A stretch of DNA of 41,999 nucleotides from an uncultured Candidatus Saccharibacteria bacterium. Lineage in GTDB: Bacteria; Patescibacteriota; Saccharimonadia; Saccharimonadales; Saccharimonadaceae. The stretch spans positions 1 through 41,999 of the forward strand of contig CANDYU010000008.1 of the NCBI GenBank assembly GCA_947425245.1, given 5' to 3'. Positions 1-41,999 of this stretch are shown piece after piece; within the stretch, counting starts at the first letter, position 1; every line of letters begins with the position of its first letter. The notes beneath the pieces were generated by a model. The model was not told the origin of the DNA. It searched no databases and saw only the letters and a list, made by a program, of their open reading frames with translations. The translations under genes and the position numbers were made by a program.

Positions 1-127
1 TTGTAACCTGTCAAACCAGCAGACCCATTGTTGTAAACGGGCGAAGCCGTAGTAGACCAATGGTAGCCATCGACGCCAAGATACCGGGCAGAGCCGTAGC
101 CTAGATAGACGTACCCGCTACGGACGA
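1..127 (-). repeat. Truncated hypervariable surface-domain cassette (copy A)
   Basis: Read on the minus strand, this encodes VRSGYVYLGYGS, then ARYLGVDGYHWSTTASPVYN and NGSAGLTGY before the window edge cuts it. It aligns codon for codon with cassettes at 18815-19029 and 33567-33781. Differences fall at a few positions, several of them AAT codons in the 33.6 kb copy that are TAT, GAT or CAT here. It begins at the shared boundary TCGTCCGTAGCGG (115-127 read in reverse). An open frame continues upstream on the minus strand to about 283 but has no ribosome binding site and does not look like protein. This is therefore either a silent cassette or the end of a broken surface-protein gene. The fold (C-type-lectin or FGE-like) is inferred from recall of similar Saccharibacteria proteins. 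Confidence 0.7.
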
Positions 128-800
128 GACGTGTGTTTTTAGTTCTTATTAAGTTCGGTTTTTGTTCGGGTATAGAGAATGACGAAAAGTTGTGGAAACT
201 GCTTTTTATCAAGGATTGGAGTTGTAGTAGTAAGTAACCCATATTTAGTAAAAAATATGAAAAAGAGGGGATTGCAATAAAAAACATAGGAGGTGGGTAT
301 AAAGTAGGCGGAGCGGTGTGGACTTTGATATAAATGAGAAAATATGGTGTGATTAGAGATTCCAACAGGTATAATGTCGCAAAAGGTATATTGTGCGACA
401 TTGGAAATATGTCGAAAAGACGAGTATACATACGTTTTGATTTGTTGCTTGTTTTTTATGCCCGGCCGATTGTTGTTGTTTTTTGTCTATACGAATTAGC
501 TATTTTATGACGGGTTGTTGATTATGCTTTATTGCCTGTTATGAAGGCCAGAGCTGGTTAGATATGAATAATGCTGATGCTTGGCACAGTTTTATGAAAT
601 ACGAGCCAATGATAACCAGATTAGATTTAAATTAATAGAGGGGAATTATGCAATGGGAACGAGGGGTGAGTGGGAAGCGAGTTCTGGGCGTAAGTGATTT
701 AGTAATTCCCTGTTTGGCGCTTCCCGGCTCAGCGGAGTATGTTTTAACATCGGTCAGCGAATGTTGGAGATTAGTAGATGCCGTGGACGCATCGTTGTGG
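128..800. other. Non-coding stretch between cassette A and fic
   Basis: I see no convincing gene. One short open frame on the plus strand (648-854) has an AGAGGGG-like site before its ATG but overlaps the end of fic, and its peptide looks like nothing I recognise. The stretch also holds the perfect inverted repeat listed at 374-401. The rest is probably decayed DNA next to the cassette. Confidence 0.4.
374..401. repeat. 8-bp perfect inverted repeat
   Basis: ATGTCGCA (374-381) and TGCGACAT (394-401) are exact inverted copies separated by 12 nt. They could be an operator or a small hairpin. No T-run follows on either strand, so a terminator is unlikely. Confidence 0.35.
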
Positions 801-1532
801 CTAAATAATTTCGTGAAGTTTTTCTTCGAGCTGAGTCTTAATCCAGTTGGTTAGTGCTATACAAGCACTATCATCAGCACAATCATGAATAGCGGCATGA
901 TAGATCCGCTTTTTGTCGGCATTGTTACGAGGAAACCCAGCGATGATAGGTATATATCCTAAGGCAACGGATAGTTGATCGGTAACAACTCGAGCGATGC
1001 GACCATTACCATCGAAGAATGGGTGAATACGGATGAAAGAATAGTGAAATTGGGCTAAGAAGCGGCAAACTTCGTCAAGATCGGAGACCTTGATGGACTC
1101 TAGGCGGTTGACGAGGGTGCGAGCTAAAGCGAAGAGCTCATTATAGACTTCTGCTCCGCCACAGGGGATGTGGTGTAGCTCTTCGTCGCCGGGGTCGCCG
1201 AAACGTACGTCATGGCCGCGGGGACGTAAGCTGCCACATTCTCGGTAAACCAGACCAAAGAGCGTGCGGTGCATGGTTTTCCAGTCGTCAATCCAGTCTG
1301 ATTCCCTACGCTGAATAAAATCACGACGAATATCTTCGGAGGCTTCAAGCTGATGAGCAAACTTAAGGATAACATTATTTAAGCCTTGCTCTTCGGCGCT
1401 ACGCACTAAGGCATGGGTAGAGTTAATAGAATAGCGGCGACCACTCTTATATTCGGCACTTTTGCGATATTTACGCCAGAGTGGCTTAGCGATATCTTCA
1501 AGGGCGATCTCGTAGCGTTCGGAACTAGCCAT
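801..1532 (-). CDS. Fic/DOC family protein (AMPylator)
   Basis: The 243-aa protein carries the Fic motif HPFFDGNGRIAR at about residues 170-181, including the catalytic His170, Asp/Glu174, GNGR and final Arg181. Fic enzymes typically transfer AMP, or another phosphate-containing group, from a nucleotide to a hydroxyl on a target protein. I see no clear inhibitory [S/T]xxxE[G/N] helix in this protein or its neighbour. No signal peptide or membrane segment is visible, so it acts in the cytoplasm unless it is delivered elsewhere. Its ATG overlaps the TAA of the upstream gene (TAATG), which implies translational coupling. The stop lies near the left non-coding stretch. It could be a toxin held by its neighbour or an effector. 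The family call is firm and the role is open. Confidence 0.9.
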   Translation of the reverse strand: MASSERYEIALEDIAKPLWRKYRKSAEYKSGRRYSINSTHALVRSAEEQGLNNVILKFAHQLEASEDIRRDFIQRRESDWIDDWKTMHRTLFGLVYRECGSLRPRGHDVRFGDPGDEELHHIPCGGAEVYNELFALARTLVNRLESIKVSDLDEVCRFLAQFHYSFIRIHPFFDGNGRIARVVTDQLSVALGYIPIIAGFPRNNADKKRIYHAAIHDCADDSACIALTNWIKTQLEEKLHEII

Positions 1533-2170
1533 TACGACGGCTCTTGCTTAGGAGTTGATTTGTCGGTATCGGGTTGGTCGGGATATTCGAGATCGGTACT
1601 TTCTTGAACGATATCCTTAAGCATGCCGCGTAGGAGGTTGGCTTGGAGAGCCCCAGCTTGACTAGAGGGTTTTTTACGCTTAATACGGATCTTGATGCGG
1701 ATTTGGGGAAATGGGAACATGTTTTTAAGATCTGTAGTACTAATAAGATAGTGCACGCCATTTGGGTGACTGAGCCAGCTTGGATCGTGGCTGGCCTCAA
1801 CGAGAGCTGTGGTGGAGTGGGCATTAAGTAGGTCGAGGACTCTTTTAATAAGCGGCTGGAGCCGGCTTTGGCTAATAAGGGGTGGGCTGGTTTCGGGATA
1901 TTCAGGGTTAATAAGATACTCTTCGGCATCGAACGATAATAGGGGCGTAGCAGTTTTGCGGAGAAGGATAGAGGGAGCCAAAGCGAGAGTAAGGAAGCCT
2001 TCAGGGACCGGTCCGAGAGGGGATCTAATGTAGGAGATATCCTCAGGCTGCATCATTCCCTTCCGAATGAGCTCCTTATGCACAAAATAAATGGTTTTAG
2101 CGAAGCGAATGCGGTTTAGAGGGGCTGCGTTGATACTGAGAATCAGACGAGCCAATTCTTGCATGTTCAT
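1532..2170 (-). CDS. DUF4065/Panacea-like protein, probable partner of Fic
   Basis: The 212-aa protein starts with about 60 residues resembling the SocA/Panacea (DUF4065) domain: RFAKTIYFVHKELIR, then ISYIRSPLGPVPEGF, and later SHDPSWLSHP. In that family this region forms the helical core and the GP-containing turn. Panacea proteins are known as antitoxin domains paired with many unrelated toxins. The C-terminal 60 residues are charged and low in complexity. Translation is coupled at both ends: the start lies 3 nt after the stop of the ATPase gene, and the stop overlaps the fic start. I infer that it neutralises or chaperones the Fic protein. Without a profile search the domain call is moderate. 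Confidence 0.6.
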   Translation of the reverse strand: MNMQELARLILSINAAPLNRIRFAKTIYFVHKELIRKGMMQPEDISYIRSPLGPVPEGFLTLALAPSILLRKTATPLLSFDAEEYLINPEYPETSPPLISQSRLQPLIKRVLDLLNAHSTTALVEASHDPSWLSHPNGVHYLISTTDLKNMFPFPQIRIKIRIKRKKPSSQAGALQANLLRGMLKDIVQESTDLEYPDQPDTDKSTPKQEPS

Positions 2171-2173
2171 GGT

Positions 2174-5077
2174 TTAACGTTTGTTGTCGCGGTTGTAGCG
2201 ACGGTTAAGGCGATTTTTGCGGTTTTTGGAAAAGGATTTTTCGGTGTTGACATGAGTATTTTTGCGATTTTGACCATTATTAGACTGTTCTGGGCTGGTT
2301 GACTGATTTGGTGCGGTGTTAGGGCTCTCTTGATTTATGATACCATCCTGCGGGCTACTAGAAGCATTAGCGGCTTTTTGGGCCATGAGTGAACCTAAAT
2401 CCTTGAGTCCAGGGCGATCTTTCCCTTCGGCGGAATTGGGGGACATTTTGAGGCGGCGAAAGTCGTTTTGGGGAGTGGGTTGATAGACGAAATTGGATTT
2501 TTGGGGCTTGGAGCTAGTAGTGTAGCTTTGGTTACTATAGTTTTGGGAAGAGCTATCGTAATTCCCTGCTCTGGTTGTATAACTATTAATAATCGAAGCT
2601 TCGACGGCGGAACTGGCAGCACGCCCGGAGTCGGAAAGTTCCCTTTTATATTTTTCGGATTGTTCGATAGTTTCACGGATTTCGGATTCAACTTCGGCAC
2701 GGTTGCGGGAATAATAATAGCGTGAGTTTTGGACGATTTGGTTAAAGTTATCTTTAGGGGTGATCGGGAGGGAGAGGGTGGTGGCAGAAAAGGCCGGAAC
2801 TTTCTCGCCATTAATAATCATAGAGATAACAAAATGGCGGTTGTTCATCTGGATGAGGTCGGACTGATCAAAAGTCGGCTCAAATTGTTTGGCGAGAATC
2901 GGTGCATCATCGGCGGAGACGCGGAAAGAGATTGTAGTACCAACATTGCCGAAAACTGCATCGCGGACCGAGTCGGTCATTTGGGAAATGTATTGGTTGG
3001 CGACGGTAAGATTAAGCCCGTATTTTCGGGCTTCGGAAAGAATAACGGCAAAAGAATCAGTAGCGAAGTTTTGAAACTCATCAACATATAGATAGAAGGG
3101 ACGACGGTCGGCGACGTCGGGGATATCGCTGCGGGACATGGCGGCGAGCTGGACCTTAGTGACCAGGAAGGCCCCGAGTAGGCTGGCGTTATCTTCGCCG
3201 ATGAGACCTTTAGAGAGGTTGACGACAAGGATTTTTCCTTCGTCCATAATTTTGCGAATGTTGAAACTGGATTTTGGTTGGCCGATAATGTTGCGGATGA
3301 TTGGGTTGGCAGTGAAGGCCCCGACCTTGTTTAATACTGGTGCAATACTTTCGTTGACCTGCTTTTCATTCCACTGGCCAAACTCGTGTTTCCAGAATTG
3401 CAATACTGTAACATCGGTACAGTAATCGAGGGTTTCCTTGCGGAAGTCTTTGTCAGTGAGGATTCGGGAAATGTCAAGAAGTGTAGTTTCGGGGCGGTCG
3501 AGGAGGGCTAGGAGGGTGTAACGTAAGATGTGCTCAAGGCGAGGGCCCCAAGAATCACCGAAGAGACGTTTAAGGACGCCGATAACCTCGGAACAGACAT
3601 TAGGCTTTCTGGCAGGGTCACTGAGCTCAAGTGGGTTGAAGGCGACAGGATAGGCAGTGTCGGCAGGGTTGAAGTAGACGACGTCATTGATACGATGCTC
3701 GGGAACGAAGCGGAGGTTGTTGATTGCGAAGTCGCCGTGCGGATCGATGATACAGTAGCCTTGATTGTAAAAAACATCACTGAGAGCGAAAAGTTCTAGC
3801 ATACCAGATTTTCCGGCACCGGTCTGACCGATGATATAAACATGACGGGAACGGTCGCGGCGGTACATGCCGAACTGATGATTAATGCCGCGGAAATTGG
3901 TTAGACCGAAAGCGGAGATGCTCTCATCGTGAGCAGGATCACCAGTAACGAGTGGAAGTTTGGAAGGTGGTTCAGCGGTTTTAGAGGAAGCCCAGACAAT
4001 ATTGGGGGTTTCAACGCTAGTGTGAGGCAAATGGTAGATGCTGGCGAGCTCAGAGATATTAAGAATGAAGCCGCGATCGTTGAATTGACGCATCTTATAT
4101 TCGTCGAGGTCTTCCATTTTGAAGCTACCGCCGGTAAGTTTGAAGCCGTTAAGATTGGTGGAGTTATATTGTTTGAAGGTTCCGACGAGGGCTTGCATGT
4201 TTAGCTTGGCATTTGTCTGGTCGTTACCGAGATAGGCCAAACGGATCTTAACTTCATAGCCGAGCTTGGTGGCTTTTTCTTCAGCCTTAGCGATGCGAGT
4301 TTTGTCGCGTTCGGAGAGCTCGACTGGTTTGGTTTCACCATTGGTACCGCCGGTAGGTGGGCGGAAGAAGGCTCCAAGGGCTTCGACAATCCATACCCAA
4401 TCAATCACGGTACCACCGAAGAAAGATTTTTTGCCGGATTTGATTTTTTTGACCCACTTATCAGTGGTTTGTTTGTGCCAGTCATCAGGGATGGGGCGAG
4501 TGAGAATTTGGATCCAAAGCTCTTCGGAATTGTCAGGGTTGAGTTTGGCCAGAGTACCAGTAATGCTGGCGAGAGGATCGACTTCGAAGTTCTCAAAGGT
4601 ACGAATGGGGAGAGCGTCATTTTCAGTCAGGGTGAGTTCGGCGGAATAAACGATTGGATACTTTGAGCGGTCATCCGTATAATCTTCATCCATGCGGTAA
4701 ATTTGGACGGTAGGATATTGAGCGTAGATTTGTCCTTCAACGAAGCTTTGGTAGATCTTAGGTACCCAGACATAAAAGCGGATTTGGCCGCCGGTAGAAA
4801 CGATCTCAAAACTAAGATGTTCCTGCACGCCGCCAGAGTTCTTTAATTCGAGTTTGTCACGGAGAATACCATGTAGGCTAGCAAAAAGTTGTTCGGCGGC
4901 GAGCTCTTTCTTATCGTTGGTGCGAGGGATTTCCAACATGAGCAATACCGGATCAACATTGAGGACTTTGAGACGGTTGAGTTTTTTATAATTACGATAG
5001 CTCAAAAAGGCTAAAAGAGCTACAACGGGTACCCAAACGATGGGCATAATGATGAACTGAATGATTTGAGATAGCAT
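2174..5077 (-). CDS. VirD4/TraD-like type IV secretion (TraM-recognition) ATPase
   Basis: The 967-aa protein begins with a membrane segment (about residues 5-27). An N-terminal domain of about 350 residues follows, then the P-loop GQTGAGKS at 417-424, IIDPHGD shortly after, and a Walker-B-like YLYVDEFQNF near 660. Helicase-like elements VANQYI and SFRVSADD come next. The last 150 residues are Asn/Ser/Gln-rich and end in a basic tail. The layout fits the coupling or traffic ATPases of type IV secretion and pilus systems, which are common in CPR genomes. It would sit at the inner face of the membrane and feed protein or DNA substrates. It heads an operon with the Panacea-like and Fic genes. TATAAT lies 4 nt and TACAAT 9 nt upstream of the ATG, so the leader is nearly absent. 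Confidence 0.85.
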   Translation of the reverse strand: MLSQIIQFIIMPIVWVPVVALLAFLSYRNYKKLNRLKVLNVDPVLLMLEIPRTNDKKELAAEQLFASLHGILRDKLELKNSGGVQEHLSFEIVSTGGQIRFYVWVPKIYQSFVEGQIYAQYPTVQIYRMDEDYTDDRSKYPIVYSAELTLTENDALPIRTFENFEVDPLASITGTLAKLNPDNSEELWIQILTRPIPDDWHKQTTDKWVKKIKSGKKSFFGGTVIDWVWIVEALGAFFRPPTGGTNGETKPVELSERDKTRIAKAEEKATKLGYEVKIRLAYLGNDQTNAKLNMQALVGTFKQYNSTNLNGFKLTGGSFKMEDLDEYKMRQFNDRGFILNISELASIYHLPHTSVETPNIVWASSKTAEPPSKLPLVTGDPAHDESISAFGLTNFRGINHQFGMYRRDRSRHVYIIGQTGAGKSGMLELFALSDVFYNQGYCIIDPHGDFAINNLRFVPEHRINDVVYFNPADTAYPVAFNPLELSDPARKPNVCSEVIGVLKRLFGDSWGPRLEHILRYTLLALLDRPETTLLDISRILTDKDFRKETLDYCTDVTVLQFWKHEFGQWNEKQVNESIAPVLNKVGAFTANPIIRNIIGQPKSSFNIRKIMDEGKILVVNLSKGLIGEDNASLLGAFLVTKVQLAAMSRSDIPDVADRRPFYLYVDEFQNFATDSFAVILSEARKYGLNLTVANQYISQMTDSVRDAVFGNVGTTISFRVSADDAPILAKQFEPTFDQSDLIQMNNRHFVISMIINGEKVPAFSATTLSLPITPKDNFNQIVQNSRYYYSRNRAEVESEIRETIEQSEKYKRELSDSGRAASSAVEASIINSYTTRAGNYDSSSQNYSNQSYTTSSKPQKSNFVYQPTPQNDFRRLKMSPNSAEGKDRPGLKDLGSLMAQKAANASSSPQDGIINQESPNTAPNQSTSPEQSNNGQNRKNTHVNTEKSFSKNRKNRLNRRYNRDNKR

Positions 5078-5133
5078 ATGTATTATATTGTAGCATACGA
5101 TAGAAAAAATGGGATACGGAAGCTGGCCGTAAG

Positions 5134-6180
5134 CTATTTACTATTGTCTTGGGGAGCGAGAGTATAAGTGTCTTTGTCGACTTTGGTAAAGAGTTGCTTA
5201 TTCTGGAGGTTGAGAAGGACAGTGGTTTCTTTAACTTTGCGAGCACGTAGAACGCGTTTGACGATTTCTTCACGAGTGAGTGGCTCGCTAGCTTCTTGGA
5301 GGATGCTGGTAATGATATCAGAAACAGTGCCCTTGGCGTAGCCCCAAGAATTAAGAGCGTAAATCCCGCGTCCGATGAGGACGAAGCGGGGGTCTTTGAT
5401 TAATTCATTATGGATGGCTTGGATGGTGACATTCTTGCGACGAAACTCGGATTTTGATATGGCATCGGCGATGTCGGAAAAATGCATCGGTTCTTTTTTA
5501 GATTCGAGAACGACAAAGATTTTATCGCGGATATTGCGAGGATTGACGGTCGGCCATTTAGCTAAGCCCCAGAGACCATTAAGTGAAGCAAGAAGCTTCG
5601 AGATGGAGGCGATAGCTTTGATATGGTCAGGGTGCTCGTAATTGAGGACGGCATCAAGCTGATCGATAGTCATCGGCTCTTTTTGTTTTTTGATAACCGT
5701 GACAATTTCATCTACACGGGTATGGATAGTTTTTGTGTCGCCGTATTCGGCAATGCCGATGGCGGCATAATAGAGGTCGTTTTCATCAATAGCAGTGAGA
5801 TTGCTGGAAATCGAGCTGATGAAGGTGAGCTTAGCACGTTCGGCGGGAGTAGCAGTTCGGCCATAGATACGATCAGCGATATCGATGGTACGAGCGACGC
5901 GTCCGAGCTCGGTAAGATTGCGAATGATGAGTTTTTCGGCGGCGGCTAGTTCGGGAATTTGTCCTTCTTCAGCTCCGATGCGAAGACGAACAAGAATGGC
6001 TTTTTCGAGCTGGCGCACTCGTTCGCGAGTAATGTTAAGTAATTCGCCGATTTGCTCTAAGGTTTCCTTTTGACCGGAAAGCCCGAAGCGGCGTGAGATA
6101 ATTTCCCGCTCGCGGTCTTGTTCAATGATGTTTAGGCTACCCTTAATGGCGTTTTCGATAGTACTGGCGTGCTGATCCAT
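5134..6180 (-). CDS. Sigma-70 region 4 / HARE-HTH transcription regulator
   Basis: The N-terminus has a sigma-region-4 helix-turn-helix: REIISRRFGLSG, then LEQIGELLNITRERVRQLEKA, which normally contacts the -35 box. It is followed by about 270 residues with a HARE-HTH-like module (EPMHFSDIADAI, then VTIQAIHNELIKDPRFVLIG, then GIYALNSWGY) and a C-terminal winged-helix stretch (LTREEIVKRVLRARKVKETTV). HARE-HTH occurs in the RNA polymerase delta subunit. No sigma region 2 is present, so it cannot be a complete sigma factor. I chose the ATG at 6180, preceded by GAAGGGAATCTG; a GTG at 6204 is an alternative. A good promoter lies upstream (6238-6266). Confidence 0.75.
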   Translation of the reverse strand: MDQHASTIENAIKGSLNIIEQDREREIISRRFGLSGQKETLEQIGELLNITRERVRQLEKAILVRLRIGAEEGQIPELAAAEKLIIRNLTELGRVARTIDIADRIYGRTATPAERAKLTFISSISSNLTAIDENDLYYAAIGIAEYGDTKTIHTRVDEIVTVIKKQKEPMTIDQLDAVLNYEHPDHIKAIASISKLLASLNGLWGLAKWPTVNPRNIRDKIFVVLESKKEPMHFSDIADAISKSEFRRKNVTIQAIHNELIKDPRFVLIGRGIYALNSWGYAKGTVSDIITSILQEASEPLTREEIVKRVLRARKVKETTVLLNLQNKQLFTKVDKDTYTLAPQDNSK

Positions 6181-6237
6181 CAGATTCCCTTCGTTCCCCC
6201 TCACCCTATATAATAGTTAATATTTGTCATTTATTGT

Positions 6238-6266
6238 ATGATAGCATATTTTCTTGCTAGCGTCAA
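6238..6266 (-). promoter_or_regulatory. Promoter of the sigma-4/HARE-HTH gene
   Basis: On the minus strand TTGACG is followed after 17 nt by TATCAT, giving a leader of about 50 nt before the ATG at 6180. Confidence 0.7.
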
Positions 6267-6405
6267 CACTTAAAATTGGGGTGTGTTCGACTTCTTAGTT
6301 TTATTATAGCACTTTTTAGTAGTTTGAACGAAACTTTTGGCACAAAATGCTTATAGTTGCAACTATTTAGAGACGACTTAGTACTGCAAAATATTACGCT
6401 TATGC

Positions 6406-6434
6406 TTGACTTTTTTGATAATCTGTTATATAAT
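6406..6434 (+). promoter_or_regulatory. Near-consensus promoter pointing into an antisense region
   Basis: TTGACT (6406-6411), a 17-nt spacer and TATAAT (6429-6434) make a near-perfect sigma-70 promoter on the plus strand. No plus-strand gene follows. A transcript from about 6441 would run through the terminator hairpin of the minus-strand gene 6513-7226 and then antisense to that gene. Confidence 0.65.
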
Positions 6435-6470
6435 GAAAGGATAGGGGTGTGGTGGTGGGTTTTGGTATTG

Positions 6471-6493
6471 AAAAAGGCCACCTTGTGGTGGCC
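6471..6493 (-). terminator. Rho-independent terminator of gene 6513-7226
   Basis: Seven-base-pair stem GGCCACC/GGTGGCC with a 4-nt loop, followed on the minus strand by TTTTTC. It lies 20 nt after the TAA of the upstream gene. Confidence 0.85.
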
Positions 6494-6512
6494 CGACTTG
6501 AAAGACATGAGA

Positions 6513-7226
6513 TTACAGTTTCTGCACTGTGCAGCTATGGTCGCTATGGTCGCAATACGGCAGCTTGCTTAATGCATTTTGGATAACTGTCGCGTAGTGA
6601 GAAAGCTCACTGTGCGGTTTCTTGGCGTCTTGACTATAGCGTTGATTGATCGGGTCTCCGATGCTGATATCATGACGAATAAGTGCCGCCATCAGGTGCT
6701 GATCGTCCGAGCGAATGGTGAATGGCAGGCCGTTTCCCGTATTGATCCTCAGGAGCCGCACGATGTGATGTGGTTCCTGTGGAACATCCATTTTGTAATA
6801 GTGGGCTGGCAGGATATAGCCATCACAATCTCTGACGCAGACGATGTCTTCCCAGTTATGATGCTGGTCGGTCTTTTCTCCTGTGTCTGGATCAAGCTCG
6901 TTGCCGTAGTCGTCAATACGTGCACAGTTGAGCAGCATAGCACGAAATGGTCTTTTCGGTACTATAAGCTGATCACAAAGCAGATCAGCTTCCGTGGACG
7001 CGGTCATCATCGTTGCAGTAAGGACTTTACGAGTCATCCAGTTTTGGAACGGCACGATATCACCCGGATCGATGTTGGGGTGTGGTATGTTAAATACGGT
7101 AACCGCGGCGAGAAAGCCCTGCGTATAGCCCTCAATATCCGTGATATCGCTCTGGTCGTAGTGATCCTACAGTGCCTCTAGTAAGTATTCCCTTATGCTT
7201 GCTAGTGCTGTTTTGTTGTCTTTCAT
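6513..7226 (-). pseudogene. Unrecognised protein gene with in-frame TAG at codon 20
   Basis: An ATG at 7224-7226 sits 8 nt after a perfect AGGAGG and opens a frame of 19 codons (MKDNKTALASIREYLLEAL). TAG (7167-7169) follows, and the same frame then stays open for 217 more codons to a TAA at 6513. The downstream part (DHYDQSDITDIEGYTQGF and onward, with EDIVCVRDCDGYILPAHYYK near the middle) looks like normal protein. The gene has its own promoter, structured leader and terminator. I recognise no family. Options are a recent nonsense mutation, a sequencing error, or readthrough of UAG. A GTG at 7055 could restart translation but has no good ribosome binding site. Confidence 0.7.
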
Positions 7227-7242
7227 TTTTGTTTCCTCCTGA

Positions 7243-7295
7243 TTTTCCGTAGTCTCATTCACCTACTAATATGGGTGAATGGTTTCTACGAAAAA
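7243..7295 (-). promoter_or_regulatory. Leader hairpin just upstream of the ribosome binding site
   Basis: In the minus-strand RNA a 10-bp outer stem (TTTTTCGTAG with CTACGGAAAA, one T-G pair) encloses a 7-bp inner stem (ATTCACC/GGTGAAT, 7257-7263 with 7274-7280). It ends 2 nt before AGGAGG, so it could expose or stabilise the site. Confidence 0.55.
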
Positions 7296-7314
7296 TGAGA
7301 AGGTTTGAATAGTT

Positions 7315-7345
7315 AAAGAACATAGCCGGTAAGACTATGTTCTTT
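7315..7345. promoter_or_regulatory. Perfect 11-bp inverted repeat over the transcription start
   Basis: AAAGAACATAG (7315-7325) and CTATGTTCTTT (7335-7345) flank 9 nt. The repeat abuts the -10 hexamer at 7346-7351, so the predicted start near 7339 falls inside it. That position suits a repressor operator. In RNA it could also act as a 5' hairpin. Confidence 0.5.
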
Positions 7346-7374
7346 ATGTTAGCAACGAATTATTATTTTGTCAA
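7346..7374 (-). promoter_or_regulatory. Promoter of gene 6513-7226
   Basis: Minus-strand TTGACA (7369-7374), 17 nt, then TAACAT (7346-7351) with a TGn extension. The leader would be about 110 nt. Confidence 0.7.
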
Positions 7375-7413
7375 TAGGTTTTACGAAAAACTATAACTTT
7401 TGCAATACTTATA

Positions 7414-9840
7414 CTACTTTTTTGTGGTTTTGCGAGCGGTAGTCTTTTTCGTTGTAATGGATTTTTTGGTGGTTGATTTGGCTGATTTGGTTTTAGCGGA
7501 GCTACTTTTAGTCCGTTTTGTAGTGGTTTTAGCCTTTGCTGTGGATTTGGCTTTGGTACTGGTCTTTTTGGTGCTGGCAGTACGATTCCCGAAGCGGCCG
7601 CCGCGAGCTGGTTTGGCGTCGAGCATTTCCTTGGCTTGTTCCAAGTTGATAGATTTAGGGTCCTGTTCTTTGGGGATTTTGACATTATTGAAGCGGCCAG
7701 GGCCTTTGACATATGGACCATAGGCACCAACAATAATCATGATATCTCCCCAATCAGCAATAATAGAGTTCTTTTTCTCGTCGTAAAGCTTATCGGCGGT
7801 GGCAAAATCGATTTTGTAGGGGTCGTAGCCTTTGAGTTGAATGTTGTATTTTCCGGCTTTAAGGTAAGGCCCGAAAGGTCCACTAGCAGCGATGAGCTCG
7901 ACACCGTCTTTAGACTTACCGAGATTGCGAGGCAGTTCTGGTAGGGCAAGTTGTTTGAGGGCAGCTTCGAGGGTGACGGTCTTTTCAGTCATGCCCTTAG
8001 GTAGCGGTGCGAAGCGAGGTTTCTCGCCGGAGGTTTTTTCGTTGTCTCCGAGCTGGATGAATCCGCCATTTCGGCCGATTTTGGCGTAAATTGAGCGACC
8101 AGTCTTCGGATCTTTGCCAAGCTCCCGGGCATTGTTATAGCGAGCGGCTTCGTCGGATTTGAGGACTTCCTTTTGGAAGGGGTCGTAGAAGTCGCGAAGC
8201 ATTTTAACGCGTTCGAGTTTTGCCTCGGCGATTTTATCGAGATCTTCTTCGATGTGAGCAGTAAACTTATAATCAACGATGTTGTTGAAGTTGTCAGTGA
8301 GGAATCCAGCCAGTAGTTCGCCAATCGGAGTCGGGATAAGCTTACCTTTAGTCGAGCCGGTCTTTTCGGTGACGATTTCGCGTTTGATAGTTCCCTTTTC
8401 GAGGGTGAGCTGAACAACTTCGCGGGGTTCCCCTTCGGAGTCGCCCTTTTCGACATAGCCGCGGGTTTGGATGGCGGACATGATGGTGGCGTAGGTAGAT
8501 GGACGGCCAATGCCGAGTTCCTCAAGCTTTTTAACAAGAGAACCCTCGGTGTAGCGAGCGGGCGGTTTGGCGAAGTTTTGGCGAGCTTTAATCTCGAGGG
8601 ATTTAAGGCGGTCTCCGGTTTTTAAGGCGGGGAGTTCATCTTCTTTAGTACGGCCGGTAACACGAAGGAAGCCATCAAAAACGATAACCTCGCCTTTGGC
8701 CTCAAAGAGGTGCTTTGATTCGGTGGAGGTGATTTTAATTACGGTTTTCTCGGTTTTAGCCTCGGCCATTTGGGTAGCAAGAGTGCGGTTGCGAATGAGT
8801 TTATAGAGCTTGCGCTCGTAATCGTTTTTACCAGCCACTTCCTGCTCAATGTGGGTAGGGCGGATAGCTTCGTGGGCTTCTTGAGCTCCAGCGGATTTGG
8901 TCTTAAAATTGCGGACTTGGAGATATTCTTTTCCGAAAGTGTTCTCTACATAGCTGGCGGTCATGGCGATGGCTTGTTTCGAGAGGTTGAGACTGTCGGT
9001 ACGGTGGTAAGTGATGAGACCGGCTTGATAGAGGGCTTGAGCGGCGGACATGGTCGCCTTGGTTGACATACCGAGGCGAGAGTTGGCTTCGATTTGCATA
9101 GAGGCGGTAGTAAAAGGAGGAGCTGGCTTGCGGGTGCCGGGGCTGGTAGTAATATCGGAGACTTCAAAATCAGCATCCTTGATCTTTTCGAGGTAGCTTG
9201 TGGCGGTTTTTTCGGTGTCGAAGGTCTTGTTAAGGGTGGCGGCCAGCTCGTCTTTGTCTGTAGTGAGAAACTTGCCAGTAACCTTGAATTTAGCACTAGA
9301 AGCGAACTTTTCGATTTCCTGTTCACGCTCGACGATGAGGCGAAGGGCGGGTGACTGGACGCGACCGGCGGAGATTGCTCCGGGGACCTTACGGCGAACA
9401 ACGCCAGACAGGTCGTAACCGACGAGCATATCGAGGGTCTGGCGGGCTTGTTGGGAATGGACCATATCCATATCAACATGCCGAGGGTTCTTAATAGCAT
9501 TCTCGAGGGCGGGTCTAGTAATCTCATGAAAAGTGATACGATTGGTATTTTTGGGTAGCTTCAAAACTTCCATGAGATGCCAAGAAATTGCCTCTCCTTC
9601 GCGGTCTTCATCAGTAGCTAGCCAGACGGTTTCGGCGGTCTTGGCAGCTTTCTTCAGTTCAGAGATAATCTTATTATGTCCAGGATCAACTTCATAAGTT
9701 ACATCGAAGGTCTCTTTATCGACTTTGGTATCCTTTCTGATATGGCCGACGGAAGCCAGAACATGAAAATCCTTACCGAGGTACTTCTCGATAGTATGGG
9801 CCTTTGCAGGAGACTCGACGATAACTAAGTTTTTAGACAT
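7414..9840 (-). CDS. topA: DNA topoisomerase I (type IA)
   Basis: The enzyme relaxes negative supercoils by breaking one strand through a tyrosine. The 808-aa protein has an N-terminal Toprim domain (LVIVESPAKAHTIEKYLG; metal-binding DEDREGE at about 77-83) and the conserved GAISAGRVQSPALRLIVERE. The active-site Tyr is about residue 278, in GLITYHRTDS. C-terminal Topo_C repeats (GGFIQLGD; SGPFGPYLKAG; GAYGPYVKGPG) have no zinc-finger cysteines. The last 60 residues are a Lys/Thr/Ala tail that should bind DNA. TATACT lies 9 nt before the ATG, so the mRNA leader is probably only a few nt. Full length, high confidence. Confidence 0.98.
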   Translation of the reverse strand: MSKNLVIVESPAKAHTIEKYLGKDFHVLASVGHIRKDTKVDKETFDVTYEVDPGHNKIISELKKAAKTAETVWLATDEDREGEAISWHLMEVLKLPKNTNRITFHEITRPALENAIKNPRHVDMDMVHSQQARQTLDMLVGYDLSGVVRRKVPGAISAGRVQSPALRLIVEREQEIEKFASSAKFKVTGKFLTTDKDELAATLNKTFDTEKTATSYLEKIKDADFEVSDITTSPGTRKPAPPFTTASMQIEANSRLGMSTKATMSAAQALYQAGLITYHRTDSLNLSKQAIAMTASYVENTFGKEYLQVRNFKTKSAGAQEAHEAIRPTHIEQEVAGKNDYERKLYKLIRNRTLATQMAEAKTEKTVIKITSTESKHLFEAKGEVIVFDGFLRVTGRTKEDELPALKTGDRLKSLEIKARQNFAKPPARYTEGSLVKKLEELGIGRPSTYATIMSAIQTRGYVEKGDSEGEPREVVQLTLEKGTIKREIVTEKTGSTKGKLIPTPIGELLAGFLTDNFNNIVDYKFTAHIEEDLDKIAEAKLERVKMLRDFYDPFQKEVLKSDEAARYNNARELGKDPKTGRSIYAKIGRNGGFIQLGDNEKTSGEKPRFAPLPKGMTEKTVTLEAALKQLALPELPRNLGKSKDGVELIAASGPFGPYLKAGKYNIQLKGYDPYKIDFATADKLYDEKKNSIIADWGDIMIIVGAYGPYVKGPGRFNNVKIPKEQDPKSINLEQAKEMLDAKPARGGRFGNRTASTKKTSTKAKSTAKAKTTTKRTKSSSAKTKSAKSTTKKSITTKKTTARKTTKK

Positions 9841-9892
9841 ATATTATTTAGTATAGCATGAGTGTCAAGTATTTGTATCGTGTTAAAACACC

Positions 9893-9945
9893 AAAAAGCC
9901 CCAGAGGTCTAGGTAAGGGTGGGCATCACCTAAGTTTCTGGGGCT
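9893..9945 (-). terminator. Terminator of the structured RNA
   Basis: A 9-bp stem AGCCCCAGA/TCTGGGGCT encloses a smaller TAGGT/ACCTA stem and is followed by TTTTT on the minus strand. Confidence 0.85.
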
Positions 9946-10217
9946 ATTTGGCCCTATAACGCATCGTCGTTCGACTCCGAAGGGTCCGGAAGCGCGACCC
10001 ACCTCACACAAACACGGGGCCCGCCGGTTATAGGGATTGCTATGCCTTCGAAGTGACCCTAAAAGTGGAGGTAATACTTATAGCTGACAACCTTAAGAGA
10101 AATTGTCAACCCTAGGGGTTTCAAAAGCACGCAATTTCTGCTAGTCTTGGAGCAAGCTCCTCAACTGGCTGAAATTATGATTTATTTAGGTACAGTTGGA
10201 GTTAATAACCCTAACTG
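9893..10217 (-). ncRNA. Unassigned structured RNA of about 325 nt
   Basis: A consensus promoter (10224-10252) and a strong terminator (9893-9945) bracket about 325 nt with no plausible reading frame. Visible pairings are a 5' hairpin CAGTT/AACTG starting at the predicted first nucleotide, GGAG/CTCC (10149-10160), TGACAA/TTGTCA (10085-10090 with 10103-10108), and a 9-bp long-range stem CCCTATAAC/GTTATAGGG (9952-9960 with 10027-10035). The long-range stem encloses GGGTC/GACCC (9982-9986 with 9996-10000). The length is that of RNase P RNA or tmRNA. However, I could not find the RNase P core (GAGGAAAGTCC or ACAGAA), the tmRNA ends and tag, or the SRP GGAA loop context. It lies divergently from dprA and upstream of topA. 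Confidence 0.7.
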
Positions 10218-10223
10218 ATAAGC

Positions 10224-10252
10224 ATTATAGCACACGGAGAAATAAATGTCAA
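10224..10252 (-). promoter_or_regulatory. Consensus promoter of the structured RNA, overlapping the dprA start
   Basis: Minus-strand TTGACA (10247-10252), 17 nt, TGC and TATAAT (10224-10229): both boxes are exact and the -10 is extended. The -35 box covers part of the dprA ATG (10246-10248). Confidence 0.9.
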
Positions 10253-11229
10253 TACTTTTTTCACAACTTTTTGTAAAAAACAATGAAATCCGACCCCTAG
10301 AGCACGAATTTACAGAGGTGTTAACGTCCATTGCGGTTGTGCCTAAATTGTTGTATTTTTATGGAAAATTGCCAGAAAAACGCGAGAAAATGGTTGACGA
10401 AGTTGATAAAATGGGTGGTCAAAAACGGGTGTTTGGGGGAGGGTTGAAGGATCAAGCGAGGCCGAAGACAATTGCGATCGTGGGGACGAGACGGCCGACG
10501 AAGTATGGCGAGGAGGTGGCTTATAAGTTGGCGTTTGAGGCGGCGAAGCGTGGGGCAGTGGTGGTTTCGGGGTTGGCGTTTGGAATTGATTCGGTGGCAC
10601 ATCGGGGAGCGTTGGATGCGGGCGGGGTGACGGTGGCGGTGCTGGGGACGCCGATTGATTATATATATCCGAGACAACATGAAAGGTTGGCGAAGGAAAT
10701 CGTTGAGCGGGGAGGGTGTGTGATGAGCGAGCTTGATAGGGGTGCGGATTTTCATTTTCGGGGATGTTTCTTACAACGAAACCGGATTATAGCAGGGTTG
10801 GCGGATGTGGTGGTGATTCCAGAGGCGGCGGAGCGGAGCGGGTCGTTAAATACGGCGGCTCATGCTTTGGAACAGGGGCGAGAAGTGTTCGCGGTGCCGG
10901 GTGACATTCGGAGGCCGTTGTCGATGGGGTGTAATCGATTGATTGCTCAGGGGGCGAGACCGTGTTTAGGGGTGGAGGAGGTGATGGATGAACTGTTCCC
11001 CGAGGTGAGGGTGAAGAAGGCGAGGCAGAAGATGAATCCGGAGAAGATTTATGGGGACGATGAGACTGAGACGGTGCTTTTGAGGGCGATTGCGGGCGGA
11101 ATGAGTGATGGCGAGGAGATGATGGAGCGGCTTAAGGTTTCGGCCGGGGTGTTTAACCGGACGATGACGATGCTAGAGTTGAAGGGGAGGGTGCGAGCGT
11201 TGGGTGGTAATATGTGGATGATAAAATGA
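10246..11229 (+). CDS. dprA: DNA-processing protein DprA/Smf
   Basis: DprA binds incoming single-stranded DNA during natural transformation and loads RecA. The 327-aa protein has the Rossmann-like DprA core: IAIVGTRRPTKYGEEVAYKL, then VVVSGLAFGIDSVAHRGAL, then TVAVLGTPIDYIYPRQH, then RNRIIAGLADVVVIPEAAERSGSL partly visible, and VFAVPGDI. A C-terminal winged-helix-like segment follows (about residues 270-327). The start is the ATG at 10246 with GGAG 6 nt upstream. The N-terminal extension is short, as is common in compact genomes. Its presence implies competence for DNA uptake, which would help move the surface cassettes. Its first codon overlaps the promoter of the divergent structured RNA. 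Confidence 0.95.
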   Translation: MSILFSQLFVKNNEIRPLEHEFTEVLTSIAVVPKLLYFYGKLPEKREKMVDEVDKMGGQKRVFGGGLKDQARPKTIAIVGTRRPTKYGEEVAYKLAFEAAKRGAVVVSGLAFGIDSVAHRGALDAGGVTVAVLGTPIDYIYPRQHERLAKEIVERGGCVMSELDRGADFHFRGCFLQRNRIIAGLADVVVIPEAAERSGSLNTAAHALEQGREVFAVPGDIRRPLSMGCNRLIAQGARPCLGVEEVMDELFPEVRVKKARQKMNPEKIYGDDETETVLLRAIAGGMSDGEEMMERLKVSAGVFNRTMTMLELKGRVRALGGNMWMIK

Positions 11230-11313
11230 GAGATTTTCGGCGTTAGTCAAGCATAGTAATAGGGTTAGATAGTGGGACTTTGCGGTTTAGCGAAGACTTT
11301 TATGATATTCCCA

Positions 11314-11342
11314 TTGACATTATTTGAAAAGTGTGCTAGAAT
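11314..11342 (+). promoter_or_regulatory. Promoter of the unknown gene at 11408
   Basis: TTGACA (11314-11319), 17 nt, TGC extension and TAGAAT (11337-11342). The leader is about 60 nt and ends in AAAGGAGGA before the ATG. Confidence 0.8.
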
Positions 11343-11407
11343 GATAGAGTAGATTGCCGGGGCATAGCGTTCCGGTGTAGATAAGTTCTTTAAAGGAGGA
11401 AGTATAT

Positions 11408-12157
11408 ATGGCAGTAGAACCGAAGAAATTGGGAGCAATCAACTTGGAGAACAGGATAAGTATTCGTTTTGCATGTTCTCGTAGTCCGGAAGCCCGCAGG
11501 ATCATGGGTGACAGTGATGAATTCTGTCTGACAAAAGCCTTCGAGATGGCGGCCGAGAATTTCGTAGCGACGGATGCATATTCGGGCATATGGATGAGAT
11601 ACGATCCGCGTTTTTATAACGACGGTACCTTTTATCCAATGGTGCCGGAATATTCCGGCAATGTAAAGCTAGTCATTACCGGTGTGATGCCATTGGCGGC
11701 AGACGGTAATGTGGCAATTTTGAATGCCCATGTTCTGGAGGATGCCAACGAGCAGGCCAAAGCTGCAAGTTTGGGCTCCGTTAGGACGAGCAATATGTCC
11801 GTATTAAAAAAAGGGGTTTTTGTTCAGATTGTGTACGATTTCTCTCTGCGATGCGGCGAGGCCATGTTGTTTGCCGTGGACGATGAGAAGGGGGGGCAGA
11901 AGTTCCAGCCAAAGCGGAGTCGGATCTTCCGAGATTATAAAATCTCATCGATTCCGGAGTTTCCGACTCCGAAGCTCTTTTTCGACCCGATTAAACAACA
12001 GTTCTGGGCCGAGGAGGCGTTCGATGAAGACGGGGAGACTACTGAGGATGCTCAGGCTGCTGAGCTTGCTGCAGTCTTAGTAGAAGCCATTGTTTCCGGC
12101 GATGGTGAAGTGGCCGATACGGTGCCGGATCCGAGTGCGGAGCAGAAGCGAGCCTAA
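11408..12157 (+). CDS. Unrecognised 249-aa protein with acidic tail
   Basis: I recognise no family. The first 190 residues look like a folded, soluble domain. Landmarks are RISIRFACSRSPEARRIMG near the start, SGNVKLVITGVMPLAADGN in the middle and GVFVQIVYDFSLRCGEAMLFAVDD later. The last 50 residues are acidic and Ala/Glu-rich (EDGETTEDAQAAELAAVLVE), probably disordered. No signal peptide or membrane segment is visible. The start is well set: AAAGGAGGAAGTATAT precedes the ATG. It has its own consensus-like promoter and a strong terminator, so it is a single-gene unit and probably well expressed. It converges with another unknown gene (12240-12611) that has a similar expression layout. Confidence 0.75.
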   Translation: MAVEPKKLGAINLENRISIRFACSRSPEARRIMGDSDEFCLTKAFEMAAENFVATDAYSGIWMRYDPRFYNDGTFYPMVPEYSGNVKLVITGVMPLAADGNVAILNAHVLEDANEQAKAASLGSVRTSNMSVLKKGVFVQIVYDFSLRCGEAMLFAVDDEKGGQKFQPKRSRIFRDYKISSIPEFPTPKLFFDPIKQQFWAEEAFDEDGETTEDAQAAELAAVLVEAIVSGDGEVADTVPDPSAEQKRA

Positions 12158-12173
12158 GAACTATACCCTCCGA

Positions 12174-12202
12174 ATCCTCACCCAATACGGGTGAGGATTT
12201 TT
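12174..12202 (+). terminator. Terminator of gene 11408-12157
   Basis: A 10-bp stem ATCCTCACCC/GGGTGAGGAT with a 5-nt loop, then TTTTT. Confidence 0.9.
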
Positions 12203-12205
12203 CAT

Positions 12206-12232
12206 GAAAAATCCTCCGCGGATGCGGAGGAT
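12206..12232 (-). terminator. Terminator of gene 12240-12611
   Basis: A 9-bp stem ATCCTCCGC/GCGGAGGAT with a 4-nt loop, followed on the minus strand by TTTTTC. It lies back to back with the terminator of the convergent gene. Confidence 0.9.
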
Positions 12233-12239
12233 GCTCGGG

Positions 12240-12611
12240 TTAATGCGGGCAAGTAGACTGCTCGCGACGAGGGGTAAAGAATTGGATGATACCTTCGGTG
12301 AAGCTGGCATCGCAATGAACTTGGATGGCGGTGCCACGCTGGAAGAGTTGCAGATCGACTCCTTTTAATTCCCTGGCGTTCTTGATGCTGGTGAGGATGC
12401 CGTAAATGACATAGTGGTTGGGGTCGACGGGCACCTGACGATAGGTGCTAATTTGGGTTTTGAGGTCGGCGACTGTATCTCCAATCTGGATGAAGAAATG
12501 GGTTCGGCCGGTAGACGGATACTTACTATGGGCAAGTTCGCTGACTTTTGGCATGCCAACGATGTGGTAGAACCTGTTGCTTGGGTGGCTAGTAAACTGA
12601 GCAATGTTCAT
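12240..12611 (-). CDS. Unrecognised 123-aa protein
   Basis: I recognise no family. The start is the ATG at 12611, 8 nt after AAGGAGG; the sequence AGGAGGAAACAAAA before the ATG is the same as at gene 6513-7226. The protein is soluble, with mixed alpha/beta character: FYHIVGMPKVSELAHSK, then THFFIQIGDTVADLKTQIST, then VDPNHYVIYGILTSIKNA. A Cys/His-containing tail (HCDASF and CPH at the end) is visible. A promoter lies 105-135 nt upstream and a palindrome sits in its leader. The gene lies between an unknown convergent gene and pth, and its promoter overlaps the end of pth. Confidence 0.7.
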   Translation of the reverse strand: MNIAQFTSHPSNRFYHIVGMPKVSELAHSKYPSTGRTHFFIQIGDTVADLKTQISTYRQVPVDPNHYVIYGILTSIKNARELKGVDLQLFQRGTAIQVHCDASFTEGIIQFFTPRREQSTCPH

Positions 12612-12684
12612 TTTTGTTTCCTCCTTAAGGTGCAAAATTGATGAGTATCAGGTCATTTTTAGGGGTGTTGGCTGTAAAATAGCC

Positions 12685-12696
12685 TTAGCATGCTAA
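12685..12696. promoter_or_regulatory. 12-bp palindrome in the leader of gene 12240-12611
   Basis: TTAGCATGCTAA is a perfect palindrome located about 20-30 nt downstream of the predicted transcription start. It could be an operator. Confidence 0.35.
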
Positions 12697-12717
12697 AAAG
12701 AAAGACCCTATCATTCT

Positions 12718-12746
12718 ATTCTATCACAGATTTCTTTTTATGTCAA
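12718..12746 (-). promoter_or_regulatory. Promoter of gene 12240-12611
   Basis: Minus-strand TTGACA (12741-12746), 17 nt, TGA extension, TAGAAT (12718-12723). The -35 box lies inside the last codons of pth. Confidence 0.8.
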
Positions 12747-13247
12747 TAGGCGGTCGTTGATTGAGCTTAAGATGGATGGAAGTTTGGCTTTTTCGTCGGC
12801 GGTGAAATGGCCGAGGACAAAATCAATGTCGCCGAGTTTTTGGCGAAGTTCGGGGTTTCCGGTGCCGAGTCGTAGTCGGGGAAAGTCGGTGGTTTTAAGA
12901 TGGGAAGTGATGGATTTGAGGCCGTTATTGCCGCCACTGGAACCCTTGAGGCGATAGCGGATTGTGCCGAAAGGAAGATCAAAATCGTCACAGAGGACTA
13001 GGAGATTTTCAGGGGTGAGCTTGTAGAAATGAAGGAAGGCTTGGACGGATTGACCGGAGTTGTTGTAGAAATCCTGAGGTTTAATTAAGAGGTTTTGACC
13101 GTCCTTGAGCCAAATGGCTCCGAACTTGGGCTTTTGCCAGTCTAGATGGTGGATTTTAGCATAAAAATCAAGGGCGAGGAAACCAAAATTGTGGCGGGTG
13201 AGATTATATTCAGGGCCAGGATTGCCGAGACCAACAATGAGTTGCAT
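12738..13247 (-). CDS. pth: Peptidyl-tRNA hydrolase
   Basis: Pth cleaves peptidyl-tRNAs that drop off ribosomes and so recycles tRNA in the cytoplasm. The protein of about 169 aa starts at the ATG at 13247 with MQLIVGLGNPGPEYNLTRHN. The catalytic His is in TRHNFG, and the usual Asn is in NPGPEY. The later motifs LVLCDDFDLPFGTIRYR and GSSGGNNGLKSI are also typical. A longer upstream frame exists but carries no family features. TATAAT ends 6 nt before this ATG, so the mRNA is probably leaderless. The gene is full length and ends inside the promoter of its downstream neighbour. Confidence 0.96.
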   Translation of the reverse strand: MQLIVGLGNPGPEYNLTRHNFGFLALDFYAKIHHLDWQKPKFGAIWLKDGQNLLIKPQDFYNNSGQSVQAFLHFYKLTPENLLVLCDDFDLPFGTIRYRLKGSSGGNNGLKSITSHLKTTDFPRLRLGTGNPELRQKLGDIDFVLGHFTADEKAKLPSILSSINDRLLT

Positions 13248-13253
13248 GAGAAC

Positions 13254-13282
13254 ATTATAGTCGGAAGGGGGAGGTTTGGCAA
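13254..13282 (-). promoter_or_regulatory. Leaderless-type promoter of pth
   Basis: TTGCCA (13277-13282), 17 nt, TATAAT (13254-13259), then 6 nt to the ATG. Confidence 0.75.
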
Positions 13283-13321
13283 ATATGGTGTGGGATAGTT
13301 GTCGTTTGCTAAAATATTGGG

Positions 13322-13456
13322 GTTTACACTGAGGAAAAGTCTTCAAGTGTGGTGGTTCTTACAAGGCTCGAACTTGTGACCTCACGAATGTGAATCGTGC
13401 GCTCTAGCCAACTGAGCTAAAGAACCAGGCTTTAAAGACTTTTCTTCTATGTAAAC
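13322..13456. repeat. Inverted repeat enclosing tRNA-Val
   Basis: GTTTACA (13322-13328) and GAAAAGTCTT (13334-13343) on the left match AAGACTTTTC (13435-13444) and TGTAAAC (13450-13456) on the right. Both halves have 5-nt unpaired middles. In the precursor RNA this would form 17 base pairs that bring the two ends of the tRNA together. Confidence 0.8.
13350..13426 (-). tRNA. tRNA-Val (anticodon CAC)
   Basis: The minus-strand sequence folds as a cloverleaf. The acceptor is GGTTCTT/AAGAACC, the D-arm is AGCTCAGTTGGCTAGAGC, and the anticodon stem CACGA/TCGTG encloses TTCACAT with CAC at 34-36. The T-arm is ACAAG-TTCGAGC-CTTGT, the discriminator is A, and CCA is encoded. It decodes GUG. It lies between pth and prfA and inside a long inverted repeat. 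Confidence 0.95.
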
Positions 13457-13547
13457 TGAAAATGTTGCGAACTAGTTGTTCTGGATATTATGATAACATG
13501 AAAATTGGTTTTTGGGGTAATTTTTGGATGTGGCGGAGAGGCGAGTA

Positions 13548-13556
13548 TGATATAAT
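13548..13556 (+). promoter_or_regulatory. Extended -10 of prfA
   Basis: TGATATAAT, ending 7 nt before the prfA ATG. This is the leaderless arrangement; there is no ribosome binding site in the gap. Confidence 0.7.
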
Positions 13557-13563
13557 ATGGGAT

Positions 13564-14616
13564 ATGCAAATAGATACAGCGAAGTTTGAAACAGAGAAGG
13601 CGGAGATTGAGGCGTTTTTGGCGGAGCCGGATGCTTATGCGGCGGCGGATTTTGCGGAGAAGTCGCGGCGACTCGCAGAGATTAATGGAATTTTGGAGTT
13701 GGTGAAGGGGGTTGAGCAGGCGAAGAGGGGGTTGGTTGAGGCGACTGAGCTGATTAACGATCCGGAGTTGGGAGAGATGGCTCGGGAGGATGTGCGGAAT
13801 TTAGGGCTGAAGGTGGAGGAATTGACTGCGGAGCTAGAGGAGAAGCTCTTGCCACATGATCCGGCGGATGATAAACCGGCGATTATGGAGATTCGGGCGG
13901 GGGCGGGTGGAGATGAAGCTTCTCTGTTTGCGGGGGAGTTGTACCGGATGTATGTAAGATTTGCGGAACGGCATGGTTTAAGGGTGGAGCTTTTGAGCCA
14001 GAATGAGAATGAGGCAGGCGGGATGAAAGAAGTGATCTTGCGAGTCTCAGGTGAGAAGCCGTATGGGCAGCTGAAATTTGAAGGTGGGGTGCACAGGGTG
14101 CAGCGGGTGCCAGTTACCGAGTCTCAAGGACGGATTCATACTTCGACGGCGACGGTGGCAGTATTGCCAGAGGCGGCAGAGTCGGATATTGAGATTAAGC
14201 CAGAGGATTTAAGGATTGATATTTACCGCTCGGGTGGGCATGGCGGTCAGGGGGTAAATACGACGGACTCGGCGGTGCGAATTACGCATTTGCCGTCGGG
14301 GATTGTGGTGGCGATGCAGGATGAACGGTCGCAGCAACAGAATCGAGTGAAGGCAATGTCGGTGTTGAGAAGTAGGTTGATGGAGCGGAAATTGCAGGAA
14401 GAGCGGCAGGCGGCGAGTAATGCTCGGAAGAGTTTGATTGGTTCAGGGGATCGAAGCGAGAAAATTCGGACGTATAACTTTCCGCAAGATCGGATTACTG
14501 ATCATCGGGTGCACTATTCGCGATCGAATGTATCGGCGGCGATGGACGGAGATATTGAAGATTTAGTGAAGGAGTTAACGAAGGCTGAGCGGGCGGGTGC
14601 GGAAGCGGCAATTTAG
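13564..14616 (+). CDS. prfA: Peptide chain release factor 1
   Basis: RF1 reads UAA and UAG and triggers peptide release. The protein of about 350 aa has the GGQ loop at about residues 227-229 ([17 protein letters not shown]) and the codon-reading PVT motif at about 183-185, which marks RF1 rather than RF2. I chose the ATG at 13564 because homology starts at MQIDTAKFE and the -10 hexamer lies just upstream; the longer frame runs through the promoter. prmC follows after 2 nt. RF1 recognises UAG, so its presence speaks against general UAG reassignment in this organism, which matters for the TAG at 7167. Confidence 0.96.
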
Positions 14617-14618
14617 GT

Positions 14619-15449
14619 ATGACTATTAAGGAGTGGCTAGAAAAGGCGAAGCTGAGGATTGATGCTCTGGACGCGGAATTGATTGCTTTGAAATGCGTGG
14701 CACCACTAGCTGATCGAAGCTGGTTGGTGGCACATGATGATGAATCGGTAGGAACGGCAGAGCCACTAGAGGAGATGCTGGAAAGGCGGTTGAAGGGAGA
14801 ACCACTGGCGTATATTTTTGGAGAGAAGGAGTTTTATGGGCGGAAGTTTTGGACGCAGCCGGGAGTTTTAATTCCTCGTCCGGAGACGGAGGCCTTGATT
14901 GAATTGATTAAAGAACTGAAGTTGCCACAAAAAGCGAGGTTTTTGGAGATTGGTACTGGAAGCGGTTGTGTTGCGATCACCTTGGCGTTAGAATTTCCAC
15001 AAAGTTATGTCTTGGCGACCGATATAAGTGAAACAGCTTTAGACACAGCGGAGCGAAATGATGTGATGCACGAGGGGAGAGTGGAGCTTTTGATGTCGGA
15101 TTTGCTGGATGAGGTGAATCTGGAGTTTGAGGGCGAGCAGTATGATGTGGTGGTAGCGAATTTGCCATATGTGAATCCAGATTGGGAGTGGCTGGATCGA
15201 GAGGGGCTAAAGTTCGAGCCTCGTGAGGCGTTGTTTGTGAAAGAGAAGAATGGATTAATGCTGTATTTTCGGTTGTTTGAGCAGATTTTTGAAAGAATGA
15301 AGGATAATTTGTATTGGACAAGGTATGTCGTAGTGGAGGCTGATCCGTGTCAACAGCGGGAGCTCAAAAAGATTGCTCGGAGATTTGGATTTGAGCATAT
15401 AAAGACGCTGGACTATGGTATGTTGTTTGAGCGAGTGGATTTGAAGTAA
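14619..15449 (+). CDS. prmC: Release-factor glutamine methyltransferase PrmC (HemK)
   Basis: PrmC methylates the glutamine of the GGQ motif of release factors using SAM. The 276-aa protein has the N-terminal helical domain and ERRLKGEPLAYIFGEKEFYG, with VLIPRPETEALIE next. The SAM-binding loop is LEIGTGSGCVAITLA, and the catalytic NLPY sits in VVANLPYVNP, a conservative variant of NPPY. It follows prfA by 2 nt, so modifier and substrate are co-expressed. The start lacks a clear ribosome binding site and is probably translated by coupling. Confidence 0.95.
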   Translation: MTIKEWLEKAKLRIDALDAELIALKCVAPLADRSWLVAHDDESVGTAEPLEEMLERRLKGEPLAYIFGEKEFYGRKFWTQPGVLIPRPETEALIELIKELKLPQKARFLEIGTGSGCVAITLALEFPQSYVLATDISETALDTAERNDVMHEGRVELLMSDLLDEVNLEFEGEQYDVVVANLPYVNPDWEWLDREGLKFEPREALFVKEKNGLMLYFRLFEQIFERMKDNLYWTRYVVVEADPCQQRELKKIARRFGFEHIKTLDYGMLFERVDLK

Positions 15450-15479
15450 TGGCTGGTATTAAGATGTAGCTATGATGGT

Positions 15480-15510
15480 AAAAGCCTCGGTTTAAGGCTG
15501 AGGCTTTTAT
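15480..15510. terminator. Bidirectional terminator between prmC and htrA
   Basis: AAAAGCCTC and GAGGCTTTT form a 9-bp stem with an A-run on one side and a T-run on the other. It can end both convergent transcripts. Confidence 0.85.
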
Positions 15511-15520
15511 TCGAGGTTAG

Positions 15521-17020
15521 CTAGTTGCTATAACTCCCTAGTGTGACATTAATACTACGTTCTTTGCCGTCACGAAGGATGGTAAGCTGTACGGTGTCGC
15601 CCGGTGTGTATTCGCCGAGGAGGGTAGAGACAGAGCTGGCATTGCTAACCTTGAAACCGTTGATTTTGGTGATAATGTCTTTATCTTTGAGACCGGCTTT
15701 TTCGGCGGGGCTGTCCTTAATGATGGCGGAATATTGGGCGGAACTGTAAACATAGGCACCGGAAGAGACGGGGAGGTTGTAAGATTTGGCGATGGCGGGA
15801 GTGATGTTGATATAGTAGACACCAAGGTAGGCACGATTGAGTTTGCCGGTGGCGATGAGGCTATTCAACATGCCCTTGACACTGGAAATAGGAATGGCAA
15901 AACCAATACCGTCGGCATCGCTGCTGGTAGCAGTGTTAATGCCGATTACTTCGCCAGCAGCATTGACTAATGGCCCACCAGAGTTGCCGGAATTGATGGC
16001 GGCATCAGTTTGAATCATGTCAACTAGACTTTCAGAAGCAGAATAATCGCTAGACATAGCAGTAATGGAACGGCCGATACCGGAGATAATGCCGTAAGTA
16101 ATGGTGTTTTGGAGCTGGCCAAGGGCGTTGCCAATGGCGATGACTGGCTGGCCGGTGGTGATAGTTTTCGAGTCGCCGAGTTTGACTGGGGTGAGGTTGC
16201 TGGCGTTTTTGATTTTCAGGAAGGCAATATCATTAGTCGGGTCGGTGCCAACTAGCTCAATGTCGTCATAAGTGGTGCCGTCATCCAGGACGATTTGGAC
16301 GGAAGTGGCTCCTTCGATAACATGTTTGTTGGTAAGAATATATCCTTCTTCAGTAACAATCATACCGGTGCCAGCTGCGGTGGAAGTGGTGGCCATACCG
16401 ATGAAGTTTGTGCCACGGATTTCTGTAACGATAGAAACTACTCCAGGGGTGACCTTGATGGCAACGTCAGCGATAGATCCTTCGATAAAGTTGGCAGCGT
16501 TACCATCGCCGTTAGGATAATTAAAAGTGATTGGTGTATCTCCACGCGTAAAATCCCAGATGCAGTAGGCTAAGCTGGCACAGGAAGTAAGGAGTGAAAC
16601 GATAAGAAGGCCGATAATAATTGAGCGAAAAACAAGGTCGGAAGAATGGGATTTGGAGGTTTGGATCTTCTGCTGTTGTTTTTGTTGCTGCTTCTGCTGT
16701 TTGCGAGCGGCTTTATTGGTGAGTATTTGGGCCTTTTTGGCGGTCTTAGCTTCAAGTTTCTGGGTTTTCTTGGCTGCTTTTTCCTCAAGCTGCTTGACTT
16801 TCTGGGCGTTTTTGTCGGAAGCGGATGAAGTGGACGAAATATTGTCGTTTCCTGGTTTTTGAGTAGGGTTGGACTTTGGCTTTGTTGTTTTAGTTTCTGA
16901 AGTTTCAGGTGATGACTGATCGTTGGTTGCTGTTTCGGTCGGATGTGGCTGTTCGGTGATTATTGTGGAATCGGTTGGGCTATTTTCGTTGGTGGTGGTT
17001 TCGGTTAAAGTTTTGCTCAT
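15521..17020 (-). CDS. Membrane-anchored HtrA/DegP-type serine protease with PDZ domain
   Basis: The 499-aa protein has a Ser/Thr-rich N-terminus (1-70), then a Lys/Gln-rich coiled segment (70-122) and one membrane span (about 131-155). The S1C protease domain follows, with the triad His233 (ILTNKHVI), Asp264 (TNDIAFLKI) and Ser347 (GNSGGPL). A C-terminal PDZ domain follows (AYLGVYYI to the end). The active domain would lie outside the membrane and degrade or refold damaged exported proteins. The start has AGGAG 6 nt upstream. It is the second gene behind a membrane protein (26 nt gap), probably one operon. The long charged cytoplasmic arm is longer than in typical HtrA. Confidence 0.93.
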   Translation of the reverse strand: MSKTLTETTTNENSPTDSTIITEQPHPTETATNDQSSPETSETKTTKPKSNPTQKPGNDNISSTSSASDKNAQKVKQLEEKAAKKTQKLEAKTAKKAQILTNKAARKQQKQQQKQQQKIQTSKSHSSDLVFRSIIIGLLIVSLLTSCASLAYCIWDFTRGDTPITFNYPNGDGNAANFIEGSIADVAIKVTPGVVSIVTEIRGTNFIGMATTSTAAGTGMIVTEEGYILTNKHVIEGATSVQIVLDDGTTYDDIELVGTDPTNDIAFLKIKNASNLTPVKLGDSKTITTGQPVIAIGNALGQLQNTITYGIISGIGRSITAMSSDYSASESLVDMIQTDAAINSGNSGGPLVNAAGEVIGINTATSSDADGIGFAIPISSVKGMLNSLIATGKLNRAYLGVYYINITPAIAKSYNLPVSSGAYVYSSAQYSAIIKDSPAEKAGLKDKDIITKINGFKVSNASSVSTLLGEYTPGDTVQLTILRDGKERSINVTLGSYSN

Positions 17021-17046
17021 AATCTTCTCCTAAATTAAAGTTTGAA

Positions 17047-17835
17047 CTAATGGATATTGAAACGCGGTTGGCTAAATCCGACGACGAGGACGACGATAAT
17101 TAATAGGCTGAATAGTATAGGTAAGACGACATTGGTGAAACGGAATTTGTTGCCGTGTTCGGCGAGTTCGTGATTAATTTCGAAATAACCAAAGGCTAGA
17201 ACGGAGAGGATGAGGCTAAGTTGCGAGAAACAAATGCCGGTGGTGCCGATAGTATATATAATAAGCCAGGAATAAGATAGCCAAGCGATCTCGCTAGCAA
17301 TAAGGCCAAAAATTAAGGAAATAAAAGTGGCATCCTGATTTTCGCCGTTTTGAACAAGGACGTGATGGGAGGCGGCGTAGCCGATGATGAAAGTAATAAA
17401 GGTTAAGATGGCTGGACCACTAATTGGAGCGAAAATACTGGCTGTGGTAGTACCGAGTAGGATGGCAGAAATAGCTTGGATAATGTTAAAGGTGGTGGAA
17501 GAGCGGGGCTTGATAAAGATGAGCCAGATAGCATATCCAGTAATGAGCATGATATGGACAGGTAGGAAGGTGGAGCCGGCAGCGTAGGCGAGAAGAACGA
17601 AGCTGACGCCAACAATAATATCAACGAGGCTAGAACGGAGGTTGAGTAACCAATAGCGGTGGTTAACGGCAAAAATACGCCATTTAGAAACAAAAACAAG
17701 AATGAGGCCGATGAGCCAGCTACCGGTCATAATAGTAACACCGATAGAAACCGTTGCCAAGAGCAGGTTTAGTACGATGTGTAAGACTGAGCTGAGTGCA
17801 TTTCGACTTTTACGGATAAAAATATAATCTGTCAT
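17047..17835 (-). CDS. Polytopic membrane protein, unrecognised
   Basis: About 262 aa, with seven or eight hydrophobic segments and few charged residues. A short N-terminal motif MTDYIFIRKSRNALSS precedes the first span. I see no CPBP protease motif or transporter signature, so I give no function. The ATG at 17835 is chosen because TGCTATAAT ends 6 nt upstream; a longer frame reaches 17964 through the promoter region. htrA follows after 26 nt. The two are probably co-transcribed, which hints at a role in envelope maintenance. Confidence 0.75.
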   Translation of the reverse strand: MTDYIFIRKSRNALSSVLHIVLNLLLATVSIGVTIMTGSWLIGLILVFVSKWRIFAVNHRYWLLNLRSSLVDIIVGVSFVLLAYAAGSTFLPVHIMLITGYAIWLIFIKPRSSTTFNIIQAISAILLGTTTASIFAPISGPAILTFITFIIGYAASHHVLVQNGENQDATFISLIFGLIASEIAWLSYSWLIIYTIGTTGICFSQLSLILSVLAFGYFEINHELAEHGNKFRFTNVVLPILFSLLIIVVLVVGFSQPRFNIH

Positions 17836-17841
17836 AGTTTT

Positions 17842-17850
17842 ATTATAGCA
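17842..17850 (-). promoter_or_regulatory. Extended -10 of the membrane-protein/htrA operon
   Basis: Minus-strand TGCTATAAT, ending 6 nt before the ATG at 17835. Confidence 0.7.
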
Positions 17851-17916
17851 AAAAAACTTAAACCATTCTTTAAAAGTGGAGTGGTGCAAGAAAAAAGTAA
17901 TATGAAAAAGCATTTG

Positions 17917-17925
17917 TGGTATAAT
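17917..17925 (+). promoter_or_regulatory. Extended -10 of lepB
   Basis: TGGTATAAT, ending 6 nt before the lepB ATG at 17932. Confidence 0.7.
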
Positions 17926-17931
17926 GAAGTA

Positions 17932-18573
17932 ATGGAGCCAAAACCAAAATTCTTTCAAAAGCACCCTTTGTTAAAGGATATTCTGAGTCTTGTAGTTTTT
18001 GTTGCGGTGGTGGTGGCTGGTACGATTCTTTTGAATGCATATGTGTTTAGGTCTTATAATGTAGTGGGTTCGAGCATGGAGAATACATTACACAATGATG
18101 ATCGAATTATTGTAAATCGGCTGCCGGTGACTTGGGCACATTTCTTAGGTGAGGAGTATGTTCCAGAGAGAGGACAGATTATTGTGTTCGCGAATGGCGA
18201 GGCGTCAGGGCCTTTGACTTGCGATGTACCGTCTGGTCAGGCTGATCAATATATTATTAAACGGGTGATTGCTTTTCCGGGTGAGCGGGTGACGGTGCAG
18301 GATGGAGTTTTGACGGTCTATAATGAGGAGTATCCGGATGGGTTTTTGCCAGATGCTGACACTTATGTTGATGAAAATAATGGTCCAAAGAAGTATTCTT
18401 CGGGTGAAGTGGACATGATTGTGCCTAAGGGCGAGATATTCGTGGCGGGTGATAATCGTGAGGGTTCACATTCGTTTGATTCGCGTTCAGGATTGGGGAC
18501 GATTCCCTTTTGCCGAATTGTAGGACCAGCTGCGGTGAGGATTTATCCTTTTGAGAAAATTAGACTTTTCTAG
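17932..18573 (+). CDS. lepB: Signal peptidase I
   Basis: The enzyme removes signal peptides from exported proteins on the outer face of the membrane. The protein of about 213 aa has one N-terminal span (about 16-36). The catalytic Ser is about residue 48 in VVGSSMENTLH and the general-base Lys about 110 in YIIKRVIAFPGE. The C-terminal box is GDNREGSHSFDSRSGLGTI. I chose the ATG at 17932, directly after the -10 hexamer, and not the longer frame. The stop is followed 3 nt later by the end of a minus-strand surface cassette. Confidence 0.95.
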   Translation: MEPKPKFFQKHPLLKDILSLVVFVAVVVAGTILLNAYVFRSYNVVGSSMENTLHNDDRIIVNRLPVTWAHFLGEEYVPERGQIIVFANGEASGPLTCDVPSGQADQYIIKRVIAFPGERVTVQDGVLTVYNEEYPDGFLPDADTYVDENNGPKKYSSGEVDMIVPKGEIFVAGDNREGSHSFDSRSGLGTIPFCRIVGPAAVRIYPFEKIRLF

Positions 18574-18575
18574 TA

Positions 18576-18827
18576 TTAGGATATCCCACCAGAACTAGGA
18601 TTGGTATAAGTATACCAGTATGGATCGGGTTCTGCTGATGTGCTTATTGAGGAACTGAGTATTCGAAAACCATATGCTGATAACATATCTTTGTTGTCAT
18701 AGGTGGTGGGTGATGCTGTGGCTGGCCAGTACCACCCTTCGCTACCGTTTGACCAAGGGCTAGCACGGTTGATGGTTATGCGACCGCTACGGACGAGCTA
18801 CTATAGCTTTCACTTCGTCCGTAGCGG
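18576..18827 (-). repeat. Divergent hypervariable cassette (copy B)
   Basis: Read on the minus strand from the shared boundary TCGTCCGTAGCGG, it encodes VRSGRITINRASPWSNGSEG, then WYWPATASPTTYDNK and so on to IS and a stop at 18578. It is related to copy C by VRSG at the start, TASP in the middle and a similar overall length of about 70 codons, but is otherwise very different. No start codon or N-terminal part is attached. It is probably a silent cassette. Confidence 0.6.
18784..18827. repeat. 13-bp perfect inverted repeat at the joint of two cassettes
   Basis: CCGCTACGGACGA (18784-18796) and TCGTCCGTAGCGG (18815-18827) are exact inverted copies around 18 nt. Each is the first 13 nt of one cassette, so cassettes B and C point away from each other. 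It could be a recombination site or simply two cassette heads. Confidence 0.85.
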
Positions 18828-19029
18828 GTACGTCTATCGTAATTATGGTTCTGTCCGATCTCTTGGCATCAATGGCTACGGTTGGTCCCCTACGGCTTCT
18901 CCGGTTCACTACTCCGGGTCAGTCAAATTAACAGGCTACTACCTCGGCTTAGATGATAGTGGTGTCTACCCGTCGCTCGGCCCAGACTATCGCTGGCATG
19001 CTTTCCCCATCCGTTGTCTGGCGTACTAG
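18815..19029 (+). repeat. Hypervariable surface-domain cassette (copy C)
   Basis: From the boundary the frame encodes VRSGYVYRNYGSVRSLGING, then YGWSPTASPVHYSGSVKLTG, ending in FPIRCLAY and TAG. It matches copy D (33567-33781) in length and frame. Differences cluster at about a dozen codons, many of them AAC or AAT in copy D and something else here. Upstream the frame stays open to 18703 but only by reading the back of copy B, so no intact gene is present. The conserved FPIRCLAY end suggests a C-type-lectin or FGE-like fold, which is inferred. Confidence 0.7.
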
Positions 19030-19093
19030 GTTAGATAAGTCGGACACATAAGTGTGCTTGTAATATCGTGCGGCGTAACTTAATAGCTGTTGC

Positions 19094-19120
19094 AAAAAGC
19101 CTGGCCATTTTGGCCAGGCT
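19094..19120 (-). terminator. Terminator after the gene remnant
   Basis: A 10-bp perfect stem AGCCTGGCCA/TGGCCAGGCT with TTTTT on the minus strand, just after the remnant stop codon. Confidence 0.85.
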
Positions 19121-19129
19121 AGACCGTCC

Positions 19130-19345
19130 CTAGTTAATCGCGATCCATGTAGGGATTGTAAAGTCGTCAACTTCTGTGTCGATCCCGGCGATATGCCAGG
19201 TCGCTGAGAGGTCGCTGTACACCCCATCATCGCTCATTTTAGGTCCATCATCCGGCAGAGCCGAGGTGTAAATTGAGAAAGTAACCCCGTCCTGGTTGAG
19301 GACTGGGGTATGTGACCACAGATAATGGCAATTTTCGATGGAAAA
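19130..19345 (-). pseudogene. C-terminal remnant of an unknown gene
   Basis: An open frame of 71 codons without a usable start reads WSHTPVLNQDGVTFSIYTSA, then LPDDGPKMSDDGVYSDLSAT, and ends TIPTWIAIN before TAG (19130-19132). The Asp/Gly/Ser/Thr-rich composition is like a phage or surface-fibre protein. A stop at 19346-19348 cuts it off. It has a strong terminator. With cassettes B and C it marks this stretch as a graveyard of surface-gene ends. Confidence 0.5.
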
Positions 19346-19366
19346 TTACTGGGGTAAATGGAAGAT

Positions 19367-19394
19367 TTGACAGGGCGACAATTTTTGAGATAAT
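19367..19394 (+). promoter_or_regulatory. Promoter of dus
   Basis: TTGACA (19367-19372), 16 nt, TGA extension, GATAAT (19389-19394), then 7 nt to the ATG. Confidence 0.75.
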
Positions 19395-19401
19395 AATACT
19401 A

Positions 19402-20466
19402 ATGGATGAAAATAGAACAGAAAAGTCAAGAAAAGAATGGTCGACGGCGGTGAATGTGGGGGTTTGGGGTGAGTTGCCAAAGTATTTTACAGCATTGGCT
19501 CCGATGGAGGGGGTGACAGATGTGATTTTTCGGCAAGTGGTGGCTCGGGCTGGCCGGCCGGACTTGTTTTTTACGGAGTTTACGAATGTTTCAAGTTTTG
19601 CGTCGGAAAAGGGGCGGGATAATGCTCTGGAGAGGTTAGAAGTGGTGCAGACTGATTTGCCGATTGTTGCTCAGATTTGGGGTAAAAATCCGGCTCATTT
19701 TGCGGAGTTGGCTGGGGCTTTGGAGGGTTTGGGGTTTGCTGGCTTGGATATTAATATGGGCTGTCCGGATCGACATGTGAACGCGGCTGGGGGTGGAGCA
19801 GCGATGATTCGAACGCCAGAGTTGGCGGTGGATTGTCTACGACAGGCTCGGATGGCGACGAGACTGCCAGTGTCGGTGAAGACGCGGTTGGGATATAGTT
19901 TTGTGGATGAATATCGGACTTGGTTGCCGACTATCTTGAAGGAGCAACCAGCGGCGTTGACGGTGCATCTTCGGACGAGAAAAGAGATGTCGAAAGTGCC
20001 GGCACACTTCGAGTTGATACCGGATATTATTGGGCTTAAGAAGGCTTTTTCGCCGGAAACGAAATTAGTAGTGAATGGTGATATTAAGAATTTGGAGCAG
20101 GCAAAGAGGTTGGTGAAAAGATATCCGGAGGTGGATGGGTTTATGATTGGGCGAGGAGTGTTTGAGAATCCATTTTGTTTTACAGAACATACGGCGACCA
20201 GGGGGGAGCTGATGGATTTGTTGCAATACCACTTGGATTTATATGACGAGAAAGATGCGGAGATTAAGTTGAGGCGAGCCTTGAAGTTGGGTGAAGGTGA
20301 GGATGTCGAGGTTAGAGGATTGGCGTTTGAACCATTGAAGCGGTTTTTCAAGATTTATTTACATAGCTTCCCTGGCGCGGTGGAGTTGAGAACGCGGCTG
20401 ATGGAGTGTCGAAATACAGCTGAAGTCAGAAAGATACTAAAAGAAGCTAGAGATCGAGAAGGTTAA
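19402..20466 (+). CDS. dus: tRNA-dihydrouridine synthase
   Basis: The FMN enzyme reduces uridines in tRNA D-loops. The protein of about 354 aa begins MDENRTEKSRKEWS and has the family markers ALAPMEGVTDVIFRQVV, DINMGCPDRHVNAAGGGAAM (catalytic Cys in GCP), LPVSVKTRLGY and FMIGRGVFENP. I chose the ATG at 19402 because it lies 7 nt after a promoter; the longer frame would read through that promoter. Its last 20 nt overlap the 3' end of the convergent PPC-domain gene. Confidence 0.93.
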   Translation: MDENRTEKSRKEWSTAVNVGVWGELPKYFTALAPMEGVTDVIFRQVVARAGRPDLFFTEFTNVSSFASEKGRDNALERLEVVQTDLPIVAQIWGKNPAHFAELAGALEGLGFAGLDINMGCPDRHVNAAGGGAAMIRTPELAVDCLRQARMATRLPVSVKTRLGYSFVDEYRTWLPTILKEQPAALTVHLRTRKEMSKVPAHFELIPDIIGLKKAFSPETKLVVNGDIKNLEQAKRLVKRYPEVDGFMIGRGVFENPFCFTEHTATRGELMDLLQYHLDLYDEKDAEIKLRRALKLGEGEDVEVRGLAFEPLKRFFKIYLHSFPGAVELRTRLMECRNTAEVRKILKEARDREG

Positions 20467-20866
20467 GACCAGTTTCGTGGTCGGCGAAGCGATCTACTGT
20501 GCCATTGATGATAGTGATAATCATTTCACAAGTAGCACTGACGACGGCACGGTTGAGGTGGCCACCAAAAACTGCACCTTGGTCGTTCCCTGCACTCATG
20601 TGGATATGGGTATAAAATTGTCCGTCCATGGTGTTAATTGTGCCGGTGAGGGAGACGATTTCGAAATCCCCTTGAAAATCATTGGCGTAATATTTCTTTT
20701 CGGCGGTGTTGAAAACGCCGACAGTAAAATCGTTGGTGGCACCGAGAGCGGTGACTCTGGCGAGTTTGATGTGCTCGGCGAGGGCGATAGCTTTAATTTG
20801 TTCGAGGATTTCTTCGCCTTTGTCGATGCGGGCGATGATGGTGCTGTCAAATTTTTGATATTTCAT
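20447..20866 (-). CDS. PPC/DUF296-domain protein
   Basis: The protein of about 139 aa is a single PPC (plants and prokaryotes conserved, DUF296) domain. It starts MKYQKFDSTIIARIDKGEEI, has LARVTALGATNDFTVGVFNT, and carries the hallmark THIHMSAGNDQGAVFGGHL with the conserved histidines. Bacterial members form small trimers and their function is uncertain; some relatives bind DNA. The ATG at 20866 has GGAG 5 nt upstream. TATAAT at 20890-20895 gives a leader of about 16 nt, unlike its leaderless neighbours. Confidence 0.85.
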   Translation of the reverse strand: MKYQKFDSTIIARIDKGEEILEQIKAIALAEHIKLARVTALGATNDFTVGVFNTAEKKYYANDFQGDFEIVSLTGTINTMDGQFYTHIHMSAGNDQGAVFGGHLNRAVVSATCEMIITIINGTVDRFADHETGLNLLDL

Positions 20867-20917
20867 AAAAACTCCGGTTATTTTAGACAATTATAACATA
20901 GCGAAGAGGTTGGACGG

Positions 20918-21472
20918 CTAGGAGAACATCTGGCGGAAGCGGGATTTTAGGTAGGAGTTAATCTGGTCGAGATTAAGCGGGGTTTCGTTATGGAAGAACT
21001 TAATAAGCAGACTCACGGCACCGTCGGTAAAGAACTCGATGTCGAGGCGAAGGTTGGGAGCACGATAATGCTGGTGTTTAGTAAGGTGGAAGGTGAGGTT
21101 GCGATAAAGATGATGCTTGAGGTGATTGGTGAAATCTGGGATATCGTTAGCGGAGGCGAGCATTTTATAGATGTCTTGGTGTTCTTTGAGAAAGATAGTG
21201 ACTTGGTCAAAGAAATCGTTAATTGAACATTCTGCAGAGATGAGGTTGTCACCGAAGAAAGTGTCAAAAATCTCCTCGCGAAATTCGGCGGCGACTTGGT
21301 AAATGTTTTCGTAGTGGGTGTAGAAAGTACTACGCGTAATGTCGGCACGCTCGGCGAGTTCAGTGACGGTGATATTTTCGATAGAATGTTTTTCGTTGAT
21401 AAGCTCAGCAAAGGTTTGGCGGATGAGTTTGCGAGTTTTTTGCGAAGAGTGATTTATGTAGTTGACTTGCAT
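20918..21472 (-). CDS. TetR-family repressor
   Basis: The 184-aa protein has a TetR N-terminal helix-turn-helix: RQTFAELINEKHSIENITVT, then ELAERADITRSTFYTHYENI. The C-terminal helical domain would bind a ligand or form a dimer. It is divergent from the MMPL exporter, with a 31-bp palindrome in between that overlaps its own promoter region, so it very likely represses both genes. TGTTACAAT ends 6 nt before the ATG, which implies a leaderless mRNA. Confidence 0.9.
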   Translation of the reverse strand: MQVNYINHSSQKTRKLIRQTFAELINEKHSIENITVTELAERADITRSTFYTHYENIYQVAAEFREEIFDTFFGDNLISAECSINDFFDQVTIFLKEHQDIYKMLASANDIPDFTNHLKHHLYRNLTFHLTKHQHYRAPNLRLDIEFFTDGAVSLLIKFFHNETPLNLDQINSYLKSRFRQMFS

Positions 21473-21478
21473 ACTTTA

Positions 21479-21487
21479 ATTGTAACA
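21479..21487 (-). promoter_or_regulatory. Extended -10 of tetR
   Basis: Minus-strand TGTTACAAT, ending 6 nt before the tetR ATG. Confidence 0.65.
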
Positions 21488-21496
21488 TATGGGATA

Positions 21497-21527
21497 ATTT
21501 AGACAAAATTGGTGTTTTTGTCTAAAT
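21497..21527. promoter_or_regulatory. Palindromic operator between tetR and the MMPL gene
   Basis: ATTTAGACAAAA (21497-21508) and TTTTGTCTAAAT (21516-21527) are perfect 12-bp inverted repeats around 7 nt. The position, about 10 nt upstream of the tetR -10 and 26 nt upstream of the MMPL -35, is where a TetR dimer would control both. Confidence 0.8.
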
Positions 21528-21552
21528 CTGTACATTGTCAAGAAATCTGTTC

Positions 21553-21581
21553 TTTACTAAATCAAGAATACTCAGTATAAT
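21553..21581 (+). promoter_or_regulatory. Promoter of the MMPL gene
   Basis: TTTACT (21553-21558), 17 nt, TATAAT (21576-21581), with a leader of about 70 nt. Confidence 0.6.
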
Positions 21582-21658
21582 GCGGGAAGGTTTTGGGTCG
21601 ACTTCTGAAATTTGTAGCCCAAATCGATGGATAAGATTGTAAAAATTGTGAGGAAAAG

Positions 21659-24600
21659 ATGAAACGAATAACGGATTTTATTGTCAAGCGAAGAAATGTA
21701 ATTTTGGTGATTTTTGCGATACTGGCGGGAGTGTCGGCGGTTTTGATGGGGCAGGTGAAGATTAATCATGATATGGCGGAATATCTGCCGGAGACTTCGT
21801 CGGTCAGAATCGGCATGGATGTGATGACAGAGGAGTTTGGGGAGAGTGAGACGAGTAGCTTGACGGTGATGTTAAAGGGACTGTCGGATGAGGAAAAAAC
21901 GACTAATTTGGACTACCTGCAAGGCTTGGAGGGGGTGAATGAGGTGGCGTATGACGAGAGCGAAGAGTATAACAAAGATGGTTATACGCGGTATGTTTTG
22001 ACGATTGATGGTGTAGCGGATTCGGAGCTGGCGACGAATGTGTATAATGCGGTTTCGGAACATTATGAGGAGTGGAGTAAAGAGCGGGACGATGTGGATA
22101 GCATGGCAGTGATGGGTGGTGAAGTGGCGGGGCAGAATCAGGAAGTTTTGCCGACATGGATTTTAGTTTTGGCTGTGGGGTGTGCATTTGTGATTTTGGT
22201 TGTGATGAGTGAATCTTATGTGGAGCCGATTCTATTCTTGCTGACGATTCTGATTGCGGTGTTGCTGAATAAGGGGACGAACTTGATTTTTCCGAGTGTT
22301 TCAAACATTACGGATTCGATTACGGCGATTTTACAGTTGGCGTTATCGATGGATTATTCGATTATGTTGATGGAACGTTATCGTCAGGAGAAAGAGCATG
22401 AGCCGGACAAGGTAGAGGCAATGAAGAAGGCTTTGCACCATGCCTTCACGGCGATTTCTAGTAGTTCGATTACGACGGTAGTGGGGCTTTTGGCACTAGT
22501 ATTCATGAGCTTTACGATTGGGCGGGACATGGGTTTGGTTCTGGCGAAGGGCGTGTTGTTTAGCTTGATAGCGATTTTTACCTGTTTGCCAGGGTTGATC
22601 TTGCTCTGTGACAAGTTGATTACGAAGACGAAAAAGAAGAGTCCGAATATTAAATTGACCTGGCTGGGTAAGGTGGCACATAGCGTGCGGTTTGGGGCGA
22701 TTGTGGTGTTCTTGGTGGTGTTTGGAACGAGCTTCTTGTTGAAGGGAAATCTAGGGATTTTGTATACCGATGCGGGCAGTGATGAGATTAGTGAGGTGTT
22801 TGGTGAAGATAACCAGATGGCGGTGTTATATCGGGGTGAGGATGAGGAGCGAGTAGCTGAGTATTGTCGTAGTTTGACAGGGCGAGATGAGCTAGGCAAG
22901 GTGCTTTGCTATGGCAATACAATTGGCGAGAGATTGGCGGTGGAGGGGTTACCGGACAAGATGGATGAGTTGGGGGCGAAAATGGATATCGAGGACTATA
23001 TGCTGAAAATAGTCTACTATCATTATTATCATGGTGGACGGAGTGGCAGCATGACATTGAACGAGCTGGTGAACTTTGTGCAGAACGAGGTGTATAGCAA
23101 TGAGAAAATGGTGGAGCATATTGACTCCGAAATGCGGAATGATATTACGAAGATTAGCGAATTTGCAAGTGTTGAGGCGGTGAGTTGGAAGCGAAGTGGA
23201 GCTAACTTAGCTCAGACGTTGGGGATTGAAGCGAGTAGTGTGCAGGATTTGTTAGTGTATTACAATTCAAAGCGAGTGGCGAGCCGATTGAACATTAATC
23301 AGTTTACGCATTTTCTGAATACGGCGGTAGTGAATGATGCGAAATACGGGAGCAGCTTTGATACGGCGACGCGAAGTAAGTTAAAAACCTTGGAGCAGTT
23401 TTCGGGGGAGGCGTTTATTACGACGTCGATGGGAGCAGGTGAAATAGCTCAGGTTTTTGGCATGAATGAACAGGCGGTGGCGGGAATCTATCAGTACTAT
23501 GCTTATCTTGAGAGTATGAAAACGGGCGAAGTCGTAGAGGTGGCGGATGTGAAGTTGTCGGTGGCAGAGTTTGGAGAATTTGTTTTGGAGCATCAAGGGG
23601 ATGCTGCATTGGCTGGTAGTCTGGATGTTGCAACTTTGCAACAATTAACATTCTTGCAGGGAGTAATGCGAAGTACACTGGGTGGTCAGGTTTATGATGC
23701 AAAGGAAATGGCGGGATTACTAGGAATGGACTCGGAAACGGCGAAACTACTATATTCGTTGTATGAGATTCGGGTGCAGGGTAAGGCTGTCACGCTGTCG
23801 CTAAATGAGTTTTTGTATTTCTTGACGAGTGACGTTTTGCAAAATGCGAAATATGCAAGTAATTTTAGTGGGGAGGCGAGAGCGAAGATTTATGCGGTGT
23901 ATGGGATTGTGCAAGACACCTTGGCAGGTAAGCGTTACGCGGCAAGCGAGTTAGTGAATAGTCTATCAGCTCTAGCAAGTGGATTAGATCAGGACTTAAT
24001 CGAGCTAGTGTATATCTATTATGGTAGTATATATGATTATGATGCGGGTTGGTTGATGACGGTTGAGGAGCTGGTAAATTATCTGTATGAGACGATCCTG
24101 GCGGATGTGCGGTTTGATGAGTTTTTGGACGAAGGGATGAGGGGTAAAATAGGTGATGCAAAAAGCACCGTTCAGGAGGCAAAGAAGTTGTTGGTGGGAG
24201 AGAACTTTTCGCGGATTATTTTAAATACTAAATTAGAACCAGAAGGCGATGAGACTTTTGGATTTATCCAGGAGTTACAGGAAGCCTTGCCAGATCAATC
24301 GACGGAGTTTTATGTGATTGGCGATTCGGCGATGGCGTATGAAATGTCGCAGACTTTTGGGGCGGAGCTAGATATGATTACGTTAATTACGATGATCTTT
24401 ATCTTTATTGTCGTTGCGTTAACCTTTGGTTCGATTTTGGTGCCGATTATCTTAGTGCTGTTGATTCAGTGTGCGGTGTTTATGACGATGGGGATTTTGT
24501 CGATGAGTGGCGAGCCGGTGTATTTTATCGCCCTCTTGATCGTGCAGAGTATCTTGATGGGGGCGACAATTGACTATGCGATTCTTTATACTTCGTATTA

Positions 24601-24865
24601 TGTTGAATCTAGAAAGACTATGAACATGAAGTCGGCTCTGATTAACTCTTATAATAAGTCAATTCAGGCAATTATGACTTCATCGTTGATTCTGATTCTA
24701 GTTACTTTGATTGTTGGTAGTTTTACGGATGCGATTGTGGCGAGAATATTGATCACGATTGCTCAAGGCACGACCTGTGCGGTGTTATTAATATTATTGT
24801 TGTTGCCGGCGATGTTGGCGGCGTGTGATCGGTTAATTATTAAGAAGAAGCGGCTAGCGAAGTAG
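21659..24865 (+). CDS. MMPL/RND-family membrane exporter
   Basis: The 1068-aa protein has the MMPL plan. There is one N-terminal span (about 12-32), an external domain, then a block of spans at about 165-345 containing LQLALSMDYSIMLMERYRQE. The external region of about 500 residues has repeated helical segments (LNELVNFVQNE; LSVAEFGEFVLE; LSLNEFLYFLTSD; MTVEELVNYLYE). A second span block at about 895-1060 includes GATIDYAILYTSYYVESRKT. The paired DYxI motifs in spans 4 and 10 carry the proton-relay Asp. It would export lipids or drugs at the cytoplasmic membrane. ATG at 21659 follows GAGGAAAAG. The divergent TetR suggests induction by a substrate. Confidence 0.92.
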   Translation: MKRITDFIVKRRNVILVIFAILAGVSAVLMGQVKINHDMAEYLPETSSVRIGMDVMTEEFGESETSSLTVMLKGLSDEEKTTNLDYLQGLEGVNEVAYDESEEYNKDGYTRYVLTIDGVADSELATNVYNAVSEHYEEWSKERDDVDSMAVMGGEVAGQNQEVLPTWILVLAVGCAFVILVVMSESYVEPILFLLTILIAVLLNKGTNLIFPSVSNITDSITAILQLALSMDYSIMLMERYRQEKEHEPDKVEAMKKALHHAFTAISSSSITTVVGLLALVFMSFTIGRDMGLVLAKGVLFSLIAIFTCLPGLILLCDKLITKTKKKSPNIKLTWLGKVAHSVRFGAIVVFLVVFGTSFLLKGNLGILYTDAGSDEISEVFGEDNQMAVLYRGEDEERVAEYCRSLTGRDELGKVLCYGNTIGERLAVEGLPDKMDELGAKMDIEDYMLKIVYYHYYHGGRSGSMTLNELVNFVQNEVYSNEKMVEHIDSEMRNDITKISEFASVEAVSWKRSGANLAQTLGIEASSVQDLLVYYNSKRVASRLNINQFTHFLNTAVVNDAKYGSSFDTATRSKLKTLEQFSGEAFITTSMGAGEIAQVFGMNEQAVAGIYQYYAYLESMKTGEVVEVADVKLSVAEFGEFVLEHQGDAALAGSLDVATLQQLTFLQGVMRSTLGGQVYDAKEMAGLLGMDSETAKLLYSLYEIRVQGKAVTLSLNEFLYFLTSDVLQNAKYASNFSGEARAKIYAVYGIVQDTLAGKRYAASELVNSLSALASGLDQDLIELVYIYYGSIYDYDAGWLMTVEELVNYLYETILADVRFDEFLDEGMRGKIGDAKSTVQEAKKLLVGENFSRIILNTKLEPEGDETFGFIQELQEALPDQSTEFYVIGDSAMAYEMSQTFGAELDMITLITMIFIFIVVALTFGSILVPIILVLLIQCAVFMTMGILSMSGEPVYFIALLIVQSILMGATIDYAILYTSYYVESRKTMNMKSALINSYNKSIQAIMTSSLILILVTLIVGSFTDAIVARILITIAQGTTCAVLLILLLLPAMLAACDRLIIKKKRLAK

Positions 24866-24872
24866 ACTAGCT

Positions 24873-24905
24873 AAAACGGGTCTGCCGTAGTGGCGGGCCT
24901 GTTTT
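24873..24905 (+). terminator. Terminator of the MMPL gene
   Basis: AAAAC and GTTTT flank an 8-bp stem GGTCTGCC/GGCGGGCC (two G-U pairs), 8 nt after the stop. Confidence 0.7.
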
Positions 24906-24949
24906 GAATTAAGTAAGTAGTGGCGGATTTGTTTTAGATTTGGCGAAGT

Positions 24950-26296
24950 TTAATCGGTTTTCTTGCGATCTTCTTTGGTTTGGTCGTTGCGAAAGCTGAA
25001 CATGATTGGGGTGCCGACGAAAGGAAACTTTTCGCGAATTTTGCGTTCAAGGAAGCGTTTATATGACCAATGCAGAAGCCCTAAGTCGCGACCGTGAACT
25101 ACGAACCAAGGTGGACAAACATCGGTTTGGACGATGTATTTGGGCTTCGGGCGAGTGTTTTTTAGACCAGCAGGAGGATGTTCAATAATGGCTTCGCTGA
25201 GGATTTTGTTTAGTTCGGAAGTTTTTAGTTCTTGGTGTCTGGTGGCATCAATTTCGGTGGCGAGTTCGAATAGTCTCGTAACATTTTGGCCGGTTTCACT
25301 ACTAGTAATAAGTACGGGGGCATAAGGGATAAAGTTAAAATCGTATTCGAGCTTGTCGAGGACGGAATCGGTATCGTCAACAAGGTCGGCTTTGGTAAGG
25401 ATGACGATCATTCCTTTGCCGGCTTCGATAATTTGGCCGGCGAGCGATTGGTCGAGCTTTGAGTGCGGCTCAGTTGCGTCGACTAGTAAGGCACAAATAT
25501 CGGCTTCTTCGATTGCGGCAAGAGTGCGAAGGGCGGAAAACTTCTCGATGCCAACTTCGCGTTTGCCAGGCTTGCGGAGGCCAGCAGTATCGAGGATTTC
25601 GAGTGTGCGATTGTGAAAACGAACTTCGGCACGATTAACGTCGCGGGTAGTGCCTTGACGAGAACTAACGAGGGCTTGCTGTTTCTTCGCGAGGCTGTTG
25701 AAGAGGCTGGACTTACCGACATTGGGTCGTCCGATCAGGGCGATTTTTAGACGGTTGTCGGTTGGGTCGGGGCGAGAAGCGGAAGTAGCGGTAGCGGGGC
25801 TTTTGAGCTTTAGCTCAGAGTAGATAGCGGCTTTAAGTTCACGAATGCCCTGGCCGGTAGTAGCGGAAGTGCGGAAGGTCTGTTCGGGTTTAATCCCGAG
25901 ACGCAGGAACTCATGGTCGGGGAGTGACTCACCGAGATCGCTTTTATTAAGCAATAAAATGACTGGCTTGCTGGATTTTAGGGCGGTTCTGGCGATGTTC
26001 TTATCTTTTTGGTCAGGATATTTTGAGGAGTCTAAGGCAAGCAGGATAAGATCGGCAGTGTCAACGGCGTCGGCGATTTGGTCTTGGATGCCAGCTTCAA
26101 AATCATCATCAGGATCTTTTAAGCCAGCAGTATCGATGAGGAGGAATTGATTATCGATGCGAGCGATAACATTATCACGAGTAGTTCCCTCTTCGCGGGC
26201 GACAATGGCGATGTTTTTATGGGCGAAACGGTTAAGCAGGCTGGATTTTCCAGCGTTGGTTTGTCCGATAAGGGCGACGATGGGAAGCTTTTTCAT
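24950..26296 (-). CDS. der: Ribosome-assembly GTPase Der (EngA)
   Basis: Der has two GTPase domains and matures the 50S subunit. The 448-aa protein shows G1 motifs GQTNAGKSS (about 11-19) and GRPNVGKSS (about 189-197). The G3 motifs are DTAGLKDP and DTAGLRKP, and the G4 motifs NKSD and TKAD. The C-terminal KH-like domain is present (PKPKYIVQTDVCPPWFVVHG). TGGTATAAT ends 7 nt before the ATG, the leaderless layout. It is full length and convergent with the MMPL gene. Confidence 0.96.
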   Translation of the reverse strand: MKKLPIVALIGQTNAGKSSLLNRFAHKNIAIVAREEGTTRDNVIARIDNQFLLIDTAGLKDPDDDFEAGIQDQIADAVDTADLILLALDSSKYPDQKDKNIARTALKSSKPVILLLNKSDLGESLPDHEFLRLGIKPEQTFRTSATTGQGIRELKAAIYSELKLKSPATATSASRPDPTDNRLKIALIGRPNVGKSSLFNSLAKKQQALVSSRQGTTRDVNRAEVRFHNRTLEILDTAGLRKPGKREVGIEKFSALRTLAAIEEADICALLVDATEPHSKLDQSLAGQIIEAGKGMIVILTKADLVDDTDSVLDKLEYDFNFIPYAPVLITSSETGQNVTRLFELATEIDATRHQELKTSELNKILSEAIIEHPPAGLKNTRPKPKYIVQTDVCPPWFVVHGRDLGLLHWSYKRFLERKIREKFPFVGTPIMFSFRNDQTKEDRKKTD

Positions 26297-26303
26297 GTTC
26301 TAT

Positions 26304-26312
26304 ATTATACCA
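26304..26312 (-). promoter_or_regulatory. Extended -10 of der
   Basis: Minus-strand TGGTATAAT, ending 7 nt before the der ATG. Confidence 0.7.
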
Positions 26313-26405
26313 AAAAGGCTAGTTTAAAGCTAGCATAAGCGTATTATATACATTATAGCACAGATTTTATTGAAAGTCAATAGGGTGGTAAAACGGGGGT
26401 AGTTT

Positions 26406-26414
26406 TGGTATAAT
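26406..26414 (+). promoter_or_regulatory. Extended -10 of the membrane-protein gene at 26422
   Basis: TGGTATAAT, then AAGGGGC and the ATG. The AGGGG could serve as a weak ribosome binding site only if transcription starts unusually early. Confidence 0.65.
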
Positions 26415-26421
26415 AAGGGGC

Positions 26422-28782
26422 ATGAATGACGAACAGGAAAATCGGCAGTTGAAGCTGGGAATGATTTTGGGGAGATTTTGGGGGGCTTGTTGGCCATATT
26501 TGTTAGTTTTGATGTTTGGCTTGATTTTGACGATGGGGGTTTGGGCGTTGGGATTGAAGGTGATGACTGGGGATGACTATGCTTTTCATACGATGCGGAT
26601 GCAGAGTGCGTCGAAGGCGTGGTCGAATGGCCAGTTGGTGCCGCAGGTTGACCCAGATGCCTTAAGCGGGTTTGGCTATGCTTATAATTTGTTTTATGGG
26701 CCGTTGATTACGTATGTAACGGCTGGGTTGCAGGCACTTTGGGGCTTTTGGCCGTTGGCGATGAATGTAGCGTTAGTGCTGTGTTTGGTGGGCACGGGTT
26801 TGACAATGTGCCATACGATGTTAAAGATTAGCAAGAATCGAGCATTGTCAGTGATGGTGGCGGTATTTTATATGGCGGCTCCATATGTTTTGAACAACCT
26901 GTATTCGAGGATGGCGTTGGGTGAGGTGGTATCAACGGTGGCGGCACCGATCTTGCTGTTAGGGTTGTATCAGTTGATTGCTCAGGAAAAACATGCAGCA
27001 CGCAATATTGCGATTTCGGCGGCGATTTTGGTTTTGACGCATAATTTGTCGGCGGTGTTGTTTGGGATCTTTGGAGTAGTGTTTGTGCTTTTGAATTTGA
27101 AGCGGGTGATAAATGTGCGAAGCATTTGGCGGATGATTCTGGGCGGGGTGGTGGCTTTAGGTTTGACAGCCTTCTTTACCTTGCCAATGTTGGAGGCAAA
27201 GATGGAGGGTAATTACGGGGTGTTTGATGCGGGGTATTCGGAAAAGTATTTTGGGGCAAATGCTCAGAGCGTAAATGACCATAGGTTATGGCCACAGCAG
27301 CTATTTGGGATTGACTATACGAGTCGCACGAATGCGGAGGGTCTGTCAGGGGAGTTTGGTGTGACTCTGGGCGTGATGGCGATGGTGGGGCTGTTTGGAT
27401 TCTTGTTTATACGGAAAGATATTGAGGATGAGGTGGAACAGCAGTGGGTAACATCGATTTACGTGATTTCAATTTTGGCAATTTTGATTAGTTTACCGAT
27501 TTTGGATTGGAAGTATATGCCGGATTTGCTGTTGAAGGTGCAATTTCCTTGGCGGTTTTTAATGATTGCGGCATTGGGGCTGAGCGTGGCGGGTGGATAT
27601 ACGGTGTTTACGCTAGTGCGGGGAGCAACGCGGGAGAAGCAAGCAGCGGTGATGGTGATGGCGGGAGTCCTGGCGATTTATTTTGTCATGCCGACGATTT
27701 TGCCGAATCCGGGGCAGCATCTGGAGAATGTTGAAGAGGTGGAGAAGGATCCGGTGACATTGGGATGGCAAGCGGAATACTTGCCGATGCAGCTTTTGTG
27801 TTCGCCGGACGATGAGGAGGATTTAAAGCAGGGGTATGCTTGTGGGATTCATCGTTCGAGGGAGCTTTTAGCGGAGCGGGGGGATGGAGTGGAGGTTGTG
27901 AACGGGGAGTTGAAGGATCTAGAAGTGTGGCGTGATGGCTTGAACTTTGAGTTGGAGGTTGAGAACGGAGATGGGGTAGCGGAGTTGGAGCTTCCGGTGG
28001 TGTGGTATCCAGGGTATAAGGCGAGGCTGAATGGTGAAGACTTAGCGGTGCGGGCGTCGGATCGGTATGGACTGGTTTTGGTGAGCGTGCCGGCGGGGGC
28101 GGAGGGTGAGATTGAGGTGTGGTATGGGGTGAGTAAGGCGACGAAGATTGGGGCGGTGATTTCTGGCGTGACGGCTGGGCTAGGGGTGGTTTGGGTGACT
28201 ATTTCGGGGATTTATGATGCGGTGACTCGGAAAAAGAAACGAGAGATGGCGAATTTGATGGATTCGGTGCGAGAGGCGGTGGAAGCGAATGAAGCAGAAG
28301 AGCAGTTGATGGCGGAAGTTGAGAAGATGGCGGCTCAAAGTGAGTCGGAGATGATGGAGGAAGAAGCGGAGACGGGGGTGGATGATGTGGAGCCGGTGAC
28401 GAGTGGGGTTTTGGGTTTGCCGATGCCACCTGAGGCGAGAGAGGCAGAAGCGGTGCCTACGCAGGAGAAACCGAAGCGAGGACGGCGTAAAGTGGTGAAG
28501 GCAGATGTGGAGAAGCTTCAAAGTGGGGATGTTGCCGGGACGACGCGGAAGAAGAACACGACAACGAGGACGACCAAGGGATCAAGAGCGACGAGTGTGA
28601 AGAAGGCAGAGAGTGTGAGCGATGGGGCGACTGAGGTAGGTGTTGCGAAGACGAGGAGCGGAGCAAAAGCGGCGACGAGAAAGACGGCGACGGCAAGGGT
28701 GGATTCGGTGAGGACGGCTGCGACAAAGACGCGGACGACAAGAGTGAGGACAACTAAAATTATCACAAAGGAGCCAGAATAG
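26422..28782 (+). CDS. Large membrane protein (PTPS-related/YfhO-like), possible glycosyl transfer role
   Basis: The 786-aa protein has about ten membrane spans in residues 18-420, with the external-loop motif MTGDDYAFHTMRMQSASKAW near the first span. This resembles the '6-pyruvoyl-tetrahydropterin synthase-related' membrane family and YfhO-like proteins, which look like GT-C glycosyltransferases. An external beta-rich domain follows (about 440-570), then a last span and a 200-residue cytoplasmic tail. The tail is Glu-rich and then Lys/Arg/Thr-rich (TRKKNTTTRTTKGSRATS), as in the topA tail. The GT2 gene follows with TAGTG overlap, so lipid-linked sugar made by one may be used by the other. 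Confidence 0.7.
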   Translation: MNDEQENRQLKLGMILGRFWGACWPYLLVLMFGLILTMGVWALGLKVMTGDDYAFHTMRMQSASKAWSNGQLVPQVDPDALSGFGYAYNLFYGPLITYVTAGLQALWGFWPLAMNVALVLCLVGTGLTMCHTMLKISKNRALSVMVAVFYMAAPYVLNNLYSRMALGEVVSTVAAPILLLGLYQLIAQEKHAARNIAISAAILVLTHNLSAVLFGIFGVVFVLLNLKRVINVRSIWRMILGGVVALGLTAFFTLPMLEAKMEGNYGVFDAGYSEKYFGANAQSVNDHRLWPQQLFGIDYTSRTNAEGLSGEFGVTLGVMAMVGLFGFLFIRKDIEDEVEQQWVTSIYVISILAILISLPILDWKYMPDLLLKVQFPWRFLMIAALGLSVAGGYTVFTLVRGATREKQAAVMVMAGVLAIYFVMPTILPNPGQHLENVEEVEKDPVTLGWQAEYLPMQLLCSPDDEEDLKQGYACGIHRSRELLAERGDGVEVVNGELKDLEVWRDGLNFELEVENGDGVAELELPVVWYPGYKARLNGEDLAVRASDRYGLVLVSVPAGAEGEIEVWYGVSKATKIGAVISGVTAGLGVVWVTISGIYDAVTRKKKREMANLMDSVREAVEANEAEEQLMAEVEKMAAQSESEMMEEEAETGVDDVEPVTSGVLGLPMPPEAREAEAVPTQEKPKRGRRKVVKADVEKLQSGDVAGTTRKKNTTTRTTKGSRATSVKKAESVSDGATEVGVAKTRSGAKAATRKTATARVDSVRTAATKTRTTRVRTTKIITKEPE

Positions 28783-29729
28783 TGAAGAAACTACTTTCGA
28801 TCGTAGTTCCATGTTATAACGAGGACTTGGCGGTGCCAAAGTTCTATGATGAAGTCGTGAAGGTTTGTGAGGAAATGGAGAAGCGGTGGGTGGTGGAGTT
28901 TGAGTTTGTTTTTGTGGATGATGGTAGCCGAGATCGTACCTTGGCGGTAATTGAAGATTTGCATGAGAAAGATAGTCGGGTGAAGTTTGTGAGTTTTTCG
29001 CGGAACTTTGGCAAAGAGGCGGCGTTATTGGCGGGGTTGGAATATGCAAAGGGGGATTTTGTGGCGACGATGGATGTTGACTTGCAGGATCCACCGGCCT
29101 TGTTGCCGGAGATGTATGGGGCGGTAGAAAATGGTGAATATGATTCGGCAGGAGCAAGGCGGGTGAGTCGAAAGGGTGAACCGCTGATTCGGAGTTTTTT
29201 CGCACGGATTTATTATCGGTTGATTAATCGGTTGTCGAAAGTGGAGATGATCGATGGGGTGCGGGATTTTCGGGTGATGTCGCGAAAGATGGTGGACGCA
29301 GTAATCGGAATGCCGGAATATAATCGATATTCGAAGGGGATTTTTAGCTTTGTAGGATTTAAGACGAAGTGGGTGGAGTTTGAACATGTGGATCGGGTGG
29401 CGGGAGAGACGCATTGGTCGTTTTGGAAGTTATTTTTGTATGGCATCGAGGCGATATGTGCGTTTTCGACGGTGCCACTGGTTTTGTCGGCAGTGCTAGG
29501 GTTGTTGTTTTGTTTTATTGCTTTTGTGATGATTATAGTGATCATCGTGAAGACTTTGGCGTTTGGTGATCCAGTGGGGGGGTGGCCGAGCTTGATTTGT
29601 GCGGTGTTGATGATGGGCGGGTTACAGATGATGGCTCTCGGGGTGATGGGGCAATATTTGGCAAAGACTTATTTAGAGACTAAAAGGCGGCCGATTTATA
29701 TCGTGCGAAGAACGGAAAAAGATTTGTAG
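28782..29729 (+). CDS. GT2 polyprenyl-phosphate glycosyltransferase
   Basis: The 315-aa protein has a GT-A domain (LLSIVVPCYNEDLAVPKFYD; FVFVDDGSRDRTL; DVDLQDPPALLPEM) and two C-terminal spans (about 225-250 and 265-290). This is the GtrB/DPM1-like plan that loads a sugar onto polyprenyl phosphate at the cytoplasmic face. The GTG start overlaps the TAG of the upstream membrane-protein gene by one base, so translation is coupled. Donor sugar cannot be told from the sequence. Confidence 0.88.
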   Translation: MKKLLSIVVPCYNEDLAVPKFYDEVVKVCEEMEKRWVVEFEFVFVDDGSRDRTLAVIEDLHEKDSRVKFVSFSRNFGKEAALLAGLEYAKGDFVATMDVDLQDPPALLPEMYGAVENGEYDSAGARRVSRKGEPLIRSFFARIYYRLINRLSKVEMIDGVRDFRVMSRKMVDAVIGMPEYNRYSKGIFSFVGFKTKWVEFEHVDRVAGETHWSFWKLFLYGIEAICAFSTVPLVLSAVLGLLFCFIAFVMIIVIIVKTLAFGDPVGGWPSLICAVLMMGGLQMMALGVMGQYLAKTYLETKRRPIYIVRRTEKDL

Positions 29730-30026
29730 ATTGATGGTGGGTGGGTCTTGACAATATATACTAGGCTTAATATGGTTATGCTAGATTGGCAGGTAATTCT
29801 GTAGCTAATCTGGTGCGATATGCACGTTCGCGAGGCTATTTATGGATGGGCTGGTAGAACTACGGCACAGGGATCTTATCGCGAAAATAATATTAGGTGC
29901 AGTCTTATGGCGAAGGGACTATAGTGATTATTATGTTGTAAAGGTTGTGAGCTAGTACGCAGATATGACCATACTCAAATAGATCGTAGACACTCTCGAG
30001 TAACGCAATAGTTAATAACCAAACAA
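29730..30026 (+). other. Decayed stretch with promoter and surface-domain traces
   Basis: TTGACA (29748-29753) and TATGGT (29771-29776), 17 nt apart, form a usable promoter. No intact gene follows. In one frame the peptide VREAIYGWAGRTTAQGSYRE can be read before a stop, and in another frame NLVRYARSRGYLW. Both resemble fragments of the surface proteins whose ends form cassettes A to D. I regard it as a frameshifted remnant, with low confidence. Confidence 0.35.
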
Positions 30027-30173
30027 CTATTTCTCTGCCCAAATGAGCCGCATATAAGCATAGTAAATTTCTTCGCTAACAATAACAGTTTCTGGAACAC
30101 TGACAATCCTCCCCTCTTCATTAACGTCATTACGTTTTGTTTCAAGAGCATATTGTTTTTTCTTTTCTTTCAT
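30027..30173 (-). CDS. Small protein, 48 aa, unrecognised
   Basis: The ATG at 30173 follows GGAGGAG by 7 nt. The peptide starts MKEKKKQYALETKRNDVNEE and continues VSVPETVIVSEEIYYAYMRL before ending IWAEK. The VSEEIYYAYMRLIWAEK part recalls the N-terminus of small sigma-like or conjugative-element proteins (xVSEEVYxxYxRpiWxE), where a helix-turn-helix would follow. Here the gene stops at that point, so it may be a truncated copy. It lies in an AT-rich island with another small gene. A hairpin occupies its leader. Confidence 0.55.
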   Translation of the reverse strand: MKEKKKQYALETKRNDVNEEGRIVSVPETVIVSEEIYYAYMRLIWAEK

Positions 30174-30209
30174 TTTACGACTCCTCCAATGGTGTGACCA
30201 GCAAGAGAA

Positions 30210-30244
30210 GCCGTTTTCTGTTCCGAAGGACACGAAAAAACGGC
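30210..30244 (-). promoter_or_regulatory. Leader hairpin of the 48-aa gene
   Basis: GCCGTTTT and AAAACGGC form an 8-bp stem that encloses a smaller TCC/GGA stem, 36 nt before the start codon. On the minus strand the first arm is followed by extra Ts, so it might attenuate, but the order is not that of a normal terminator. Confidence 0.45.
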
Positions 30245-30330
30245 AGAAGAACATCCTTGTTTAGATACTCCACGCTGCCGTCATGCGGTCTCTTGCGGGA
30301 CTGGTTAATATGTAATTAAAAGTTAGATGG

Positions 30331-30510
30331 CTACTTCTTTACTTTGATATTTTTGGTTTTGAAATTACCATCTGAATCAAAATAAATAATGATGTAGTAG
30401 CTGTGTTGTTTGATTACTAAGGCACGCTTATCAGGATAATACTTAGCAACAAGATGCCCTCCAAGATTGTGCACATCTTTCTCTTTTAATTGTCTTCTTT
30501 GTGGTTTCAT
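30331..30510 (-). CDS. Small protein, 59 aa, unrecognised
   Basis: The ATG at 30510 follows a perfect AGGAGG by 7 nt. The product is basic: MKPQRRQLKEKDVHNLGGHL, then VAKYYPDKRALVIKQHSYYI, then YFDSDGNFKTKNIKVKK. It looks like a small beta-rich domain with Lys-rich ends and no membrane segment. I do not recognise it. It sits upstream of the 48-aa gene on the same strand, 157 nt away. Base composition is more AT-rich than the core genes, which suggests transfer. Confidence 0.6.
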   Translation of the reverse strand: MKPQRRQLKEKDVHNLGGHLVAKYYPDKRALVIKQHSYYIIIYFDSDGNFKTKNIKVKK

Positions 30511-30726
30511 AGCTTGTCCTCCTATTTTATTTTGTTTTAGCTTCAGGCTAGATTGCCTTGTGCTTATATTCAATTCTATAGTAAAATGCATTTTCCTTCA
30601 TTAATTTAGAAAGAAAAAGAAAGTAACTAGAATAAAAAAAGAACTAATTAGAATATTATTTTTAATTCACTAATGCACTATAGAAGAAACAAATGTGTTA
30701 TATTAAATCGGTTGATATTATTAGAG
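30511..30726. other. AT-rich spacer of the island
   Basis: Apart from the ribosome binding site of the 59-aa gene I see no gene or structure here. The composition is markedly AT-rich. Confidence 0.4.
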
Positions 30727-30755
30727 TTGACAAAAACGAACGTGTGTGCTATATA
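30727..30755 (+). promoter_or_regulatory. Promoter of gene 30891-31487
   Basis: TTGACA (30727-30732), 17 nt, TGC extension, TATATA (30750-30755). The leader is about 130 nt. Confidence 0.75.
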
Positions 30756-30812
30756 TTAGCACATAGACTAGTCAGTTTATGCTCTTTAATACTTTATAAC
30801 AGCATATTCATT

Positions 30813-30880
30813 CCTTGTAATTATTGCATAATTTGCCCGTGCTTTTAACTAAGGACGAGCAATCGTGCAATAATTCAAGG
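30813..30880 (+). promoter_or_regulatory. Long leader hairpin that hides the ribosome binding site
   Basis: CCTTGTAATTATTGCA (30813-30828) pairs with TGCAATAATTCAAGG (30866-30880): 15 base pairs with one bulged U at 30818. The 37-nt loop has a smaller TTGC/GCAA pairing. The last four bases AAGG are the first half of the AAGGAGG site (30877-30883) of the gene. This fits a translational switch such as a riboswitch, thermosensor or protein-binding leader. Confidence 0.75.
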
Positions 30881-30890
30881 AGGTATGACA

Positions 30891-31487
30891 ATGAGATATG
30901 AAACCTATGAAAGGCATCTTGGGATTGAGGGGTATAACGTGATTGGTAGTACTGATAGTTGGCATTTGCATGATAGTTCTAGGTGTCAGCCGATTATTAT
31001 GTCTCTCACTAAAGATTCAGATGGAATAGTTTATCATGATAATCTGGAGGAACTGATTCAGCTGGCCGATTCTGATTTATTTCTACCGAAGGAGCGCAGA
31101 GAAAATCTCAACTTTTATAAGAACTATCCAGCTATTATTCGCGGAGAATGCCCTGATTGGCAGCTTGGAGCTTTTCAAGTTTTTTACGATGGAATTAAGT
31201 TAGACTATGGCAATATTAGAACTCACGAAACCGGCTTTCTCTGGGTTATTGGAGCTAGAAGACTTAGATTAACGTTTCATGCTCCTCGCACTCGTTTAGG
31301 GTTCGACCCGATTTATAATGTCATCAATGAATATTCTGGAGATGAGCACTATTTGACACGAGTGGAGGAAGATTTGGGCTATATGCGACGCGAGATCGAT
31401 TTTGAGCTCGATCCATCAAAGAGCTCTGCAGATATTTTCCATAATCACAATACTATTATCAGTGTGACCGAATATGTTGGTATTTAG
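30891..31487 (+). CDS. Unrecognised 198-aa protein under a structured leader
   Basis: I recognise no family. The start at 30891 (MRYETYERHLGIEGY) is 7 nt after AAGGAGG; an ATG at 30885 would be too close. The protein is soluble, Tyr/Asp/Glu-rich and of mixed structure. It has ENLNFYKNYPAIIRGECPDW in the middle, TGFLWVIGARRLRLTFHAPR after that and DYFELDP-like acidic segments near the end (REIDFELDPSKSSADIFHNH). It is a single-gene unit with promoter, switch-like hairpin and a strong terminator, more AT-rich than the core genes. The elaborate control suggests a dose-sensitive product. Confidence 0.7.
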   Translation: MRYETYERHLGIEGYNVIGSTDSWHLHDSSRCQPIIMSLTKDSDGIVYHDNLEELIQLADSDLFLPKERRENLNFYKNYPAIIRGECPDWQLGAFQVFYDGIKLDYGNIRTHETGFLWVIGARRLRLTFHAPRTRLGFDPIYNVINEYSGDEHYLTRVEEDLGYMRREIDFELDPSKSSADIFHNHNTIISVTEYVGI

Positions 31488-31497
31488 TTTAACTTTA

Positions 31498-31526
31498 TAG
31501 CCACGAGAAATCGTGGCTAGTTTTTT
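31498..31526 (+). terminator. Terminator of gene 30891-31487
   Basis: A 9-bp stem TAGCCACGA/TCGTGGCTA with a GAAA tetraloop, then G and TTTTTT. Confidence 0.95.
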
Positions 31527-31588
31527 GAATTTGATTTTTATGGTTTTAGATTATTCAGAGCTACTACATTGGCAATAGGAGAAGTATC

Positions 31589-32340
31589 ATGTCAGATAAA
31601 GATGGCCTTGTTGGAATCTTAAAAACTATGCGAAAAGATAGTGATGAAGCAATACATTTTGTAAGAGAACTTGAAAATGAAAAGGAACTAAAAAAGAATT
31701 ATGCTAATGAGTAATATAAACAGTTTTGTTTTGTATATGTCATTGAAATTATACGAGAGTATATTTTTGATGAAGAAGAAAGAGAAGTATTACTTGTAGC
31801 TATTAATTTATTATATGGTTTTTAGAAGATGAATTACAAAAGATAAAAGAGTCACAAGAATCAAATCAACAAAAAGAGAATACTTACCTTGGTTTTGCAG
31901 ATGAAGTTATAAAAAAGATATCGGAGGAGTATCCAGGAGGACTTCCTCAAAAAATATTATTGCCGTTGCCCAAATTTCTTCAAAGTTAAAATCAAGAAAA
32001 TAATATTTCTAATATAGAAGAACCACTAAATGACAATATAAATCCAAACGTGCATCCTTTCCCAAAAACACCGGAAACAAATTTGTCGCGAAGTGTTCCT
32101 GAAGATCAACAAGATATAATACATTCTAAAAACACTAGGGCAGCCAAGAATAATAATATTATTATAATAATAATTTTTGTAATAGTGGCTATGCTGATTG
32201 TGAAAACATTTAAAACATATGAACTTTACCGTGAAACCCTCATAATTACGGATGCTAAATACGAAAACGATAATACTGATGGAGAAAAGCAGGATTATTT
32301 TGATATTAAGATTATAGATGAAGCTATAGGTGTACGTTAA
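31589..32340 (+). pseudogene. Decayed gene for a single-span membrane protein
   Basis: ATG at 31589 follows AGGAG. The frame reads MSDKDGLVGILKTMRKDSDE for 41 codons to a TAA (31712) and continues in frame (VIEIIREYIFDEEEREVLLV) to a second stop near a run of five Ts. It then continues in another frame (EDELQKIKESQESNQQKENT; ISEEYPGGLPQKILLPLP) to a TAA at about 31988, and again to 32340. The last part has a membrane span (NNIIIIIIFVIVAMLIV). One ancestral gene of about 250 codons with at least two nonsense changes and a frameshift explains this. Very AT-rich. No family recognised. Confidence 0.7.
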
Positions 32341-32407
32341 AAATCATCTAGTTCTATAGAGATACAAGACTCTATTAACGAACGCCAGAAATAATCATAC
32401 AGTTTAA

Positions 32408-33526
32408 ATGATTGGAGTTTTTGTTCATGAAAAATTTTTAAAAGAAATTATGCCAATAATTAGCTTAGCTATTTTCATTAATATTTTACATGGGTCTATT
32501 ATCTCTTTCGCTTGGGGCGACAGCAACGGTGGACGCCCAAGCTACAGCCTACAGGAAGTTAACGAAGGCAAACTTGGAAACAATATTGTCTTCAACTCTA
32601 TTACTATCGCAGAGTCTGACTATGCATGGTATAGGGAACACTACGGCAAAGAAATGCCCGTTGGCACTATCACTCATGAGAAAAACTATGTCGGTGCTCG
32701 CGAAGACACCGGCAAGAACGAAGGTGCTTACAACGTTTGGCAAGGTAATGACATCAAGGTCGAAGATGGTAAAACTTATATCGTCCGCCTCTATGTCCAC
32801 AACAATAACCCGAACGGTCTCGATGCGATCGCTCGTAACACTAAAGTTTACTTCAACATCCCAACCGAATCTGCTATGCAGGTAAAGGTTAACGGTTACA
32901 TCCATGCGGATAATGCTAATCCAACCGACTATATCGATTATATTAACTTTAACAGCGACCATGCTTTCCATTTGGAATATGTTTATGGTTCTGCTCTTAT
33001 CGAAAGTAACGGTAAAGTTGGTGGCAGCACCCTTAACGACAACATCGTCAGCCCTAGTACCGGCGGTGTCTTAATCGGTTATGATGCTCTTGATGGTAAT
33101 GTCCCTGGTTGTTACCAATATAGCAGCTATATCACCATCAAGGTGAAAGCTGTCTATGACAACGAATTCTATGTCGAGAACAAAGTTCGTCTTGCTGACT
33201 TGAACTCCGATCCATCTTGGAAAAACGAAGTTGATGCCAACATCGGTGTTTTCGTTTTGGAGGATGCTCATAACCGTAGAAACACACCATTTGTTTTTCT
33301 TTTAGGTGTTGGAATACCTTATAACTTGACAGAGAAAAAACTTGAAACCAGTGAAATCAGTCCGCTTTGCTCTGTTATTTCCACAAAAAATGCGTCCGAA
33401 GACGCTAAAAATCCTGACCTGGTAGTCCCGGCGGGAGTCGAACCCGCGATTTCCTGGATGAGAACCAGGCGTCCTAGACCACTAGACGACGAGACCATTG
33501 GTTTTATTGTAACACATTTTTCTTAG
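32408..33526 (+). pseudogene. Truncated surface-protein gene fragment running into tRNA-Glu
   Basis: Residues of about 30-285 match my memory of a domain common at the N-terminus of Saccharibacteria surface proteins: ISFAWGDSNGGRPSYSLQEV, IVFNSITIAESDYAWYREHY, KTYIVRLYVHNNNPNG and GVLIGYDALDGNVPGCYQYS. Such domains normally precede adhesin-like repeats and an anchor. Here the similarity stops after about SWKNEVDANIG (near 33255). The frame then runs on through unrelated sequence and the reverse of tRNA-Glu. The N-terminus has a signal-peptide-like hydrophobic stretch, but no ribosome binding site is evident. C-ending codons (AAC, ATC, ACC) dominate, unlike flanking genes. It is probably a silent or donor fragment. 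Confidence 0.7.
33420..33496 (-). tRNA. tRNA-Glu (anticodon CTC)
   Basis: On the minus strand the acceptor GGTCTCG/CGGGACT (with G-U pairs), the anticodon stem CCTGG/CCAGG around TTCTCAT (CTC at 34-36), the T-arm GCGGG-TTCGACT-CCCGC, discriminator A and encoded CCA all fit. It decodes GAG. Minus-strand TGTTACAAT lies 7 nt upstream as its -10. Confidence 0.94.
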
Positions 33527-33543
33527 GATTGAAGAAAAATGTG
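33513..33543. repeat. 12-bp perfect inverted repeat upstream of tRNA-Glu
   Basis: CACATTTTTCTT (33513-33524) and AAGAAAAATGTG (33532-33543) flank 7 nt. It lies where the -35 region of the tRNA-Glu promoter should be, and its arm and spacer lengths equal those of the tetR operator, although the sequence differs. Confidence 0.6.
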
Positions 33544-33566
33544 GCTTTAATCCTTTATAATAGGAG

Positions 33567-33781
33567 TCGTCCGTAGCGAGTACGTCTATCGTAATTATGG
33601 TTCTGTCCGGAATCTTGGCATCAATGGCTACAATTGGTCCACTACGGCTTCGCCCGTTTACAACAATGGGTCTGCTGGTTTGACAGGTTACAACCTCAAT
33701 TTCAATGCTAGTGGCGTCAACCCGTCGGACGGCCCGCTCAATCGTTGGCTCGGTTTCCCCATCCGTTGTCTGGCGTACTAG
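33567..33781 (+). repeat. Asn-rich hypervariable cassette (copy D, template-like)
   Basis: From the boundary TCGTCCGTAGCG the frame encodes VRSEYVYRNYGSVRNLGING, then YNWSTTASPVYNNGSAGLTG, then YNLNFNASGVNPSDGPLNRW and ends FPIRCLAY with TAG. Asn, encoded by AAC or AAT, fills almost every position that varies in copies A and C. That is the appearance of a template repeat of a diversity-generating retroelement. No start codon, N-terminal part or reverse transcriptase is nearby. TATAAT occurs just upstream (33556-33561). Confidence 0.7.
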
Positions 33782-33910
33782 GTTAGAGTAAGAAACTAGC
33801 TTTCTATTCTTTGGTGAGAGTTTTAGAAAATACCCTTAATGCGGGGGCATAGTATAGTATTCAAGTCGTCATGATAATTCCCTCTTCTGGGGCTTTCTGA
33901 GTATGTTTTG
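33782..33910. other. Spacer after cassette D
   Basis: Nothing recognisable lies between the cassette stop and the end of the DUF3048 gene; no clear terminator. Confidence 0.3.
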
Positions 33911-35257
33911 TTATTCTAGAACGATGGTCTCGTATGAGACGCTACCGTATTGTGGTATGGCAGAAATCCAGGTTTGTCCGGGTGTAAGTTTTATGATATT
34001 GCCACTAGCATCGCGGAAAACAATTTGTTCTTCGGCAGAGGTTTTGGTCCAGCTCCCCTCGATTACTTTGCCGTTTTGGAAGATAGTGGCGGTACCAGAT
34101 CCGATGGTGCGAATGTTTTCATGGTAGTTATCAGCCATGAGACTTTCGCTAACAACCATGGCGATAATAACATTAGGAGCAACTGGTTCTGGGTTGCCGC
34201 AGCTGGTGACGGTGTTTGGATGATACAACTCGGAGGAACAACTGTAAGTTAAATGTTGGTTGCCGGTGGCAAAATAGCGGGTGTATTTGTTAGTTTTGGT
34301 ATCGTAGGTGTAATAGGTGTTAAAAAGTGGTGAGATGCCGAAATTAATTGATATATTGGAGATGATGGTAGATAAGCAGTTATTATCTTCGTTTGAGCAA
34401 TTATTTTGGCTAAAGTTTTGTGCGAGAACGGCCTGGACCTCGTCTGGCGTGAGATGTGGGAAGGTTTTTGGCGTGGAGCTAGTGTAATCTTGGTTCTGGT
34501 TAAAGCTAGCGAGATCGTTACTAGAGGTAAAGAGATTATTCCAGCCTCGGTTGGAGGTTTCGCGCCACATGTAAACAGGACTTTCGTTAAGGTCGCGATA
34601 GTTCCCTTGCCAAAGGGCGGTATTGGCTTCGTTGGAGCCTCCGGCGTGGGTGACAGTGCAGTCAAACGGTGTATCCCATTCAAGATAATATGGGCGTAAA
34701 GAACGAATTGGTCCAATGGCACTAGTGGTGGGATTTTGGAAGATTGCAGCAAAGCGAGTAATGCCGGCTTCGGCAATAGCTTCGAAGACAACTGCAGCTT
34801 GGTTAAGGCCAGCTTGAGGTCGGGCACCGTCTAGGCCATTTGGGATTTGAACGCAGAAAGTAGGAGAGTCGTTGAGTTTTGCGTCGGTAATTTCTTCGCC
34901 GGTAAGATTACTGTAGATTGGGTCGGGGAAATCCACACGATCGATGTTAGGAGTGTTGGTCGGTTGGCTAGACAGCCAGCCAAGAATCCAGAGAGCAATA
35001 ATAGTTCCAAAAAAGGCAAAAATAATAATAAGAAAAATAATAACCTTAAGGATAGTTTTTGGCTTGTGCGGCTTTTGGGTTTTTGGTTCTTTTTGAGAGT
35101 TGGATGTTTTATCGTTGGAGATATGAGCTGTTGGCTGGCTTGATAAATCGGTTGGTGGGTTTTGAGAGTGTGGTAGGTTAGTTGGCTGAGAAATGGTGGT
35201 AGTTACGGGTTTAGTGCTGGTTTTCTTGTTTGTTGGCTCAGATTTGCTCTCACCCAT
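33911..35257 (-). CDS. DUF3048 (YerB-like) membrane-anchored protein
   Basis: The 448-aa protein has a Pro/Thr/Ser/Gln-rich cytoplasmic part (1-66) and one span (about 69-92, VIIFLIIIFAFFGTIIALWI). The extracytoplasmic DUF3048 domain follows: PTFCVQIPNGLDGARPQAGL, VVFEAIAEAGITRFAAIFQN, IGPIRSLRPYYLEW and VTHAGGS. A C-terminal half contains SWTKTSAEEQIVFRDASG and ends SVSYETIVLE. In Firmicutes YerB-type proteins the function is unknown. It starts at 35257 with GGAG 9 nt upstream. It probably acts on the cell surface. Family call is good; role unknown. Confidence 0.85.
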   Translation of the reverse strand: MGESKSEPTNKKTSTKPVTTTISQPTNLPHSQNPPTDLSSQPTAHISNDKTSNSQKEPKTQKPHKPKTILKVIIFLIIIFAFFGTIIALWILGWLSSQPTNTPNIDRVDFPDPIYSNLTGEEITDAKLNDSPTFCVQIPNGLDGARPQAGLNQAAVVFEAIAEAGITRFAAIFQNPTTSAIGPIRSLRPYYLEWDTPFDCTVTHAGGSNEANTALWQGNYRDLNESPVYMWRETSNRGWNNLFTSSNDLASFNQNQDYTSSTPKTFPHLTPDEVQAVLAQNFSQNNCSNEDNNCLSTIISNISINFGISPLFNTYYTYDTKTNKYTRYFATGNQHLTYSCSSELYHPNTVTSCGNPEPVAPNVIIAMVVSESLMADNYHENIRTIGSGTATIFQNGKVIEGSWTKTSAEEQIVFRDASGNIIKLTPGQTWISAIPQYGSVSYETIVLE

Positions 35258-35323
35258 AAAAAGTTACTCCACTTATTTTTATTTATTTTAGCATGATAGG
35301 ACTGAAAGAAAAAGCTGTATAGC

Positions 35324-36763
35324 CTAAGCATTCTCGATTGCGGTGACAGTATTATGGATCCGGGCGATGGAGAGGTTTTTGCCGAGGACTTCGAGTGTGA
35401 GTGGGAGGGCGGGACTAAATGGGGCATATGAGAGGGCGATGCGGATGATAGAAAAGAGCTCAGCTGGTTTTTTTGAGGTTTGTTCCAATAACTCATTAAG
35501 TGCGGTTTGTAAATTGTCGGCAGTCCATTCGGTTTGTTCTAGTTTTTGAATGGCAGTTTGTAACATATCGCTCAGTTCTTCTTCGGAGTACTTTTTCAGG
35601 AACTTATTGCTTGTAATCATAGAAAGATGAATGTCGGGTTTTTCAAAGAAATAAGTGGTCATATCTTTAAGGTCGGAGAGGGTTTTTAAACGATCATAAA
35701 TGATAGCAAGGACGCGTTTTTTATATGTATCATCATAACTATCAGCACTGATTGGCCAAAAATCAAGGGTGCGTGGATAGAAATCATCAATCCCATTTTC
35801 ATCAACTAGCTTACGGATCCACTGCCCGTTATTCCAAAGGAGTTTAGTCTCGTCAAAACGAGCACCGGAGTTTTGGATACGGTTGACGGAGAAATCTTGA
35901 ATTAGCTCGGCTTTGTTGTAGATTTCTTTTTCGGTGCCATCATTCCAGCCGAGGCAGGCTAAATAGTTTAACATTGCTTCGGGTAGGATTCCATCTTTAC
36001 GATAAGCATCAACGGACTTTGCCCCATCGCGTTTGCCGAGTTTTTTACCGCCGGTGGGACCAAGGATGTGTGGCAGGGAGATAAGTTTTGGTACTGGCAA
36101 ACTAAGGGCTTCATAAAGAGCAAGGTAGTTTGGGGTGCTGGAGAGATATTCGACGCCTCGACAAACATAGTCAACTCCCATTTCGGCATCGTCTACGATG
36201 TGGGCGAAGTTATAAGTTGGCAAGCCGTCTGCTTTGATGAGGATAATATCGTCCTGAACTTCTGGACCGGCAGTCATGTCGCCCATGACTTCATCGTGCC
36301 ATTGTCGAGCTTTAGGATCAGATTTGAATCTGAGCGGGATGCCTTCATGCCATTCGGGCGGGTTCTCGGGGCGGAAGTTACGATAGAGGTACGGAATCTT
36401 TTCCGAATTACATTTATCTCGGTATTCTTGGATTGTGTCGGATGGTGTCGGGTCGGCGTAGGCTCGTCCAAGTTCAATGAGTTTTTTGCCCCATTGATGG
36501 TAGATTTGTTTACGCTCGCTTTGAAAATATGGGGCAGATGGACCGCCTACGATTGGGCCTTCGTCCCAGTCTAGACCGAGCCATTTTAACGTATCTTCAA
36601 TGAGCTCAGTTGCTCCTTCGACATAGCGTGCTTGATCGGTATCTTCGATGCGTAAGATGAAAGTGCCGGACTGCTGTTTTGCGATGAGGTATGGATAGAT
36701 GGCACTACGAACATTGCCAATATGAATATATCCAGTGGGACTGGGTGCGAATCGTGTTTTCAT
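35324..36763 (-). CDS. gltX: Glutamyl-tRNA synthetase
   Basis: The class I synthetase charges tRNA-Glu. The 479-aa protein begins MKTRFAPSPTGYIHIGNVRS, with the HIGH-type HIGN at about 14-17. RIEDTDQARYVEGA comes next, and the KMSKS-type KLGKR at about 241-245 (TGGKKLGKRDGA). A C-terminal anticodon-binding domain follows. There is no glutaminyl-tRNA synthetase in the window; such organisms often use a GatCAB route, so the enzyme may also charge tRNA-Gln (inference). TGTTATAAT ends 6 nt before the ATG, which implies a leaderless mRNA. Confidence 0.97.
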   Translation of the reverse strand: MKTRFAPSPTGYIHIGNVRSAIYPYLIAKQQSGTFILRIEDTDQARYVEGATELIEDTLKWLGLDWDEGPIVGGPSAPYFQSERKQIYHQWGKKLIELGRAYADPTPSDTIQEYRDKCNSEKIPYLYRNFRPENPPEWHEGIPLRFKSDPKARQWHDEVMGDMTAGPEVQDDIILIKADGLPTYNFAHIVDDAEMGVDYVCRGVEYLSSTPNYLALYEALSLPVPKLISLPHILGPTGGKKLGKRDGAKSVDAYRKDGILPEAMLNYLACLGWNDGTEKEIYNKAELIQDFSVNRIQNSGARFDETKLLWNNGQWIRKLVDENGIDDFYPRTLDFWPISADSYDDTYKKRVLAIIYDRLKTLSDLKDMTTYFFEKPDIHLSMITSNKFLKKYSEEELSDMLQTAIQKLEQTEWTADNLQTALNELLEQTSKKPAELFSIIRIALSYAPFSPALPLTLEVLGKNLSIARIHNTVTAIENA

Positions 36764-36769
36764 GGGTAT

Positions 36770-36778
36770 ATTATAACA
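36770..36778 (-). promoter_or_regulatory. Extended -10 of gltX
   Basis: Minus-strand TGTTATAAT, ending 6 nt before the gltX ATG. It fits in the 32-nt gap behind the upstream gene. Confidence 0.7.
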
Positions 36779-36795
36779 CGATGATACTGGATTTA

Positions 36796-38592
36796 CTATA
36801 AGGAGACAACAATGCTACGAACCTGTTTTTTGGTGAGAGGGGTGCCCGAAGAAGTGATACGGTAAAGTATTCCGCTGTTTACCCAGGCAGCATCCGAAGA
36901 TACATTGGAGATATAAATCGTGATTCCCTGCTCGCTGGTGGTGGTGTAGTCATTGCCCCAAGTTGGCTCAATATAGTTGCGTACGAGAGCAGAAGTATCC
37001 CAAGAAGATTTTTCTTCAATAAGGTTGAAAGCCGCCCCGTTAGGACCGTTGAAGACCATGGTAATTTTACCGTCTTCAGAAAAAATGTCGCCAAGAGTAT
37101 AATCGCGTGGGACATAGGATGGATAGCTAGCAGTGATGCCGGTTTGCATAGCGGCGACGCGAATGGAGATATCTGGGATATTGGAACTAACGAATGCTAT
37201 GACTCCGCCGACACAGATAGCTGCACAGGCAAAAGCGATCGCGAAACGTTTGACGCTGCCTTTGCGTTTAGTTTGCATGACCGGACGGGTTTTAGCTCTC
37301 GGCTGATCCATGGTTGCAACGGATTGAAGGGCTTCTTCAATAGCTCGTTCTTTAAGCTCGGCAGGATTGAGTTTATTGGTTCGTAGTTTTTTATTATTTA
37401 TCGTGCGAGTAGCAGTATTGCGGTTGGCGACTTTGTTGCGATTACGATTGCTAGCAGCGACAACCTTGGCCGAGGATTTGGTAACTTTGTTGGCGGCACG
37501 GGTAACTTTGGGCGAGAATGTGACGGTAGCGGAAGCAGTGACGGAATCGGCTTTCTTTTTGGTCTCCTCTTGAATCTTGGTAGATTTCATGGCGATATTG
37601 ACAAATTTTTCAATTGTACTGCCGAGTTCTTTCATTTCTGGCATTGAAGCACTAGACTTAATGCTTTCGGCGAAGGCTTTTAGTGAGGCGACCTGCTCTG
37701 AGACTTCGGATGGTTCAGTGGCAGCACGAATGGAGGCAATAGCTTCAGACGCAGCATGAGCAATAGCATCCACCGAATCAGCGGATTGCGTATCGATAGC
37801 GTTCAAGTTCGGAAAAGATATGTTTTCAGTGGGCGAAACTTCGGGTTGGCTCATGGCGTAGGCGTCGTAGTTGTTTCCGAATTCTTGCATTGAGGCACCT
37901 AAACTGGCAGCGGCGTAGTCGGCAGCAATGCTCAGGGCAAGCTCAGAAGTATCGATTTCTGAGGTAGGAGCTACTGATGCCGTTTGGTTCGTTGGCATTG
38001 CTTGGTCGGACGGTATCGCCTGATCTGATATTTGAGCTGTATTTGGATATGGCTGGTAGGAATTTATTGGTGTAGAGACTTGTGTCGTAGGTGATGCGGT
38101 TGAGTAAAAAGATGTTTCGTTGGGTATATTTGATGGCTGATTTGCGTCTTGAGGCTGGACTGTAGCTTCCGGTGTAGGTGTTTCTGTAGCGGGGGTTGAA
38201 GACATAGCTGGTCTAAGGCTGCCGTATTCTACAACTCGAGGTACCATAGGCGTGGCGGAAAATGGTTCAAGGCCTTGAAAAGATTGCATGGCGGCATATT
38301 CGGAGGCACGAGTGATTTCAGCCATTCTGGCTTCTTCGGCAGCCTGACGCATAGCGTTCTCGCGTTCTTTGGCGGCGGCTAAATCGGCGGAACTTACATT
38401 GAGGTTAACGAGGCGAGATGGTCTGGTTGGAGCTGAATCGACAGGGCGTTGCTGACGAGCCGTGCGGGCTGCTTCTTCAACGGCAATATTGGCTGGGCGT
38501 TTAACATAACGACGATTGAGTGTCGTAGAAGCTTGAGTTATACGATGAGTGGCCGAGCTTGAATGGCCAGAATCAATCTCTATTTTAGTCAT
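36796..38592 (-). CDS. Large single-span membrane protein with low-complexity N-terminus
   Basis: About 598 aa. Residues 1-420 are Ala/Ser/Thr/Pro/Gln-rich, presumably disordered and cytoplasmic, with coiled stretches (LAAAKERENAMRQAAEEARM) and a basic part (SNRNRNKVANRNTATRT). One span follows (RFAIAFACAAICVGGVIAFV). The external domain of about 130 residues has ASYPSYVPRDYTLGDIFSED, then KITMVFNGPNGAAFNLIEE, and ISNVSSDAAWVNSGILYRIT. This resembles DUF4367-type sensor domains, but only loosely. The ATG at 38592 follows GAGGAG by 6 nt; a TATAAT at 38624-38629 gives a leader of about 25 nt. The plan matches its neighbours (htrA, sortase): long disordered inside arm, span, outside domain. Confidence 0.7.
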   Translation of the reverse strand: MTKIEIDSGHSSSATHRITQASTTLNRRYVKRPANIAVEEAARTARQQRPVDSAPTRPSRLVNLNVSSADLAAAKERENAMRQAAEEARMAEITRASEYAAMQSFQGLEPFSATPMVPRVVEYGSLRPAMSSTPATETPTPEATVQPQDANQPSNIPNETSFYSTASPTTQVSTPINSYQPYPNTAQISDQAIPSDQAMPTNQTASVAPTSEIDTSELALSIAADYAAASLGASMQEFGNNYDAYAMSQPEVSPTENISFPNLNAIDTQSADSVDAIAHAASEAIASIRAATEPSEVSEQVASLKAFAESIKSSASMPEMKELGSTIEKFVNIAMKSTKIQEETKKKADSVTASATVTFSPKVTRAANKVTKSSAKVVAASNRNRNKVANRNTATRTINNKKLRTNKLNPAELKERAIEEALQSVATMDQPRAKTRPVMQTKRKGSVKRFAIAFACAAICVGGVIAFVSSNIPDISIRVAAMQTGITASYPSYVPRDYTLGDIFSEDGKITMVFNGPNGAAFNLIEEKSSWDTSALVRNYIEPTWGNDYTTTSEQGITIYISNVSSDAAWVNSGILYRITSSGTPLTKKQVRSIVVSL

Positions 38593-38678
38593 TGATAACT
38601 CCTCATCGTGTTTTTGCTTATAGCTATTATAGCAGTAAGTACTATGAAAACGCAAGAGCTAAAATTATATGCCTTATA

Positions 38679-38687
38679 TGGTATAAT
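38679..38687 (+). promoter_or_regulatory. Extended -10 of the PEGA gene
   Basis: TGGTATAAT, ending 6 nt before the ATG at 38694. An in-frame ATG at 38688 directly follows the hexamer and cannot be on the transcript if it starts normally. Confidence 0.7.
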
Positions 38688-38693
38688 ATGTAT

Positions 38694-40277
38694 ATGGATT
38701 TTGAAGAGCGTGAAAGACGGAAGAAGCGACAGTTTATTAAGGTTGTAATTGCTGAGGTCGGTATGGTGATTGCGACAGTGTCTGTCGTAATAGTTTCGAC
38801 GTTGGCTTCAATGGGTTTTTTTGTGGCGAGTGATGGAACGATTGAACAATCTGGTTTAATACAAATACATTCGATCCCAACTGGTGCTACAGTGGATCTT
38901 GATGGTAGTACATTATTTCCTCGTACAAACTTGAGTCGAACTTTAGCTCCAGGAAAACATAATATAAGACTAACTAAGAACGGATATGATGAATGGAGCA
39001 AGGATGTTGCAGTGTATTCTGGGCTTCTTACAAGGTTATATTACCCACGTTTATTTTTATTGGGAAGAACAACTGCGAGGGTGATGGAATTGGGTGAAGA
39101 GTTAGATTTTTACTCAATAGCAAATGATCACACGAATGCACTTTACGCTGAAAAGAAGAGTACAAGCTGGCAGTTTTTGAGCATTAAAGGAGATGATGTG
39201 CAAAGAAGTGTTCTAGATGTGAGTAGGATTTTACCTGAAGTGCATGAAATTGAGAAAAGTGGGGAGAAAGAGTTTAATGGGCAAGTTAGGGTCGTAGAGT
39301 GGAGTAAAGATAATGACTATGTGCTTCTAGATGTTTTGGTGGCCGAGAAACGGGAGTGGATATTGATGAGCTTGAAAAATTTGGGCGAAAGTTTGAACCT
39401 CACGGCGACTTTTGGGCTAAACTTTGAAAAAGTAGAGATGATTGATGGGTTGGCGAACCAACTTTATGCTTTAGAGAATGGACATTTGCGAAAGATAAAA
39501 ACTGCGGATCAATCGATTTCGCGTGTGCTTTTGGACGGTTTGTCTGATTTTGCAAGTGATGGACTGGAAGTGGTTTATGTGGCAAAACGTGGTTCAGAGG
39601 CGAGCGATGATTTAGAACAAGTGATAGGAGTTTACCGTGATGGCGAAAAGTCTGGAACGGTAGTGTCTCATGCGAATCGGGATGCGGCGGTGAAAGTGGG
39701 GTTGTCGGAATATTATGGAGCAAGTTATATAGTATTTATTATTGATAAGTTTGCTACGGTTTATTATGGAACGATCCCGTCATATCGGGAGAATGTTAAT
39801 GAGACCGATTTTTCAGGAATGAAAAGTTTAGTACAGGGGGTGGAACTGACTGATGTGCCGGATAGCTTGAGCATGAGCCTAGAGGGTGAGTATTGTGTGG
39901 CAAAGAAGGGTCAGCAAATGATGGTGATTGATGTCGATACAGGTGATATATATGAATATCGGGTTGAAGACGGAACGAGCGTGGGGTGGCTAAACGAGGC
40001 GATGATGTATGGGGTTAAAGACGGTGGTTTGATGGTTTGGGATTTTGATTATACTAACCGGCGGTTGTTGGTTGAAAAAGTGGAAGCTAAACAGATGGGG
40101 ACAAAAGAGCCAGTGGCGGTAGGCGGGATTAAAGTAGAAAAAAGTGTTACGACGAAATCTAGCTCGAAAGTTTTACAGTATCCAGTAATGATATCAAGTG
40201 ATAGCAAATGGTTGTACTATGTTGTGCAGCTAGAATCTAGCAAGATTGATTTGGTGCGAGAGAAGATTCGGGATTAG
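38694..40277 (+). CDS. PEGA-domain membrane-anchored protein
   Basis: About 527 aa. It begins MDFEERERRKKRQFIKVVIA with one N-terminal span (about 15-40). A PEGA domain follows: LIQIHSIPTGATVDLDGSTL, then LAPGKHNIRLTKNGYDEWSK. PEGA domains are beta-sandwiches found on surface proteins. The remaining 400 residues look like a beta-propeller (repeated strands such as LVQGVELTDVPDSLSMS, QMMVIDVDTGDIYEYRV, and SDSKWLYYVV at the end). It would lie outside the membrane and may bind peptidoglycan or proteins. Start chosen from the -10 position. Its stop overlaps the convergent sortase gene by 4 nt. Confidence 0.85.
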   Translation: MDFEERERRKKRQFIKVVIAEVGMVIATVSVVIVSTLASMGFFVASDGTIEQSGLIQIHSIPTGATVDLDGSTLFPRTNLSRTLAPGKHNIRLTKNGYDEWSKDVAVYSGLLTRLYYPRLFLLGRTTARVMELGEELDFYSIANDHTNALYAEKKSTSWQFLSIKGDDVQRSVLDVSRILPEVHEIEKSGEKEFNGQVRVVEWSKDNDYVLLDVLVAEKREWILMSLKNLGESLNLTATFGLNFEKVEMIDGLANQLYALENGHLRKIKTADQSISRVLLDGLSDFASDGLEVVYVAKRGSEASDDLEQVIGVYRDGEKSGTVVSHANRDAAVKVGLSEYYGASYIVFIIDKFATVYYGTIPSYRENVNETDFSGMKSLVQGVELTDVPDSLSMSLEGEYCVAKKGQQMMVIDVDTGDIYEYRVEDGTSVGWLNEAMMYGVKDGGLMVWDFDYTNRRLLVEKVEAKQMGTKEPVAVGGIKVEKSVTTKSSSKVLQYPVMISSDSKWLYYVVQLESSKIDLVREKIRD

Positions 40278-41692
40278 TTTCCGAAGAGACCTTGCCAAAG
40301 ATTTTCAAAGAATGACGGTTCGTTGGCGGGAAGAGTTTCGCCGCTAGGTAGAGGGTCGCTGGTTGTTGGCTCGTCATCGGGGTTAGTAGGATCGGCGACT
40401 TGATAGGTTGGACTAATCTGTTCAGCGGCGATCAATAAACGATAGCGGGAAGTGCCAAGTGGCGTACAGGTAATAAGGGTTAGGATTGGTTTGTCGGTAG
40501 GGTAGATTAGGGCGGAGACATCAGTTGGCTCGACAATGTTGCTGCTAGTCATTTGGTATGTGTAACGGACGGAATTATAGTTCACATAAATAAGGTCACC
40601 ATTCTCGAGACGTTCAAGGCCGGAGAAGATGAACTTGTATGGATTGCTACTGTAAATATCACCAGCAGAGTGGCCAGAAAGAACCAAATTACCAATTTGG
40701 CCTGGTAGGGCGTTAGCTCCAGGAATGGAGAATTGGGCGACGCCGTGATTCATGGCCTCCATAACGTCGTCGGTACTGATACTGAACGCTACGGGCACGT
40801 CGATATTGAGTTTAGGGATGATGAGTCTGGGTTCGGCAGAAACTGCCTGCGTAATTGTCGGGTCGATAGCCTCGATATTATTTTTGACATTGTTGGTGTC
40901 GGGAGAAATATAAGCCATAATGGGGGCAAAGATGAGGCGGTTGTATTGAAGAAAGAACCCACCGAAAATGATGGCAGAAACGACTCCGATAGGAATAAGG
41001 CGACGTAAATTATGCTTGCGGCGAATTTCGCCAGTAGCGATACGCTCGCTTTTCATTTTTTCGGTTTCGAGGTAAGTTTGGGCGGCTTGAGCATAGTAGT
41101 CACTGTAATATTTTTTATAATAATCTTGCCAAGCGGAGTGATATTTTTGCCACTCTTCGTTAATGGCGGTTTGGTCAATTGGGGTGTCTTTGAGGGTTGA
41201 TACGTTTGTATTGGCGTTAGGCGTATACGTGTCGTCAGTGCGATAGGTGTTAGTTTGTAGCTCGTAAGGCTGTTCGTTGGAGTAGTATGACTGGTATTCG
41301 CTATTAGAAGGTTGCTGCGTGCTTGGGTCTTGATAGGAAGTATCCGTAGAATAGTTTGGAGATTGTTCGTAGGGAGCATTTGAATAGGGCGATGTTGGCT
41401 GTTGGGGTTGCGTCGGGAAGGCTCCCTCCTGAGCGGTTGATGTATAGATGGCTTGTTGGGCAGACTCTGTGTAGGACTGTTGGGTGAACCAAGGGTTTTG
41501 GGCTATTGGTTGTTGATCTTGTTGGCTGGTTGGGGTCTGGATAGATGGTTGTGGGTTAGTGGATTTCGAGTGGAGCTTTCTTACGGCATCCACTGTAGAC
41601 GAATAGGCGGCAAGAACTTTTTGGCGTGCAAGCTCGGCGGCCGAAAGCGGTCGATTATCGTTAGAGGGTTGCCCACCGTTGCTAGGATTCAT
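40274..41692 (-). CDS. Sortase with long Gln/Pro/Tyr-rich N-terminal arm
   Basis: Sortases join surface proteins to the cell wall or to each other. The 472-aa protein has about 220 residues rich in Gln, Ser, Thr, Pro and Tyr. A span follows (about 232-250), then the sortase barrel: LIIPKLNIDVPVAFSISTDD, His341 in LVLSGHSAG, Cys409 in LITCTPLGT and the catalytic Arg at about 416 or 418 (SRYRLLI). The overall length is about twice that of a usual sortase because of the arm. TATAAT lies 9 nt before the ATG. The presence of a sortase implies LPxTG-like substrates elsewhere in the genome; none is intact here. Confidence 0.93.
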   Translation of the reverse strand: MNPSNGGQPSNDNRPLSAAELARQKVLAAYSSTVDAVRKLHSKSTNPQPSIQTPTSQQDQQPIAQNPWFTQQSYTESAQQAIYTSTAQEGAFPTQPQQPTSPYSNAPYEQSPNYSTDTSYQDPSTQQPSNSEYQSYYSNEQPYELQTNTYRTDDTYTPNANTNVSTLKDTPIDQTAINEEWQKYHSAWQDYYKKYYSDYYAQAAQTYLETEKMKSERIATGEIRRKHNLRRLIPIGVVSAIIFGGFFLQYNRLIFAPIMAYISPDTNNVKNNIEAIDPTITQAVSAEPRLIIPKLNIDVPVAFSISTDDVMEAMNHGVAQFSIPGANALPGQIGNLVLSGHSAGDIYSSNPYKFIFSGLERLENGDLIYVNYNSVRYTYQMTSSNIVEPTDVSALIYPTDKPILTLITCTPLGTSRYRLLIAAEQISPTYQVADPTNPDDEPTTSDPLPSGETLPANEPSFFENLWQGLFGN

Positions 41693-41720
41693 ATTGTATC
41701 TATTATATCATGGAGGTTTG

Positions 41721-41729
41721 TGATATAAT
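41721..41729 (+). promoter_or_regulatory. Extended -10 of tRNA-Leu
   Basis: TGATATAAT, 9 nt before the mature tRNA 5' end. Confidence 0.65.
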
Positions 41730-41738
41730 GAAAATGTT

Positions 41739-41825
41739 GGGCGAATGGCGGAATTGGTAGACGCGCCAGACTCAAAATCTAGTTCTCGCAAGAGAGTGAG
41801 GGTTCGATTCCCTCTTCGCCCACCA
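41739..41825 (+). tRNA. tRNA-Leu (anticodon CAA)
   Basis: The acceptor is GGGCGAA/TTCGCCC and the D-arm is TGGCGGAATTGGTAGACGC, typical for Leu. The anticodon loop CTCAAAA has CAA at 34-36, and a long variable arm (TTCTCGCAAGAGAG) follows. The T-arm is GAGGG-TTCGATT-CCCTC, discriminator A, and CCA is encoded. It decodes UUG. Confidence 0.95.
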
Positions 41826-41839
41826 TTGAGGAATTGTTG

Positions 41840-41860
41840 ACGCTTTTTGGCGTGTTTTTT
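41840..41860 (+). terminator. Weak terminator after tRNA-Leu
   Basis: A short ACGC/GCGT stem followed by G and TTTTTT. Confidence 0.45.
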
Positions 41861-41983
41861 GTTTTAATTACAGAGAAAAAGGCTAACTTGTTCTGTTCCA
41901 AATTTTCTTTTGGCTAGATCAATTTTTCTGGTAAGTTACCAATGTTTTCATACATTGTATTAAGTATATGATACAATGGTAAT

Positions 41984-41999
41984 ATGACAATTAAACTAG
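41984..41999 (+). CDS. First codons of a gene cut by the window end
   Basis: TGATACAAT (41969-41977) ends 6 nt before an ATG that opens MTIKL and runs off the window. The spacing is the same as for the leaderless core genes here, so I take it as a gene start. The product is unknown. Confidence 0.45.

Follow-up and report, generated by a model that had tools for sequence, protein, structure and literature searches.

Positions 33,567 to 33,781 of a 41,999-nt window, the whole stretch of DNA in question, hold a repeat rich in Asn codons, which raises the question of whether it is the template of a diversity-generating retroelement (DGR), one of the products of such an element, or neither. The window is contig C8, one of the 22 contigs of G000, a fragmented 882-kb MAG of an uncultured Ca. 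Saccharibacteria bacterium. A sequence-only reading had described the repeat (copy D) as template-like and as sharing one domain frame with two further repeats, copies A and C, the variable positions being nearly all Asn codons. The shared frame was borne out: all three copies carry the same 70 codons, VRSG...PIRCLAY*, beginning at DNA level with TTCGTCCGTAGCGG (FVRSG) and closing with ...FPIRCLAY*, and the variable positions are mostly derived from AAY codons. The template-like character of copy D did not hold, as described below.

Copy D and its relatives in the genome

Copy D (33567..33781, forward strand) is a silent variable repeat (VR) cassette of 70 codons and a TAG with no in-frame start codon. 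It is intergenic, with a tRNA-Glu gene on the reverse strand on one side and a reverse-strand gene (33911-35257) on the other. Its stop codon is followed by a conserved 3' end (33782..33800, forward strand), which reads GTTAGAGTAAGAA here and GTTAGATAAG in most copies. Copy C (18815..19029, forward strand) is an older silent cassette, changed from the template repeat identified below at 22/45 adenines and 27/160 other sites (p=4e-5). It stands head-to-head, across a 20-bp linker, with a decayed reverse-strand cassette (18575..18795) that kept its 5' end and lost its 3' end. Copy A (1..128, reverse strand) is a fresh cassette cut by the contig end, with changes at 10/30 adenines and 3/96 other sites (p=2.7e-5). 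The possibility that copy A is the end of its own 143-aa ORF was rejected, the upstream part of that ORF having no counterpart at any other cassette.

Searching the genome with copy D gave 64 DNA matches, and the 12-mer at the cassette 5' end, CGTCCGTAGCGG, was found in 84 exact copies where about 0.1 were expected and a control pattern gave 0, which rules out chance similarity or low complexity. The census, which covered the stretches around DNA matches and 5' motifs and may therefore miss diverged cassettes beyond these, gave about 90 cassettes (92 sites, 82 of them complete and open to the conserved stop). Complete cassettes encode 63-76 aa, most of them exactly 70, and are spread over 19 contigs as single copies, tandem arrays or head-to-head pairs, 17 in number. 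Contigs C5, C6, C7, C8, C9, C12, C15, C16 and C20 end in or near cassettes; it is therefore likely that the library makes the assembly break, and the number of cassettes in such MAGs is probably underestimated.

Nearly all cassettes are intergenic, and only one, on contig C20, ends a full surface-protein gene. With the template repeat excluded, 61/91 have no in-frame ATG, GTG or TTG upstream and have stops close upstream. For nearly all of them the idea that they are ends of ordinary genes was rejected on these grounds. Could each cassette instead be translated independently as a small protein, or become a gene end through a frameshift or leaderless start? The open, protein-constrained frames would suit this, but it is hardly credible given the start-less majority, the tRNA gene and hairpin that precede copy D, and the observation that, in the protein expressed from C20, a cassette by itself accounts for no more than the closing portion of a larger domain.

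The two cassette ends are nearly invariant while the middle diverges. The cassette end CCCCATCCGTTGTCTGGCGTACTAGGTTAGA is 97-100% conserved (72 cassettes), and the first four codons are conserved even at synonymous sites. This invariance therefore indicates a constraint at the DNA level, as expected for recombination or homing. Five cassettes (C16:15771, C5:65107, C2:87091, C1:126570 and C1:74616) carry another 3' end, in which ...PIRCLAY* is replaced by ...PIRCPRS* followed by CGCTCCTGACGTCGCTGACAGAAGCTCGC and a long hairpin.

Reverse transcriptase, template repeat and adenine bias

The sequence-only reading had noted the lack of a reverse transcriptase (RT). This was correct for the window and not for the genome, in which a single RVT_1 (PF00078) match was found on contig C11. 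The 394-aa protein has the RT of the BPP-1 DGR as its best match among solved structures (8UB7, E=6e-23) and matches phrog_1423 (E=1e-70); its nearest named relatives are from uncultured Candidatus Saccharibacteria MAGs. An accessory ORF of 358 aa overlaps the RT start. The accessory protein gave no Pfam match; in the AlphaFold model of an orthologue (pLDDT 87) the C-terminal half is a four-helix domain like those of S23/IVP proteins and Avd. Superposition on Avd (4DWL) gave a TMt of 0.85, an rmsd of 2.0 and a Foldseek probability of 1.00, but a weak E value of 0.28, and the domain is thus predicted from the model to have the Avd fold. An Asn-rich repeat of 206 bp (L039 7704-7909, contig C11), located some 350 bp downstream of the RT, cannot continue as cassettes do and was taken as the template repeat (TR). 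The TR and the VRs share the final TCCGTTGTCTG and differ at site 199 and beyond position 210, a candidate IMH region.

Alignment of most cassettes to the TR required no gaps. Among the 17 freshest cassettes, changes were found at 313/765 adenine sites (41%) and at 92/2720 other sites (3.4%), and a third of the 92 fall on sites 116 and 199, which are nearly fixed differences between TR and cassettes. Counted by template base across copies, the substitutions thus show a strong adenine bias and not an even spread. Together with the RT, the Avd-fold accessory protein and the TR in the same genome, this confirms the adenine-directed pattern suggested earlier for the three copies, and the presence of a DGR in G000 is essentially certain. 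Beyond the freshest copies, the cassettes have diverged from the TR to gradually increasing degrees. Isolated TR adenines (68, 82, 98, 123, 128 and 148) are seldom changed in cassettes (0-12%), a synonymous third-position one included, while adenines in the AAY codons of the TR are often changed; the contrast may reflect a context dependence of the RT.

Copy D differs from the TR at 9/45 adenines and 8/160 other sites (Fisher p=0.003). When each copy was tried in turn as the reference, the TR gave by far the highest ratio of A to non-A changes, 5.95, against 3.28 for copy D, and it contains 45 adenines against 38. Copy D was therefore rejected as a template, and it is a moderately fresh variable repeat. 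The non-A changes that the earlier reading had pointed out in the copies are real, and they are explained by drift and by the two sites at which almost every VR departs from the TR. In copy D they comprise those two sites, five C-to-T changes and one G-to-A change, the last two kinds being drift.

Copying of the cassettes and their probable role as an archive

The reading that we regard as probable is that copy D belongs to a genome-wide library of silent cassettes written by the DGR, from which one expressed adhesin is re-tooled by recombination. The main alternative is that the cassettes are functionless leftovers, produced by off-target retrohoming or transposition from an ordinary one-target DGR and now decaying. 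The absence of start codons and genes at the cassettes, their graded divergence from the TR and the clear decay of four of them (C2:72090, C3:78559, C4:624 and C8:18795) would fit leftovers. However, none of 66 full-length cassettes contains a stop, although about 35 would be expected to under random placement of an equal number of changes, and all length changes are in frame. In old, diverged cassettes non-A changes fall at codon positions 1, 2 and 3 in proportions of 32/21/57%, an excess at third positions for which selection acting on the TR lineage, and not on the individual cassettes, could be partly responsible. Both ends are also nearly invariant in copies that have diverged by 35% inside, and sister species show the same layout. 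Given these constraints, and the recent exact copying between loci described next, leftovers are an unlikely explanation.

Three pairs of cassettes are identical over 205 nt (C6:59639 and C9:2646, C4:55360 and C13:9794, C1:123114 and C9:34072), with unrelated flanks of about 25% identity. Mosaic tracts beyond those in all shuffles were found in 12/38 cassettes, and eight cassette pairs have common tracts longer than in any of 20 shuffles. In its 3' half copy D agrees with cassette C5:40970 at all of 48 variable sites, and in the 5' part the two differ, so that copy D is also a recombinant. Since the same random A changes in two cassettes are not given by partial retrohoming alone, copying between cassettes is required.

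The exchange could alternatively be a shuffling of the shufflon or integron kind, with a tyrosine recombinase acting at the cassette 5' end and the GTTAGAT end. The sharp unit boundaries agree with this, as do the 17 head-to-head pairs, many with the palindromic linker AACCCGTATAGnCTATACGGGTT and some with hybrid forms, and three tyrosine recombinase matches in G000, one with an in-frame stop. Nevertheless, the identical pairs at unlinked sites indicate that cassettes are copied and not merely moved, and there is also exchange of cassette segments, an outcome that site-specific recombination does not produce. Most cassettes lack the linker, as does the expression gene, and none of the three recombinase matches is linked to cassettes. 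We consider such shuffling improbable. As to the linkers themselves, they measure 17-23 or 78-151 bp (e.g. C1:14461/14540, C4:536/624, C9:19412/19564 and C13:15189/15300); most of the long ones contain the first palindrome or a second, AACTAGTATAGSCTATACTAGTT, or hybrids of both, together with a motif of the TTAATTAA type. The palindrome resembles a site of recombination or of a mobile element.

The single expression gene, on C20, has 543 codons of an exported FISUMP-like protein ahead of its cassette, and the cassette encodes just the end portion of a larger domain. That domain matches FISUMP (TIGR02145) with E=1e-6, below the cut-off. The cassette is cut short by the contig end; what is visible of it agrees with the TR at all non-A sites compared and matches no silent copy, and is therefore taken as a fresh DGR product. 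The protein has an N-terminal hydrophobic helix, and in the AlphaFold model only the N-terminal beta domain, pilin-like by weak matches, is confident. The model of the variable domain is unreliable, and no claim on its fold is therefore made. Cassette C9:2646 recurs on C6 behind 285 bp of the expression gene, this C6 copy being itself 5'-truncated. Among relatives, G024 has a complete homologue of the expression gene that ends in its own cassette; the homologues in G013 and G040 lie on contigs that break off at this point or ahead of it. Two paralogues of the expression protein in G000 (C1:46293-47552, reverse strand, and C10:13148-14578, forward strand) have a normal C-terminal end without a cassette.

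In the library reading, the RT would copy TR RNA with errors at A, and the cDNA would home into cassettes, guided by the conserved sequence at the cassette 3' end. Cassettes would then be copied between the archive and the expression gene by recombination at the two invariant ends, either as gene conversion of the RecA type (RecA is present in G000) or by a site-specific recombinase. The 3' end of one exported adhesin, with its FISUMP/C-type-lectin-like domain, would in this way be re-tooled both by new mutation and by stored variants. We infer both the archive role of the cassettes and a role of the expression protein in surface recognition.

In Neisseria pilE/pilS and Borrelia vlsE, the silent copies are promoter-less and variants arise from recombination and slow mutation. 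The present system resembles these in its start-less variant copies with conserved ends, single expression gene and mosaic segments, but it differs in that an RT supplies new adenine-mutated variants and in that the copies are scattered over the chromosome. A working of the pilS/vls kind is supported by this anatomy of start-less copies, switching at the expression gene not being among the observations. Shufflons and integron cassettes share with it exchangeable 3' gene ends and sharp boundaries; here, however, cassettes are copied and mosaic, and excision, inversion, attC and sfx are not among the features seen. The likeness to DGRs of the BPP-1 type and of CPR bacteria, in which DGRs are already known (PMC8144416), comprises the DGR-type RT, the Avd-fold accessory protein, the TR beside the RT, adenine-directed changes from TR to VR and a VR located at the C terminus of an exported protein. 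Known DGRs usually have one to a few VRs, each in a whole gene, whereas here about 90 are found, almost all gene-less. Treponema denticola has 7 VRs (PMC4891356) and Thiohalocapsa PB-PSB1 has 15 target genes across nine DGR loci (PMC10907252); some DGRs have dozens to hundreds of VR copies, a worked example having 6 TRs and 91 TR-VR pairs with few A-to-N changes (PMC6642488). Our literature search, with Paul et al. 2017 on CPR DGRs lying outside it, gave no paper uniting DGRs and silent cassettes as one system, and no description of start-less cassettes on the scale and in the layout of these ~90.

If the library reading is true, it joins error-prone retrohoming, which writes variants, with silent-cassette conversion, which stores and recalls them, so that a mutation engine is coupled to a heritable archive. 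The setting is one of ultra-small, host-dependent bacteria with genomes below 1 Mb, in which about 20 kb would be devoted to one variable protein end. The long-standing question of the role of DGRs in CPR bacteria would become testable as host-surface recognition by one adhesin.

Sister genomes and templates away from the RT

Of the relatives within the genus that were searched, about half have a relative of the RT, while large libraries occur in a few genomes only, with first-look candidate counts of 136 in G024, 81 in G013 and 80 in G040. The cassettes sampled in G024 and G040 are mostly of the same design, head-to-head pairs included, and have species-specific ends (VRSG...PVRCLVY and VRSG...PLRCLSTVLGM, respectively).

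In G024 and G040 the templates are dispersed and lie away from the RT, a further difference from known DGRs. A tag, CGCGG..GGTGCCGATCTTT, follows each AAY-rich repeat, giving 5 such templates in G024, 12 in G040 and 1 in G000. The tagged repeats have 12 AAY codons per copy vs 6 in G024 and 10 vs 6 in G040. For each of four templates in G024 there is a separate cassette family with A bias, with 28-45% of A sites and 6-9% of non-A sites changed (p<1e-7 each).

A conserved structured RNA-like element (L039 8362-8530; L203 11901-12070; L089 17-183, reverse strand) is located some 1 kb downstream of the RT. In G000, G024, G040 and L201 it consists of a hairpin, then CTGCCTATTCC, then an antitag, GATCGGCACnCTCACCGCG, that is complementary to the TR tag. 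The hairpin, GGCAG..GGCTACGCC..CTGCC, has five pairs with changes on both sides. Tag and antitag are exactly complementary in the three species in which no TR was seen beside the RT (0/5000 shuffles per region); in G000 and L202, which have the TR beside the RT, there is one mismatch.

In BPP-1, bRT-Avd is recruited by the spacer that adjoins the TR, and the cDNA is primed from an internal adenine at the 3' junction of the TR (PMC12875486). The dispersed templates would be explained by a split version of this arrangement that acts in trans. We advance, tentatively, a genome-wide split DGR in which one RT/Avd would serve many templates in trans, the tag pairing with the antitag RNA that would do the job of the BPP-1 spacer; its products would be archived in silent cassettes, from which gene conversion would bring them back into one adhesin. 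On this evidence a template RNA that works in trans is possible. Tagged templates at dispersed sites also suggest a way for a single RT to be supplied with many templates, which is relevant to directed evolution tools. The tag/antitag idea is weakened by a sixth tag in G024, GTGCCGATCTTT, which ends an exact 55-bp inverted copy of the element end (G024 C11:873-927, L177) and has no upstream TR. An RNA model of the element found it, among 100 relatives, only in G000, G024 and G040, at one place per genome, with G007 at E=0.06; L202 matches the model with E=0.01.
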